Shown piece by piece: positions 1 to 64,000 of a DNA stretch of 64,000 bases. A program made the position numbers and the translations under genes. This stretch comes from Schizochytrium sp. TIO01 (Eukaryota > Sar > Bigyra > Thraustochytrida > Thraustochytriidae): the NCBI GenBank assembly GCA_004764695.1, contig SMSO01000014.1, positions 3,795,148 to 3,859,147 on the forward strand, written 5' to 3'. How positions within the stretch are numbered: position 1 is the first letter of the stretch; each line of letters opens with the position of its first letter. The notes under the pieces are model-generated. The model was given only the letters and a program-made list of their open reading frames with translations. It was not told the origin of the DNA and ran no database searches.

Positions 1-780
1 GCTAGCTCTGCCTCTGCACGAGCGAGCTTTTCACGTAATGATGAGGCCTCGGCAGCCTCCTTGCGAAAGTTTGAAAGGCGGCACTCCATTTCCTTCATCA
101 TTCTCCAGCTTTGTCTCAACTCTTGTTCCTGCTGTTGCGACTTTTCGTTCTGGGTAATTTGTTCTTCCTCAGTTAGTGGGGAGGGTTGTGGCTTCACGCG
201 GACTGCAACGCTTCCATCATTTTGAACGACTAGGCGATCTGCGAGATCAGGTCTCAGAACCTTGAGCGTCGTATCGTACTGAGAAATAAGATCATCTAGT
301 TTCCCTAGCTCTCGCTTCAGTAATCTCTTTTGCTTTTTCCGCTCGGTAAAACGCTGATGCATGTCCTCTAACTCGGCGAGTCCATAATCCACATTGTCTT
401 GGATACCCCTGGTCTTTCGAGCAAGAATATCTTGACAATGAGAAAGATACTGGGCAGAGTACTGTGCAACCTGAAAAGCTTGATAAAGCCTCCTATCTTG
501 ACAAAGGGTGTCTGCCTCTGCGTATCCATGGTTAGAAACAAAACAGGCAATTTGAAGCAAACATCGTTAGACAGTGTTCTGTTTAAGCTTGAATCCAGTC
601 AACTTACCCTCATTGTCGAGGGCTCCATATAAGACACTCCCGAGTGTTTTGCCCAACAACCTTTGCGCCTTTTGTGCAGTTCTTGCCTCCTCGAGTCTTC
701 GTAAGTCAGCACCTTGCACTGCTCTCCAGTCCACGCGCCGAAAGGGCTCAACAAAAGTGAAGTCCTCCTTGGGCTCCATG
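1..780 (-). CDS. DZIP1-like ciliary protein, 5' part only (runs off the left edge)
   Basis: The gene reads leftwards as exon 1 (780-608), a 90-base intron (607-518) and exon 2 (517-1), which is open to the edge, so the C-terminus is missing. After splicing, the product begins MEPKEDFTFVEPF, followed by RRVDWRAV, then LYQAFQVAQYSAQYLSHCQD, and then a long charged coiled coil. The F-x-F...VDWR start plus the 'hydrophobic-AQ...YL.HCQ' helix is the pattern of the Dzip-like N-terminal domain of DZIP1/Iguana, a basal body and transition zone protein needed for ciliogenesis and Hedgehog signalling in animals. The C2H2 finger that follows this domain in animal DZIP1 is not seen in the visible part. 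An upstream in-frame ATG at 836 would add 19 residues; 780 was chosen because conservation starts there. The assignment comes from recalled family features, not from an alignment. Confidence 0.68.
518..607 (-). other. Spliceosomal intron in the DZIP1-like gene
   Basis: On the minus strand the donor reads GAGG|GTAAGT and the acceptor ACGCAG|AG. A TTCTAAC branch-like motif lies about 15 bases before the acceptor. The frame entering the intron stops soon after it, and removing these 90 bases (phase 1) joins the VDWR half of the Dzip-like domain to the YLSHCQD half. This is the only intron I can support in the window. Confidence 0.75.
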
Positions 781-1261
781 GTGACGATCTGAGTTCTAAA
801 ACCCTTTAGACAACAGAAGCGTCTACAAAGTCTCAAGCTTGGACCATATGAACTAGTGGTAAACCTTGGGCTTACGTGGCTGATTTCTAATGTTTAGAGG
901 TCCGCATGTGCTTCTAAGTAACGTTTAGCTGGTAGATAATGATTTGAGTTGTAGTACAAATGGTTTGGTACTAAGAAGAGATTTACTATTCTTTTACATA
1001 GCAAGTACCGCTAGGAGTCCTAACGTAAGGAGGGGTCGAAAAGGACCGTTGAAATGATCCATCAAGTCAGAGTGTCTTTCAGATAAGGGAACTTGACCAC
1101 AAGTGTGGCAACTATCATTGAAATACCTATGGATAACAGCCCTACCATGACACGTAGAGCGATAGACAGCATATTGCTTAACAATGAATACATACATTAC
1201 CATGAATTGGTAGCACATGTGCTAGTAATGAACCACAGCAATTCATTTTCGGTGTACAAGA
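781..1261. other. Divergent intergenic region
   Basis: This is the shared upstream region of the leftward DZIP1-like gene and the rightward channel gene, presumably holding both promoters. No convincing TATA box or repeat is seen. A 36-codon hydrophobic micro-ORF on the minus strand (1172-1062) is the only frame of note and is probably chance. Confidence 0.5.
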
Positions 1262-4200
1262 ATGGCATACGATGCTGAGGGCGAGCGATATGGATGTAAA
1301 ACAACACCGCAATCTATAACAAAAGTACAACGAAGTCGACCGTCGCAGGGCAGGCGCGCTTGTGCAGGGTTGTATATCAAACGACAGCTTAACTTCGAGA
1401 AGACAGCCAGCGAAAGGAATAGCAGTCTGAGAGGTTTTGCCAAAACTAGAACGACGCAGCTTAGCACATGCTCCAAGACGATGAGCATGGGTAGCCTCAT
1501 TGAGAAGGGTTTGCATGATAAAGTTTCCAAGAATGCTGAGAAAGGATATTCATCAAATCTTGTTTTAATTAGACTCTTAAATGTCCCTTTTGATGGAAAA
1601 GGACATCAAGCAAGAGCGAGGCGCCGCATTTTAGTCAACCCGCGTGTCTCTGTGTTCTACATAATAAATATTATAGCAAGTCTGATTTACTGCTGCTCAG
1701 GAATTGAAACGTATGGGGCAGCATGCCATCATCTAACAGGGAATCAAAGCGAGTGTTTCTGCGAGAGTCTTAGGGACACTGATTCGCGCATGGGCCTGAG
1801 TGATCTTTCAATTACTTTAGAAGACACCCAGAATTTGACTTGGCCATCCACATACTTCGGCAAACAAGAAAGTCTCTACCTTGTTGGAGATTACATTTAT
1901 TACGCAACTCATGATTCTGAAAGTGGGCGCACGGTGTTTGAAATCTGTCTAGACGGATATGGAGACATCAATTTTGTTTCTGCAAGAACACAAATTAAAA
2001 GTAGAGAAGGCCATTGGCCAATTGGTCCCTTCAAGAGCCGCAAAGACCTCTCATACGCTTATTTGGATGTAGACTCTGATTCACTCAAAGTTCAGAGGTG
2101 GTTTCGTTTGTGGGATCTTCTTGAAACATTTGCTGTTGACCAAAATTCCTGGACCAAAGATTCTTACGATAGAGATATAGTGTTACTCCGGCAATCTATA
2201 TCAAACCCTAGTATCCAAAACATATTTACTATACGCGGAGACGAAACGACAGTTACTCGCCAACCACGCTTCAGCAAGTATCTATTCAAAATTCTTAATG
2301 AAACAATTGATGATGCTGTTGTGTCACAGCCAGCCATAGCTGGTCGATATGTGATATACAATCAGGCGCATTCTGAGACAGGTAGAGTCTACACAATGCT
2401 TCATGACCTTGAAACAGGCTACATTCAAGCTTTAGGGGGGGAGTCACTGATGTCTCATACAAAAAATCAGTATCATGCACGAATCGTCCGCCAAGGAAAC
2501 GCCAATTCAGATATCTACTTCTCAGCATGGATTGAGGCTTCAAATGCAAGTTTGTCTCTTGACCGAGGCATTCTAATCAGCGAAGAGGATGCGGTACTAT
2601 TTTTAATGCAGCTCCCAGAATGCAGAAAACTTAAAATTTCTGCGCAAGATCTTGCCTCTGAGACTATTCAAGTAGGCTCTATATATTTATGGAATTATAT
2701 TCTGACGTCGTCGCGGATATTTTTCCATGTCTGTACAACAGAGATATATACCTCAGAGACGGTATGTCAAATAAGGACCTGTAATTTAGGCTCATGTGTT
2801 TCTTCAATGAAAATAGCTTTGACAACAAATTCTGGTCAACATGTTCGATTCCAAGATGCTTCTTCAGAATATCTTTTATACTTTCTCGGAAGCGAAATGC
2901 ATGCTATCGTTGACTCTCACAACGCTCCAATAGGAGAGGTGCCTCAACACGGATGCAAGTTTTCAAATAGCACGGTAAACTCAAACCTCGTTGCCACAAC
3001 TCTTTACCATGACATGGTACTGCTCCTCTACCAGGACGGCAAGCTTTATACTTTTGACTTGGACAAAGATAATGACGAAGTTATTGACGTGTATGACATG
3101 TTCCCTTACGACGGAACTGAGGCTTTTGACTCCGATAATGACGGCATTGGAGATTCGCATGATATTCTTAACTTTACATCCCACGCATGTGCTTCGTCTC
3201 AAGAACTTCGTGCTTGTCTTAGCGACAATGTAGTTTTGTATCTTTGCTTTTCGTTCTGCTACATTATTCTTTGCACGCTATGCCTTAGAATTGTGTTTGC
3301 CACGTGGAATTACCTTGAGCATATATCTCAAACAATTCATTATGAGGTCTTTGTAAGACATCAAGAAGAAATGATAAAAGAGACCGCAGATCGTGCCGAA
3401 GCCGCTTTGAAGCAAGAGAGCGATAGGCACAAGGCCAAAGCGAACGACCGTCTTAAACGAGTTGATACATTATCCTCTGTTGCGGCATCGTTGAGTACAA
3501 AAGGAAATGCAATGGCTGCTACACAGCAGGCAATGGCTGGCATGCAATCCGCCCGCAGTGCTACGAGCAAAGGTGAAAGTAATATGAGCCTCGAGCCCTC
3601 GCGAGATATTTTAGTAAGGTATAGGCGCTCACCAGAGATGTTTGAATTGAAAGAAGTTGCTAATGATATCCTCCGAAATCAAGAGGACGCTGAAGCTCTT
3701 ATACCTATCTATATGCAAAAGTGTGCAGGCCTAGTCAGTCTGGTCATGAGAGATTCTCATAAATGGTCCATGATAGTTTCAGATTTGATGCGTGCTTTCC
3801 TTGATGTGTTGGCTGTCATCAGTGTTGTATTATCGTTCATTCCTTTATCTTATCAATTTGCATACCGCATGGACCCTGCATCACTAAACCTTCTTGTTCG
3901 ATTCCATTGGCTTGAGTGGACCATTTCTAGTATCTTTGTAGCACGTTTTTTTCTCAGTAGGAGACAACCGCTTATTGTGTCTCAACACTCCCCTTCACGT
4001 ACTGCCCTCTGGTGCGAAATTCTTGCTCTTATCACTGTCCCACCTGGAATTAAAGAATACATGAGTGACGCCTTTATGGTGACTCAGATATTGCGATGCC
4101 TCATCATTTTTCGAGTGTATCGTGCCTACTACAGAGCCTTCATGGAGCGCCGATTAGTCAACATTCTCATCAACTCTCCGGAGTACTTTCTAACCGTACT

Positions 4201-6292
4201 TATCCTGGGTTTCATGGTTGTGTGTGCTTTTGCGGTTGCCCAATTTGAATCTGAATCTGATCCGGAAGGTTTAGCAAACTTCAAAATCTCCTTGTGGTTC
4301 TCTGCTGTGACAATTACAACCGTTGGCTACGGTGACTATGCTCCTCTAACGCAGCTGGGTCGTACCCTCAGTATTTTCATGATGATATTTGGTGTTGGTC
4401 TCGTAGGTACAATATCTGGGTCTGTTGCCAAGGCCATTCAGACTGTGGGGTCAACAGAGGAGAAAGTAAAGCAACTAAAGGCTGACAATCGAATGCGATT
4501 TGAGCAATATAAAGACGTCTTTGATATCAGCTCGCTAACATACAACCCGGTCCTCATGTCGATTGCGCCTATATTCATACGCGGAGATTTACTCACGCGA
4601 GCCTTATCCGCAATGCACAAAGGTTCACCCGACCTCCCACGCTCACTCACGTCAATTGCGATGCGAATGAGCTCTACAAGTTCTGGGTCGGCGGTACATA
4701 GACCCCTATCCTCTTCAGGGTCTTCTGCTACGGCAAGTTCTACATTTTCGAGCAGATTTATGAACGGCACACAAGCTCCAAAACCAAAGCGAGCATTTTT
4801 CCCAATCAACCTGGGTGTTGCAGAGCTTGTCGCTGTGAATCCGCAGTGGAAGGATGAGACGTCATTGGCAGAAGCTGCTAGCCGAGTTCCTCCGAGGCGT
4901 CGTGCTACAGCGATGGATAAATTCATGGTCCACCTTGCTGATCGCAGCGGTTCGTGTCCACCAAAGGTTCGAGTTCTTCTTCTTCTACAGTCTTTTCAGC
5001 TTGATTCTCATCCAAAGGTACTCAACTTTGCAGAGTTTGCAAATTCTCTTTGTAAAATCATATTTGAACCACTTCGTCAGAACGATTCTGTTCTCGAGAG
5101 AAGCTTTGCTCTTGCAAGTGATGTAAAGCAACTACAGAAAGGCGCAAAATCTTCTCAACAGGCATTGCCAAACCTTGATAGATATAGTATTCGTGATCCA
5201 CTAGACCAGAAACTCGAAAAGATGGAGGAATTGCTATCAAGTCCTCAATATGGCCTGCTAAAAAGAGTAGACTTTGCTCTTCTCTTAAGCGAACTTACCC
5301 TAATAGTTCTGGAATATGAACGCCTGGAAATGTCTCAATGGGCTTTTCGAAATTTACGCCCCAAAGAGGGCGTTACTTTTCCTAGCCCAGAGCACATTTC
5401 GAAGGAGCTTTACAATGATGTGCAGCAATACATCTCCACCCTTGCAGACGAAGATCGACAAATGACACCTAATGAGTTTGTGGATCATCTTGAAGCTGAA
5501 GCAGGAGTACAAAAGCCTGGTGAACCTCAGAACAAACTTGCTATGCGAATTCGCCGAGCCCTTGAAAAGGTCAAGTCCGACAAAGATCTTCTCAATGGAG
5601 CAAGAGAATCTCAAACTAGGGACTCACAAACTGAAGGAGGTCAGCGTACCTCGAACTCAGGTGGAAATGTTCCGCAGTACAGACCCCCACAATCACGTCG
5701 TAGATCTGTACTCACGCGAATTCTTAACGTTAACCCTAACTCCCGAGAAGCGTCTGCTGCAGTTGCACCAGTACCCGAGGGTATCCAGATCAATGCTCTC
5801 AACACTCCAGATAACGCAATGTCTCCATTGCGACATATTGCAATGAATGCGCGCGCACGCATTGTCAGAAGATCGATTTTGGACGCGTCTGGAAATATGA
5901 GCTCCATGGTTGCAAACCTCGCCCTGAAACCAACTAACATTGCAGAGAATACAAGTGACATACTCAAAGAAGGTCAAAGGCCTAGTGTAAATCAACTTAA
6001 AGTTCTTCCGAGAGAGAAAGTGGAGCGAGAGATCGAAGAAAGTTCTCTGACAGAGTCTGAGGAAGAAGATGCAACCAATAGCACTCAGCACAGTCTTGAC
6101 ATCGCAATAGAAAGTAATAGTGCTTCTGACCTCTGTCTAGAGACGTTTCGGCAAGGGGGTGACCAGGAGTCCCATGGTGAAGATCAAAACAATGGCGATG
6201 CTAGCAGTGACGAAGGCCGCGTTGCCAATATTAATGTGGCTGCGGTACCGTTTACTACAAGTAATAAAGAGTCTGATGATTATGATAAATGA
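1262..6292 (+). CDS. Voltage-gated K+ channel-like protein with large TSP3-bearing ectodomain
   Basis: The product has 1676 residues. A hydrophobic segment at about 130-148 (signal anchor or signal peptide) is followed by a roughly 500-residue ectodomain with several N-glycosylation sequons. It ends in a thrombospondin type 3-like calcium motif near 598-632 (DKDNDEVIDVYDMFPYDG, then DSDNDGIGD). A single membrane span (about 655-683) and a coiled coil (about 693-740) lead to a six-helix channel core: S1 near 845, S2 near 877, an arginine-spaced S4 (ILRCLIIFRVYRAYYRAF), S5, a pore with the K+ filter TTVGYGD near 1018-1024, and S6. The tail of about 600 residues is basic to acidic and mostly low complexity. 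Family knowledge: TVGYGD marks K+-selective pores, and TSP3 repeats bind Ca2+ outside cells. Inferred: a plasma membrane or flagellar K+ channel with an extracellular Ca2+-binding sensor. Later Mets at 1481 or 1487 could be the true start, placing the hydrophobic segment nearer the N-terminus. Confidence 0.88.
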   Translation: MAYDAEGERYGCKTTPQSITKVQRSRPSQGRRACAGLYIKRQLNFEKTASERNSSLRGFAKTRTTQLSTCSKTMSMGSLIEKGLHDKVSKNAEKGYSSNLVLIRLLNVPFDGKGHQARARRRILVNPRVSVFYIINIIASLIYCCSGIETYGAACHHLTGNQSECFCESLRDTDSRMGLSDLSITLEDTQNLTWPSTYFGKQESLYLVGDYIYYATHDSESGRTVFEICLDGYGDINFVSARTQIKSREGHWPIGPFKSRKDLSYAYLDVDSDSLKVQRWFRLWDLLETFAVDQNSWTKDSYDRDIVLLRQSISNPSIQNIFTIRGDETTVTRQPRFSKYLFKILNETIDDAVVSQPAIAGRYVIYNQAHSETGRVYTMLHDLETGYIQALGGESLMSHTKNQYHARIVRQGNANSDIYFSAWIEASNASLSLDRGILISEEDAVLFLMQLPECRKLKISAQDLASETIQVGSIYLWNYILTSSRIFFHVCTTEIYTSETVCQIRTCNLGSCVSSMKIALTTNSGQHVRFQDASSEYLLYFLGSEMHAIVDSHNAPIGEVPQHGCKFSNSTVNSNLVATTLYHDMVLLLYQDGKLYTFDLDKDNDEVIDVYDMFPYDGTEAFDSDNDGIGDSHDILNFTSHACASSQELRACLSDNVVLYLCFSFCYIILCTLCLRIVFATWNYLEHISQTIHYEVFVRHQEEMIKETADRAEAALKQESDRHKAKANDRLKRVDTLSSVAASLSTKGNAMAATQQAMAGMQSARSATSKGESNMSLEPSRDILVRYRRSPEMFELKEVANDILRNQEDAEALIPIYMQKCAGLVSLVMRDSHKWSMIVSDLMRAFLDVLAVISVVLSFIPLSYQFAYRMDPASLNLLVRFHWLEWTISSIFVARFFLSRRQPLIVSQHSPSRTALWCEILALITVPPGIKEYMSDAFMVTQILRCLIIFRVYRAYYRAFMERRLVNILINSPEYFLTVLILGFMVVCAFAVAQFESESDPEGLANFKISLWFSAVTITTVGYGDYAPLTQLGRTLSIFMMIFGVGLVGTISGSVAKAIQTVGSTEEKVKQLKADNRMRFEQYKDVFDISSLTYNPVLMSIAPIFIRGDLLTRALSAMHKGSPDLPRSLTSIAMRMSSTSSGSAVHRPLSSSGSSATASSTFSSRFMNGTQAPKPKRAFFPINLGVAELVAVNPQWKDETSLAEAASRVPPRRRATAMDKFMVHLADRSGSCPPKVRVLLLLQSFQLDSHPKVLNFAEFANSLCKIIFEPLRQNDSVLERSFALASDVKQLQKGAKSSQQALPNLDRYSIRDPLDQKLEKMEELLSSPQYGLLKRVDFALLLSELTLIVLEYERLEMSQWAFRNLRPKEGVTFPSPEHISKELYNDVQQYISTLADEDRQMTPNEFVDHLEAEAGVQKPGEPQNKLAMRIRRALEKVKSDKDLLNGARESQTRDSQTEGGQRTSNSGGNVPQYRPPQSRRRSVLTRILNVNPNSREASAAVAPVPEGIQINALNTPDNAMSPLRHIAMNARARIVRRSILDASGNMSSMVANLALKPTNIAENTSDILKEGQRPSVNQLKVLPREKVEREIEESSLTESEEEDATNSTQHSLDIAIESNSASDLCLETFRQGGDQESHGEDQNNGDASSDEGRVANINVAAVPFTTSNKESDDYDK

Positions 6293-6400
6293 ATAACTTG
6301 TATTTATTACAGCCATGTTTCGTGACATAATTTTGGGGGATGTAGTTTGAGTCGCAACTTCACCTAAAATTCAGAAAAACAAATTTATAGACTTGATAGA

Positions 6401-9400
6401 TCAATTGGTTATATGAAGAATTTCATGCAATCGTAACAGCTTTTGCTTTAATTGTTCTACATATGTAGAATGCGGACCTTTGGGCATGCAAAGACGAAGG
6501 AGCTGGCTTAAGCTGCTTTCAGCTCGAATAAGAATTGCCAGCGTTGGCGAAAGCTTGGGGCCTTGCCTCTCCAATGCTGATTGAAGCTGCTTGAGCCTCT
6601 GTTGTGAAGGAGTATTTTCTAATACTAGGGCACGAGCAAGTTCATGAGTGCCCTGTAGATCCTTCCCTTTAAGTAAATTCATATATAGACGGACCTGGGC
6701 CTCCAAAGCTCTCTGCATGAATCCTTCGTTCTTTTTGTCGCGAGCCATATCCAGAAGTTCAGCAGCTACATTTCCAATAAATTCTGAATCGATAGAATTA
6801 TGTATGGACATTTCAAAGGTATCAAGAAGTTGTGCGAGAATTTCCATACGATTCCGTTGATTATTACCCTTAACCTGAGTATTCTCAAGAAGACTGAGTA
6901 GAACTTGTTGAGCCTCATTCGCTCGGTGAAGCTCACAGAGTAAGCGGGCGATATTTTGAGTTGCACGTTGCTCGTCTTCCCATCGTTGCGCGGCGATTGC
7001 AAACTTGAGATGCTGCTGATGCATTTCAAGAGCTTCCTCAGTCTTATTCTGTAACTCCAGTGCCCGACCTAGAGTGGCAAGACATGGACCGACTCCTGTT
7101 TGCGCTGCTCTGAGAGACGAATGGGGCTTATCAGTGTTCCAAATTGGCTTGTCATCATCTTCAGCACTACTGCTTTCCGAACAACTTGTAGGTGATTTCT
7201 CTTCGGGTAGAGACGTCGCCACTGGCAGGTCAACAGCATCTTTATTGAAAGAATCTCCAAGGGCATAGGCTGTAGCAAGCTCTAATCGATCTCTCTCGGT
7301 CAGCTCTGCCCCAACCCCATCGCCTACTTGAAGTTGTAACTGGGCCTTTGCTGCCAGAATATGGCAACGTACAATAACATGCTCCTGCGATGAATTACAG
7401 AAGTTGAGAAGTTCTTCAATAGTTATGAGAGCTCCGTGAAGATCTCCTTGCAAACGTTGCAACGCGACGATTTCACGGAGAACTGCCATAACTAGATTGC
7501 TATTCTTGAGCTTAGTTTGTGCAAGATTTAAAGCTTCTTTGAGATCTTTGAGAGACTTCTGTTTCTTGCCTTGTTTAAAGAGGGTAAGGAATGTACTAGC
7601 TGTCTCGCTTGCACTTGGCTGGCTATCGGGATAATTTAAGGTAGTATCTCTTGAAGGGGTTTCTTGACTCATTGAAGAATGTGTGTCTGTTCTAGCTTGC
7701 AACTGCTTAGAAGCAGAACTCACTCGTGACTTACTCGGAGAGCGCATTGTATTTTTCTCAGAGGTATGAAAGAAACAATCCTCTTTCCATGATGCACCTT
7801 CTTTCTTCTCGTTTGTCGAGCTGCGCTCTTCTTGATTGTTACTTGGACTGATTAGCAATTCATTGCGGGTAGCTTCATTTCCTACTTGATTTGCTGTCTT
7901 CATGAGTGGTACTTTATCAGCCGAGTTATTTGTTTCACTGTCACACAAAGTCCGAAGAGGAATCAAGTACTCTTTATCTGCATATTCTTGCTCTTTTCGG
8001 ATTTTGCATAGTAGGATATCGAATTTCCCTTGTATGTGCTTTCGAATCGAACATATATCGGAAGCAACTCTCACTGCTCGGATCGATGCACTCGGGGGGC
8101 GTCTACGAGAGTGGTCATGCTTCCTAATGTTCAAATGACGAGGGCTCATAACTAACCCCTTCGTTTCGGCAAAGTCACCAAGGCATGAAGTAGTTGAACC
8201 CGAATTCCAAATGTCAACCAGCTCCTTCTGTTCGTAGGCATCTTGGTCCTCAGCAGGGACCTCGCCCTCAGGTGCCTTTCCCGCAGCAGAGATAGTGGCG
8301 ACTCCATTTTGAAGCGTAACTCGATGATTTCGTTTACCGCTATCTGCAGAAAAGGTAATGTGAGGCCTTCGATCTTCACCAAACCTTGCAGCATGGCGTT
8401 TAGCACCTTCGCTCGCTTCTAATTCGCGACCCATCGATGTGACAAGCTTCATGGAATCAAAATTCTCACTAAAGATGATTTTCCCCTGGTCATCATGCGG
8501 AAATCTAGACCGAGGCCATCTCTCTAGCATAGTCTGCTCCTCACTACCTGCCTCCGCATCCAAGGTAGCGTTTTCTTCGTCACCTGAATGCACGCTATTC
8601 CAGAGCGTGAAGCTATCTGTTGTACTATTTGAATGCTTGCTCATATGCGATGACCTACTTGGAGACTTGCTTAGTGTTTCTAAAAAGTTTTGATGAAAAT
8701 CTTCTGTGAATTCATTCTGCATTGTTAAGTGGAACACCGATGCTGACGATGAATTATCTTCGTGAGAATTGCTGCAAGATTCGGTTAAGTCAGAATCCTT
8801 GGACTGTCTTCTTGAGTGACTAAAGCTGGCTGTGTCAGCTTCTCCATGATTAGGGCTATTTTTTTGCCATGGGGGGCGTACTCTCTCAGGATGCTCTTTA
8901 AGTAGGCGGGCTCGAGCTCTTGGTGACTTTAAGTGACTTCGAAACCGAGGGCTCGGCGACATCGGCTTATGAACCCCTGTATGACCAGTATTTGGAGAAC
9001 CCTCTTGTTGTAAAGTGCGCAAGGACTCCGCAGAGCTTCGAGTAGTCAGGTACGATGTAGAGGTCCCAATGTCTGCAATTACGTCAAGGAAGTCCTGCTC
9101 AACTTGATTGCGAAATTCCCGTGGTTGATCTTGACGAGATATTGAAGAACGACGTGCGTTTGGACTCCAAGTTTTCTCAATAGCCTCTTTGAGCTCTACG
9201 GAATGCTTTCGTGTAGCACTGGCGTTCGCCTCCTGCGCTCGTTCGTTGTGCGTTAAGCTCAGTAGAGCCCCCCAAACTGTCTTGGATGCGTTTGTGTCCG
9301 CAACTTGTTGGGTAGCAAGACGAAATTTTTGATTGTGAAGCAACTGCTGTGGTGTTGGCTGACTCGATGAAGAGCCTCTTTTGCCTGATCGCGACTTTCC

Positions 9401-11908
9401 GCTACCTCCACCTTGCCCCCCCGCTCGCTTACTCGTAGGAGCTGTAGTTGAACCAGCTAGCAGGGCTTGTCGAGACTTAAACTCAAATTTTGTACGGAGA
9501 ACTCGAGCATCTGAGCTCAAGTCACACGCAGCTGGTTGATAAATCTCGTAGACAATTTTCAGTCGCTGAGAAACGTATCTCTTGATTTTTCCTTCTGGGG
9601 AAATGCCTCGAGAGGACCGGCTCCCATCTTGATACCATCGAAAATCCATGTGAGCTTCTCCACCGTGGTCAAAGTGGGCTTGGTGAAAAAGTAGCTTCTC
9701 AACTGCGTTGTGAAACTGTGCAAAGGAAAGTTTTCCACGATTTTTAGTGGTGCAAGGTGCGTTGATTACTTTGGCTGAATTTAGCAAAAGCACCGAATTG
9801 TTAGCCTGTAGCCGCTTCGCTGCGTCCCCAGGTACGCATGTGTCCTCTCCGGGATCCGCAGATGACATTGCAATGTTTTGAATGTCATGCCAACGTAGGG
9901 ACTTAAAACAGGTTGAATTACGCACGAATAGATGGAAGGACTCCCATGATATATATTGCATTCCTAGTGGGTCATCACGTACGGCATAGCTCGTGAACAC
10001 ACGACGAAGCTGCTTGTCGAGAGTCTCTTGGACAGCAGGCAGTTGATCATCAGACTGCTCAACAGGACTCGTATCAGGTTGGATCAATTGTTTTTTGAAA
10101 ATTTCTTGATATTTGTGACTCATCAGAAGAAGGAGACTCTGTAGTTTGCCTCCTGCGGTGACTAGCTCGTCTGCATCCTCAGCTTCGTATAGGTTAGCAA
10201 GTGATGCCCGCGATTGTGGATTGAGAATAACGCGGGCAAAGTCCGTCATAAGTACCATAAATTCTGGAAGTGAGAAGAATGTCGCGTCGATGATCTTATT
10301 TTTGGCCTCAGCCTCTCTTAAGAATTTGTCGAACTTTGAAAAGCGAACATGACTCAAATCTCCCAATGTATGCCGTATTTGCAGTGTTGTATGCTGAATT
10401 CGACGGGTCTCGACCTCATTCCCTTGATAAAATAGGCGCAGAACTCGTTCAATATGTCCCATGGATTCCACTGGATTGACCATTGCAATATCCCGTCCAT
10501 CTTCTTCGCACATGTTGTCCAGCTCAGCAAATGTGGGTGCTCGGCGTTGCTTTTTCCTTTTGGACCCAAATGAAATTAGAGAAACTTCATCTTGCGGGAA
10601 TTCATCATCATCATCAATCTCCTCATTTGTATTGTTTTGCTTTTCGCTCGCGACGCCCATATCCATTGTTGCAACTCTCATGAAGGCAGAGCGTAGTCTC
10701 AGCACTTCTTCCCAATCACGCTCTATACGAGCCCTTTGACAAGCGCGACAGCGATTCCCATTCATTCCTGCATTTGGAAAGAAAAATTTACAGCTTTTGC
10801 TACATGTTTGCTCGCCCCATTGGCCTTGGCGATTATTGAAGAAGGAATTCGAATAACTCATGTACGTTAACAGTCCAGGAGAGAGCATAAAGTCTTTCAG
10901 AAACTGGACCATACCAGCATACGAAAGACCAGAGCTGGTTTGCCCCTGCCTTTTCGAATAATCAAAAGGAGAATCATATTGGACCTTTTTTGAATTAATA
11001 CTTCCCTGGGCCTGTCCACAATTATTCGAAGTTTCTTGTTGGACCATGGACTCCCATGACCTTATTTGATGAGACAGTCTGACCTTTTCTGATGTTGAAT
11101 AGTAGACATAAAGGGGCTTAAAAACGTCTTCGTGCCTAACGAGAGTACGCACTATTTGTGGATAAAGTAAACTCTGACCACTTCTAGTAGAAACCCCGGA
11201 AGTTCGTGTGGCTTCCATATTTTCAACAGCTAGGCGAATCCGCGAATTTAATAGTCCTTCTAGCTTATCATAGCCTAAAAGCGCAGCAAGATGAATGAGA
11301 GCCTTTGCGAAGTCATCTCGGAGAAGCCATTTCATTTTGAGACGTTTCATACTAGACAAATTTTGTTCCGATGGCACCTCAGTAGATGTGGCAGGATTAA
11401 CATTATTCTCGCTAAGTCCAATTCTTGTTACTTTGGAAGCATGCTCTTCAAATATACCCACGGCTGTTTTGATTGTAACAACATTTGAGAGTAGGGAACA
11501 ATCCCTGCAGAAATTGAGAAAGTAGCCCAAACGAAGTCCATCTTTGGAACTGGCAAACACATAGTCTGGAGAAGTACGAGCACACTCGGCGGCCAGTTCC
11601 TCCACGATAGAACCAAAAACCTCCTTTTCGGGCATATGTTGGAACATCAAGTAAGCCGTACGACGCTTTGATTCAAGATCGCATTGGATTTGCAAAATGA
11701 ACTCAAAGATGGCATCCACTGACCACTTTTGTGTGAGTTCTCGCAGAAACTTTACGCGAGGGACAAGCTGCTGAATAGCAATTGCTCGACGTATTGCCCT
11801 TTGAATGATCACAGCACTCCTCTTATGCTTCAAAGATGGGGACGAATACTCGCGAACATAAGAGTCCCTTTGTAGGCGGAGACGTGCAAGAAGCTTGGCT
11901 TCACGCAT
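6401..11908 (-). CDS. Giant IQ-motif and TPR-repeat protein, function unknown
   Basis: The frame encodes 1835 residues. Near the N-terminus (about 32-48) an IQ-type calmodulin-binding helix is visible (AVIIQRAIRRAIAIQQL). Around residues 368-392 a Cys cluster of the form C-x3-C-x14-C-x2-C looks like a small zinc-binding ribbon. The middle (about 400-750) has helical blocks with acidic, EF-hand-like stretches but no perfect calcium loop. A Ser/Arg/Lys-rich disordered region follows (about 830-1400), and the last 380 or so residues are amphipathic helices of TPR style (for example ALELQNKTEEALEMHQQHLK). Known: IQ motifs bind calmodulin or EF-hand light chains, and TPRs are protein scaffolds. 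I do not recognise the family; a flagellar or cytoskeletal scaffold is only a guess. It converges with the channel gene across a 108-base gap. Confidence 0.8.
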   Translation of the reverse strand: MREAKLLARLRLQRDSYVREYSSPSLKHKRSAVIIQRAIRRAIAIQQLVPRVKFLRELTQKWSVDAIFEFILQIQCDLESKRRTAYLMFQHMPEKEVFGSIVEELAAECARTSPDYVFASSKDGLRLGYFLNFCRDCSLLSNVVTIKTAVGIFEEHASKVTRIGLSENNVNPATSTEVPSEQNLSSMKRLKMKWLLRDDFAKALIHLAALLGYDKLEGLLNSRIRLAVENMEATRTSGVSTRSGQSLLYPQIVRTLVRHEDVFKPLYVYYSTSEKVRLSHQIRSWESMVQQETSNNCGQAQGSINSKKVQYDSPFDYSKRQGQTSSGLSYAGMVQFLKDFMLSPGLLTYMSYSNSFFNNRQGQWGEQTCSKSCKFFFPNAGMNGNRCRACQRARIERDWEEVLRLRSAFMRVATMDMGVASEKQNNTNEEIDDDDEFPQDEVSLISFGSKRKKQRRAPTFAELDNMCEEDGRDIAMVNPVESMGHIERVLRLFYQGNEVETRRIQHTTLQIRHTLGDLSHVRFSKFDKFLREAEAKNKIIDATFFSLPEFMVLMTDFARVILNPQSRASLANLYEAEDADELVTAGGKLQSLLLLMSHKYQEIFKKQLIQPDTSPVEQSDDQLPAVQETLDKQLRRVFTSYAVRDDPLGMQYISWESFHLFVRNSTCFKSLRWHDIQNIAMSSADPGEDTCVPGDAAKRLQANNSVLLLNSAKVINAPCTTKNRGKLSFAQFHNAVEKLLFHQAHFDHGGEAHMDFRWYQDGSRSSRGISPEGKIKRYVSQRLKIVYEIYQPAACDLSSDARVLRTKFEFKSRQALLAGSTTAPTSKRAGGQGGGSGKSRSGKRGSSSSQPTPQQLLHNQKFRLATQQVADTNASKTVWGALLSLTHNERAQEANASATRKHSVELKEAIEKTWSPNARRSSISRQDQPREFRNQVEQDFLDVIADIGTSTSYLTTRSSAESLRTLQQEGSPNTGHTGVHKPMSPSPRFRSHLKSPRARARLLKEHPERVRPPWQKNSPNHGEADTASFSHSRRQSKDSDLTESCSNSHEDNSSSASVFHLTMQNEFTEDFHQNFLETLSKSPSRSSHMSKHSNSTTDSFTLWNSVHSGDEENATLDAEAGSEEQTMLERWPRSRFPHDDQGKIIFSENFDSMKLVTSMGRELEASEGAKRHAARFGEDRRPHITFSADSGKRNHRVTLQNGVATISAAGKAPEGEVPAEDQDAYEQKELVDIWNSGSTTSCLGDFAETKGLVMSPRHLNIRKHDHSRRRPPSASIRAVRVASDICSIRKHIQGKFDILLCKIRKEQEYADKEYLIPLRTLCDSETNNSADKVPLMKTANQVGNEATRNELLISPSNNQEERSSTNEKKEGASWKEDCFFHTSEKNTMRSPSKSRVSSASKQLQARTDTHSSMSQETPSRDTTLNYPDSQPSASETASTFLTLFKQGKKQKSLKDLKEALNLAQTKLKNSNLVMAVLREIVALQRLQGDLHGALITIEELLNFCNSSQEHVIVRCHILAAKAQLQLQVGDGVGAELTERDRLELATAYALGDSFNKDAVDLPVATSLPEEKSPTSCSESSSAEDDDKPIWNTDKPHSSLRAAQTGVGPCLATLGRALELQNKTEEALEMHQQHLKFAIAAQRWEDEQRATQNIARLLCELHRANEAQQVLLSLLENTQVKGNNQRNRMEILAQLLDTFEMSIHNSIDSEFIGNVAAELLDMARDKKNEGFMQRALEAQVRLYMNLLKGKDLQGTHELARALVLENTPSQQRLKQLQSALERQGPKLSPTLAILIRAESSLSQLLRLCMPKGPHSTYVEQLKQKLLRLHEILHITN

Positions 11909-12984
11909 TGTGCTTGTGACAGCGGTCTCCAGACATCGACGACCAAACTTTCTGAAGCAAAGGTAGCACTCCCCTTTTGCAAGAAAGTCACTAGAGATTT
12001 ACTCCTTTAGTAACGTGGTTAGCACTGGCCTTTGCCCCTGGATGACGGAGGTCGATGAAGGATCCTCTCCGCCTAAGCACGATGGTGCTCGTAAAATCAC
12101 AGATTCACCAAAGTACACACCTGTCCGTTCCTTTGGACCATTAAAAAAAAATAGACCGCTTACTGAGACCTTTATTTATTTATGCAGATAGCTATCTGCC
12201 TAGGACCCAGGTATCCGGGTAAGAGAAAGATGAGGAGACAGTGATCCCTCTCGAAAAGCAAATAAACGTTGCAGCGCAGCGTTCAGGAAAGGTACATATG
12301 AGCTCTATTCTCTACACAATATATTATCAGGTTACCTGTGCTGAGCTTGGGCTGGCAGCTAGTTTCGATTGGCGCAGGTTCTGTACTTTACCAATTTTAT
12401 GTTTACAAATTAGGATTATTTACCTAAACCAGTTACGCCTCGCTTGCCGTGACCCTTCTCCGTTGGTCTCGAGCATAACAACTAACTTGAGCTCCCCAAA
12501 AGCTGCTTTGAGGGTTAATTTCCCAGCACTTCTGTTTAGCTTACGTTTGTGTAAAACTAGACCAACTGTCACCCAAAGCGGATTTACTTCGCCCTTCGAC
12601 AGGGCGCTGATTTATCAAACTGAGCTGTCAGATTCTATTCTTCTTCGGCTTAAGCACAATAAGACTGTCTTGTCACCTTTTTGGCAATACGAATCTGGTG
12701 CGCTTTCCTTTGAAGAGGATAATTGCATTCATACTGGCTCTGAAAACTTATTAGCAAGTCGTGTGTATTCATTGATACATTCTGAGTCAGAGAAGACGGA
12801 TTCAACCCTGATCCGTTTTGCACAAAACAAGAACTGGACGTAAGGTTGTTACCCCTTGCCAGAGCTTTGCAAGGGCTGTCTAGCTTCTTTTAAAACTTTC
12901 TAACTGCAATTAGTTTCTGAAACAGGTCTCTGTGAGATCCAAGTAGAACAGCTCCAGCGAGCAAGACGAAGAACGCCAGAGGAA
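11909..12984. other. Divergent intergenic region, about 1.1 kb
   Basis: It separates the leftward IQ/TPR gene from the rightward APC7 gene. A frame open from 12241 to 12843 (first ATG at 12298) covers much of it, but its amino acid composition, low conservation look and lack of any domain give no support for a gene. Short A-rich and T-rich tracts lie around 12140-12185. No clear core promoter is recognised. Confidence 0.45.
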
Positions 12985-14718
12985 ATGAGCAAACCGCATG
13001 TCGATGAAATCTCGCATCTGCAGACCCAGGTGGCAAACCTAGCTGCAGCAGATGTCTTCGACGATGCGGAGCTTCTTGGCACAATGATGTTGAGCAAATC
13101 CTCCAAGAATTCGTCGAGACTACCGCAAGTGGGTATGGGCTCCCACCTGGAGTCACTTCTAATCTTTGCTGATTTGCTGAAGAGGCAAAGGGAGTTTAAA
13201 CGGGCCATTGACTTCTATAAGCAGGCTGCCACGGTACATTACAACTTGAATGTGAAGGTCATTGACGTGAACACCCCTCTGTTAGCAGAAACCTCCCGTC
13301 AAAGTGTGGTATCAGCATCCTGTGGAAGTAAGGAAAATGAACGAAGAAACTCACAGACGATTGATCTCGAAGTCTTGTCAGCACAAATCCGGTTTGCAAT
13401 CGCACGCTGTATGTGGGAGCTCAAACATAAGCAAGGTGCACTCAAAATGCTAGAGTCGATTAGTTCAAAACACCGCAGTGCACCAATCTTGCTGTGGATG
13501 GGGAAAATCTACGAGGCATGCGGGATGGACCGTCCCACTGTTGGGGCTTTGCGTGATGCCCTGCGATCTCAGCCTTACGCCTTAAGCGCTATTATTACGT
13601 TGCTGCGGCTTGGAGTGAACTCCAACGACGTTTGGCAGCTCTGCCAAACGAATACTCTTCATACTGACCAGGGATGGCTGCACCGCTTCATCGAGGCTCA
13701 CGGCCTTAAGTCATTGAATCAGCATCGCCCTGCGCTACAAAACTTCCAGAAACTGGGACAAGAGCTGCCAAACAATAGGCATATTCTCGCAAACATGGCA
13801 GACTTGAATATGCAGACCAACGATCCGAATGCCGCGCTTGCTCTGTTTCGTATTGCACGGCATGCGGACCCGACCTCGCTTGACCAAATGGATGTATATG
13901 CTACAATCATACATGAATTGGGCGATGCTGCGCTCCTGAACAGACTAACACGGGAGTTAATGGACATTGACGAAGCTCAACCAGAACCTTGGCTTGCTGT
14001 TGCTATGTTCTGTGATTTGAAGGGAGACGCAATGAGCGCGCTGAAGTTTGTTGGCAAAGCTTTAGAATTAAACCCTCAGCATGTTTGTTCTTACCACTTC
14101 AAGGGGGCATTGCAGCTTCGCATGAACCAGCCTGAGCTGAGTGTCTCGGCTTATTACAAAGCATATTCGATCAGACGTGATTTTGCTGCTTATCGCGGCC
14201 TCGTAAATGCATATTTGGCCATTCCGCGTGTGAGCGACGCTTTGCGAACCGCGAAGGAAGCTCTGCAGCTCATGCCGAAAGACCCTAGAGCAGTTCTTCT
14301 TGTTGGACGAGTTCTTGCACAAACTCCTGGAGATGGTCGCAAAAAGGCAAGCAAAGCTTATTTGAAAGCACTCAAATTAGATCCGCACTGCCACGAGGCC
14401 GCCACTGCGCTCGCTGATTTGTATATTGACGAGCATCATATGACTGATAATGCAGATCTAACTCCCGCAATTGAAGTCCTGAAAGAAGCTCTGCAGCATT
14501 GTCCACGGGATTCTCTACATGTTAAATTGGGTGATGTTTACGTTGTCCACGGCAATCTATCCTCTGCTTGGACGGAATACAATGCTGCACTGAGCATGAA
14601 CTCCGAAAATGTTCTTGCACGGGAAGGTATCGATCGTCTTGAGCGTTTAATGCCATCACAGGATGGCGAGGAAGGGGAGTTTGAGCTGGAAAACGAGTCT
14701 TCCGAGCCCGACTTGTGA
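12985..14718 (+). CDS. ANAPC7: Anaphase-promoting complex subunit 7 (APC7), TPR protein
   Basis: The 577-residue product is a chain of TPR helices. Several stretches line up with animal APC7 as I remember it: the early YKQAATVHYNL helix, the ALKMLESI block followed by 'R-P-x-V-x-A/S' and the A-L-x-A-I helix (GALRDALRSQPYALSAI), the 'AEPW' type motif (AQPEPWLAVAMF), LKGAAL-like FKGALQLR, and an acidic C-terminal tail (GEEGEFELENESSEPDL). Length is close to the usual APC7 (about 560-600). APC7 is part of the TPR arm of the APC/C ubiquitin ligase that drives mitotic exit, working with APC3, APC6 and APC8. The start ATG has a purine at -3 (GGAAATGAG) and lies just downstream of stops. It is uninterrupted by introns. 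Confidence 0.85.
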   Translation: MSKPHVDEISHLQTQVANLAAADVFDDAELLGTMMLSKSSKNSSRLPQVGMGSHLESLLIFADLLKRQREFKRAIDFYKQAATVHYNLNVKVIDVNTPLLAETSRQSVVSASCGSKENERRNSQTIDLEVLSAQIRFAIARCMWELKHKQGALKMLESISSKHRSAPILLWMGKIYEACGMDRPTVGALRDALRSQPYALSAIITLLRLGVNSNDVWQLCQTNTLHTDQGWLHRFIEAHGLKSLNQHRPALQNFQKLGQELPNNRHILANMADLNMQTNDPNAALALFRIARHADPTSLDQMDVYATIIHELGDAALLNRLTRELMDIDEAQPEPWLAVAMFCDLKGDAMSALKFVGKALELNPQHVCSYHFKGALQLRMNQPELSVSAYYKAYSIRRDFAAYRGLVNAYLAIPRVSDALRTAKEALQLMPKDPRAVLLVGRVLAQTPGDGRKKASKAYLKALKLDPHCHEAATALADLYIDEHHMTDNADLTPAIEVLKEALQHCPRDSLHVKLGDVYVVHGNLSSAWTEYNAALSMNSENVLAREGIDRLERLMPSQDGEEGEFELENESSEPDL

Positions 14719-15177
14719 GAAACTTATCCTAATACTCCAATGCACGAAGCACGAATTTCCAATAGTATTCCATTTTAAACTCATCTGACAGACATTAGAA
14801 TTTCTCTCAATCTAAACTACACAGAAAAGAAATTTTGTATTCGATTTTATTATAATTGCATGCATGTCTTTTACATTTGATTGCGTGACATAATTATCTA
14901 CTGGCTAGCCTTTCGCCATACCACCTTTGCAAGTAGAGATTTATTTTTGTTGCTATTATTGTCAACGCTGCTGCTGCTGCTGCTGCTTCTGATGTTGTTG
15001 TTTTCATCTGAAACCATGCATTGGCTTGCCTTGCGGACACGGTTTAGAAAAGACGCACATGTCGGTGTGAAATCCATTAGGTTGGGCAAAAACTCCTTCC
15101 CTTCCAAAGCGAAGACTGATTATCATGTAGTACCTAGGCGACATTTTCACGTTTTGACTCACTTGAGAAAATGTGGC
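14719..15177. other. Convergent intergenic region
   Basis: It lies between the 3' ends of APC7 and the small coiled-coil gene and should carry both polyadenylation regions; AT-rich sequence follows the APC7 stop. It contains a short CTG microsatellite. Frames across it are simple-sequence artefacts. Confidence 0.5.
14968..14986. repeat. CTG trinucleotide microsatellite
   Basis: About six perfect CTG units, continued by imperfect TTCTGATGTTGTTG. It lies in the convergent spacer downstream of APC7. Confidence 0.9.
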
Positions 15178-15801
15178 TTATGATATTTGATTAGTATTAT
15201 GAAGTTCGGTAACGAAAAAGCTGTTTTCAGAATCAGTTTGCGAGTTTTCTTGAAGAGACGACATACTTGGTGACTTCTTCAATGAACCCTTCTTTTTTCT
15301 AGAACCAGATCCCGCCCCAGATGATTTGTTACCAGTTCGTCGAGAAACAGTGGGCACTGGAATGCTCACAGCACTTCGGCTGGCGGCAAGGATCTGCTGA
15401 CGAATTTCTCGGTCTTCTTTGATTCTTTGGAGTCTTTCTGCGCGACGAGCTTTTTCGAGCATCTCAATTCGCTTTTGTTGAACTCGGTGACGCATTTCTT
15501 CCTCTTCTTTGCGCCGCAAAGAGTCTGCCCTTTCCGCTGCTTTGAATTCCTGTTCGATAATAAAGAGTTTGGATTTGTTTTTGTCCAAATTTACGACACG
15601 CCCATTCCCGTCGATTAGTCCATTTGCATATAGATGTGTTTGTACGTTTTTGCTACCAAAAAAGTTGCGCAGGTTTGAATCCTGAAGAGCGCTGTAGTCT
15701 GGAAGCTTTTCATTTGTGAAACCAAGATCGAAACCGAGCTCACGAGATTTCATAGCTTGCTTTTGTACCCGCTTGCGCGAAGCCTTCCCACGCGACGCCA
15801 T
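15178..15801 (-). CDS. Small basic coiled-coil protein, unknown family
   Basis: The 207-residue product starts MASRGKASRKRVQKQAM, continues with a block that looks conserved (LPDYSALQDSNLRNFF, then LIDGNGRVVNLDKNKSKLFI), and then a charged helix of about 60 residues rich in E, R and K (EEEEMRHRVQQKRIEMLEKA). The last 60 residues are Ser/Lys/Gly-rich and disordered. The 'GLIDxxGRVVxLxKNKSKL' style block suggests a real family rather than random coil, and this layout is common in small ciliary or centrosomal proteins, but I cannot name it. Start is the only ATG near the beginning of the basic N-terminus. It converges with APC7. Confidence 0.75.
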   Translation of the reverse strand: MASRGKASRKRVQKQAMKSRELGFDLGFTNEKLPDYSALQDSNLRNFFGSKNVQTHLYANGLIDGNGRVVNLDKNKSKLFIIEQEFKAAERADSLRRKEEEEMRHRVQQKRIEMLEKARRAERLQRIKEDREIRQQILAASRSAVSIPVPTVSRRTGNKSSGAGSGSRKKKGSLKKSPSMSSLQENSQTDSENSFFVTELHNTNQIS

Positions 15802-17128
15802 GATGCTGATAGTTTTCGTTAGTTTGAGAGTTGATATTCACCTTGTGAAAGCGTCTTCACGAAGAATTTCGAAATGAAGAATTGCTTGGCAGTGTCACTT
15901 TCACAGCTGCGAACTTGAGTCTCAAATCCTGAGCTCGATGCCCAATACGCTGCGACACTTTGCACAGTAGTGCCCAATGATCCTACCACGTTGATGCAGG
16001 CTGATTCGTTCCTGTTGCCGCAAGTTGAGATTTTTTGAGCGCCAATGCTAGTTTATCTTTGTAGTTTGAAATGCCAGAGAATATCAACTTCGGTATCGCA
16101 GAGCGCACACCTAGCGAGAACAGCATTTCCGCGTTCACAACAAAGAAAAAGAGAGAGAGAAAAAAAGTTAGTCTCAATCATGATAGTCCGTTTCGCTCAA
16201 TTTAGGGGAAAAAAAGGAAGAAGAAAAGTTAGATACGAAAAGATAATCTACAAACCACAAATTGAAAATGCATCAGCAGCATTCTCAACCTAGTGACATA
16301 TCATAATTTTTGCGGAAGAAAGCTCATAGCACCTATAGTAGATTAGCAATTCAAAGTTGAAACTAAACTCCAGAAGTGCACACCTAACGGACTAAAAATT
16401 TTTGAGTCAAGGTTGACTAATGATTTTTTAAAATCATCATCACATAGTACTATAATTTGGAAGTGTTGGCCTTGCCCTCTCGAGCCTAATATTTAGGTCT
16501 GCACAGGAACCTGAATGATGTAAGATATACCGCCTAAATGCGCTTAAATTTTAATTTCAATTTTATTTTTAATTGCAGAAATAGTCGATAGAAATGGCCA
16601 CACACATTTAACACGGGACTTACATGCATGCGCGCCCGCCCGCCCGCCCTTTTAAGCTCTGAAATGTAGTGTTTCCGATTCTAGGAAACTTTCAATGGTA
16701 TGATTCGATAAAGTTTCCCTTTCTTCTCCCTCGGTTGGTGATGTCAAGGTAGCAGAATCTCAGTTTCCCTTCAAGGGAGTGTAGCGAGAGCGTCAAGGAG
16801 CGATTTTTCCTGTTAATAAGCGGTAGCTACAGAGGAATGCCTTCAAAAGCCCTCTTTGAACACATTTCAAATGCAACATGCAGGAACATCTACTGGGGCT
16901 AAGCCGTCACGATAGCGTTTTGCTGTTTTTAAGTTTTGATTTATTGCAGAAGCAAAGATCGGGTTGCAAGAACAATGCAACCTCGGTTCAATAATAGTCA
17001 TCTGGAGAAAAATGCACTAAATGTTGGAATCCTAAAGATCCAAACTGCACAACTATAGCATATCTTGTTCTAAAGAATTTATCTACATATTTGCAATCGA
17101 TAATATGAAGTGAATCATTGCATAAACT
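15802..17128. other. Intergenic region, about 1.3 kb, no gene seen
   Basis: It lies between the start of the small coiled-coil gene and the 3' end of the GT25 gene. It is AT-rich, with a short (CCCG)n stretch near 16631-16650 and purine-rich runs around 16135-16230. No frame resembles a protein family; no RNA gene is recognised. Confidence 0.45.
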
Positions 17129-19480
17129 TTAATTCTGCCCGATCTGTTCATTGCATATGCCCAACATTGGTACACCCTTAAGAACAGTGCGAAGATATAC
17201 AAAGTCTGCGGCTATATTTAAAACCCTCTCAAGAGGAGCTGCCAACGCACGCTCATCTCCAAGCGTTTGCAAAGTGATTCGTAGTGTGGTCAGGTTTGGG
17301 GGGGGAGCCACAACAACTTTCAGCGTAGTCGGCAGAGATGCAAGTGGCTCACAATGCTCATTTGCACAAAGAAGGGATGTGCTGTGCTTTGACATGAAGT
17401 CAAACGGTGCATTAAAAATCTCGACCTCGATTTCCATACTTTCGCCATCTTGCCCTCGAAGGTTGTTTAAACGAAGTTCTGCAACCTGCGGAGCGACACG
17501 AAATTTTAAGGGACCAGTTAGAGTATTTGACCACATCTGACCATCACTTCCAAACGCAGCGGCAAAAATTTGAAATTCTCGACTACTTCCGACCTTATAT
17601 GGATCAACATAGATTGTCGAAACAAAATTGTCAAAAAGAAAATAGCACTGCGGAGGTGGGTAGCTGAAGTTACTGTGGCCGTACTGGAAGCAAAGTTGTG
17701 CACAGGCTTGACTCGAGATAAACTTTTGGATATCAACTCCATGAATTACTTTCAACTTTGTCGTTAAACCTAAGTCTGGGTGCACATTCAGAACTTTCGC
17801 ATCACTCGTCATCTTGATAGAATCAGCATTAAACTCAAGTGACGACACCTCTGTTCGAATATACGGTGGAGGGTACTGGTGTCCCACCATTTGAAATGGA
17901 CTTGCCTGTGCCTTGTTTGAAAGTGTGCAACTAGAACTTTCAGACAATGGGTAACCCTCTTGTGTATTTGACTTTTGACTACTTTTATCATCCTGAAGAA
18001 CTATCCATGTAGTAGTTCTATATGCTATGATTGCACTTCTTGCCCAGGCCTCCATAAGAAACCAATCAACTGGTTGCGGCATCCCAAACTCACGTAGAAG
18101 CGTAAGTAGTTGCTTTGCTCCTCGTTTTCGAAGCATATAACCGTAGGTTCCGCCACCTTCGCTTCTTGGTCGGCTAGGAAAAGCTTCAACGCCATCCCAC
18201 ACTGGAATTCGAGCCTCGTAACTTGGATGATCTGTGAATCCTAACATGAGAATGTCCCAGCGAGGGTCAGAGTGTACTAGAGAATGGCCAGGTCCACGTC
18301 TCCAATAATTGGTAATGCCGTCGGCAAATTTTGAATCATCTTCGAGAATAATTATAGCATCCAGGTCACCTAAGTCGCTTCGCTTCGCAAGCTTTGCCCA
18401 AAGAACAATATGGGATAAAGCACAACCCAAGACTCCACGGCGAAATCCATGCCCCTCATAAGGGTTTTGCACGGGGAATTTGTCTGTTTGAAATAAGGCT
18501 CGGCGTTCCGAAGTCAAGGCCGCTTCAGTTTTCCCATTAATAGCACGAAATCGTTGAGGTTTTGGCCAGACTTGGTCAAGTCCTGCATTATGAAAACTTG
18601 CAGAAAACATAGGCCAGCGTTTTGCATAATCTTTATCCATATTAGCCACATAAACATTAGCTAGTTGGCCAATCCGGCCTTGAGAGTTCATATTGGTACC
18701 ACCCTCTTCCGTGTTGAGCCTTGGAAGCAATGCTAGGAAACCACCTTGCTGCAAGCTATCAAAACCAGCTGAGTGAAAATTTTCTCGCATCTCATCGGAT
18801 ATCTGCCCAATAATTATCATTTTCCCCATGGGTGAAAGCCATTGACCTATCATTCTGAAGTCTAAGTCTGTGACTAGTTTTTTGTCGAGCACAAGTACTC
18901 GAGGACGGCGCTTCTTGAAAAAACTTTTTGTAAGGATTGGTTGCCCAACTGTCATACACCGTTCACCATCCAGAATGTCAAAACTATATTCTTTTTCATA
19001 ATATGCATAAGGTGGTTTATCTTCTCGTAATCCTGAATTACTTAGTTTCGCAAAAGAAATGACTGGGGAGCAATCGTCCTTCACATAGACACAATCAAAC
19101 GGTTCAGAGAAACCTGGGTTCTCCCAAAAATGCTGAGCTTCTTTTTGGCGGAATAACACCACCTTTCGTCGGCGGCGAATCATCTCTGCTACAACTCTCG
19201 CATCCAAAGGAGATACTTCAGTAAACGTTTCTGCGAAGCGCAAGATCTTTTGCTCCTCCAGTTCCTCAAAATCTCTAATCCTAACGCCCAAAAATATTGT
19301 CTCGTTCTCAAATTGAGGCAGCAAAATGCAAGAAACTTGATCACGGACACTTAAGAACGGCATAAACAGCGCAGCATCCTCTTGTTCTTCAGCACTAGAA
19401 TAGAATTTCACTGATGCATCCCCTATGCTACAACAACTTAGCAGCACAACAAACACTAGGATCTTGGAGATTCGTCGCAT
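17129..19480 (-). CDS. Secretory-pathway glycosyltransferase family 25 protein
   Basis: From the ATG at 19480 the product has 783 residues and begins with a clean signal peptide or signal anchor (MRRISKILVFVVLLSCC). An upstream ATG at 19594 would bury this segment, so the shorter start is preferred. Residues about 1-270 are an unrecognised luminal region. Residues about 273-500 match the GT25 fold of the procollagen galactosyltransferase and LPS glycosyltransferase type: an early YVANMDKDYAKRW (the 'xINLxxxxxR' position), GVLGCALSHIVLW, the acidic IIILEDDSKF motif, and a later DILMLGF. The C-terminal 280 residues contain Cys-rich QACAQLCFQYGHSNF, reminiscent of a PAN/apple fold. Known: GT25 enzymes transfer sugars, usually galactose, in the ER or Golgi. 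The acceptor here is unknown. Confidence 0.78.
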   Translation of the reverse strand: MRRISKILVFVVLLSCCSIGDASVKFYSSAEEQEDAALFMPFLSVRDQVSCILLPQFENETIFLGVRIRDFEELEEQKILRFAETFTEVSPLDARVVAEMIRRRRKVVLFRQKEAQHFWENPGFSEPFDCVYVKDDCSPVISFAKLSNSGLREDKPPYAYYEKEYSFDILDGERCMTVGQPILTKSFFKKRRPRVLVLDKKLVTDLDFRMIGQWLSPMGKMIIIGQISDEMRENFHSAGFDSLQQGGFLALLPRLNTEEGGTNMNSQGRIGQLANVYVANMDKDYAKRWPMFSASFHNAGLDQVWPKPQRFRAINGKTEAALTSERRALFQTDKFPVQNPYEGHGFRRGVLGCALSHIVLWAKLAKRSDLGDLDAIIILEDDSKFADGITNYWRRGPGHSLVHSDPRWDILMLGFTDHPSYEARIPVWDGVEAFPSRPRSEGGGTYGYMLRKRGAKQLLTLLREFGMPQPVDWFLMEAWARSAIIAYRTTTWIVLQDDKSSQKSNTQEGYPLSESSSCTLSNKAQASPFQMVGHQYPPPYIRTEVSSLEFNADSIKMTSDAKVLNVHPDLGLTTKLKVIHGVDIQKFISSQACAQLCFQYGHSNFSYPPPQCYFLFDNFVSTIYVDPYKVGSSREFQIFAAAFGSDGQMWSNTLTGPLKFRVAPQVAELRLNNLRGQDGESMEIEVEIFNAPFDFMSKHSTSLLCANEHCEPLASLPTTLKVVVAPPPNLTTLRITLQTLGDERALAAPLERVLNIAADFVYLRTVLKGVPMLGICNEQIGQN

Positions 19481-21094
19481 GGTAAGGATCAGTCTAGTCT
19501 CCGCAGCCTCTTTCCAGTTTGCTCGACTGGAAACAAGATCAGGTAGCAGTATCCTCGGTTTGGAGCATGGTCTAATATGATTATCAATCAACATCTACTC
19601 TCAGGTTGAGGGCAATCTCCCCGACAAGAATCTTGATTGCCTGAAACGACGCTGTTGCTAAGTTTTGGCTTCTGGGTCCTTTCGTGTTGTCCCGGAATTC
19701 CGGGAGCGTCAAGGTATTTTTAATATTGGCTAGACAGTAGTGCGCTTTGAAGAAGCTTGCTGAAGATCGTAGTACTATAACATGATTATAGCCCAACGTA
19801 AATCAATACTGTAATAAATTACGCGAGGGTTGCCAAGAGCAGGTCGCCTTGAATTTTTCGTTTAGATGGTTTTTATACACCTGGTTCCCTTTTTTCCCAT
19901 TATCATCATCAGGACTTTGTGAATCCTATGAACTTAAAACTATGTAGATGGATAATCAGTTAGATGGTAACTCGCTAAACTTCTGGCCGACAGAATATCA
20001 GGACTCCAGAACAAGAATGCGAGATGCTTGAAACTCTTGGCATTTAGTCAACAAGAATAATTGGGGTCACTGCTGACTAACTGTTTTTGCGTTATCGCGC
20101 CATGAAACCAACAAACCAGCCAGGCAGTGATCAGACGACCCAAACAACTCCCCCGAGATGAGCATGCTCTGACTTTTCGGCCCTATTGTCGCGTTGGTTC
20201 CTGGCAACCCTGCAGTAGTTCATATGCACTATGTGTAAAAGTCAAAAGTGCTGAGGGCTTCGAGTTAGTCAAGTTAACTTATCAAGTTGTCGTATTTATT
20301 TACAGCAGTCTTTATCTTTAGTGCTATTGTCTTCACATGAATTTCTATCACTAACCTTTATACTAAGTAGCTACTACTCGTCTAGTTTTAATCCCTCCTA
20401 TGGTAAACAAATAAGAATACTGTAATTAATAAAAAGAAGTAACTAGGGCTCTGCTGTGTAATACTATAGGACATCTATCTATTCTATAAGAGGTAGGTAA
20501 TGAATTACGAGTTGTGATCAGAAGCAAACTCTGATTCAAGTAATTTTTTGCCTCGTCTGCGTGCGTTGGCGAGGCCGCCGTGCCTCGTGTCTCGAGCACG
20601 CGTCACGTTCCGTCAGACCCGTAAACATTGCCGTGGACTCCAACGAGAGTTGCTAGGTGAGGGAACGCGGCAGCTTTCGGCGTAGCAGGTTCTTAAGGCT
20701 CGAATAATCAAGCAAGGACCAGCTTTGGGACTTGGGCGAAAGCCTGGCGCACGAAGCCTTGGCGGCGACAGAACCGCAGTACTCACTTCACTCGTGCCAT
20801 CGCGGCGCTTCGATCGTGCTACCGTGGTAGTGACGTCTTTCTCTGTAACAATTTCGCATTCCATTTGTTGTTTCTTAGATATCGGTCCACGTTCTTGAAA
20901 ACGACAAGCGTATCATCATCTACTGGAGCCTTCATTATCACAGCCCAACCACTTGACGTCTGACCATATCTTCTGTGACTAAATATAAGAGAATATCAAG
21001 TCCGTTCAGTCAAAAACCTGGCTTTCAAGCGCGCGGGAGCATACTCTGTGAGTTATCACTTTAGAAAAAATCGGTCGTCAAAAGGACGAGAGTG
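19481..21094. other. Divergent intergenic region, about 1.6 kb
   Basis: It separates the leftward GT25 gene from the rightward TPR gene. A GC-richer island at about 20540-20830 stands out from AT-rich flanks and is open on the minus strand for 83 codons (20864-20613), but shows no domain. A TATAAG-like sequence lies near 20983, about 110 bases before the TPR gene start. Confidence 0.45.
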
Positions 21095-22420
21095 ATGGCA
21101 TATCTATTTGATTTGTGCTGTGGAAGCTCAGATGCCCGGCATGCAGGGTCTAATGATGAGGATGCAAAAGTTTTTTCAGCATACGGAGACCCTCCTCGTC
21201 GAGGTAGCAATCATGGTCAGACCCTGCAAACAGGGGTAAGACCGTCACTACAGAATCCTCTGCATAGGCACACCGACGCTGCAGCAGGAGGGGAAGATGA
21301 GCTGTTTAACGAGCTGGCATTCGAAAATGTCTCGGCTCGCTTTAAGAACAAACGTGCGAGTGATAGATATACGAAAATGCTAATCGAGGAACAAGCCCAT
21401 CTCGATGAAAATGCTTTACTTTTGGAAGAGCGACAAATTATGATGCTTGACGAGGAGGATAAAGAAATGGATATATTGCTGGAAAACATGGAGGCAGAAA
21501 GTCGAGCTCTTGATGAGGAATCTCGCATGCTTCAAGCTTCCATAGAGAACATTGAGCACTTGGACTCAAACCAGACCTCTGACCTGAAACGTATGTCTGG
21601 CCTTTCCCACATGACTGGTTTCAGTAACCGGGTCTTGGACTTACTAGCTGAGGTAGATATTCCTCCCCCACCTTCACATCCTCCTCCGGACGATGCAAAC
21701 GTAGCCGTAGTGCCAACCTCCACCACATTGTTTGATCAGGACAGCGCTCGTATGCAAGAATTAAATGTTTACTTAGCTATGTCTGACGATGAGACCGGTA
21801 CTGAGGTAGAGCAGTATGGTGGACCGGAAAACCATACAGTATCACAATCGTACTTACAAGCTGGTGTCAACTTTTGTTTTCAGGGAAATTATCTTCGTGC
21901 CAAAAAATGCCTAAAGATCTGCGCGTCATTTGCCTTACATGAGGGTGATGAAACTATGCTTGCCCGTGCGTTGGGTAATTTAGCTAACGTCTACGAATCA
22001 ACGCATCGGTCTGCCAAGGCATTAGCCTTATATCGTGTCTGCATTGATATTCTCCGAAAGAATGACGATTTCTCGCGTGAACGATTTGTAGTCACCAATG
22101 CTCTCTTGTCTTGTGTGCGCTTGCATAAGTACGAAGAGGCTCTGCAATTTGCTGAGAGACAGATAGAGATTTTACGAGTTCTTCAAGCATTCCCAGCCAC
22201 TAATAATGTGTCCAAGCTCAACAATAGCTGTAGCTCATCTCATCCAGAGGAGGACATCATTACTGATTTCACTCAGCAAATACAAGACGCTGAGAGTGTT
22301 GTTACAGCGCTGCAAAATACTCTCCGGGCCGGTGATGATGGTTTCTTTTATGATTTAGAATCCCATGGTCGGAGTCTTTATGCAATCGAGACAACTACTT
22401 CCATTCACTCTGTAAACTAA
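21095..22420 (+). CDS. TPR protein with acidic coiled coil, function unknown
   Basis: From the ATG at 21095 the product has 441 residues. The N-terminus MAYLFDLCCGSSD has a paired Cys that could be palmitoylated, which would tether the protein to a membrane. Residues about 105-165 form a Glu/Asp/Met-rich coiled coil (MLDEEDKEMDILLENMEAES). A Pro-rich spacer (IPPPPSHPPP) follows, then TPR-like helix pairs at about 250-365 (YLQAGVNFCFQGNYLRAKKC; ALGNLANVYESTHRSAKALA). TPRs bind partner proteins, but the role is unknown. It converges with the secreted Cys-rich gene over about 220 bases. Confidence 0.75.
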   Translation: MAYLFDLCCGSSDARHAGSNDEDAKVFSAYGDPPRRGSNHGQTLQTGVRPSLQNPLHRHTDAAAGGEDELFNELAFENVSARFKNKRASDRYTKMLIEEQAHLDENALLLEERQIMMLDEEDKEMDILLENMEAESRALDEESRMLQASIENIEHLDSNQTSDLKRMSGLSHMTGFSNRVLDLLAEVDIPPPPSHPPPDDANVAVVPTSTTLFDQDSARMQELNVYLAMSDDETGTEVEQYGGPENHTVSQSYLQAGVNFCFQGNYLRAKKCLKICASFALHEGDETMLARALGNLANVYESTHRSAKALALYRVCIDILRKNDDFSRERFVVTNALLSCVRLHKYEEALQFAERQIEILRVLQAFPATNNVSKLNNSCSSSHPEEDIITDFTQQIQDAESVVTALQNTLRAGDDGFFYDLESHGRSLYAIETTTSIHSVN

Positions 22421-22644
22421 ATCTTTTAAGTTCCTATTTTATGCTTACCTCGTTCCCCGTAATAGCTAAGTCCAAACAAGTCGCGTATCTCAAATTTCGA
22501 ATAAATTATAATCTAAAAGATGGGGTTACTTATTGCAGTCTTGCACAAATATGTATATATGTATCTATAAGTGCCATACACGCACCGCATCCTTTAAAAA
22601 ATTATGTACTAGTATGCTAAGGACTGCATGTGGTAAGAGACACC

Positions 22645-23130
22645 TTAGAGATCGCACTCGGGGAAAGCAAGCTGCGACATATCGTGGACGATATTCTTGA
22701 TGTCACGCATAAGCGCTGCCGGGTTGTGTTCGTCCATGGCAGCCTTAGCAATCTCATACGGAATGCGGACGGCAAGATCGATCACCTTTTCAGTGCACAC
22801 GGTCTTATCAGCACAGCAAATTGCGCCTGCGTTGATGTTGTAGCCACTAGGGCACGGATCAAAGCAGACGGGGCCCTCGCCGATGGCATCGACCGTGGCA
22901 CAGGTCTTGTAGCAAAAGCCCATCTGGCGTTCCTCGTCTAGCGTGCAGTTGCCGAGGTGTCCGAAGCCTCGGTACTCAACCCTCTTCCAGCATGCAGGTT
23001 TTACCTCATCTTGAATAGGGCCACGAAGCTTAGTAGAAGGAACACCCTCCTCCACGACGAGCTCAGAGAAGCGGCCAAGAGCGCAGTTTACCATCAGCGC
23101 GAGCACGAGTACGAAAATCTTACTCATCAT
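22645..23130 (-). CDS. Small secreted cysteine-rich protein
   Basis: From the ATG at 23130 (a second ATG follows directly) the product has 161 residues. It begins with a classic signal peptide (MMSKIFVLVLALMVNCALG), and the mature part has ten cysteines, an even number suited to disulfides. The core CFDPCPSGYNINAGAICC with nearby FCYKTCATV resembles short Cys-rich extracellular modules that are multi-copy in many protists ('P-C-P-x-G-x-x-x-x-G-A-x-C'). The last 50 residues are helical and Cys-poor until the final ECDL. Codon use is G/C-ended and biased, unlike the neighbouring TPR gene, which suggests strong expression. A TATA box sits 36 bases upstream. Function unknown. Confidence 0.8.
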   Translation of the reverse strand: MMSKIFVLVLALMVNCALGRFSELVVEEGVPSTKLRGPIQDEVKPACWKRVEYRGFGHLGNCTLDEERQMGFCYKTCATVDAIGEGPVCFDPCPSGYNINAGAICCADKTVCTEKVIDLAVRIPYEIAKAAMDEHNPAALMRDIKNIVHDMSQLAFPECDL

Positions 23131-23165
23131 TTTGCTCCAACGGTCACCCAAAAATTGAAAAGATC

Positions 23166-23171
23166 TTTATA
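23166..23171 (-). promoter_or_regulatory. TATA box of the secreted Cys-rich gene
   Basis: The minus strand reads GTATAAAGAT here, with TATAAA ending 36 bases before the ATG at 23130. This leaves room for a short leader and supports the chosen start. It is the clearest gene-linked TATA box in the window. Confidence 0.55.
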
Positions 23172-25137
23172 CTAAGTCGACAAAGCGCACAAATTGGCGA
23201 ACAAATAAATTCATGACGATCACCATGACACCGTCGTAGCACACGTAAATCCCAATGAATTGTGATAGTTCCCAAAGTTAGTCCTGAGGTTGATTCATAA
23301 AAAATGCAGAACGACAATGACCCTAGCTTTCACCTTTCATTGAACCAGACTTGGATTCAATGAAACAGGAGCGCCTTTCTCGCTGGGTATTTCCTGGATA
23401 CTTTACTTCACCTGGATAAGCTGGTTATATCCAAATCCTGATTCATAAAATCGTTTGCTACTATCTTTCCATCCGCGTCCAAGAGAGCTCTACTTGCAGG
23501 GCGGGTTCCAAGAGCAAGAAGAACCGCAGGCAGCACAGACATGAACTAGACTTACCAAAAACGAGGCGGCTTGAACACGGGTAACTCGGCTTTCACAAAG
23601 ATGCAGACGTTGCGGGATTGATCAAGCCTGGTCGGAGTTTGAACTCTCTCGGCTTCGTTGGATTTTCTTTTCTGTTCTTTCACGTTCTTTTCCGTCAACC
23701 CTACTCTATACTAATAATAGTACGTACCAATTCATTAATTTTATTTATCTATTTTATTATTTATTCATTGAAAATACTATTAAGGCCTACTAGTATTGAT
23801 CAATTTTTATTTTTATTTAAAGAAAAAAACTTTTCCTGAGGAATAGTCACAGATACTATCATGTAAATATCGCTTATTGTAGAACCTGTGATGATGAAGT
23901 TTTTTTCTTGTTTTCTTTTTTCATTTATAGATATTATGTATAAGTTGTGGACAATGTTTTTATATTAAGAGTTTGGGGACTCACAAAGCAAAACCACGAA
24001 AGAAGACCAGCGATGTCATTACAGAAGGCGGGATCACCAAAGAAACGAAAATCGACTGGACATTGGAGGTATAGAAGCGAAAAAGCTTGATATTTTTCTT
24101 GTGTAGAGATTTCGACGCACATAAGTATGTATCTACCTGGATGCATGATTAGTTGGTCACTACAAACAAAATTCGGTTATCTTTTCTTTAACCCACAAAC
24201 TGTTGACAGCAATAGAATTGTGTTACACTTGGGGTTTATTAATGGACAGTGTGGTAATGCAAACGTGGGCTTGTTGTCATTGCTGTTAGTTAATCTTAGG
24301 GTCAATATTCACATTAACTGGGAAACTATGTAAGGCCAAGGAATTGCAGAGGCGTTTTTATGCCTCTTCCTTCCTCGTCACATTTCACATTCTTTAAGAA
24401 CAAAGACAACTTAGACATGTTCTAAAGAACCAAATTTCAGAACAATAACAACCCATCAGGACAATTTTGACATTTAATACAAACCACTTTGACTTCATCG
24501 AATCATCGAATCCCAAGTTATGTCCAATATCTCATAACCAAACTTTCTAACTGATGAAATTAAAAAACTTGCACGATCTAAATTGTGGATTCAAGCGCAG
24601 TCTTGAATGCTTTGCTCATCGCAGCCAATGCTATTCAAGGATGCGTGTAAATTGACATTTCACCATGAAGAAGCGAAATGGCCAAGGAATCATCGTCATG
24701 AAATATAGCCACGCGCTTCACATCGCCTAAACAAACAGTTTTCGCATCCCACTAACCAGATGTTTAGTCTATCAGCTTACACTGGAGAAAAGCACTTTCT
24801 TTATTTTCTTGCTCTTCGACTTATCGCATTTGTAGGTACTTAGATATCAACTTGGCCCTCGCAAAATGTCTGCTTTGGAAACTTTAGATTTCAGGTGTTG
24901 GAGAGAACTTGGAGAGAGGACGCCAAAGTGTTTACTTTTTACCATGACAATGACTGTGGTTCTTTACTTATTACTAGTACGGTAATAATATATATTTCTC
25001 TAAAAAACCATTAGGAAAAGAAGGGAATGAAAGGAACGAACGAACAGACATTTTCCTGACACAACAACTTTCGAAGACCAAATCACCTATCCTTCTGCTT
25101 GGTGAGGGCCGAGACGGCATCGGAATGCGCTGGGTCC
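23172..25137. other. Divergent intergenic region, about 2 kb, no gene seen
   Basis: It lies between the secreted Cys-rich gene and ATG9. It is AT-rich with T-runs (23640-23830). Frames of 60-75 codons occur, for example on the minus strand at 24146-23934, but none shows a recognisable domain. No tRNA or structured RNA was recognised. Confidence 0.45.
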
Positions 25138-27777
25138 ATGTCGGTTCTGCCTGTGGACGTGGGTGGACGCGTGGAGGCATCCTCAAATTCCTTTGCGCCT
25201 GACGAGGAGGCCGAACGGCGAACTGCGCAACATATTTCTCATGATAGCGAGTTCTACCAATGTATGAACGCGAATGAAGACAACGAGAGCGGCGCGAGAA
25301 ATCAGGGGTTTACGAGACTCGAAGAGTCTCGACCTTCGAAGCCGTGGTGGGATTGGCTGCTTGGAGATGCACGCCGAGAATACCATGCGAGTATCAGCGC
25401 TGGTCGCCAGAAACCGCGATCTGCAGCAGCAAGCTTTTTTGGACACGGTGAAACTTGGAGGTCTGGGGGCTACTTTGGAGTCGCAAATAGCGAGCAAGGT
25501 CAAGGCCCAAATAGCAGAGACTTTGCTTATGAGGGAGAGGAGGATGAGGACCTTTGGGTGGCACAGAACAACTTGGACGACTTTTTTACAAGGGTGTACA
25601 GCTACTTCGTTGAGGGAGGCTTTGCATGCATTATTACAAAGGGTATTGTGAATGTAGTGACCTTAGGTTTTACAGTTGTGTTCTCAACCTTCCTGCTTGG
25701 ATTTGTAGACTGGGCTAAGCTTATGACATGCAAAGATGAAACCACATGTTTCGCTTTCGGAGAATACGTCACTACACTGGGCTCGCATTCCTCATGGGTC
25801 TTCAGAGCGTTTGTCGTACTCTACTGCGTCCTCTTCTCGTTGTACTGGACCTGGTCCGTGACATCATTTCTATCGAGTATCAAGCGCCACTGGGAGATTC
25901 GGTGCTTTTATGTGCGTCGCCTTGGCGTCACAACCCGACTTTTACAAACCATGGACTGGTCCGAGGTGGTAGATCGTATGATCCAAGTACAAGAACGTGG
26001 TGAATACCCCATTCAAATTAATGGTAGCAGCTTCACAGCCAAAGATGTGATTATGCGTATTATGCGACGTGAGAACTATATGATCGCCATGATGAGCGAG
26101 TCTGTCTTACCGGTGGGGACCAGCTTGTATGCTCGCGACTCATGGTTTCTTGGAAAAAATCTTGAACTCATGCTTGATTTAACCATATTAGAACCTCTTT
26201 TTGACGAACAGCACAATCTTCGTCGGCATGATCTAAACCCCAAGGCTTTGCAACGCCGATTTAAGTTCTTTGGATCGCTTTGCCTTCTTCTCGTACCATT
26301 CTCGATCGGCTTTATGTTCATATACTCATTTCTGAAATATGCAGAAGAGTTTCACTCTAAACGGAACTACCTTGGACCACGCACGTGGTCCCCCTTCGCG
26401 TTGTGGAAATTCCGCGAATTTAATGAAGTAAAGCACCTCTTCTCTCGTCGTACTGTTGCTTCAATGAAGCATGCTGACTTGTACATTCGACAGTTCCCTA
26501 CACCACTACCTACAGTGGTGGCTGGTGGCGTTTCATTTATTGTTGGCGCCTTTGTAGCCGTACTCATGCTTTTCACTCTCATGGATGAAAGTATTCTTCT
26601 TCACATTACTCTTGGTGGCCGTGATCTGGTGTGGTACATTGCAATTTTCTCGGGTGTCTTGGCGATCTCCCGCAGCCTTGTACCCCCTGCGGAGGAGTTA
26701 GTATTCAATCCAGATAAAGCAATGCGTCGTGTGGTCGCTTATACTCACTTTCTTCCCGACGCATGGCGATCGCGCACACATACTTATGATGTGCGTGATA
26801 ACTTCAGTGACTACTTCCAATATAAAGCGGTTCTTCTGTTGCGGGAGCTACTTGGTATCTTGACTACTCCTTACATATTGCTTGTTGTCCTTCCTCCGCG
26901 CGCTCAACTTATAAGCGAGTTTATCCAAGCCCGAACTGTTAGTGTTGATGGAATTGGAGAACTATGCATCTACTCGCTCATGGATCTTAGTGCCCATGGT
27001 GATCGTCGCTATGGCTCCGAAGGCAATCGTGTGGACACCGACCTTGGAAGATTTGTTAGGGTGGATGGTCATTCGGCTGTCCGAGCTGACGGAAAGCTTG
27101 AAAAATCATGGTTGAACTTTCGTCTGAGCTATCCCAACTGGCAAGACGACCAGGCTGTAGATCCTTCACTCGATGACCGACTTGCGGCTTTCCAGCGGGA
27201 AATGGTTAGCACCTCTCTTATGCGTTCACAGAAATTTGGAGATGAAGAAGACACCAGTCACTTTGCTTCTCCGCATCAAGCTGCAGGATTCGAGTCATTT
27301 AATCGTAGATCTCCAAGTTCATCATCTGTTTTGGACTCCTCACAGGAACTTCATGATCAACGCCATAGACTGTCGATGTCAGGTTCCTTCGCAGCCACAA
27401 CGGCTGCAATTGATCTTGACAGAAAACGTCGAGAACGTTTGCACTCACGCAACCAGGGAAATGATAGTGTCCACTCTCGAGCTTACAAGCCACTGTACAC
27501 AGCCGCAAGTACAACACGCCAGCTTGGAGAAACAGCTGACCATGATTATTTTGGTGCATCGGAAATGGCCATTCTTCCTCTTGACACTTTTCGTTATCCA
27601 AGCGCAGAAAACTACTTTTACTGGCTTGAAGAGTATCGAGATAACCTTGAAGAACCACAACCCCCCTTACCAGCTACCTCAATGCCACCTGAGGTACATG
27701 CGCAGCCAAATACAGAACGTGCACAAGCCGGCACGGCGGTCGAAATGACACAGTCATCATCAGTATCTAATAAGTAA
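25138..27777 (+). CDS. ATG9: Autophagy-related protein 9 (ATG9), lipid scramblase
   Basis: From the first ATG (25138) the product has 879 residues. The ATG9 core is clear: NLDDFFTRVYSYF before the first helix (about 144-156), membrane helices near 169-192, 219-244, 377-402 and 458-483, a re-entrant hydrophobic segment near 497-517, and the hallmark ILTTPYILLVVLPPRA with SEFIQARTVSVDGIGELC near 573-612. Known: ATG9 is a trimeric phospholipid scramblase on Golgi-derived vesicles that seeds and feeds the autophagosome together with ATG2. The N-terminus (about 1-140) and the C-terminal tail (about 650-879, Ser- and Gln-rich) are disordered, as is typical. The frame continues upstream of 25138 without an ATG, so a short 5' exon cannot be excluded. 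Confidence 0.93.
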   Translation: MSVLPVDVGGRVEASSNSFAPDEEAERRTAQHISHDSEFYQCMNANEDNESGARNQGFTRLEESRPSKPWWDWLLGDARREYHASISAGRQKPRSAAASFFGHGETWRSGGYFGVANSEQGQGPNSRDFAYEGEEDEDLWVAQNNLDDFFTRVYSYFVEGGFACIITKGIVNVVTLGFTVVFSTFLLGFVDWAKLMTCKDETTCFAFGEYVTTLGSHSSWVFRAFVVLYCVLFSLYWTWSVTSFLSSIKRHWEIRCFYVRRLGVTTRLLQTMDWSEVVDRMIQVQERGEYPIQINGSSFTAKDVIMRIMRRENYMIAMMSESVLPVGTSLYARDSWFLGKNLELMLDLTILEPLFDEQHNLRRHDLNPKALQRRFKFFGSLCLLLVPFSIGFMFIYSFLKYAEEFHSKRNYLGPRTWSPFALWKFREFNEVKHLFSRRTVASMKHADLYIRQFPTPLPTVVAGGVSFIVGAFVAVLMLFTLMDESILLHITLGGRDLVWYIAIFSGVLAISRSLVPPAEELVFNPDKAMRRVVAYTHFLPDAWRSRTHTYDVRDNFSDYFQYKAVLLLRELLGILTTPYILLVVLPPRAQLISEFIQARTVSVDGIGELCIYSLMDLSAHGDRRYGSEGNRVDTDLGRFVRVDGHSAVRADGKLEKSWLNFRLSYPNWQDDQAVDPSLDDRLAAFQREMVSTSLMRSQKFGDEEDTSHFASPHQAAGFESFNRRSPSSSSVLDSSQELHDQRHRLSMSGSFAATTAAIDLDRKRRERLHSRNQGNDSVHSRAYKPLYTAASTTRQLGETADHDYFGASEMAILPLDTFRYPSAENYFYWLEEYRDNLEEPQPPLPATSMPPEVHAQPNTERAQAGTAVEMTQSSSVSNK

Positions 27778-28099
27778 TTCTTTATTTCTTTATTTTAAAA
27801 CAACTATGTGAAACGCAATATATCCACAAGGTGGGTTTGTTAACCCCCAATGTGCCATCTTGAGCCACTCTCTTAATAATTCTTAAAAATAAAATAGCAT
27901 AATATCTATAAGTACCATTATATGGTCATTAGTGACCAGGCGCCATTCTTTAAATGGCCGTTGTTCATAACAATAATACTGATTGCTGCGCTCAGAAAAT
28001 CGGAAACTAATGTACAAATTCTAAGAGGGGTATTCTGTTTTTCTGTTCGAAGGTACTTGGGCATTCTAGGTCGGAGTTCTCCAAGGAGTTAAAGTCAGC
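27778..28099. other. Tandem intergenic region between ATG9 and the polycystin gene
   Basis: This 322-base AT-rich spacer must hold the ATG9 polyadenylation region and the promoter of the next gene. An AATAAA-like signal appears at about 27887-27892. Nothing else is recognised. Confidence 0.45.
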
Positions 28100-31000
28100 A
28101 TGGATCCTCCAAATAGTTCACCGACCAAGGCTGACAGCAACACAGAAGCACTGAATCTGGAACCTAATGAGCTCTCTTCTCAATCTTTACATATGGCATC
28201 ACTGAATACGAATAGCGATGAGCAAGCCGCACAAGTCGCCCTAAACAAGATTGACAATGAGAAGCACAATAGCGGTATGGGTAACATTGAGGCGGAAGCC
28301 AGAGATAACGTGGGAGACTGGAATGAAACTACTGATGGGATTAAAGGGATTCCTTTGGAAGAAAGCTCAGAATCGAATGGAGAAAAAGTCAGTGCCAATC
28401 TTTATCCAGATTCTTCTTTTTTACATGACTCCCTTTCAACTACATTCGAGAGCGGACAAACTTCTTCTACATCTCTCAAAGTCGGCGATGTTGTCGAGAT
28501 ACGTGTAAGCATAGATGCAGAATGGTGTGCAGGCAATGTTTGCGCCATTTATGAGGATGGATCTTACAGGGTTCAGTCTACCAATGGTGAATACGTAACT
28601 CAGAAAATTGGAGACTGTCTCAGACTTTGTCAAAGAGCATCTTCACAAGGAGATGTCGCCCCCATTGAAAATGACCTTCCTGAACGGGAAGTTAACTTAC
28701 TGAAAGCAGAGGGAAGCTCAATAGAAAAGTCATTAGACTTGTCTTTTGTTAAAGCAGAGCTCGTTCAAGGATCAAAGGTAAAAGTCAAGCACCCGAAGAC
28801 AGATCTTGATGCGCAAGCAACAATTGAGTGTGCGCATGAGGATGGCACCTTCGACATCATTTTCAATGATGAAGAAAGATTGACACATGTGTTAGCTGAT
28901 TCTATCAAATCGTTGTCACATCACGGTGCCAGTACTACTAACTTTTGCATAGGCGACCTTGTCGAATGTAATTTTGGAGGTGAAGGAAAGTGGTCCGCCG
29001 CCACAATATCTGAAGTGCACTCGGATGGGTCTTATGATCTAATATCTAATGACGGATATCGAGAGGACAACGTTCAATTAGTAAATATAAGACACAGTTT
29101 AGCAAAACAAGAGAGCTTAGATAGTGACGAATCATTTTGTCAAGGAGATAAAGTTGAGGCAAGATATTGTGGGGGAAAGAAATTTTATTCAGGTACAATT
29201 TCTAAGAGAAACCCCGATGGAACGTATGCAATTACTTACGATGATGGTGACATCGAGTCAATGGTTTCAAGAAACCTTATACGACGTCACGCTCTTAACA
29301 TTCGCACCAAAGATGTTGATACAGAAGTTCTTTGTGAAGGAACGACTATAGAGGGAAACTTTCTTGGCAAGGGTCGTTGGTTCCCCGCAAAAGTCTCTCG
29401 CGTTCGTGCAGACGGTACGTACGACATAGAGTATAACGATGGCGATATAGAAAAAGGAATCATTCGAGAACGGATCAAAGTTATAGGTTTACCAAGTCAA
29501 GTGTCTGTGACTAGCAACAATGACGAAGCAAGCAAACTTCATGAAGGAACCAAAGTTGAAGCTCAGTACAAAGGCCGTAGTAGATTTTATCCAGGCAAAA
29601 TCTCGAGAGCACGTTTGAATGGCACTTACGATATCGACTACGACGATGGAGAAAGGGAAACAGGCGTTGCGCGAGAACTGATCAGAGTGCCAGGCTCGTC
29701 AAGCATAGTGTCTGTGACAAGCAACAATGACGAAGTTAGCAAACTTCATGAAGGAACCAAAGTCGAAGCTCAGTACAGAGGCCGTAGTAGATTTTATCCA
29801 GGCAAAATCTCGAGAGCACGTTTGAATGGCACTTACGATATCGACTACGACGATGGAGAAAGGGAAACAGGCGTTGCGCGAGAACTGATCAGAGTGCCAG
29901 GCTCGTCAAGCATAGTGTCTGTGACAAGCAACAATGACGAAGTTAGCAAACTTCATGAAGGAACCAAAGTCGAAGCTCAGTACAGAGGCCGTAGTAGATT
30001 TTATCCAGGCAAAATCTCGAGAGCACGTTTGAATGGCACTTACGATATCGACTACGACGATGGAGAAAGGGAAACAGGCGTTGCACGAGAACTGATCAGA
30101 GTGCCAGGCTCGTCAAGTAATAGCCCTGAATCCAGCAATAAATTTGGTAAAAACAAAATTTGCAAGGGCACAAGGGTTGAAGCTCGATATAAGCATGGAA
30201 GCAAGTACTATGCAGGTGAAATATCTCGAGTACATTTGGATGGGACCTACGACATTCTCTATGACGATGGAGATAGAGAGAGACGAGTCGCTCGAGATTT
30301 GATTAGAACGATAGGTAGACCAAGAACCATATCTACTGACAGTGAAGGAAATAGCGGTACTTTCAGTGACAGTGACAGTGACAGTAACGAAGATGAAGAA
30401 GGTAGCTTCCAACAAGGAGATAGAATAGAAGCTCGATTCAATGGTGGCGGCAAGTACTATCCTGCGGTTATATCTCGAGTACATTTGGATGGTACTTACG
30501 ATATTAACTATGACGATGGTGACAAACAAAGGGGCGTGGAACGTAGCATGATTCGAATTGACAAAAAATCAACTTTGAATAAAGTTTATGACCAGCAAAA
30601 TTTCCAGGTTCTAGCCGAGGGTGTCCCGGTAGAAGCTCCGTGCAAAGATGAATCAAAACTTAAAAAAGGAATCATTGATCGTAGAAATGCTGACGATACA
30701 TACAATATCAGATTTGATGACGGTGAGTTTGAAGTTCGAGTTGACCAACAAAGTATTAAAGTCATTGCTCCTCAAACAGAGCAAAGTATAAATTTCGCAC
30801 AACGTAACGACGTTCAGAGATCGAATTTAAAATCAGACCAATCAGGTATTTTATCATTACCTTCAGAGAATTTAAGTATTGAACGATCTGGTTCCGAACG
30901 AGATTTATATTCGAAATATACCACGCAGGAACGCTCGCATCAAGCAAAGACACGGCAACGAGAAAGACTGAACAACGTGAAAATGAGAAACTGTCTGGAA

Positions 31001-34000
31001 CCAAGTTTGCGCAGTCGAACGTCAGACGAATCACGGGAGCGTTATAGTAGAGCAGATACAAGTAGAACGCGCAATCGAATCGCAGATAAAAGTAGAATGA
31101 GGAATCGAGTAGAGGACGACGGTTATATGTCAAAAACAGAAGCAGACGCTCAGTCTGCGAGAGAACAGGAAAATAGAGATGCAATCATGGAAAAATTAAA
31201 AACTCTTCATGTTGAGGACGCAGAAAACCTTCTCTACGCGTACTTATCTATGGATGAGAAATCATGTGAGCAAATCTTTAACCGCAAACTTGATTCTACG
31301 GAACAGGAACAGGAAAACACGGAGAAGCTCAACGGAAAGCATTCTGCCTTTGCTGCTCGAGACTATCCAGATCACATGACCATGCTCATGTATGCTGCAA
31401 AGAAAGGTCATCACAATGTTGTGAGATTTCTGGTCAGGCACGCAACCAACCCAGATGCTCGCTATAATTTAAAGGTAAATTTAAAGGAGGCAACACGGGG
31501 ATATTCAGCCTTAATGCTTGCAGTAGAGGGTGGACATGTTAAAATCGTCAATGAGCTGGTCAGATATCGGCTTCCTTTGGAAACTCTAAAAATCAATGAT
31601 CGTGCGTCTCCCTATGCTTTTATTCCTCAAATAAAACCCCGGGAAAAAGCTGAAAATAGAAGTGTTGCACAGACAATAACCTTGCAAAATCAAAATGAAA
31701 CTGCTTTGCATATCGCGTGTGCACTTCCAGAGGAGCAAGATGAGATTGTGAAGCTTCTTTGCTCTCACAAAGCACTCACAGACATTGCTGATGCTCGAGG
31801 CTTTACACCTCTCCACCATGCATGTATTAGAGGTCACGTTGCAATTGTAGAATATCTTCTTAATAAAGGTGCCAATGCAGCGATCAAAACCCATGAACAA
31901 GTAAGTCCGCTTCATTTGGCGGCCCAATACGGTCATGGACTTATTGTCAAACTACTCTTAGAGAAAATCTCGCTGCTTGTTGACACTGAAGATTGGAAAG
32001 GTCAGAGTGCCCTCCATCTCGCCTTTGAAAGATACTTCTACTTAAGTCGCCTTTGTTGGAATACAGTTAGTCTTTTCAAGGATCAGTTCAAAGATTTGTT
32101 TACAGAGGAGGATGCAACAGACGCCGACAGACCTGATCCATATTTAGAAGAGGGATTTTACTCTAGCCATATAGGAGGTGAAATGTCAAATCCTAAAGGT
32201 TCTGGCGATGAAATAGGTCTACAAGCGGGGATCATGATGACAAAGCCTACAAACAATAAAGATGAACAAACAGCCAAAGACCTATTATATCTTCTTGGGG
32301 ATCATGGAAATCCTCCACTTGTAGAGAAGAAAGAGATGAAGGAGGAGACCAACACCTGGAGGAATAACATTTTCCGAGAGGCTCGGCTCCCGGTTGGAAT
32401 CAACGATAAAATTCGTCCAATTTTCGAGAGAATGATTGCGTCAGGAGAACGTCTCTATGATTCTAGACCTCGGCCAGCCTCATGCAAGTTTATGGTAGAT
32501 ACCGGGGTCCCAGCGATGCTACTTAATCATTACCTCCCTCGGTTATGTGTTGAAGTTGCTAATCTACCGGACCAGGAGAAGGTGTTACGTGTAAAGAGTG
32601 CACTGGGGATTAAAAAACACACTGTCGATGTCAGCCGACTGTGCCGCCAAAGTGCTGAGACAGAAGAGATGCCTAATACTTATCCGTTTTATAAGCATGA
32701 GTCTGCAGATCTTCTGCTTTTCAGTGAACTTCAAAATCCCAACAACAAAGCAAAACTACGCGAGATTGGCAGCGCACGTGTATTCTCAATGAAGGCTCTT
32801 AGTGGCCTTGAGAACTTGGAGCAACTACTCTTTGCGATTGATAGCCAGAACTTACTGATTAAGTGCCTCCTCGATGCGGGTGCCGACATGAGCAAGGAGG
32901 ACAATCGTGGCACTCCAGCATTCACCAAGTATGCACAGGATAGTTGGTTCGATGCAAACGAACAAGAAATGCAACGAATTCGGGACTCGCCATCAGAAGC
33001 AGGTCATGATGCAGAAATATTCCTGGATAAACGAACGCAACATGCGGTGCATCAAGCATGGGTGTCAAATGGCCGCCGATGTTATGCGCTATGCTTGCTA
33101 TTCATGTGGATTGCTGGATTACTTCTCCTGACTTGGGTAGCCTTGAAATATAGTGGACGCGACTCTTACGAAGCCCCATCAATGCAGGCAGCGATCCGGG
33201 AACGCATTGGCAGCGATGAATGGGACGAATATGAAAGTAAGAGCCTAGAGGATGTTGGAAATATTGCAGAATGGCAGCAGTATCTCGAAAACGTTTTTGT
33301 AAGTTCTCTCTGGGAGACAAATCAGACGTACGTGGATGCTCAAGGACAAATCCGCAATGTCGGAAATCATGGGCCTCTTCTAAGTGGCCAGCTTGGCTTG
33401 GTTGGGCGGCCGAGATACCGTCAGCTTCGGACGCGGTCTGATGCGTGCTTGAACGAGAATCCTTCGATTATCCCTCAAACAGAGGATTTCTGCTTTTCTC
33501 CATACACGACGCGAGTATACGGGTCTCCTTTAATTTCTGATGAAGATCGTCGGGATCTTTTATGCACATTTAGTAATGGAACAGTCCTCCTGCTGGAATG
33601 GGCCGAGTATCAATCCTACCCAGTACAAGGTAGATATGGTTACTATAGAGATGGAGGCTTCAGCATTGATTTACCGTCAGACTATGAAGAGGCAATTTCG
33701 CTTCTTCATGATCTGGGTAATTGTAACTTCATTGACCTCAACACTCGCTTTGCTGCACTTGAGTTCACCTTGTATTCACGATCACAAGGTTTGTTCACAT
33801 ATGGAACAGTGTATCTTGAACTGACGACCACCGGTATGATTTCACCTGGGCAAAAGTGGCGAACTTTCAAAGTTGTTAGCTATGCGACGCACCAGGATCT
33901 CAAGGATATCTGGGCAGAGGTACTTCTTGGCGTTTTTCTTCTTTGTTATTTTGCTTCCGAAGTATGGAGTATGTTCCAGCCTTGGCCTGAGATGAGAGCT

Positions 34001-35005
34001 ACTAAATCATTGCGGGCATCTGATGGCATTATAAGCAATCAATTGGTGAGCTCTAAATACCCTGCCTTTTGGTATCCCTCGATGAGAGAGGTAAGGCATC
34101 ACGGCTGGGAAGATGAGAGCAATGCTCAAGACGCGATTTTGCTATTTCGATTCCGGAAAAATTGGCCTGTTTACCTTCGGAAGTCATCTTACATAATTCC
34201 ACCTTACCTTTATGATGGCTTCAACTTTGTCGATGTTTTCGTGATGGTCGTGGTGATGTCGCTCATTAGTACGCATTGTCTCTTAGTGGTCCAAGTCAAT
34301 GTAGCAGCTCCTTCGTGGTATGAGCTTGCAGCGTCAAACATGTATATTGACGTGTCTCATTTTCTCTGGTTGTCAGCTTGGCGACAGTATCTCTTGGCAA
34401 TTACAGTTTTTCTCTTTTATATAAAAACATTAGAGTACCTCCAGGTAGCTCCTTGGCTTACTATTCCCATTCTAGTGATTGGAGGAATGCTTTCTCGTCT
34501 CGCAGGTTTCTTTGCAATCTTTGCAGTTTTCATCATGGCATTTGGTTTATTCGATTATGTGCTGTATGGTATGGAGTATGAGCCTGTGCAGTCGGTGTGG
34601 CGTGGAATTCTCGGTGCATTCCGGGCTTCCTTAGGCGAGGTTGATTTTGACGGTAAGATTGAGACAGACCAAACTGTTGGCGTTGTTATGTCTCTTGCTG
34701 CTGCTTCGCTTCTAGTCATCCTCCTCCTCAATCTTCTTATTGCTATCATGAATGAGGCTTACGAGGAAATCAAGGAAACAGCTGAAGCTAGATGGTGTTA
34801 CAAACAATTTTCGGCCTACCTTGCTCATCAGCGTAGGGAGACGATGGGTTTTAAGTTTCAGCTTCCGTTTCGCTACCTACACAGGTTGTGCTGTACAAAG
34901 CAAAAGCTTCTCAAGTTCGATGTCGTTGTAGATGAAAATAGAACTGGTAAGATTACGGTTGTTGTTGGCAGAAATGGGCACGCACAAGTTGTCCCCGCGC
35001 CATAA
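28100..35005 (+). CDS. Polycystin-2 (TRPP)-type channel fused to Tudor-like and ankyrin repeats
   Basis: This single frame encodes 2301 residues. Residues about 128-890 hold eleven Tudor/Agenet-like units of roughly 50 residues with the consensus EGTKVEAxYxG...YPGxISR, then DGTYDIxYDDGD...V...LIR. A basic linker follows. Ankyrin repeats occupy about 1092-1313 (TPLHHACIRGHVAIVEYLL), with a degenerate one near 1570-1610. The rest is a complete polycystin channel: S1 (1658-1683), the extracellular polycystin domain (about 1700-1930, with GRPRYRQLRTRSDAC), S2 (1936-1958), S3 (2041-2064), S4, S5 (2131-2157), a pore with ASLGEVDFD, and S6 ending LLNLLIAIMNEAY. Known: TRPP channels conduct cations in cilia and ER, and the polycystin domain gates and assembles the tetramer. 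Tudor-like units bind methylated tails or act as scaffolds. Inferred: a flagellar or plasma membrane cation channel tethered by a huge cytosolic repeat arm. A short coiled C-terminus follows S6, with no EF hand. Confidence 0.9.
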   Translation: MDPPNSSPTKADSNTEALNLEPNELSSQSLHMASLNTNSDEQAAQVALNKIDNEKHNSGMGNIEAEARDNVGDWNETTDGIKGIPLEESSESNGEKVSANLYPDSSFLHDSLSTTFESGQTSSTSLKVGDVVEIRVSIDAEWCAGNVCAIYEDGSYRVQSTNGEYVTQKIGDCLRLCQRASSQGDVAPIENDLPEREVNLLKAEGSSIEKSLDLSFVKAELVQGSKVKVKHPKTDLDAQATIECAHEDGTFDIIFNDEERLTHVLADSIKSLSHHGASTTNFCIGDLVECNFGGEGKWSAATISEVHSDGSYDLISNDGYREDNVQLVNIRHSLAKQESLDSDESFCQGDKVEARYCGGKKFYSGTISKRNPDGTYAITYDDGDIESMVSRNLIRRHALNIRTKDVDTEVLCEGTTIEGNFLGKGRWFPAKVSRVRADGTYDIEYNDGDIEKGIIRERIKVIGLPSQVSVTSNNDEASKLHEGTKVEAQYKGRSRFYPGKISRARLNGTYDIDYDDGERETGVARELIRVPGSSSIVSVTSNNDEVSKLHEGTKVEAQYRGRSRFYPGKISRARLNGTYDIDYDDGERETGVARELIRVPGSSSIVSVTSNNDEVSKLHEGTKVEAQYRGRSRFYPGKISRARLNGTYDIDYDDGERETGVARELIRVPGSSSNSPESSNKFGKNKICKGTRVEARYKHGSKYYAGEISRVHLDGTYDILYDDGDRERRVARDLIRTIGRPRTISTDSEGNSGTFSDSDSDSNEDEEGSFQQGDRIEARFNGGGKYYPAVISRVHLDGTYDINYDDGDKQRGVERSMIRIDKKSTLNKVYDQQNFQVLAEGVPVEAPCKDESKLKKGIIDRRNADDTYNIRFDDGEFEVRVDQQSIKVIAPQTEQSINFAQRNDVQRSNLKSDQSGILSLPSENLSIERSGSERDLYSKYTTQERSHQAKTRQRERLNNVKMRNCLEPSLRSRTSDESRERYSRADTSRTRNRIADKSRMRNRVEDDGYMSKTEADAQSAREQENRDAIMEKLKTLHVEDAENLLYAYLSMDEKSCEQIFNRKLDSTEQEQENTEKLNGKHSAFAARDYPDHMTMLMYAAKKGHHNVVRFLVRHATNPDARYNLKVNLKEATRGYSALMLAVEGGHVKIVNELVRYRLPLETLKINDRASPYAFIPQIKPREKAENRSVAQTITLQNQNETALHIACALPEEQDEIVKLLCSHKALTDIADARGFTPLHHACIRGHVAIVEYLLNKGANAAIKTHEQVSPLHLAAQYGHGLIVKLLLEKISLLVDTEDWKGQSALHLAFERYFYLSRLCWNTVSLFKDQFKDLFTEEDATDADRPDPYLEEGFYSSHIGGEMSNPKGSGDEIGLQAGIMMTKPTNNKDEQTAKDLLYLLGDHGNPPLVEKKEMKEETNTWRNNIFREARLPVGINDKIRPIFERMIASGERLYDSRPRPASCKFMVDTGVPAMLLNHYLPRLCVEVANLPDQEKVLRVKSALGIKKHTVDVSRLCRQSAETEEMPNTYPFYKHESADLLLFSELQNPNNKAKLREIGSARVFSMKALSGLENLEQLLFAIDSQNLLIKCLLDAGADMSKEDNRGTPAFTKYAQDSWFDANEQEMQRIRDSPSEAGHDAEIFLDKRTQHAVHQAWVSNGRRCYALCLLFMWIAGLLLLTWVALKYSGRDSYEAPSMQAAIRERIGSDEWDEYESKSLEDVGNIAEWQQYLENVFVSSLWETNQTYVDAQGQIRNVGNHGPLLSGQLGLVGRPRYRQLRTRSDACLNENPSIIPQTEDFCFSPYTTRVYGSPLISDEDRRDLLCTFSNGTVLLLEWAEYQSYPVQGRYGYYRDGGFSIDLPSDYEEAISLLHDLGNCNFIDLNTRFAALEFTLYSRSQGLFTYGTVYLELTTTGMISPGQKWRTFKVVSYATHQDLKDIWAEVLLGVFLLCYFASEVWSMFQPWPEMRATKSLRASDGIISNQLVSSKYPAFWYPSMREVRHHGWEDESNAQDAILLFRFRKNWPVYLRKSSYIIPPYLYDGFNFVDVFVMVVVMSLISTHCLLVVQVNVAAPSWYELAASNMYIDVSHFLWLSAWRQYLLAITVFLFYIKTLEYLQVAPWLTIPILVIGGMLSRLAGFFAIFAVFIMAFGLFDYVLYGMEYEPVQSVWRGILGAFRASLGEVDFDGKIETDQTVGVVMSLAAASLLVILLLNLLIAIMNEAYEEIKETAEARWCYKQFSAYLAHQRRETMGFKFQLPFRYLHRLCCTKQKLLKFDVVVDENRTGKITVVVGRNGHAQVVPAP
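29501..30117. repeat. Three near-identical 207-bp coding tandem repeats
   Basis: Anchors recur exactly 207 bases apart: GTGTCTGTGAC at 29501, 29708 and 29915, and ATGAAGGAACCAAAG at 29541, 29748 and 29955. Each copy encodes 69 residues, one whole Tudor-like unit plus its linker. Copies 2 and 3 differ at very few bases, synonymous sites included, while the flanking units are strongly diverged. This shows recent duplication or gene conversion inside the channel gene. Confidence 0.95.
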
Positions 35006-35590
35006 TAAGTAGCAGCACCTCGGTCAACGTAGTGTCGGGTTGTACTACATTTACACATCAAATCTTGCCTCTGGTGCTGCCTAGTTGCTGGCGCAGATCG
35101 TTTTTTCGTCCTACATGTTGCGAGATTTTATCTAACTCCATAGCATGGTAAGTAAAGTAGTACCCAGTCTGGCTATTTAGACCTGTGCAGGGGTGACCGT
35201 GAAGCGAATTCAGTTAGTGATTCTTAACCTTTAAAGAAACAATACAGACTAATTAAATTCGAAGAGCAGAGCAACCAGAGTAACACAAACGATGCGATGT
35301 TTAGACCAAGTAGTACAAGCTTTAAAAAAGATTCCCCAAACAATCTTGTCATTCTATTTACAATGTAGACATGGCGGGCGAGAAGCTACTCTATAGTCCT
35401 CAGATTTGCGTGGTCGTATCAGACCCATGAAGCGATTAAAACACATCGAAACGCAAAAACAAACATATAGCGTTACGGAATACCTTTCAAGTTGTCACCA
35501 AATCTGGAAAAAACTATGAACCTCAGGAAAACCAAGCTAGAGTGATGAATATTGCAATCTTATTGCCAGTTGCTCTTGACCTTGTATTTT

Positions 35591-35620
35591 GCACGCATGC
35601 ACGCATGCACGCACGCACGC
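35591..35620. repeat. GCACGCAT microsatellite
   Basis: An imperfect run of GCACGCAT units grading into GCAC repeats. It is alternating purine-pyrimidine, a sequence type prone to left-handed DNA. Confidence 0.85.
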
Positions 35621-36106
35621 GCCACAGCCTCCTTCTTGGATCCCTGCTCAAACATACTGCGATAGACTTCTTCGCAAACACCTCAAAGAAAGACCTGCCT
35701 GCATTGCTTGCGTGTAATTCCTTACGTCATCACGATGATATTCCCTTGAAATCCGCGCTTCTCCATCTTGCAAGACCGGAAGGACGTTACGCCGAAACCA
35801 CCAATACTATCCAGTATCAGAAACAGTTACAAAACCGAACTGTGGGCCAGAGAACCGAGAGCATTTCGGGTCCCTTTGACAGGATTTCAATGCGGCTCTG
35901 CAATCTCTCAATCGATCTATCGACGGCTCTAAACTAAGGCTGCTGGAGCGAAGCGTGCCTGACAGCGGCGAGCGTCGCGAGGCTGCCATGGATGGCGGGA
36001 CTGGTGACAGCCTGACTGCTGCCGGCGTGGACCTTCGTCGGTTGGCGAAAGGGGACGACAGAGAAGAAATGGTGATTTGCTGTGAGATTTGTTAAAGTTT
36101 GTTATC

Positions 36107-36138
36107 GTTTCTTTGTTTCTTTGTTTCTTTGTTTCTTT
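36107..36138. repeat. GTTTCTTT octamer repeat, four units
   Basis: Four perfect tandem GTTTCTTT units in non-coding sequence. Confidence 0.9.
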
Positions 36139-36391
36139 GTTGTCATTCTCGTTATGTATTATAAATTTCAATTTAAAAGAACAAAAAGAACGAACAAAAC
36201 AAAAATCATTACGTATCGTGAGTGAATGGAGTGAAAGGGAAAGTTTCTGGGACCAATTAGAGACCAAAGCGAAGACAAAAACCTCAAACCAGAACGGACT
36301 CGAGCGTGCAAGCAGGCCAAACAACGCCAGTCCACGCACCCAGCAGCGCTTTGAGGAAAGCTGGTAATTTGCGGGCGCGAGGGAGTCAGAA

Positions 36392-36430
36392 AGCAAGCAT
36401 GCAAGCATGCAAGCATGCAAGCAAGCAAGC
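36392..36430. repeat. GCAAGCAT microsatellite
   Basis: Tandem AGCAAGCATGCA-type units with period 8 grading into period 4. It contains the GCATGC palindrome repeatedly. Confidence 0.88.
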
Positions 36431-36843
36431 GTGGCAAAGAAATGCGCCCTGTTCATAACAGCTGTGAAAATAAAACAAAACAGAAATAAAATATTACTAT
36501 ATGCTGTTATTTTTATTTGTCAGTTTTGTAATTGAAAAGATCGCCAACAATTTTCTTAATGGCGGATAATATGGAGAAAGAACTCGTAAAAAAGAAAGAA
36601 AGAAAGCAGGCTTTCCTTTCCTGCAAAGTGCGAAAAGAGAAATGAAATCAGAGCAGATACCATGGACACATTTACATTGGAGGAGCATTAACCTGGGCAT
36701 GATAACCTACAAACTCGAGGAGGTAAACAAAGACATGTTTTACATAGGTCCCTGCTGCATCGTACTTACTTTCCGCAAATAACCGCTCGGTACCTGGCGC
36801 GTTCATCATGCTTTGCTTGAACCCTATTCATTTCTATGGGCCA

Positions 36844-36897
36844 AAAAGAAAAGAAAGAAAGAAAGAATGAATGAAAGAAAGGAAGAGATAGAGAGAA
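36844..36897. repeat. AAAG-rich purine tract
   Basis: Imperfect AAAG/AATG/GAGA repeats make a purine-only stretch upstream of PXMP4. It is low complexity, with no coding sense. Confidence 0.8.
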
Positions 36898-37369
36898 TAA
36901 GGATTTCTAAGGAAGAGCGGAAAGGACTCCGTTTGATTTATTGAAGGAAGGACTTTCGTTGCCAGGCTTAGCAATGACGTCTGCGCCAAACCCGATCCAA
37001 TCCGTCAGCGTGGCAACGAGGGGAGGGCTGTGCTCGCTCGGCGGCTCGCAGGTTTACTGACTTGGCTGGTCGCTTGGACTCGGAGGCGAATAGTCAACCA
37101 ACAAGACCAACTTGGACTTGGCCATTACGGGGTTGACTGATTATTTCTGTGCTGTTTTTTTCATTGGAGACGGCACAAGAACAGGCTTGCCCAGACACAA
37201 GTCCGGCACCAGGGCAAACTGCTGAGACAACGCACGGGTGTTGATTGGGGGATACTGCTTGGAATACATCTGGACGACTGCGAGCTTGTGCGAGAAAATT
37301 GCGTGAATTCTTGTGCTGTATTGGTCTGCGGAATTAATTGAGGTCCAGGATCTTTTGGGTCCTTAAGTA

Positions 37370-37388
37370 GTAGGTGGTACCTACCTAC
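37370..37388. promoter_or_regulatory. Near-palindrome GTAGGT-GGTACC-TACCTAC
   Basis: Two six-base arms (GTAGGT and ACCTAC) flank the self-complementary GGTACC with one extra base. It lies about 160 bases upstream of the PXMP4 start. Related TACCTACC sequences occur at 41661-41676, 44321-44336 and 54091-54115. It could be a transcription factor site; no function is known. Confidence 0.35.
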
Positions 37389-37548
37389 AATTTGCTACAT
37401 CATTATCGTTGGCCACGTTGAGGATATCCAAGAGGAGTTGGCTTGGGAGAGCTTCGTATTCGGAGGAGAGGGAGTTTCAGAGCGAAATCATTGACTAAGG
37501 TTTTAGATTTGTGCAAGAGTTTGGGTTCTAGGAACTGGAGCATCCATA

Positions 37549-38241
37549 ATGCCGGCTACTATGGACGAGGAGGTACGCTTTGCGGTGCTGTCCATTTGGC
37601 GCGCCTTTCGCAATGGCCTGTTTTACGGAACAAAAATCAGGCTACCGCATGCACTAGTCATGACGCTACTTTTTAGGCGTAACAGCGATCTCAAGAAGAT
37701 GATGGACCCAATTGCTCGAATGACATGGGAACATTCACGAAATCTGGCGCTCTTCGCTGGTTTTTACAAGATCCTCTTAGCCGCAGCGCGTTTGGTTCGC
37801 GTGCGGCTTGGAGATCGCCTTGAAACTCCTCCGGGTGTGCCTGTGACGCAGCTAGATTCATTTTTGTCCGCAGCATTGGTGGGCCACTTTGTGTGGGGGC
37901 GTTATTCCTCGGTCAATTCGCAGATTGTCATGTATCTGCTGAGCCGTGTCATCTTTGCCTTTTGCCATTTGCTAGCAGAAAAGGATGTCCAACCTTTTGC
38001 GTCTGTGACCTTTAATGAAGCCTATCCGTGGTTGGCTTCATTCGTTTGGGGCTCAGTATTGTGGCTCTATGAGTACCACCCTGAGAGGCTGCAGGCCTCG
38101 CTCTTTAGCTCGATGGACTTTCTCTACCACCAAACAAATGAGTGGGAGACCGTGGAGGACTTCTTGCCTAGCCCGGCCACCGCGGGCATCTTTGTATACT
38201 TGGTGTTGCGTGCTCGCCAAATGGTGCGAGGCAGCAAATAA
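37549..38241 (+). CDS. PXMP4: Peroxisomal membrane protein 4 (PMP24 family)
   Basis: The 230-residue product matches the PXMP4/PMP24 family along its length. Recognisable blocks are IWRAFRNGLFYGTKIRLPHA followed by LVMTLLFR near the N-terminus, NSQIVMYLLSRVIFAFCHLL in the middle, VWGSVLWLYEYHPERLQASL, and SMDFLYHQTNEW near the end. Human PXMP4 is about 212 residues. The family belongs to the Tim17/Tim22/Tim23/PMP24 membrane superfamily and sits in the peroxisomal membrane; its exact transport role is unsettled. An in-frame ATG at 37561 is an alternative start. There are no introns. It converges with the exchanger gene. Confidence 0.92.
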   Translation: MPATMDEEVRFAVLSIWRAFRNGLFYGTKIRLPHALVMTLLFRRNSDLKKMMDPIARMTWEHSRNLALFAGFYKILLAAARLVRVRLGDRLETPPGVPVTQLDSFLSAALVGHFVWGRYSSVNSQIVMYLLSRVIFAFCHLLAEKDVQPFASVTFNEAYPWLASFVWGSVLWLYEYHPERLQASLFSSMDFLYHQTNEWETVEDFLPSPATAGIFVYLVLRARQMVRGSK

Positions 38242-38467
38242 TAATGATCCAACCATCTTTTCTACTTCTACTTCCACTGCTTCTAATAATACTAATTTTA
38301 CTTATAAATCGCATCCATATTATTTTTTAAAGTCATAAGTCTACACGCTTAATTTTAAAAGTCTTTGAGGAGCCCATTTCCTAAAAATTTGCGAGCGAGG
38401 AAAATCAGAGTTTGTTGTTGAATTAATGCATGTTACGTTTTAGTAAGTTTGGCATGATCAGTGTTGC

Positions 38468-40345
38468 TCAAGTATGGGACAGGTAAGATTCCGAGTGCCG
38501 CGAGTTGGGAGTATGCGGTGAGTGATTTGAGGGATCAATGACGCTTGCACGACTATGAGACACACCCGAGTGAGGCGAAGGTGCTGAATCCGGATCGCGA
38601 ATAAGCATTGGTCTGAGGAAACGATTTTCAAAGCGCTCCCAACGGGTTGCGACACCCACAGTTTCGGCTGTACCCTTTTCCTCCATGTCATCCCCATCCT
38701 CTAATTCGAAGGATGTTGCAGGCGGTCGAGTAGCCGGGGTAGTGCTTTGGAGTTGGCTCGCCGCGTGCCCAAACGGGTTTTCATTCCCCAAATAATCATC
38801 TTCAAGGCTATCAAAGCTCGCTCTTGAGTTGCTACGAGACAGATCCGTAAGCTCGACTTCAGTGAGGCCATGCTCATCAGTACCTTCAACAATCACCATG
38901 GACGGGTCAATGCGAGCAACATCACGGTGCGCCTCTGAAATGAGTTTGTGCTCCTCGTCGTAAGGAGAAGGAATAGGGGAGCGAGCCGCGCGGTCAACGA
39001 GACCAAAGCGAGTTGACAAACATCTTGTGCTACCACCAAAGAAGAACACTGTAATGAAAATAATAATTGTGGTGGCAGCCTCAAACACCTGACCAGTGGA
39101 CTCCTTGGTGAGCATGTTAGAGGAGGATGCAGCAAGAGCGAATGCCATGCCTCCTCGCAAGCCGGACCACCAGAGCATGAAAATTTCGCTGCAAGAAATC
39201 CGAAGTGCACGCTTGCGCCCGATGTTACCTAAGATACAGAGTGGGACAACACTAGCAAAACGAGCCACCATGCACGCAAACATCCCAGCAAATCCAAACG
39301 CGACAGAGCCCCGACTCCAGTTTGCATCACCTGTGAAAATGGCCATTCCAAGATAAATGAAAACAAAGGTTTCCGCCATGTGAGCGAGGATGTGGAAGAC
39401 TTCTGAAATAAACTTTGAGGCATCGACAGACAAGTTGTGGCGTGTGAAAGACCCCATGATGATGGCAGTGAAGAGCATGCTTACGATACCCGATATGTTC
39501 ACGCCCTGCGCCAATGTATAGGAAAGGTAAGGTAGCGTGATGGCAACTGTGCACTCGAGCTCACGCAGGTTGACATCCCAGAGGCGGAGCCACTTGAAAA
39601 GAATAGCGCTACCAATGCCCATAGCAATGCCCATGAGGGCAGATCCAAAAAGATTGATGATGAAGTCAGTGACAGCGTCCATTACGGGCTGCGGACTGGT
39701 AGAATCAAGAACGTTATTCTCAAAGAGGACCAGGGTACGGTAGAGCACGATTGCGACAGCATCGTTTAGGACGCTCTCTCCGAAAACGAGAATGTGCAAG
39801 CCAGGTTTGACGCCAATGCTTTGGAAAACAGCAATCACTGTAACAGGATCTGTGGCGGAAATGATGGCGCCAAAAACAAGACACTCAATCCAACTGGCAG
39901 TGTAGATGGCATTGCTGCTGTAGGACGAGAGCGAAAACATAATGCCGCCCACAACGAAGGAGGAAATGAGCGTGCCAAAGATTGCGAGTGCAAGAATAAG
40001 GAAAAAGTTGCCAATGAACATGTCACGGCGAATAGTAAATCCAGATTCGAAGATAATGGGCGGGAGCAAGACGATGAAGAAAAGGTTCTCGTCAAACTCC
40101 GTCAGCTTCTCAACAGCTGAGATCATGCCAACATGATCGATCGTGCGAATTAATCCACCTATTACCATGCCCAGCATCAACAGCAGGCCAGCCTCAGGAA
40201 CAACTGATTGTTGCAATTTACGGGACACATAGAGCAAGAGTTGCGAGAACAACAGCGTCGCTATGAAAACTAGCAGCGCCAAGAACTCGATCTCCTCTGT
40301 CTTTTCCTCCTCCGTAATGGAGGTTGTGTTAGGGGCCCGCTCCAT
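38468..40345 (-). CDS. Organellar-type Na+/H+ (or K+/H+) exchanger, SLC9/NHE family
   Basis: The 625-residue product has about 12 membrane helices over residues 20-450 and a disordered cytosolic tail. NHE hallmarks are LPPIIFESGF at 94-103 (the inhibitor-region helix), SATDPVTVIAVF at 163-174, and FGESVLNDAVAIVLY at 188-202, with the Asn-Asp pair of electroneutral exchangers. An RGGMAFALA block occurs in a late helix, as in eukaryotic NHEs. The short N-terminus and 'DPVTVIAVFQ' wording are closest to the NHE6/7/8/9 intracellular group that alkalinises endosomes and Golgi by exporting protons for Na+ or K+. The tail (about 450-625) is rich in acidic and Ser residues. Third codon positions are biased to G/C, suggesting solid expression. 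Confidence 0.92.
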   Translation of the reverse strand: MERAPNTTSITEEEKTEEIEFLALLVFIATLLFSQLLLYVSRKLQQSVVPEAGLLLMLGMVIGGLIRTIDHVGMISAVEKLTEFDENLFFIVLLPPIIFESGFTIRRDMFIGNFFLILALAIFGTLISSFVVGGIMFSLSSYSSNAIYTASWIECLVFGAIISATDPVTVIAVFQSIGVKPGLHILVFGESVLNDAVAIVLYRTLVLFENNVLDSTSPQPVMDAVTDFIINLFGSALMGIAMGIGSAILFKWLRLWDVNLRELECTVAITLPYLSYTLAQGVNISGIVSMLFTAIIMGSFTRHNLSVDASKFISEVFHILAHMAETFVFIYLGMAIFTGDANWSRGSVAFGFAGMFACMVARFASVVPLCILGNIGRKRALRISCSEIFMLWWSGLRGGMAFALAASSSNMLTKESTGQVFEAATTIIIFITVFFFGGSTRCLSTRFGLVDRAARSPIPSPYDEEHKLISEAHRDVARIDPSMVIVEGTDEHGLTEVELTDLSRSNSRASFDSLEDDYLGNENPFGHAASQLQSTTPATRPPATSFELEDGDDMEEKGTAETVGVATRWERFENRFLRPMLIRDPDSAPSPHSGVSHSRASVIDPSNHSPHTPNSRHSESYLSHT

Positions 40346-42277
40346 ATTGCCAACTCAAGTAAGATCAACAAACCCCTCGCAGGCCGCAGCGCCTACCAAC
40401 GCCGCTCTGAGACCAAACGAGGTCGGTTTGCTGCCGCCGAGTCGGCTTCAAACTGATATTCTAATACAACCAAATCATTGAAAGAGAAGGCAAGTGTGAG
40501 TGAGAAAACTTTGAAAGCAAATTTTTATTCTTAAAATAAAACAAAGCTAAAGCAAAAAAAATAGACCTCGTAACAGAAAACAAGTTTAACATGAGGAACG
40601 CCAATTACGTACTCATTTATTCATCTATCCATCCGATACTCTACTCGAGGTCGTTTTTTAAACTTAGGGACTTCTACTTCTCGAAGAAGCAGACATTTCT
40701 ACTTTACTCTAAAGTGATAGCAAACGCAAACTTGAAGGTACAGCCAATAAGTTGCTTCTCTCTCACACGTGCATTGGAGTTCGCCCTAAATTATTTTGTA
40801 CAGGGTCGAGTTGTTCTGTTCTCTATAAAGACGGAACGCTTGGTCTCGTCTGGGGGTCAATCATTCAATTTTAGGACGTCATCTTGGGCTGCTGCTACTA
40901 CGAACTGCAGAGCATATGACAAGGCTGTAGTCGAGGATGCGATACCATCCACCTGGGACGATAGATTAGGGAGAATGAAAGGAACAAAACAAAGCTACCC
41001 GACTCGGCCAATCTGGGATTTACAAGCCACCCTGTTTCACACAAAACAAATCAAAAGCAAGACAACAATAATGGCGCAGGAATGCTTTATATTTTAATTT
41101 AATAAAAAAAAGGGGAAAAAAGGCCTATTTCTGATTTAAAGGCGTCAAAAGTCTCGCTGATTAGCGCAGAGTCAGCTTGAGAAGCAAAGATCATTGGTTT
41201 CGCGGGTGAAGTTTTTGGAGGTAGGGTCGAGGGGTAGGTAGGTCAAGGCAAGGGTGAAGATTCTTGAGGATTGAAAAGGAAACAGATTGTTGCAATGTTT
41301 GTGCAGATGCGAAGAAGGAGGTGCCTTCTTAGTGGATCTTGAACAAGCTGGCAAACATGTCACACACCCTGCTCGAGACGATTGTGTGCAAGCAATTCTG
41401 CCAACTATGCCTAGGAGTTGTGAACTTGTGATGATGTACTGCCTTTCTCCCTCTCTCCCTCGTCTGACGCTGTTTTTGCAGCCATGAAAAGTTATAAATG
41501 AGAGCAAGTGACGACCATTGTTGTTTGGAGAAATTAAGATGGTTGAAAATTTGAAGATATGCAGGAAAGCGATGAAAAATATTCAAAGCGAACTTACGAT
41601 GTTTGATGCAATCCCAACAAAATGTCGGGAATTCCTAGTAGTGATGACAGCTTTCTAGAGAGGTACCTACCTACTATTTATTCAAAATGAAAAAGTCGAA
41701 CTGGAAGGTATATTTATATGACATGGTAGCGCAATTTTTGATGAAACGTAGTAGTCAAGACTTCGCTTACAAAACACCATTGCACGCAGCCAAAGAATCA
41801 AATTTATTTCAAAAGTCGAGTATACTTCACTTATTTCCGTGAAAAGAATTAAAAAAAAAAGTCTGTGGCATCCTTTCACAAATATGATTTCGTTCGGTGA
41901 GCGGTATACAGAGAGGCTAAAAGTCTATTGTTCAGAAATAAGCCTTTTAACGTATCTGGCATTCTCTTTTCCAACAAGCCCTGTGCAAAAATCAAATCAA
42001 GACAAGGCCCTAGCTATATAGGATTAGTGAGTGACGAGACAAAAAAAAGATCACTTTGGAAATTTTACGCGTTGGATCAATCAATGTGATAAAAAGAACC
42101 GGGACTAGATAGATGCCAACATAAGGCAGCAATAGTGGTTTGCATATTTGTTTTTCTCCTAAGCCACCGCAATTAAGAAAGCAGAGGAGAGCTGTGGTAT
42201 CCTATACCATGTGTCGGTATATGGTTTGTATGGTTTTGTTAGGATGATACGGACTGGACGAATGTTGTGTGAAACAT
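40346..42277. other. Intergenic region, about 1.9 kb, no supported gene
   Basis: It lies between the start of the exchanger gene and the 3' end of the fumarase gene. A 168-codon ATG frame (40591-41097, plus) shows no domain and a non-coding composition. A TATAAAG on the plus strand near 40824 has no gene after it. A TACCTACC element occurs at 41661-41676. Confidence 0.45.
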
Positions 42278-44095
42278 TTAGCCGAGCCATTCGGAGAAAA
42301 AGTCGTTACCCTTGTCATCGACAATGATGAAGGCAGGGAAGTTTTCGACGCGGATCTTGTGGACGGCCTCCATGCCAAGCTCAGGCATGTCAATGACCTC
42401 GACACTCTTGATGGCCTCCTTGGCAAGAATGGCGGCGGGACCACCAATGGAGCCAAGGTAGAAGCCACCGTGCTTCTTGCAGGCCTCAGTGACCATCTTG
42501 GAACGGTTACCCTTGGCCAACATGATCATGGATCCACCGTTGGCCTGGAAGAGGTTGGTGTAGGGGTCCATGCGGCCAGCAGTGGTGGGACCAAAGCTGC
42601 CACTGGGCATACCCTCGGGGGTCTTGGCGGGACCAGCGTAGTACACAGGGTGCTTGAGCATGTACTCGGGCATACCCTCGCCGTTGTCAAGGCGCTCCTT
42701 GATCTTGGCGTGGGCAATGTCACGAGCCACAATAAGGGTACCGGTGAGGCTCAAGCGGGTCTTAATGGGGTACTGGGAGAGCTCAGCAAGAATGTCCTTC
42801 ATGGGGCGGTCGAGGTTAACCTCCACAGTCTGGGCATCGGCCAAGTGGGAGTCAGTGACATCCGGGAGGAAGCGGGACGGGTTGGTCTCAAGGCGCTCGA
42901 GGAAGACACCATCCTTGGTGATCTTGGCCTTGGCCTGACGATCAGCAGAGCAAGAGACACCAAGACCAACGGGGCAAGAAGCACCGTGGCGGGGAAGGCG
43001 AATGACACGGAAGTCGTGGCAGAAGTACTTTCCACCGACCTGAGCACCAATGCCGAGCTTACGGGTGATGTCCATGATCTGCTGCTCCATTTCGATATCA
43101 CGAAAGGCACGGCCGTACTCGTTACCGGTGGTGGGGAGGTCATCGTAGTAAAGAGCCGAGGCGAGCTTGACGGTCTTGAGGTTCTGCTCCGCAGAGAGAC
43201 CACCAATGACAAGCGCACCCTTGTAGGGGGGGCATGCAGCGGTACCGAGCTGGAGGAGAGAGTTCTTGACGAAGTCCATCATCGACTTGGGGTTCAAGAG
43301 TGCCTTGGTCTGCTGGTACAAGAAGGTCTTGTTGGCTGAGCCACCACCCTTGGCCATGAAGTGAAAGCTGTACTCACTGCCCTTGGTGGCAAAAAGATCA
43401 AACTGCGCGGGGAGGTTGCATGCAGTGTTCTTCTCGGTGTACATGTCGAGGGGAGCGACCTGGCTGTAACGCAGGTTGGTCTTGGTGTAGGTATCGTAGA
43501 TACCGTGGGAGAGGGCCTTCTCGTCCTCACCATCTGTGAACACGTGGTGTCCACGCTTACCCATGACGATGGCAGTACCGGTATCCTGGCACGAAGGCAG
43601 AACCATCTCAGCAGCCACCACAGCGTTCTTGAGGAGCTGGAGCGCTACAAACCTGTCATTGTCAGAAGCCTCGGGGTCGTCAAGAATCTTGCGCAAGTGG
43701 CCGAGGTGGGTGGGGCGCAGAAGGTGCGAGATGTCGTGAAGAGCAGCTGCGGAGAGCAGACGGAGGGCCTCAGGACCCACCTGGAGACCCTCCTCGCCGT
43801 TGGGGAGCGTGAAGGTTTTGACGTGCTCGCTGGCCTCATCGAGGCGGTAGTACGGGGTGTCAACAGGGTTGGCGTGCTCAAAGAGCTCCTGATAGACGAA
43901 GGGAACCGGGGCAGCCTTCTTCTTCATACCGGCCTGAGGCACGGCGTGCGCTCCGGCGTGGTTCTTCATAACGACTCCCTCGAAGGAGCTTGATGAGGAC
44001 GCCAAGCCGCGCATGGACATCATCTTGATCGACGCAGAAGCGCCGCGGGACCGCGGGAGGGCACGGAGGCCCATAGACGCAGCAGCGAGCGTCAT
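42278..44095 (-). CDS. Class I ([4Fe-4S]) fumarate hydratase, probably mitochondrial
   Basis: From the first ATG (44095) the product has 605 residues. It catalyses fumarate plus water to malate in the TCA cycle. The class I signature is clear: [36 protein letters not shown] and [13 protein letters not shown] supply the three cluster cysteines (about C169, C288, C374), and the C-terminal half has the [11 protein letters not shown] and [14 protein letters not shown] blocks. The first 40 residues ([18 protein letters not shown]...) are Arg/Ser/Ala-rich and lack acids, as in a mitochondrial presequence. Animals and fungi use class II fumarase here; class I occurs in bacteria and several protists such as trypanosomatids. 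Very strong G/C-ended codon bias implies high expression and also creates long false frames on the other strand. Confidence 0.95.
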
Positions 44096-44238
44096 GGTAG
44101 CAAACACGCGCTGATTCACGCAAACAGTGAAGAGGCAGCGAGAGACGCCAGCGTAGCCGACTTTCTCCCAATCCGAATTTGAATTCCTCTCAACCTCGAA
44201 TTCGCTGCTTTTGCAAATTCAATTTTCAGTCATTCGAA

Positions 44239-44262
44239 ATCAATCAATCAATCAATCAATCA
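44239..44262. repeat. ATCA microsatellite, six units
   Basis: Six tandem ATCA units about 145 bases upstream of the fumarase start. Confidence 0.9.
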
Positions 44263-45584
44263 CTTTACTCTTATTTATGCATTTATCCTAAATTAAAACT
44301 TCCTCAAAACGAGACCATAAAGTACCTACCTACACCAAACCATAGTACTACTCAGACGTATCTCTTTCTGTCTTTCTTTTCTTGGCTGCTTCGGACATAG
44401 ATACCTACAAACATTACCAGCTCAACTAGCCAGGGGTACTCCTATCATTATACGTATATACTCCTACTGCCAGGCGAGGTGCTCAAGTCCGAAGCTAATT
44501 CACATTCTTTTGAGGACTTGCGAAGACTGCGGCCTCATATGCTAAACCAGTAGCATACCCTATTAGATTACGAAAGTGCGTAGTAGGTAGTACGCATAGT
44601 GGTGCGCTAAGGGGCCCTGGGGGTTCGGTAAGGGTCGCTAGAGAGCGCTACGAGTGCCGTGGATTTGGTCGTTTAGTTCTATGTCTTATCCTTTCGAGGT
44701 TTTGACGCAGAGCTGTGAAACTAGATTGCATTGCAAAGCACGAGGTACCGAGGCACATGCATGCGTAGGAACAGAAGGAGGGTGAATGAAGGCAGCTTTC
44801 CAGGCCCTGGAGCATTTGTTATGCACGGCAGTGACGATACAGATGGCGGCCATAAACTGCAGCGGAGGAGCGGTTCAAGCTAGCTAAGTCGTTTGCTGTG
44901 CGCGAAGGTGGGGGTGACTGCTATGGCAAAGGGTAGGAGGACACTAGAAACTCTGACTGCGTAATGAGCTTATTGGTAGAATTGGGCAGAAGAGAACGGT
45001 AGGAGTCGATAGGGCGTCAGTAGGGAACGCCTGTGCACAGAAGGACCCGCGCAGGTCCTCTGCAAGACTAAAGTGCGAATCGTACCGGACTGAGCCTACC
45101 CCTGCACGTATATACTGTTATATTCCATGGTTAATGTTAGCAGTGCGCTCGGTCGGGTAATGGAAAGCTATAAGCTATCGTCCGCGAAATACATATTAGG
45201 GGTACTAAAGGACTAAGCTATGGGGGGCAATGTAGAAAACCAAAAAGAGACCTAAATGATAGACCAGATAGGGGCTGAAAGGCGGAAAAGGAACCAAGTT
45301 GAACAACTCTGCTCAAAGTGGTTTCTGTTGACGCAGGGTTAATTTTGTGGAGAGAGATTACTCTGGGAGATACAAATACAGCTAACTTGGAGAGATTGCA
45401 ACACATGGCTACCTAGTCGCACGTTTGATGGACGCAAAGGCATGTGTTATCCTACAACTTTGGACTTTTTGCTTTGGGATAGCAAAGTCAAATCTGGGTA
45501 CTCGGAAAATCGGATGACATTATAAGCGCCACTTGATCAGATAACACGCCTACCAGAAGCAAAACGAATAAGTTATTCTTCAAA

Positions 45585-45649
45585 CCAATAACTAACACCA
45601 ATAACTAACGCCAATAACGAACGCCAATAACGAACACCAATAACTAACG
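45585..45649. repeat. 13-bp minisatellite, five units
   Basis: Five direct tandem copies of CCAATAAC(T/G)AAC(A/G), with starts at 45585, 45598, 45611, 45624 and 45637. Units vary only at two positions. Confidence 0.95.
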
Positions 45650-46110
45650 TTAAGCTGATTGACTCAAAGCTATTCCACATTTCTCTAGCCGCGTGAGGAC
45701 CACCTAAATTGGCATTGGTAGCGGATGTTCCCACACAGATATTGGAGATTGAGACTGCGACCCAAGATATGTATGTGGCTTCAGGCATGGATAAGTCAAA
45801 TGAATCCTCTGATTTGAGGACTTCTAAATGCCATGTCCTGTCCTCTTCACAAGAATACCTTTGGATGCCAAGCTATGACAGTCAGTTTGTATTGTAACAG
45901 CGACTATAGTTTTGCGCTTGACGTGCTACTGGAGCTTTGGTATGCAAGCTTATATATTTCGGCATGCATGGTGGGCTATTTGGATTGACTGTGCCGCAAA
46001 AAGTCCCGTTTTTATTTCTTTGCTTACTCGATATTACTATCATTGAACGATGTACCTGTATTATATGTTGTATGTATGTAAAGGACAGTTTGCTGGTATT
46101 CTGTTGTATT

Positions 46111-46190
46111 CTGTATAGTACAATATTTGCATTCTGTATAGTACAATATTTGCATTCTGTATAGTATGATATTTGCATTCTGTATAGTAG
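46111..46190. repeat. 23-bp minisatellite, about 3.5 units
   Basis: CTGTATAGTACAATATTTGC-type units start at 46111, 46134, 46157 and 46180; the last is partial. The spacing is exactly 23 bases. The third copy has a TGATATT variant. Confidence 0.95.
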
Positions 46191-47108
46191 GTTCAAGAAA
46201 TACTAGGCAATAGAGTGATATGAAAAAACAGAAAACAATAAAAATCGAAGTAGAATATACTTTGGAGCCCTGACGTGAACGCAGAGCGCTTTGGCGAAGT
46301 CAGATAGGTTTCGTGTTGTGGCGGGTACCCTTAAAGCTGCTAAAGCGTCCTCGAGGGTTAGAGGCGCCAGGGCCAGAGGGAAGAGCTGGAAGAGAGACCA
46401 ACGTTTTCTCGTTCGAACGTTCGTTCGTTTGTTCATTCGCTCGTTTTCTCCCACCGCCATCTTCTTCTTATTATTATTTCTTTTGGCTTTTCTCTCACTT
46501 GTCCTGTCACTTTCTCCTTTTCTGGGGACCTCAGTTCGCTAAAAGACAGCAGAGCATCGCGAAAGCTGATTATAGACGAACAGGAGAAGGCAGACTCTTG
46601 AGCACAAATTGCACTTAGGTTGATCCCTCCCGCGTATGTACAAACACACGTCTAATATTTCTTGACTTGTGCTAAAGAAAGAAGTAGAAAGTTTACTTCT
46701 CCTATTAATCTATTTCATAATAATAAGGAGACAACATAGAGAGGTGTGTGCAGCATTAATTCACCTGCACCTTGAGGACATTGAGCACCACGTGGCTCTG
46801 ATCAGGACTCACTGTGAAGTGAGTTGAGGAAGCCTCTGGCAAACCTGTAGACTAAGGCAGACTGTATTAGTGGCGCATTCGGGGGTGCCGTAATCGCGAC
46901 GAAGTGATAATTGCGCGGTTGAGGAGCTTGTGGGATAGCAACTGTGTTGACGCCTCGTGTTGTACTTGCTTGGCAATCTAACAAGTTCTGCTTTGGGATA
47001 GCAGAAACACACGTAACAGCACCAGCAGCATCGAGAACAGCCAAAGACAGACGAAGAACCGAGCGCTAAAGAAAAGTTTTGCAATTTCGTTCAAGCTTAA
47101 GCAACATA

Positions 47109-48311
47109 ATGATGAACTCAACAAGAGTCAGTACCACTGGGTTGGCAGAGGACCCAGAAGAAGCCAATGAGTTACTTTCAGCGACTGATTCCATTCGCAC
47201 TCGCAGCTCTTCGAGCGTGACTGAGGCCGGATTTGGAGAGGTGGAGCTTGATGAACTGATGGACGGAATTATGGGCTCATCCGACAAGAAGGACAAGTCT
47301 TCCCGCACACGTTGGCTAGCTCGTCGCATGGGCCGCTTTGGCTTTCTCTGCAGTGCTGCAGTGATCACCTGCATCGTTTACAGCCTTTTTTCTATCGGTA
47401 TGACCCTGGTCAACAAAATTATTCTGACCTCTTACCACTTTAATCACCACATGGTTCTACTTCTCTATCAGAACTCCATGAGTGTGCTCCTGCTTCAACT
47501 TGCTCGCTGGATGGGCTGGGTGACCTTTGACTCTTTGAAAATCTCACAGCTCGTAGCCTGGATCCCTCTCAACTTTCTGTTTGTGGGAATGTTGCTGACA
47601 TCATTCTTCAGTCTCAACCTGCTGTCTGTTCCAATGTCAACAATCTTCAAAAACTCAACTAACATTCTCATCACCTTTGGCGACTACATCTTCTACGGAC
47701 GGCACGTGTCTCGCGGTATTGCAGGCAGCTTGGCCTTAATGTTTGTTGGAGCAGTCCTTGCTAGCCGTAGCGATCTTGAATACAACACTCTAGGTTACTT
47801 TTGGGCAATTTGCAATTGCGTCATTACTGCAGCCTACGTGCTGTACATGCCTCGCGCTATGGCTGACTCAAAGCTTAACGCATTTGGACGTGTTTACTAC
47901 AATAACCTTATTTCCGTGCCGCTTGTAATTTTTGTGGATGTCATTTACACCCAAGATATCTATGCTTTACTCACCAGCTCAAAACTTATCAGCGAGAGCG
48001 AGGGTGTCCAAGAAGACCTCGGATTCTATGCAACATTATTCTTCAGCGGATGCATTGGTTTCTTTTTGAGCCTGTCGTCGTTCCAATGCGTCCAATCCAC
48101 CTCTCCTACTACGTATGCAATGGTCGGTGCCATGAACAAAATTCCACTTGCTGTGATGGGTATTATTATCTTTAACACCCAGCTCAACTCCCAATCCACC
48201 CTCTTTATTGGCGTTTCCCTGGCCGCTGGAACTATGTATGCATACTCAAAGTCACAGCTGGCCATGACAATGGCTCCGGTGCCAAAGCAGACGCCTTCTG
48301 CAAATAAATAA
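47109..48311 (+). CDS. Golgi GDP-mannose transporter (VRG4/GONST type)
   Basis: From the ATG at 47109 the product has 400 residues with about ten membrane helices and an 85-residue cytosolic N-terminus. It belongs to the drug/metabolite transporter superfamily of nucleotide-sugar antiporters. Two motifs that contact GDP-mannose in yeast Vrg4 are present: the FYNN-like YYNNLIS near 262-268 and the GALNK-like GAMNKIP near 339-345. The middle also carries MSTIFKNSTNILITFGDY. Known: these transporters exchange cytosolic GDP-mannose for Golgi GMP to feed mannosylation. The change of Leu to Met in GALNK is conservative. The frame continues upstream without ATG. Confidence 0.92.
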   Translation: MMNSTRVSTTGLAEDPEEANELLSATDSIRTRSSSSVTEAGFGEVELDELMDGIMGSSDKKDKSSRTRWLARRMGRFGFLCSAAVITCIVYSLFSIGMTLVNKIILTSYHFNHHMVLLLYQNSMSVLLLQLARWMGWVTFDSLKISQLVAWIPLNFLFVGMLLTSFFSLNLLSVPMSTIFKNSTNILITFGDYIFYGRHVSRGIAGSLALMFVGAVLASRSDLEYNTLGYFWAICNCVITAAYVLYMPRAMADSKLNAFGRVYYNNLISVPLVIFVDVIYTQDIYALLTSSKLISESEGVQEDLGFYATLFFSGCIGFFLSLSSFQCVQSTSPTTYAMVGAMNKIPLAVMGIIIFNTQLNSQSTLFIGVSLAAGTMYAYSKSQLAMTMAPVPKQTPSANK

Positions 48312-49233
48312 TTTGAATTGATAACATGATTTGTCGGCCATGGTGACAACTCCGTATATTGGTTTAAGCTGGCAAGGTGACGATCCAGAAAGTGTCACTA
48401 TGCAAGCGACATATATGGGGATACTGCACTCTAAAAAAAGATTCTACCTATTATTTGCTTTTAGAAGGGACTGTTTGCTACATTGGCTTTCATTTGCTGC
48501 TGTCATTGAAGGTGCTGAACCACATTCGAAAAACTCCCCTCTAATTTTCCATCTAAATCCCTGGAGTTGCAATTAGTCACTCTACCAGCTAACTAGCAAT
48601 CCATCTTGACGAGAAAGAAAATAACACGAAAAAACACATGCGCAACAAGTCCTTCTGTAATGGGTAAGAATCTTTTGATTATGCGATCTTTGACGATCGC
48701 GACGTCAAACTTTCCCTTCAGGAGTATCCTAAAACTTAAACTGCTAAAAATATCACATGCAATTTCTCTTGCAATCACAAATAATGATTGTCCCGTTTTG
48801 GAGGGGAATTCGCCTTTTACACTATACAAATCAGTGGAGCCTGGCTTTAAATAAAAAAAATTGGGCTAGTGGAAACATCACATATATTGGGAAAACCTTA
48901 CAATTAGTACGGCTGTCTCTAAAGAGAGATCATATCCAGCTAAGGAAAATAATATATATGAAACTATTTGATAACATTTGCTAACATTATTAGGGAATTC
49001 CCTGCCTCGAGTCATGAAAATGTGGTGAACTACACAGAGTCAGAAAATTTGATATAATTGAGTAAGTCCTACTCGATATATAGCAAGCGTAGCGAAGACC
49101 TACATAATGTGTAGCAAAAAGAACAAGAACTAACGAGTGCAAAAGAGGACTATAAACTCACTCCTCTACGCAACCTCTACAAACAAGCAAGAAGATGCAG
49201 TCATGATTGTCATATGAGTTTTGTAGGCATAAG
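48312..49233. other. Convergent intergenic region, no gene seen
   Basis: It lies between the 3' ends of the GDP-mannose transporter and the Ppx/GppA gene. It is AT-rich, especially 48840-49010. The frames present are short and featureless. Confidence 0.45.
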
Positions 49234-50307
49234 TTATGCCTCGGGATTCAGCTCAACTTCTTTGGCGGCTTGTGCGAGGAGTACGCCTAGACAAGAGCCA
49301 GTGGATGGGCAGTACTCGAACTTGTCGAACTTGAAGACATCCATCACCGTAGATACAAGCACAAGCTTAGACACAACCATTGACGGCTGCAACTCGCGAG
49401 TGTAGCCACGCTCTAGAAGAGCATTATCATCGAGACCAAGATGACTTTCTATAGCAGCATCAAGCTCCGCTTTGTGCACCATATGAGGGGGGCTGTGGCT
49501 CCCAACGGCGATACGAGCGATGTTAAAAGCACATGTGTCACCGCCAATTGTTACAACGCGAGACTCTGGCTTTGCAATTGGGCATGCCGTCTTGTCGAGC
49601 GGATCAAGAACATCCTCAATGAATTTACGAAGTCCCGCGACATTCTCTGCAGAGACCGGGTTAGGTGATACATCCGGTGCAAAATCGCGTCCTTGCATGC
49701 GCACCAATGCTGCAGTCACCGTCGAGGTGCCCATGGGTCCTTCAAATAGTTCTGAGCCTCCGCACCAGCTCAGTTGGAACGAACCACCGCCGCTATCCCA
49801 GCACACCAAGTCCTCAGCAGCCTTCTCCCCGGCAGTCATTCCAGTTACAGCACACGCCGTGTTCCAGCCAAGTGTGCCCTCTTCTGCCTGAGAAATGAGC
49901 CTCACATCGATCTCGTCCTCCTCACGAAGATTGTCCAGAAATTTAGGACCATCTTCTGCAAGCCTGAAAACTGCCGTACCTACGCCGCTGAGGCCTGGGG
50001 CACCAAGTTCAAGAGCTGCCGCGCGATAGGATTTGAGCGCTGTGCGGCACTGCTCAAGTGCCTCAGATCCAATGCGGCGCCCCTTCTTTTCGTCACTGCC
50101 GGCTTTGTTTGAGCTCTCAGCACCTCCCTCGCCATCGGAGCTACCAGACTCAAGTGCGTGCGCAAGAAGGACCTCAGTCTCACGTTGCAGCAGCACCTCA
50201 GCAACAGAGACGCCATGAGCGCCACTACGAAGACGCGCCACGACCAGCTTCGTAGACCCGCTGCCTACATCCACGGCAGCACGAACAGCACCCTGCAAAA
50301 CTGACAT
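49234..50307 (-). CDS. Ppx/GppA-type exopolyphosphatase-like phosphatase
   Basis: The 357-residue product has the actin/Hsp70/sugar kinase-type nucleotide fold of the Ppx/GppA family. Visible motifs: phosphate loop 1 AAVDVGSGSTKLVVA (about 10-24), GVGTAVFRLAEDG (about 107-119) where the family has 'xATxAxRxAxN', ISQAEEGTLGW with the catalytic-type Glu pair, phosphate loop 2 CWDSGGGSFQLSW, and VTIGGDTCAFNIA near the end. The family hydrolyses terminal phosphate from polyphosphate or pppGpp. The protein is close in length to the bacterial two-domain core and lacks the C-terminal HD-like half. Substrate in this organism is unknown; polyphosphate is the likelier one in a eukaryote. Confidence 0.85.
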   Translation of the reverse strand: MSVLQGAVRAAVDVGSGSTKLVVARLRSGAHGVSVAEVLLQRETEVLLAHALESGSSDGEGGAESSNKAGSDEKKGRRIGSEALEQCRTALKSYRAAALELGAPGLSGVGTAVFRLAEDGPKFLDNLREEDEIDVRLISQAEEGTLGWNTACAVTGMTAGEKAAEDLVCWDSGGGSFQLSWCGGSELFEGPMGTSTVTAALVRMQGRDFAPDVSPNPVSAENVAGLRKFIEDVLDPLDKTACPIAKPESRVVTIGGDTCAFNIARIAVGSHSPPHMVHKAELDAAIESHLGLDDNALLERGYTRELQPSMVVSKLVLVSTVMDVFKFDKFEYCPSTGSCLGVLLAQAAKEVELNPEA

Positions 50308-50971
50308 TATACTTGGCCGTTCGTGGCCTGTTTCTAGGAGACCTGGATATTATAGAATGAGGATTTGATTCTCTTCTTGATCGTGATCTTGATCTTCAAA
50401 TTGCAGTGCTTTTTGTTCCTCATTAGTAGCGCAACGAAAGAGTACCTCAAAAAGGGTTGCTCAACCTTTCCCTCTGACTCTTTCTTCTATAAAAGGCTAC
50501 GGAAGATGGAACACTACCTTTATAAATAGGTAGAATGATACAGATATAGATGCAGTAAGCTCTGAGTTCGTCGGTGGATTTCCAAGGCCGTCACTTTGGC
50601 ACCACATGATCTGATTGCAAATCATATTCATGATTTCTTAAAGAGTGCTTTAGCATTCTTTTTTTCATTCTTCAAAAAAAATAACAAAAAAACAAAAAAT
50701 TGTGCATTAGTAAAAAGAAGTGACGACATAGCTAATTAGGAGTTGTGAGATGGGACGAGCGCGATGATCATTTGACGCTGTTCGCAAATCGCCAGGGACT
50801 ACAGCTCTGGTATTCGGGTTCGGTGAAATTCCTTTAAAGAAAGGAAAGATTATGGAAATGAGCAAACAGAAGGTGTCCCACGAAGAGGATAGGAGGGAAA
50901 AAAAGCTGTAACAAAGATGGACAAATATGACGATGGATTTTGTGCGAGCTGGCTAGGAGGAGTCGAGATAT
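50308..50971. other. Intergenic region, no gene seen
   Basis: It lies between the Ppx/GppA start and the 3' end of the ADF-H gene, both on the minus strand. A consensus TATAAAAGG is on the plus strand at 50489-50497, but no gene follows it. An A-run is at 50675-50700. Confidence 0.45.
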
Positions 50972-52492
50972 TTACTCCTCAGGTTCCTCTTCCTCTTCAC
51001 CGACAACTTTAGGGGCCTCTACGTGGTCAACGTCAAAGTGCTTCGAAGCTGCAGCAATCATTTCGTCGTGGGTCTGGCCATCGATATTGTCATTGTATGG
51101 CATGAAGACCTTGCAAGCAGATCCAGTGAACATACCAGCAACGCCAGCGACACCAGAGTTAACATTGATGCCATGCCATCTCAAGAGGTAAAACTTTACG
51201 ATGGTTGACTGATCGAGCTGCTCCTCACTGCGGTAAATGCCGTACATGATCTTCTCCTCGTCAAAAGTGTCGAGAAGCTCTGGAAATCCACCACTGCCAG
51301 AGCCAAGGTAGGAAAGTTTGAGATCTTTACGACCACCAGCAAACTCGGTCACAGCCCAGTTGGTGGGCGTGTCATCATTGCGCACATCAGCAATGGCATC
51401 GAGGAGTTCCTCTTGGTTTGCGTACTGCAATTCCTGGGCACGTGCCTTTTCGACACCGCCCAAGAAAGTGCGCGCAAACAAAGAGCGGCGCTTTGTCTCC
51501 TTAGTGCGCTCCGTTACATGGGACATGGTTCCAGTTTTGCTGGCAATCTTTGCCATGGCAATCTCTTCGGTGAGCTCTTCAGGATCGGAGATGGCAAAAT
51601 CCTCAATGTAAGGTCTGAAGAGCGGGGCAATAGTACCCTTGTGTGTGGCAATAATGGCTTTTGCCATTGGGGGCACATTCTCAGGCGTGTGAATAACGAA
51701 GCAGAAACGTGTGGCGTTAGTCTTGTCGATCTGCTCCTGCAAGCGGAAAAGACCGTAAGAGACTTGGGTATCCACGCAGTGAGAAAGCATTTCGCTCACA
51801 TCGCCTTCGCCCTTGCTGTTGAATGCGAGGGTATCCTTGGACTCATATGTAGCCAGGCACCAACGGATGGGGGACTTGTCGTCGCGAACCTCTGCAATAG
51901 CAGCGGCAAGCTCCTCGTCAGACCCTTCAGCCCACTTGATGTTGGCACCCTTGACCAACTTGAAGTCGGCCTGAGTATCGGGCTTGAGCATATCACTCGT
52001 CTTGTGCCAGCCGATCTTGTTTCCACCGCGAATGAATGTAGCGGACTTGCGCTGCGTAACGCGATCTGCGGTCTGTGTAATCTTCTTGAGGATCTCATCA
52101 ACAATCTCTTCGGAGAGCTCGTCCTCCTCGTTGATCTCCATATCAGTATGGTAGCTAGAGAAGAGGCGCTTGATCTGGCCATCGTAGCTGCCAATCTTCA
52201 TTTTACGACGGAGAGGAATCACTTCAGGACGCCACATAATGTAAATGAATTTAATGGTCTCAGTACGTACTTGGCCAAGCTGCTCCCAAGAGAATTTCTT
52301 ACGAAGAAGAGCATAGGCCACATCATTGTCCGGCAAAACTGCCTTGATGCCAGCGATGCCGTCAGAGCCACAGTCAATAACCTTGAGGCTATCATCAGCG
52401 TCGAATCCAGCAACAACAAAATCTTCGGGGGTGGCATCGTTACGCACAGTCGCGAGAGCCTCGATGAGCTCGTCAGGAATGATGAGAGACAT
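50972..52492 (-). CDS. Triple ADF-H (coactosin-like) actin-binding protein
   Basis: The 506-residue product holds three ADF-homology domains in tandem, each beginning with 'L..AIA.VR.D.TP..W/F': about 1-150 (ELIEALATVRNDATPEDFVV), about 195-340 (ELAAAIAEVRDDKSPIRWCL) and about 360-490 (ELLDAIADVRNDDTPTNWAV). Each continues with Y-x-L-(F/L)-R and a β-strand of the form 'FxxxxWxPExVP', for example KFIYIMWRPEVIPLRRKMKI. The wording is closest to coactosin, a filament-binding ADF-H protein. Known: ADF-H proteins bind G- or F-actin and regulate turnover, and twinfilin has two such domains. Three in one chain with no other domain is unusual. The acidic tail (VVGEEEEEPEE) and high codon bias suggest an abundant cytosolic protein. 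Confidence 0.88.
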   Translation of the reverse strand: MSLIIPDELIEALATVRNDATPEDFVVAGFDADDSLKVIDCGSDGIAGIKAVLPDNDVAYALLRKKFSWEQLGQVRTETIKFIYIMWRPEVIPLRRKMKIGSYDGQIKRLFSSYHTDMEINEEDELSEEIVDEILKKITQTADRVTQRKSATFIRGGNKIGWHKTSDMLKPDTQADFKLVKGANIKWAEGSDEELAAAIAEVRDDKSPIRWCLATYESKDTLAFNSKGEGDVSEMLSHCVDTQVSYGLFRLQEQIDKTNATRFCFVIHTPENVPPMAKAIIATHKGTIAPLFRPYIEDFAISDPEELTEEIAMAKIASKTGTMSHVTERTKETKRRSLFARTFLGGVEKARAQELQYANQEELLDAIADVRNDDTPTNWAVTEFAGGRKDLKLSYLGSGSGGFPELLDTFDEEKIMYGIYRSEEQLDQSTIVKFYLLRWHGINVNSGVAGVAGMFTGSACKVFMPYNDNIDGQTHDEMIAAASKHFDVDHVEAPKVVGEEEEEPEE

Positions 52493-53628
52493 CTTTCTTG
52501 GTAAAGAGTGAGCAAAGTCTCAAAGCAGAGTCGCGGAGATGCACGCTTTGGCAGACAAACAAGCAAGCACCTGCGGCGCGAGTTTGTTCAGGTATTGCTG
52601 GCGCTGAGTGCCGGGTGTGCGCAGCACGTGCGAGCTGCGCAATGTTCTGTGGCAGCAAGCTTACACAAGCCCAGCCCGCCGCAGTTGTACAAACAGGCTT
52701 CGAGTTTTGCTGCAATCTACTTCTGCCGCAATGCTTCGTGTGTATGCAACAGTTGTGCAGCCAATCGACGGACGATTGAACTCTGCCAACGCAAAGTCAG
52801 CACCTGCAGAATCAACTCGAGTCGTCCAACTCGCCTATAGCTAAATCATATCGTCATATATTCATTTCTTCTAGTAGGTAGAAAGGAATCAGCCATCAAA
52901 AAGAAAGAGAGAAAAAAATACTCTTTAGGAAAACAAACTCGAGAGCACACGTGCGCACACCCTTAATAATACCTGTATTAACTCCTGTAAAGCAAAGAAG
53001 GCCCCGTGTGCACGTCGACCTCTACCTTATAGAACAGAGAGGAACATTACTCTAGTGGAGCCCATATAATAAAAATGGTAGCAGTGGCGGATGTGGATTT
53101 CTTGCTTTTTTGCTTTAAAAAGTTTTAAAATGTTTCCTTTCTCTCTTTCTTCCTCTGATCTTTTGATGATTCTTTATTTTATTAGTAGAGGGGTGAAAGC
53201 GATGAGTGAAAAAGTCCATTTTGGCCAAGATGCTGAGCAGAAGAAGAGTCCACCCGAGAGGTGCGACGAAACACAATGGAGGCAAGAGCATAGGAGAGCC
53301 GGCCGCAAGCCACCTATGGAGAGTCTTTGGAAGACAGCCTGAGCGAATGTGGCTTCTGTGGATTGGATGACTGGCTACTTACTACCAAGTAATTCTTTTT
53401 GCGATCGTTGATTTTTAGCATTTTCTTTCAGAGAACAACGTTAAAAAAGAAAATTGACACAAACGTGGTCTTCGTTCGCCCACCAACAACAAACCCTCTA
53501 GATTCTGGATAAAGGCAAATGTTTTCATGTGAATCATGCGGGTCAGCTTCATCCAATTCTAACCTCGCTTGACGTGCGTGGTTTCTCAAAGTTTGCCAAC
53601 GTTGGTGTCGCGACATATCGCAAAAACT

Positions 53629-53660
53629 TAAAACAAAACAAAACAAAACAAAAACAAAAT
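53629..53660. repeat. AAAAC microsatellite
   Basis: Tandem AAAAC units, five or so, with one longer A-run. Confidence 0.85.
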
Positions 53661-54090
53661 TGCATTCACGTGCCAAGAGTGTGCGCTAAGCGGATCTTGA
53701 CAACTCCGATGACGACGACACTCTCACGAGTTTATCATTTGCAAATTGGGCATGCAGAAGATCAGGGCCCTTAGTACTCGATCGTTCAGAGCAATCCAGA
53801 AACTTCTCTGGTAAGGTTGATTTTACAGGGCGGTAGAAGGGAAGGGTTTGCACGGCAAAAGAGGGATAGCAAAGTAGCCACCTCGAGCTCAGGCGAGAGA
53901 GGGATTGTTGGACACCCATCCACGCTAAGGTAAACACCAAAACACACCCTGCATATATATCTCGAACGATAGGAGTGATCACGATGAGAAGCTAGATGAT
54001 ATTGATGGCTTCGGCGTTAGTCAGGGAAACAAGGAGGACTCCAGAACATGACAACTATCGAAGCCAACTTGCATTCATGATACATTTCAG

Positions 54091-54115
54091 CAGGTAGTAG
54101 GTACACCTACACCTG
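54091..54115. promoter_or_regulatory. Near-palindrome CAGGTAGTAGGTACACCTACACCTG
   Basis: Arms CAGGT-GTAGGT and ACCTAC-ACCTG pair around a central GTAC. It has the same GTAGGT/ACCTAC arms as the element at 37370-37388. No neighbouring start codon explains it. Function unknown. Confidence 0.35.
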
Positions 54116-55001
54116 CATAATACACACGCATAAAGTTTCTGATGAGCGGCAAGGGCCGATGAATAATACTTGGTAGTAAAGTAAAAATTACTTTTTAAGA
54201 GGGGGTGGGTACCTAGATAGTAAGTATTTCGTATTAGTTTTTCCGTAAGTCTACAAAACTCATAACGTAGGGACGAAGTATAGCCTGCGTTGCAGAATTT
54301 TTGGCGATCGTTCAAACACGTTGCGTTTTTCTGCTTGAAGGAAGGAGGCCAAGGACAGCCAAAGCAGATAATACAACTCCAGGCTTGGTAAGTCTGCAAA
54401 AAGTTTTGGTTAAATCGAGTGACGTGAGTGAACGGGGCATGCGGCTTACAAGTTATTAGGCTATAGAAGAACAAAGTTGAGGAGCATCTTAAATTGGTTT
54501 CGAGCTTGCAGTTTTCTAGGTAGATGTCTGCAAAGCTAGGATTGATTTGAGAAGTTGGTTGGAAATTCACGCCTAAGTTCAACGGCAAGGAAAGATGATT
54601 TTGAATTAGATCATACATTGCAAAGGGTTTGCAGCAAGTTCATTTGTCTCGGGATCTGGGCTTGGGGTCTTACACATCGCATGGTCTCAAATGAAGCCGA
54701 GCTGCATTATGCAACCGATGCTCGGTTGTCCTCTTGAGACCAATATACATGTAGAGAGAATTCTCATACTTCTACAAGAATAAATTCTAGAACGGGAAAC
54801 AAGAATCTTAACCAATATTTATATTCAATTGTCATTCTTTCTGCGCAACATTAGCATCGCTAAACTACACTAACTACATTGATTTCGATTCAAGCTTCCT
54901 GACTGTAAGCTAACACATGTTTTTTAGCTAACACATGTTTTTTTTTTTAAGTAAGTGGAGAGTCGAGGATAGTACATCTTCAAATGCTCTATACAAACAG
55001 T

Positions 55002-57596
55002 CTATCGCAGGGCTTGCTGATTTGCATGGTGTTTTTGAATGCGGGCTTGCTTATCTTGCTCAAATTTCTGTAGGGCACGTAACCAGTGTTCAGGGGAGAG
55101 GCGCTGGAACTTTGGATTTGTTAACATGCCCCACAGTGGTTGAAACCGCACTGCAGGAACATTTGATGACATACATACATTGCGAAGGTTAGTATCACCC
55201 GAAAGAACAAGGGTACGAAGTCCAGCGGCATGTCGAATCCGAGCACATTCGAAAACGCGCATATCATTTTGTGCATTGAAAGGTTTCACATGCTTGTGCA
55301 TTTCAGCAAACGGAGCGTCCTCAGACACTGACTGCATGACAATAAAGCGAGACCCTGCAGAAACTTGACTGTTGAGGTACCGAATTGAGGCAGTGGCATT
55401 GGCAAGCTTTGCAGGGTTTTTCACGTGATGTTTTTGCCAATCGAGTTCGTGCACTGTTGCAAAAGGAATAATCATAACGATACTATCGCCATGCGTATGC
55501 TCCAAAGTATGAAATAATTCAAACCGATCTGAGGCGCAGTGGTGTAAGACATTAGTGTCCACAATAAGATGCCACTTATTGCGTAAGATCGGGTCGGCAA
55601 AGTCTTTGGCAGATGCCAACTCACGGGGGATTGACCGTGTCTCTGGTGCCTGGAATTCTTGCAGCCAACGATGCTTCTGGAATTGCACAAGTTGCATTAA
55701 ATCGGGCACTGATGGCTGTGGCGCAAATAAAAATGGGCTCAAATCCGCAGTGCGATACCGTACCCAAGCGCTGAGCTCGCCAGTGAGTTGGTCCGATCGT
55801 TCGTAAAACATGTTACGGATGGCGTGTATGGCATGTAGCACAGCAGAGAGAGCTACATCTTGGTTCCCAGAGTATGGTTCGTATGGTCGAACAGGCCATA
55901 CTTTGGCAAGTCCGCTACGGCCAAACCAACGCGTGCTGTTATCAACAGCCATACTCAATTTTTGCTCACAAGGGAACTTCTCCAATACAGCATCGATAGA
56001 ACGTTCTGGATCAGTAGAATGGGAATAAATGCGAGTTTGCAAGCTGTCCGTGCCACCTGTATCAACAAGCAATTCGCCATCAGGATCAAGCAGCCGCCAA
56101 AGCTCTAACGCTTCACGACGAGAGCGGGCTTGTTTGCATGCGCCAAACACGCGGAACAAGGGAAACGTTTTGGTAGGCCCCTGCTGTGGATCAGCAGGCT
56201 GGGCAGCGTTCGCATTTAAGATGTACCGACGAAGGTCCGGCCATCCAGGTCGAATATGTACAAGAATACTTCGAACATGTGTTCCTTTGGGTCCACAGGC
56301 GATCTTTGTCAGAACTAGCTCACCATCTGCTGATGACAATCTTACAACCGGGTGTTGCTGATCAAAGTCTGTGCCTTCTGGTGCTTTCGGAGAATTAGAT
56401 TCAGGTGTAACTTCGGGAACGAGAAGGTCTTCCTGAGTGACAAGATCATCTAACCAAGTCCCTTCCATTTGTGCCACGATCTGCGTTCCACCGGCAAGAG
56501 ACACACGCTCGTTTTGGTCGAATTCTTGCAGCATGGCAAATTCAGTTTCCCGAGGCGGCCTTGTATGCACAAGATCAAACACACAAGCAAGCGTATGCTC
56601 AATGCCGCATACCAGGCCTAGCTGGGCTCGAGATAAAATTCCTGGAACACGCACTACCATTTCTGATGCAATCTTCGACTCTTCTGCTTCCTCCTTTTGT
56701 ACTTTGGATGGTCCTTCTTGTTGTGCAGGGCCCTCCTCACTTTTTATCTGCTCGACTGTACTTGTAGTACCTGAACACTGCCCTACCGAACCGACTGGAA
56801 TTGCATAAACGAGAAATTCTCGTGCCGCAGGGTTCTTAGTGTTCTCAGAGGGTTCCTTTTTAATAGCCTCTTCCTTGGAATCACTCGAAGATGGTTCCTT
56901 GTTGATCTCTAAGACCTCTTGCTTTACAAACGATGATGAATCCTGAGATGTCTCGGATGACACTGTTTCAGTTGACGGATCAACCGGAGGGGTTGCAGTT
57001 GCAGACCCTTCTTTGCGTGTGGGAGCAGGCACCAAGCAAAGCTCAAAGTCATCTGAGTGAAGGTCAGGACCACATTTGACAATGACAACACCGTTAGAGC
57101 TTGCAGCTTCTTCATAAATGCGAGCTAGTTCTGACCCTGTTTCCACCTCTAGCCACATTATTGCTCGTGCACCTGCATGAATATGGACTTGCGTCCACAA
57201 TGGCAGCCCAGGGTCTGCACCAGGTCGAATAAAGCCACATAACTGAAGATAGGGCGCATCTAGCAAAGGAGTAATCTTCAGAGCTCCATAGACTGCATCA
57301 TATGTGGTAATGGCTTGAGGTAAGGCTGTTTCAGAACCAAAGCGAAATCCTTTGACGATCTCCTGGGGGACTTCATGGCACCCGTCTGAAAGGACACCCG
57401 GCCCAAACCCGACCATGACGTTAAAAGGTCCTCCTCTGGTCAAAAGAGGCACTGGCACCTTTGCTTCTTCTTCGGATTCCTGTTTGAGCCGTTTGGCAGG
57501 GGGGGCATCAACATCTGTTGTAGCATCTTCATGCTCCGCAGATGCATCCATGGGCTCGCTTTTCACCTTGGCGGCGGCTGCATTGCGCTTCACCAT
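55002..57596 (-). CDS. PIN-domain endoribonuclease, SWT1-like
   Basis: The 864-residue product has a Lys-rich, nuclear-signal-like start (MVKRNAAAAKVKSEP...AKRLKQE), a long N-terminal and middle region with acidic disordered segments (about 210-310), and a C-terminal PIN domain at about 670-830. The four acidic positions of a PIN nuclease are visible: WHLIVDTNVLHHC, IIPFATVHELDWQKH, NDMRVFECAR and LVLSGDTNLRNVCMSS. The wording 'IPxxxxxELD.xK' and 'SxDxNLRNxxxxxxxPA' is closest to SWT1/C1orf26, a nuclear endoribonuclease that clears faulty mRNPs near pores. Known: PIN nucleases use these acids to hold divalent metals. The large N-terminal part is unrecognised. A conserved-looking domain at about 60-200 (FGPGVLSDGCHEVPQEIVKG) may be a separate fold. 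Confidence 0.78.
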   Translation of the reverse strand: MVKRNAAAAKVKSEPMDASAEHEDATTDVDAPPAKRLKQESEEEAKVPVPLLTRGGPFNVMVGFGPGVLSDGCHEVPQEIVKGFRFGSETALPQAITTYDAVYGALKITPLLDAPYLQLCGFIRPGADPGLPLWTQVHIHAGARAIMWLEVETGSELARIYEEAASSNGVVIVKCGPDLHSDDFELCLVPAPTRKEGSATATPPVDPSTETVSSETSQDSSSFVKQEVLEINKEPSSSDSKEEAIKKEPSENTKNPAAREFLVYAIPVGSVGQCSGTTSTVEQIKSEEGPAQQEGPSKVQKEEAEESKIASEMVVRVPGILSRAQLGLVCGIEHTLACVFDLVHTRPPRETEFAMLQEFDQNERVSLAGGTQIVAQMEGTWLDDLVTQEDLLVPEVTPESNSPKAPEGTDFDQQHPVVRLSSADGELVLTKIACGPKGTHVRSILVHIRPGWPDLRRYILNANAAQPADPQQGPTKTFPLFRVFGACKQARSRREALELWRLLDPDGELLVDTGGTDSLQTRIYSHSTDPERSIDAVLEKFPCEQKLSMAVDNSTRWFGRSGLAKVWPVRPYEPYSGNQDVALSAVLHAIHAIRNMFYERSDQLTGELSAWVRYRTADLSPFLFAPQPSVPDLMQLVQFQKHRWLQEFQAPETRSIPRELASAKDFADPILRNKWHLIVDTNVLHHCASDRFELFHTLEHTHGDSIVMIIPFATVHELDWQKHHVKNPAKLANATASIRYLNSQVSAGSRFIVMQSVSEDAPFAEMHKHVKPFNAQNDMRVFECARIRHAAGLRTLVLSGDTNLRNVCMSSNVPAVRFQPLWGMLTNPKFQRLSPEHWLRALQKFEQDKQARIQKHHANQQALR

Positions 57597-58545
57597 CCGT
57601 TCTATGCTCCAGGATTTGAAAACTCAATATGCGCTCAAACGTGCTGGATGGTTTAAGCTGTCAAAGTAACCAAACTTCTTTCTCTCCAACTAAATACAAA
57701 ACAAAAACCCGTGTTCGTTAGTTGTCTGTGAACTAAATGAACTAAATAAACGAGTTTTTGGCTTCTTTATCGTACTCTAGGAGCGTTCCAGAGTACGCCG
57801 AAATACTAGCTGCCTATTTGAGCTGCTCACTTGTCGGTGAGACCAGAGATCCAACTAGATTCTATATGAAAAGCAAAAGGTGGTGACTGTAGTATCCAAG
57901 CTCTGGGTCAAACTCACCAACTCTTCTTTTGGAAATCCTTCGAAGACGCCTCCTTCTTGTGCTGATCTACTGGTATCCACTAGTGACCAGTGCTTTAGGT
58001 CCTCGTGCTGCGACTCCTCGCCATAAAAGCGATTTGCAGCAAGTCTCCACCGAGCTGGCCTTCAAAAACATAGATGGATATTAAATATATACCTGCTACT
58101 TTTCAGACACGGACCTGAGCTGTATATACTCCTACTATTTCCTGTAATAGGGAGTGTCTTTAAAGTCGAGATGTCTGAAATTCCATTATATGAACCTAAT
58201 TTATGTTCAGGAAACCAGATGATTTAACCATAAAACAGGACTTTCAAAGGAAAGATGAAGTTTTCTCTTTGAGACTGATTTGAATTTTCGAGCGCAGAAC
58301 CGGATCTTGGAGACGTCTCCGGCCCTTGCGGTGGGCTTTGCGTGGAAATCCTGCCCCCTTGAGAACCACCCTTGAACGTTCGCGTCAAGCCTGGCACCGT
58401 CCACGCGAGATTTACTGGGATAGTATCGGATTTCTTCCCGTTGGCGGCCCTGAGGCGGTTTGAAGTCCTAAAGAGGCACGGAACAAGCATCAGTATACAC
58501 TCAGGGCAAAACTTTCATTTGGCCCAGACCTTACGGAAAGCAGAG
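57597..58545. other. Divergent intergenic region, about 950 bases
   Basis: It separates the leftward PIN-domain gene from the rightward RCC1-BTB gene. The RCC1-BTB frame is open back to about 58372 without an ATG, so a 5' exon or longer leader could be hidden here. Nothing else is recognised. Confidence 0.45.
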
Positions 58546-60693
58546 ATGGACTTTCAGGAAAATGCTGAAGATCTTGACGATCTTGATAATGCTCAGGAGG
58601 GGGGCACTGGAGCATTTAGAGCAGGCAACTTGCAAACAAATTCGGGGCCCAGGGTGACGACCTCGACGGCATCTACACCTCTTGGGGACTCGCAGTTGAC
58701 GGCACTAGACAACCACTCCAACACATCAAGCAGTGACCTCCCCACAGTAACGGGGCCCGATGTGAGCCCCTCACGAGCAAATGGGAATGCTTTGGGTGAT
58801 GAAAATGACTCAGTTCATGAAGAGTTGGCGCCCGTAGCTCCAATGCGCAAACTCCTCTTGAGCCCAGCTCGACGACATCACCAACAGGAACAAGAACAAA
58901 TATGCAGCGAAGTGCAACTGCTTAGCTGGGGTCAAAATAGCTACAGCGAGCTTGGCCTGGGTGATACGAGCCGAAGGTCTGCGCCAGAGGTGGTTAAGTT
59001 TCTCAAAGAACGAAACTTAGAGGCGAAACAAGTCGTTGCAGGTAATGAGCATACTGCGATTCTCACACGAAGTGGAGCTGTGTACTCTGTAGGCTACAAT
59101 GACTCAGGCCAGTGCGGTGTAGGCCATACCAACCGGGTTTCATCATTTCAGGAGGTTGAGGCGCTTCGAGATAAAGACATTGTTTCACTCTGTTCGGCCA
59201 ATGGATGTGAGCACATCCTAGCCATCACTTCACAGGGCCTAGTATATTCATTCGGGTATAATTCGAGAGGCCAGCTTGGACATGGGACAACGACGCACGT
59301 TTCGCGACCAAGACTTGTAGAAGCCCTTGCTACTCGTCGTGTAGTTACAATCAGCTGCTCCTATCATCATACTATATTATCAACAAGCGACGATGAAGTG
59401 TTTGCAATGGGTCGTAATGATTGTGGCCAGCTGGGCGTGGGCGATACTACAGATCGCAACGTACCTGTGCAACTTACGTCGCTTCCTCGTGGCGTGGTCT
59501 TGAGTCTGGCCGCAGGTCAGTACCACAGTGTAATTTCTATTGATGGGCTTGGAGTGTTTTCTTGCGGAAAGAATGACAACGGCCAACTAGGAATGTCAAT
59601 GACGACAGTAGAGTCGCAGTCTCTTCCAGTTCATGTACTTGCTCCTTTGGGACCTGCTGCTCCTGTTCGCCCATATACACCGAATGCTCCTCTCGTGAAT
59701 TCGCACCAGAATGCGAATGCCAATCCGCTGCAAGTTATTCATTTAAGTTGTGGCTATTACCATACGGTAGCCCTGACCGCTGACGGTGCTGTGTACACTT
59801 GGGGTCGCGGTGACCACGGACAACTAGGAATTGGCACACGTACGAATCACCCACAACCGCAGCGAGTACAAAACATTCCCGAAAACATTATAAGTGCAGC
59901 ATGTGGTGCTTATCATACGCTGTTGCTTTCAGAGAATGGTCAAGTGTACGCATTTGGTCGAAACAATCACCACCAGCTTGGCTGCACAGAAAATGAAACG
60001 TGTGCTTCACCAATTCGCGTGAGTACTCTTGCAAAATACCATGTGACACAAATTGCAGCTGGCTTTTATCACTCATTGTGCCTAACAGGGCCTCCCGACC
60101 ACTCTAGCCAACCACCTGTTTCAACATTGAGCTTTGACTTGCGTCGAATGATTAACAATCCGGCACGTGCTGACGTGACCTTTATTGTCGAGGACAGGCC
60201 TTTGTATGCGCACCGTGTCATAATTATGGCCCGTTGTGAACCATTTGAAGTCATGCTTGCTGGGCCTATGCGCGAAGCAAATCAGCGTGAGATCCATCTT
60301 CGTGACCAACAATATCATGTGATTCTTGCTCTCCTCGAATTTCTATACACCGATGAAGTGCAAGCCCTTACGGATGGTGTCGACTTAAATTTTGCTCTTG
60401 ATCTTTTAGCTGTGGCTGACCAGTTTCTCGTGGATCGTCTCAAGAGTTTATGTGAAATCGCAATTCAAAAGTCCATTTCGATTGAAAATGTCTCAATGAT
60501 GTTCAAGACAGCAGATCAGAGGCAAGCTTTGTCTTTACGTAGGCGCTGTTTTGACTTTATTCTGAAAAACTTTGGAGAGGTAATTGGAACCAAGGGATTC
60601 GTCCAATTGCCACGCAATCTTCTTGCTGATGTTCTTGCATCTGCTCATGAACGAGGTGTGACGATTCGACCTTCACATGGGACTTTATTTTAA
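58546..60693 (+). CDS. RCC1-repeat and BTB-domain protein (RCBTB-like)
   Basis: From the first ATG (58546) the product has 715 residues. An acidic, disordered N-terminus (1-120) leads into seven RCC1 repeats at about 124-512, each with the 'V-x-x-x-G-x-N-x-x-G-Q-L-G' core (VYSFGYNSRGQLGHG, VFAMGRNDCGQLGVGD, VYTWGRGDHGQLGIG), which should close a seven-bladed propeller. A 45-residue insert sits after blade five. A BTB/POZ domain follows at about 541-650 (ADVTFIVEDRPLYAHRVII), and then a BACK-like helical end. Order and size match RCBTB1/RCBTB2. Known: BTB domains recruit Cullin-3, so this is probably a substrate adaptor with the propeller as reader. Cys content and start are otherwise ordinary. 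Confidence 0.9.
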   Translation: MDFQENAEDLDDLDNAQEGGTGAFRAGNLQTNSGPRVTTSTASTPLGDSQLTALDNHSNTSSSDLPTVTGPDVSPSRANGNALGDENDSVHEELAPVAPMRKLLLSPARRHHQQEQEQICSEVQLLSWGQNSYSELGLGDTSRRSAPEVVKFLKERNLEAKQVVAGNEHTAILTRSGAVYSVGYNDSGQCGVGHTNRVSSFQEVEALRDKDIVSLCSANGCEHILAITSQGLVYSFGYNSRGQLGHGTTTHVSRPRLVEALATRRVVTISCSYHHTILSTSDDEVFAMGRNDCGQLGVGDTTDRNVPVQLTSLPRGVVLSLAAGQYHSVISIDGLGVFSCGKNDNGQLGMSMTTVESQSLPVHVLAPLGPAAPVRPYTPNAPLVNSHQNANANPLQVIHLSCGYYHTVALTADGAVYTWGRGDHGQLGIGTRTNHPQPQRVQNIPENIISAACGAYHTLLLSENGQVYAFGRNNHHQLGCTENETCASPIRVSTLAKYHVTQIAAGFYHSLCLTGPPDHSSQPPVSTLSFDLRRMINNPARADVTFIVEDRPLYAHRVIIMARCEPFEVMLAGPMREANQREIHLRDQQYHVILALLEFLYTDEVQALTDGVDLNFALDLLAVADQFLVDRLKSLCEIAIQKSISIENVSMMFKTADQRQALSLRRRCFDFILKNFGEVIGTKGFVQLPRNLLADVLASAHERGVTIRPSHGTLF

Positions 60694-61193
60694 GCTCTTT
60701 ATGTTTCACATGTGCTACACTACTCGAAATTGCAAGACCTGGCTGAACCTTTTGTACAGACCCACCTTTGTTATAAAGAGCCTGTACGCAAGTGCAGCGT
60801 ATACCCTCGGCGTATTGACATAATATTATTATTAGAAAGACTTGCTGTCGAGTGCATTCACATCAACGTTCTGTTGAACAATCCTACTTCCAGGCGAAGA
60901 CACTTAACTTTGCTGAAAAAAAAAATGGGGTTCAAAGTGAAATGAGGAAATGAGTCATATGGTTACTGTGAATAAATAAAGTACTGAAAACATTTTTTGG
61001 TATACTTTCCAACTTAGGTATATACTTTATTTACAAAATTCAAACTTTCGAGTTTCTATGTCTCTTTTTTTAATACTATTATGTTTTTTTAGAATGGAGT
61101 TTCGGTTTTGTAAAAGTTTTAAAATAACAGTAGACTAGGTTTTGAAAATTACTTTAAAAACTAGAAGAATTGAATTGGAATTGATGACAGCGT
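60694..61193. other. Convergent intergenic region, AT-rich, no gene seen
   Basis: This 500-base spacer lies between the 3' ends of the RCC1-BTB and epoxide hydrolase genes. It has an AATAAA signal near 60971 and long A- and T-runs, as expected of 3' ends. Confidence 0.5.
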
Positions 61194-62642
61194 TTATAAT
61201 TTGTTGCGGAAAAAGGCATACGCAGCGACTGCGGCCAATGGTGCTGCCAAAAATGGCAAACTGGCTTGGAAGAGACGGATGTTCGAAAGCGGCGTTCGTG
61301 TCTGTTTCAAAGTAGATGCACCTTGTTCATCGAGGTGCATGTCTTCCTTGAGAAAGGCAATAAGATCATTGGCCAGAGCACGCGGCTGTTCAAGAGGCAA
61401 AAAGTGGCCTCCCTCCTCAAGTACTGTGTGTCGTCGAACATCGTAGGACAGCTCCATCAGAGATTGCGGAAGCTGAAGAGGTTCACAGGGTGCTGTTAGA
61501 ACGGCAGTCGGGACACTGATGAAGTCCGGTAGAATATTGGAAAAATTCCGGGAGTGGCGGTAGAATGCCATTGCTGTTCCAGCGGAATCTGTGACCCAAA
61601 ACATCATCACAGTGGTTAAAATCTCGTCCATTGTGACAGTGTCAAAGAGCTTGCCTGTTTTGCGGAAGTCAGAGCAAACGTAAAACTTTTCCATAACCCA
61701 AGCCGCAAGGCCTGCAGGAGACTCGCGCATGGCATGGCCAAGTGTCGCGGGCTTGGTTGTGTGCTGCATAAAGTATGCGGTATTTGTACTAAGGAAGAGC
61801 ATGATGTTTTCCATCACGCCTCGCTCACGCGAGTCAAGTGTAAAAGTTGGTGCACGCAGGTAGGTTGATAGCCTCGCTAACTTGTTGATGTTGATCAACG
61901 AGAAGTTTTGTGTAAAAATGGGAATGGGCAGGTTGAGATGAAGAGCTACACAACGGGGAGAACGCGAGGCCATGGTAGATGCGATTGCGGCACCCCAGTC
62001 CCCACCCTGCACAGCGTAAGCAGGCAGCTGGAGGACATTGACTGCAAGTTTTTCGTACAAAATAGCAGTGCGGAGCACCCCCGTGTTGCGAGCCAAGAGC
62101 TCGCTAGGGTTGACAGTTGAGAATCCAAAACCAGGAATCGAGGGGACTACTACATCGAAACCTGCTGCAAGGAGAAGTGGGACCACCTTTTGATGGTCGT
62201 ATATGGTAGAAGGCCAGCCGTGCAACAGGAAGATGGTGAGGGCATCCGCATTATTGTCGCATCGGGCATGAATATAATGCAACTCGATACCTGGTTCAAC
62301 CTCCACAGTATACTGCGGAAACTCGTTCAGCTTTTCTTCAGTCTCACGCCACTTGTCGAGAAACTCGCCCTCAAAGTATGCAAGAAGCTGCTCTAAAAAG
62401 TCTACATCCATGCCGTAACGCCAGGCTTCTGGAGAGCCTGAGCCAGGCTTCGACTCATCAGCATAGGAAACTGCTGTTCGAACGTTCGGGCTGAGGCCAA
62501 GTTCTACGCGTGAGGGGGGTTTGAAGTCATGCATAGCCTTGAGGTTTCGAGAATGCAGTCTCGATCGAAGGTCTTCAAGTACGTCATCATCTACATTAAG
62601 CCGGAAGGTCTTTGGCCTTGCGCTGGCAGAGGAGGTCGCCAT
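61194..62642 (-). CDS. Epoxide hydrolase (microsomal EPHX1 family) with C-terminal anchor
   Basis: The 482-residue product has an EH N-terminal domain (about 11-125: FRLNVDDDVLEDLRSRL, AWRYGMDVDFLEQLLAYF, LNEFPQYTVEV) followed by an α/β hydrolase. The oxyanion motif HGWP is at 141-144, the nucleophile Asp215 sits in GGDWGA, and the catalytic His413 in EGGHFLPLEQP. These enzymes open epoxides to diols through an ester intermediate. Mammalian mEH has an N-terminal membrane anchor; here the N-terminus is polar and a hydrophobic stretch (SLPFLAAPLAAVAAYAFF, about 461-478) followed by RNKL ends the chain, like a tail anchor. Inferred: ER or peroxisome surface enzyme with the catalytic part in the cytosol. 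It could act on epoxy fatty acids or xenobiotics. Confidence 0.9.
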   Translation of the reverse strand: MATSSASARPKTFRLNVDDDVLEDLRSRLHSRNLKAMHDFKPPSRVELGLSPNVRTAVSYADESKPGSGSPEAWRYGMDVDFLEQLLAYFEGEFLDKWRETEEKLNEFPQYTVEVEPGIELHYIHARCDNNADALTIFLLHGWPSTIYDHQKVVPLLLAAGFDVVVPSIPGFGFSTVNPSELLARNTGVLRTAILYEKLAVNVLQLPAYAVQGGDWGAAIASTMASRSPRCVALHLNLPIPIFTQNFSLININKLARLSTYLRAPTFTLDSRERGVMENIMLFLSTNTAYFMQHTTKPATLGHAMRESPAGLAAWVMEKFYVCSDFRKTGKLFDTVTMDEILTTVMMFWVTDSAGTAMAFYRHSRNFSNILPDFISVPTAVLTAPCEPLQLPQSLMELSYDVRRHTVLEEGGHFLPLEQPRALANDLIAFLKEDMHLDEQGASTLKQTRTPLSNIRLFQASLPFLAAPLAAVAAYAFFRNKL

Positions 62643-63132
62643 GCCGATGATCTCGAGTATTCAACTAGTCGTCTGGGCACGAGGCTCAGCTAGCCCAAAT
62701 CTAAGACTCTTTGCAGTAAGCGTGACCTCCGTCCAATCCTGCGGAGAGCAGCCTTCCTAGGAGCAGGTTTTGGTCACGATGCGCACTCTCTCGACGACAA
62801 TGATGATATGGATCGTGAAAACCTTTTTTTCAAGCTCTTTCTCAAGAAAAGGGAGAAGGATGAACGATTTTGCGTTGTGCACATTGTTTCTCCAATAATC
62901 ATTGGGGAATAAGTATTAGCATAATTGTTATGTACCTTCTTACTACCTATCTACCTTAGTACTTACCCAGCTAATTAGATTACGAATATAGAGAAAAAGT
63001 ACCTCAACATCGGACCACTAATAAAATATATATTACTGTACACTTTGTTATTTTTATAAAACCCCAAAATTTACATGTCCTATTGTTGTGACGTTGCGGG
63101 TTAAAAACTAACCCGTGACTCAAAGACAATTC
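62643..63132. other. Intergenic region, no gene seen
   Basis: It lies upstream of the epoxide hydrolase gene and downstream of the broken Fanzor-like gene. It is AT-rich, with TACC/CTAC-type sequence near 62935-62965 (ACTACCTATCTACC). If the relic once sat in an IS607-like element, its end would be here, but no terminal repeat is evident. Confidence 0.45.
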
Positions 63133-63819
63133 TTAAATCATGTCCTTGGATAGACAGCGCAAAAGGACACCTCTGACGGCGTGGATATCACAATCGTGGT
63201 TGCATTTGGGGCATATGAAAACCTCTTATGCTCCGAGCTTGTCGTGGATGGTTGCATGTTGTTGAAGTGTAATCCTCTTGGCAAATAACAAGTTTACATC
63301 AGGGCAAATGCTCGGTTTTGTGAATGGGGGTTTGACAGAAGCGAAAGTGGCCCTAATGATACACCATTCAAGCTCTCGCGTTTTATCCGTCTTGTTAAGT
63401 TGTTGACCATCTGGGAGGTTTCAGATTTAGGCAACAGGATAATACAGTAGCTTCCACAGTGCCAAAGGGCAACCTTTTGGTGGGTCTCAGTAGTCGTATT
63501 CTTGATCTTGAGAACTACGCGCAGATTCGCGCGTCTCAAAGTAATTTTACCCTTTTTTCTTTTTCTTTATTTCGTGAGCCAGACTACCTTGGATTTTGTC
63601 GGCGCAACAAAAGAGAAAGAATATGGTTTTGTATCTTCCCCTGTGCCCCACTTCGTGGGTCGGCCATCAGTATCGTACATGGTCTGAAACGAGCGTACTC
63701 CTGGATCTAAGACAACAGTATGATGGTGCTCATCAGACACCTTTTGATTAATAGTGATGTTCTAACTTATCAAGTTTTTCTTTACACAAATGCAACAGCT
63801 GATTCCCTCTATTTGACAT
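63133..63819 (-). pseudogene. Broken Fanzor/TnpB-family RNA-guided nuclease gene (relic)
   Basis: Fragments in different minus-strand frames follow the order of a TnpB/Fanzor C-terminal half. Reading leftwards they are: a fragment 63819-63748 with LCKEKLDKLE; 63761-63567 with the RuvC-I motif VVLDPGVRSFQTMYDTDG; 63539-63294 with KIKN, an aromatic helix and ILLPKSETSQMV, the RuvC-II region wording of Fanzor; YTSTTC at 63277-63254; then TIHDKLGA, stop at 63228-63226, EVFICPKCNHDCDIHAVRG and a final stop at 63135-63133. The zinc ribbon and RuvC-III blocks are recognisable but damaged. At least two frameshifts and three stops rule out a functional protein, and the 'DRD' signature is shortened. 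Known: Fanzors are eukaryotic TnpB relatives from IS607-like and other transposons that cut DNA with an ωRNA guide. The N-terminal part (right of 63819) is unrecognisable or absent. Confidence 0.8.
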
Positions 63820-63888
63820 TCATAATGTAGAGTGTATAAGTATGCTTTTACAAGCACACTTGAGTCTCTGGTCACTATTCTTCTTTTC

Positions 63889-63904
63889 TTTTCTTTTCTT
63901 TTTT
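63889..63904. repeat. TTTTC microsatellite
   Basis: About three TTTTC units in the short stretch right of the Fanzor relic. No gene is seen from 63820 to the window end. Confidence 0.8.
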
Positions 63905-64000
63905 CTATTCCTGCCAAGGGCTCTTGCTGCAGTTGGAACCTCCGATCATAGATCTCAGCGTGTACCTGAAGATCATTCATCCCCCTCCCCAAAGATCTGA

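Follow-up and report, generated by a model that had tools for sequence, protein, structure and literature searches.

A thraustochytrid gene encoding Tudor-like repeats, ankyrin repeats and a polycystin-type channel in one reading frame

Closest described systems

The channels that most resemble the product of the gene described here are the TRPP channels PKD2 and PKD2L1, with which it shares a polycystin extracellular domain, six hydrophobic segments and a PKD_channel pore, but it differs from them in its selectivity filter and C-terminal tail, and in the addition of N-terminal ankyrin repeats and eleven Tudor modules. An ankyrin array at the N-terminus is a feature of the TRP channel TRPN/NompC, in which there are about 29 ankyrins but no polycystin domain and no Tudor repeats, both of which are present here. 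The oomycete PKDRR proteins are likewise protist PKD channels with lineage-specific extra domains (PMC7399828, PMC4820453), although these are RyR domains rather than Tudor and the PKDRR filters are LGA or AG(D/E). The tandem Tudors of SGF29, PHF20, 53BP1 and Agenet proteins, whose fold the repeats are predicted to share, are found in soluble, chromatin-linked proteins with few modules, rather than as eleven modules on a channel. The methyl-lysine cage of SGF29 is formed by Y238, Y245, F264 and D266 (PMC4589357), and Chlamydomonas PKD2 is cleaved into N- and C-terminal fragments (PMC10846610).

Oomycetes thus already provide examples of PKD channels bearing extra domains, whereas the Tudor array on a TRPP channel appears to be new: in the literature searched, which took in few of the subscription journals, we found no account of a TRP channel with Tudor repeats, in line with the earlier note, which knew of no channel with this domain order. 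Nor was a TRPP channel with ankyrin repeats noticed among the matches listed, and the main text of a proteome paper on A. limacinum zoospores mentions neither polycystin, TRP, ankyrin nor Tudor (PMC12221091). A tblastn search found no relatives of the channel in viral_contigs or genome_contigs, which hold viral and prokaryotic records and are uninformative on eukaryotic conservation. This would be the first channel known to us with Tudor-fold modules attached, and it places domains of the methyl-reader type in a membrane-linked and presumably cytosolic setting.

Gene and domain architecture

The gene lies in a window of 64,000 nucleotides (the whole stretch of DNA that was analysed) and encodes, in a single frame, eleven Tudor-like repeats followed by ankyrin repeats and a TRPP/polycystin-type channel (Table 1). 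This three-part architecture, including the order in which the earlier note had placed the parts, is well supported by the Pfam matches, a repeat profile and a structure model. A stop codon in the same frame is situated 30 nt before Met1, which is flanked by A and G at positions -3 and +4, and a stop-free run of 2301 codons is expected by chance with a probability of about 10^-63 at the local base composition. The single frame that had been proposed is confirmed: it shows positive codon bias in each of the complete windows of 100 codons, with an alternative frame scoring about equally at residues 701-800 and 901-1000. An ATG9 gene is located upstream and ends at 27777; downstream there are a frame with a weak Tim17 match (below cut-off) and, on the opposite strand, a Na+/H+ exchanger gene. 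The window contains a second channel gene, a 1686-residue frame at 1232-6289 with Ion_trans/Ion_trans_2 matches.

Table 1. Coordinates of the gene and its parts in the window, and locations of related arrays in the same genome
Feature	Location	Strand	Evidence
Single open reading frame, 2301 aa, ATG to stop	28100..35005	+	ORF reading, codon bias
Eleven predicted Tudor-fold repeats (aa 125-892)	28472..30775	+	Profile search, structure model
Repeats 4-10, each with three aromatics and Asp at SGF29-type cage positions	29132..30571	+	Alignment to Sgf29
Two near-identical repeat units, 205/207 in DNA	29534..29947	+	207-bp units compared
Low-complexity charged linker (aa 893-1090), R/S/E-rich	30776..31369	+	Composition, paralog alignment
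Ankyrin repeats, about six units by eye (aa 1091-1330)	31370..32089	+	Pfam, paralog alignment
S1 hydrophobic segment (aa 1664-1682)	33089..33145	+	Hydrophobicity
Polycystin (TOP) extracellular domain (aa 1719-1925), GRPRYRQLR motif	33254..33874	+	Pfam, PDB alignment
PKD_channel domain (aa 2034-2224), S3-S6 and pore	34199..34771	+	Pfam, PDB alignment, hydrophobicity
Selectivity-filter position, LGE	34631..34639	+	Alignment to paralog and PKD2L1
Related array with SAM	contig C33
Related arrays with EF-hand	contigs C31, C3, C24:3.58M, C5, C30
Additional domains in EF-hand arrays	C3, PUB; C24:3.58M, SAM
Related array with TBCC	contig C32

The Polycystin_dom (E 1.8e-15) and PKD_channel (E 1.3e-16) matches are both above the Pfam cut-offs. 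The polycystin domain sits between S1 and S2 (which begin at residues 1664 and 1941), hydrophobic segments occupy the S1-S6 positions, and among PDB sequences the channel part matches PKD2L1 and PKD2 best, with an alignment that spans both the polycystin domain and the pore. Judged by these sequence comparisons, on which the assignment rests because a single-sequence AlphaFold model was poor (pLDDT 39) and was set aside, the channel part is a TRPP (polycystin)-type channel. It departs from TRPN and TRPA, in which ankyrins accompany a pore without a polycystin domain, in that this domain is present and the pore is nearest to PKD2L1 and PKD2, and from PKDRR, which has two RyR domains, in that the protein has no RyR match (Pfam, E up to 1). 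The earlier description of a complete polycystin-2 is apt for the pore part but does not extend to the C-terminal tail of about 85 residues, which has no match to the EF-hand of a strict PKD2 orthologue (Pfam, E up to 1), nor to the filter triplet, LGE here but LGD in PKD2L1. By analogy with the family the channel would assemble as a tetramer, and it presumably conducts cations, including Ca2+. The ankyrin motifs reported earlier correspond to an Ank_2 match (E 2.7e-33).

The Tudor-like array and its relatives in the genome

A profile built solely from repeats of other genes in the same genome recovers all eleven repeats that the earlier note had counted, with scores of 12.6 to 75.6 bits compared with a top score of 4.7 bits among 500 shuffles; repeat 1 is the weakest (12.6 bits), and repeats 1, 2, 3 and 11 are degenerate units. 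Pfam matches in this part include Tudor_5, SGF29_Tudor, Agenet and others. Repeats 4-5 were modelled by AlphaFold with a window-only alignment as two five-stranded barrels (pLDDT 76.9), whose relative orientation is unreliable (pTM 0.41). Tudor/Agenet-class domains lead the list of structural matches to this model (Z up to 9.6), in which related barrels (PWWP and the MRG2 chromodomain) are represented by a few structures, and the fit to the SGF29-H3K4me2 complex has a Z of 9.0 and 1.8 A over 57 residues. The model thus predicts barrels like those of solved Tudor domains, and the Tudor-like character proposed earlier withstands this structural check. The G-box of CPAP/Sas-4 was considered as the identity of the repeats and rejected, its profile matches being weak (E 3e-4 to 0.02) and Tudor leading the structural comparison. 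The two nearly identical units reflect either a recent tandem duplication or an assembly expansion.

The cage aromatics fall at repeat columns 12, 19 and 36 in an alignment to Sgf29, and the Asp was set at column 38 from the human +2 spacing; in human SGF29, the loop that joins the second aromatic to the third is longer by two residues. All four columns are kept in 7/11 repeats, namely 4-10, and the full pattern is absent from repeats 1, 2, 3 and 11; across the arrays of the genome it is present in 68/98 repeats. Methyl-reading by the array, one of the roles suggested in the earlier note, is therefore possible as far as the sequence goes, but the cage columns may also serve the fold, and their conservation alone is no demonstration of methyl binding.

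The same genome encodes a second ankyrin-polycystin protein (P0002, contig C24, G000:C24), which is 1514 residues long and has no Tudor repeats. The two proteins share 48% identity over the channel part (residues 1528-2245 of the window protein), and the paralog has an LGD filter and a longer C-terminal tail. Homology is detectable from about residue 1124 onward and no clear counterpart of the linker (residues 893-1090) was found in the paralog, such that the array and linker constitute the differing part. This shows that ankyrin and polycystin are the common base of both paralogs and that what varies is the Tudor array, either added or lost. The paralog offers a natural control for the contribution of the array.

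At least six further genes contain similar Tudor-like arrays, most of them together with EF-hands (the ORFs L031-L036 being covered in part). Genome-wide match positions place no SET, PHD or Ion_trans match inside the frames of these arrays, and no PKD_channel match elsewhere in the genome lies inside an array frame; the gene described here is the only one found in the genome to link a Tudor array to a channel. A Tudor-like array and an EF-hand share one frame in at least five genes (on C31, C3, C24, C5 and C30), and this family seems expanded. The array on C33 (L030, 4201-7629) contains three 368-residue frames of equal length, 1161 bp apart, forming a nested higher-order tandem repeat.

Possible roles of the array

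A plausible scenario, to which we give about an even chance, is that the gene product is a subunit of a TRPP cation channel with a very large cytosolic N-terminus, in which the Tudor array would act as a multivalent docking scaffold for cytosolic partner proteins and so tether the channel to them. In a tetramer, four ankyrin stacks and as many as 44 Tudor modules would face the cytosol, with the ankyrin region linking the array to the pore; partners might be bound through methylated lysine or arginine, docking could anchor or cluster the channel at some structure of the cytoskeleton or the membrane, and a ligand might be linked to gating. The tethering is suggested by analogy with NompC and Chlamydomonas PKD2 (PMC10846610) and by the domain company of the related arrays, whose EF-hand, SAM, TBCC and PUB domains, rather than SET or PHD, fit the scaffold that the earlier note had proposed. 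As to the ciliary channel suggested in the earlier note, the genome contains IFT57, which makes cilia plausible.

Several other readings have to be weighed against the docking scaffold. The modules could be largely inert repeats that were expanded by unequal exchange and have little functional effect, as might be suspected from the pair of almost identical units, from block duplication in other arrays too, and from a paralog that manages without an array; this seems unlikely, in that the cage and core columns are kept although the repeats diverge elsewhere. The same conserved cage (PMC4589357), its prevalence in the other arrays of the genome and the fit to the SGF29 complex would suit a true methyl-lysine or methyl-arginine reader whose methylated ligand controls the position or gating of the channel. 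We consider this unlikely, since the cage residues are necessary yet insufficient, reading by SGF29 requires the H3A1 pocket in addition, and an array on a membrane protein would encounter histones only in unusual settings. We are more doubtful still that the cytosolic array reads methylated proteins, with the location of the channel or the timing of its opening set by protein methylation.

The remaining alternatives concern whether the Tudor and channel parts belong together. A Tudor protein and an ankyrin-polycystin channel could be separate products of an internal start, an in-frame intron or proteolysis, and the array-less paralog, the context of Met1030 (A at -3, G at +4) and the splitting of Chlamydomonas PKD2 into two fragments (PMC10846610) are consistent with this. 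However, the frame is unbroken, Met1 closely follows an in-frame stop and has the same context, and the codon bias of the frame persists on both sides of the linker, if weakly at residues 901-1000, so two products appear quite improbable. An assembly error at the Tudor-channel join is very improbable indeed: near-identical repeats may mislead assemblers, but those seen here are within the Tudor part and away from its boundary with the ankyrins, and the frame is intact across 6.9 kb.

Among the other PKD_channel proteins of the genome, we note two (L042, 1448-4642, and L045, 1421-4423) that each contain two DEP-domain stretches, itself an unusual architecture.
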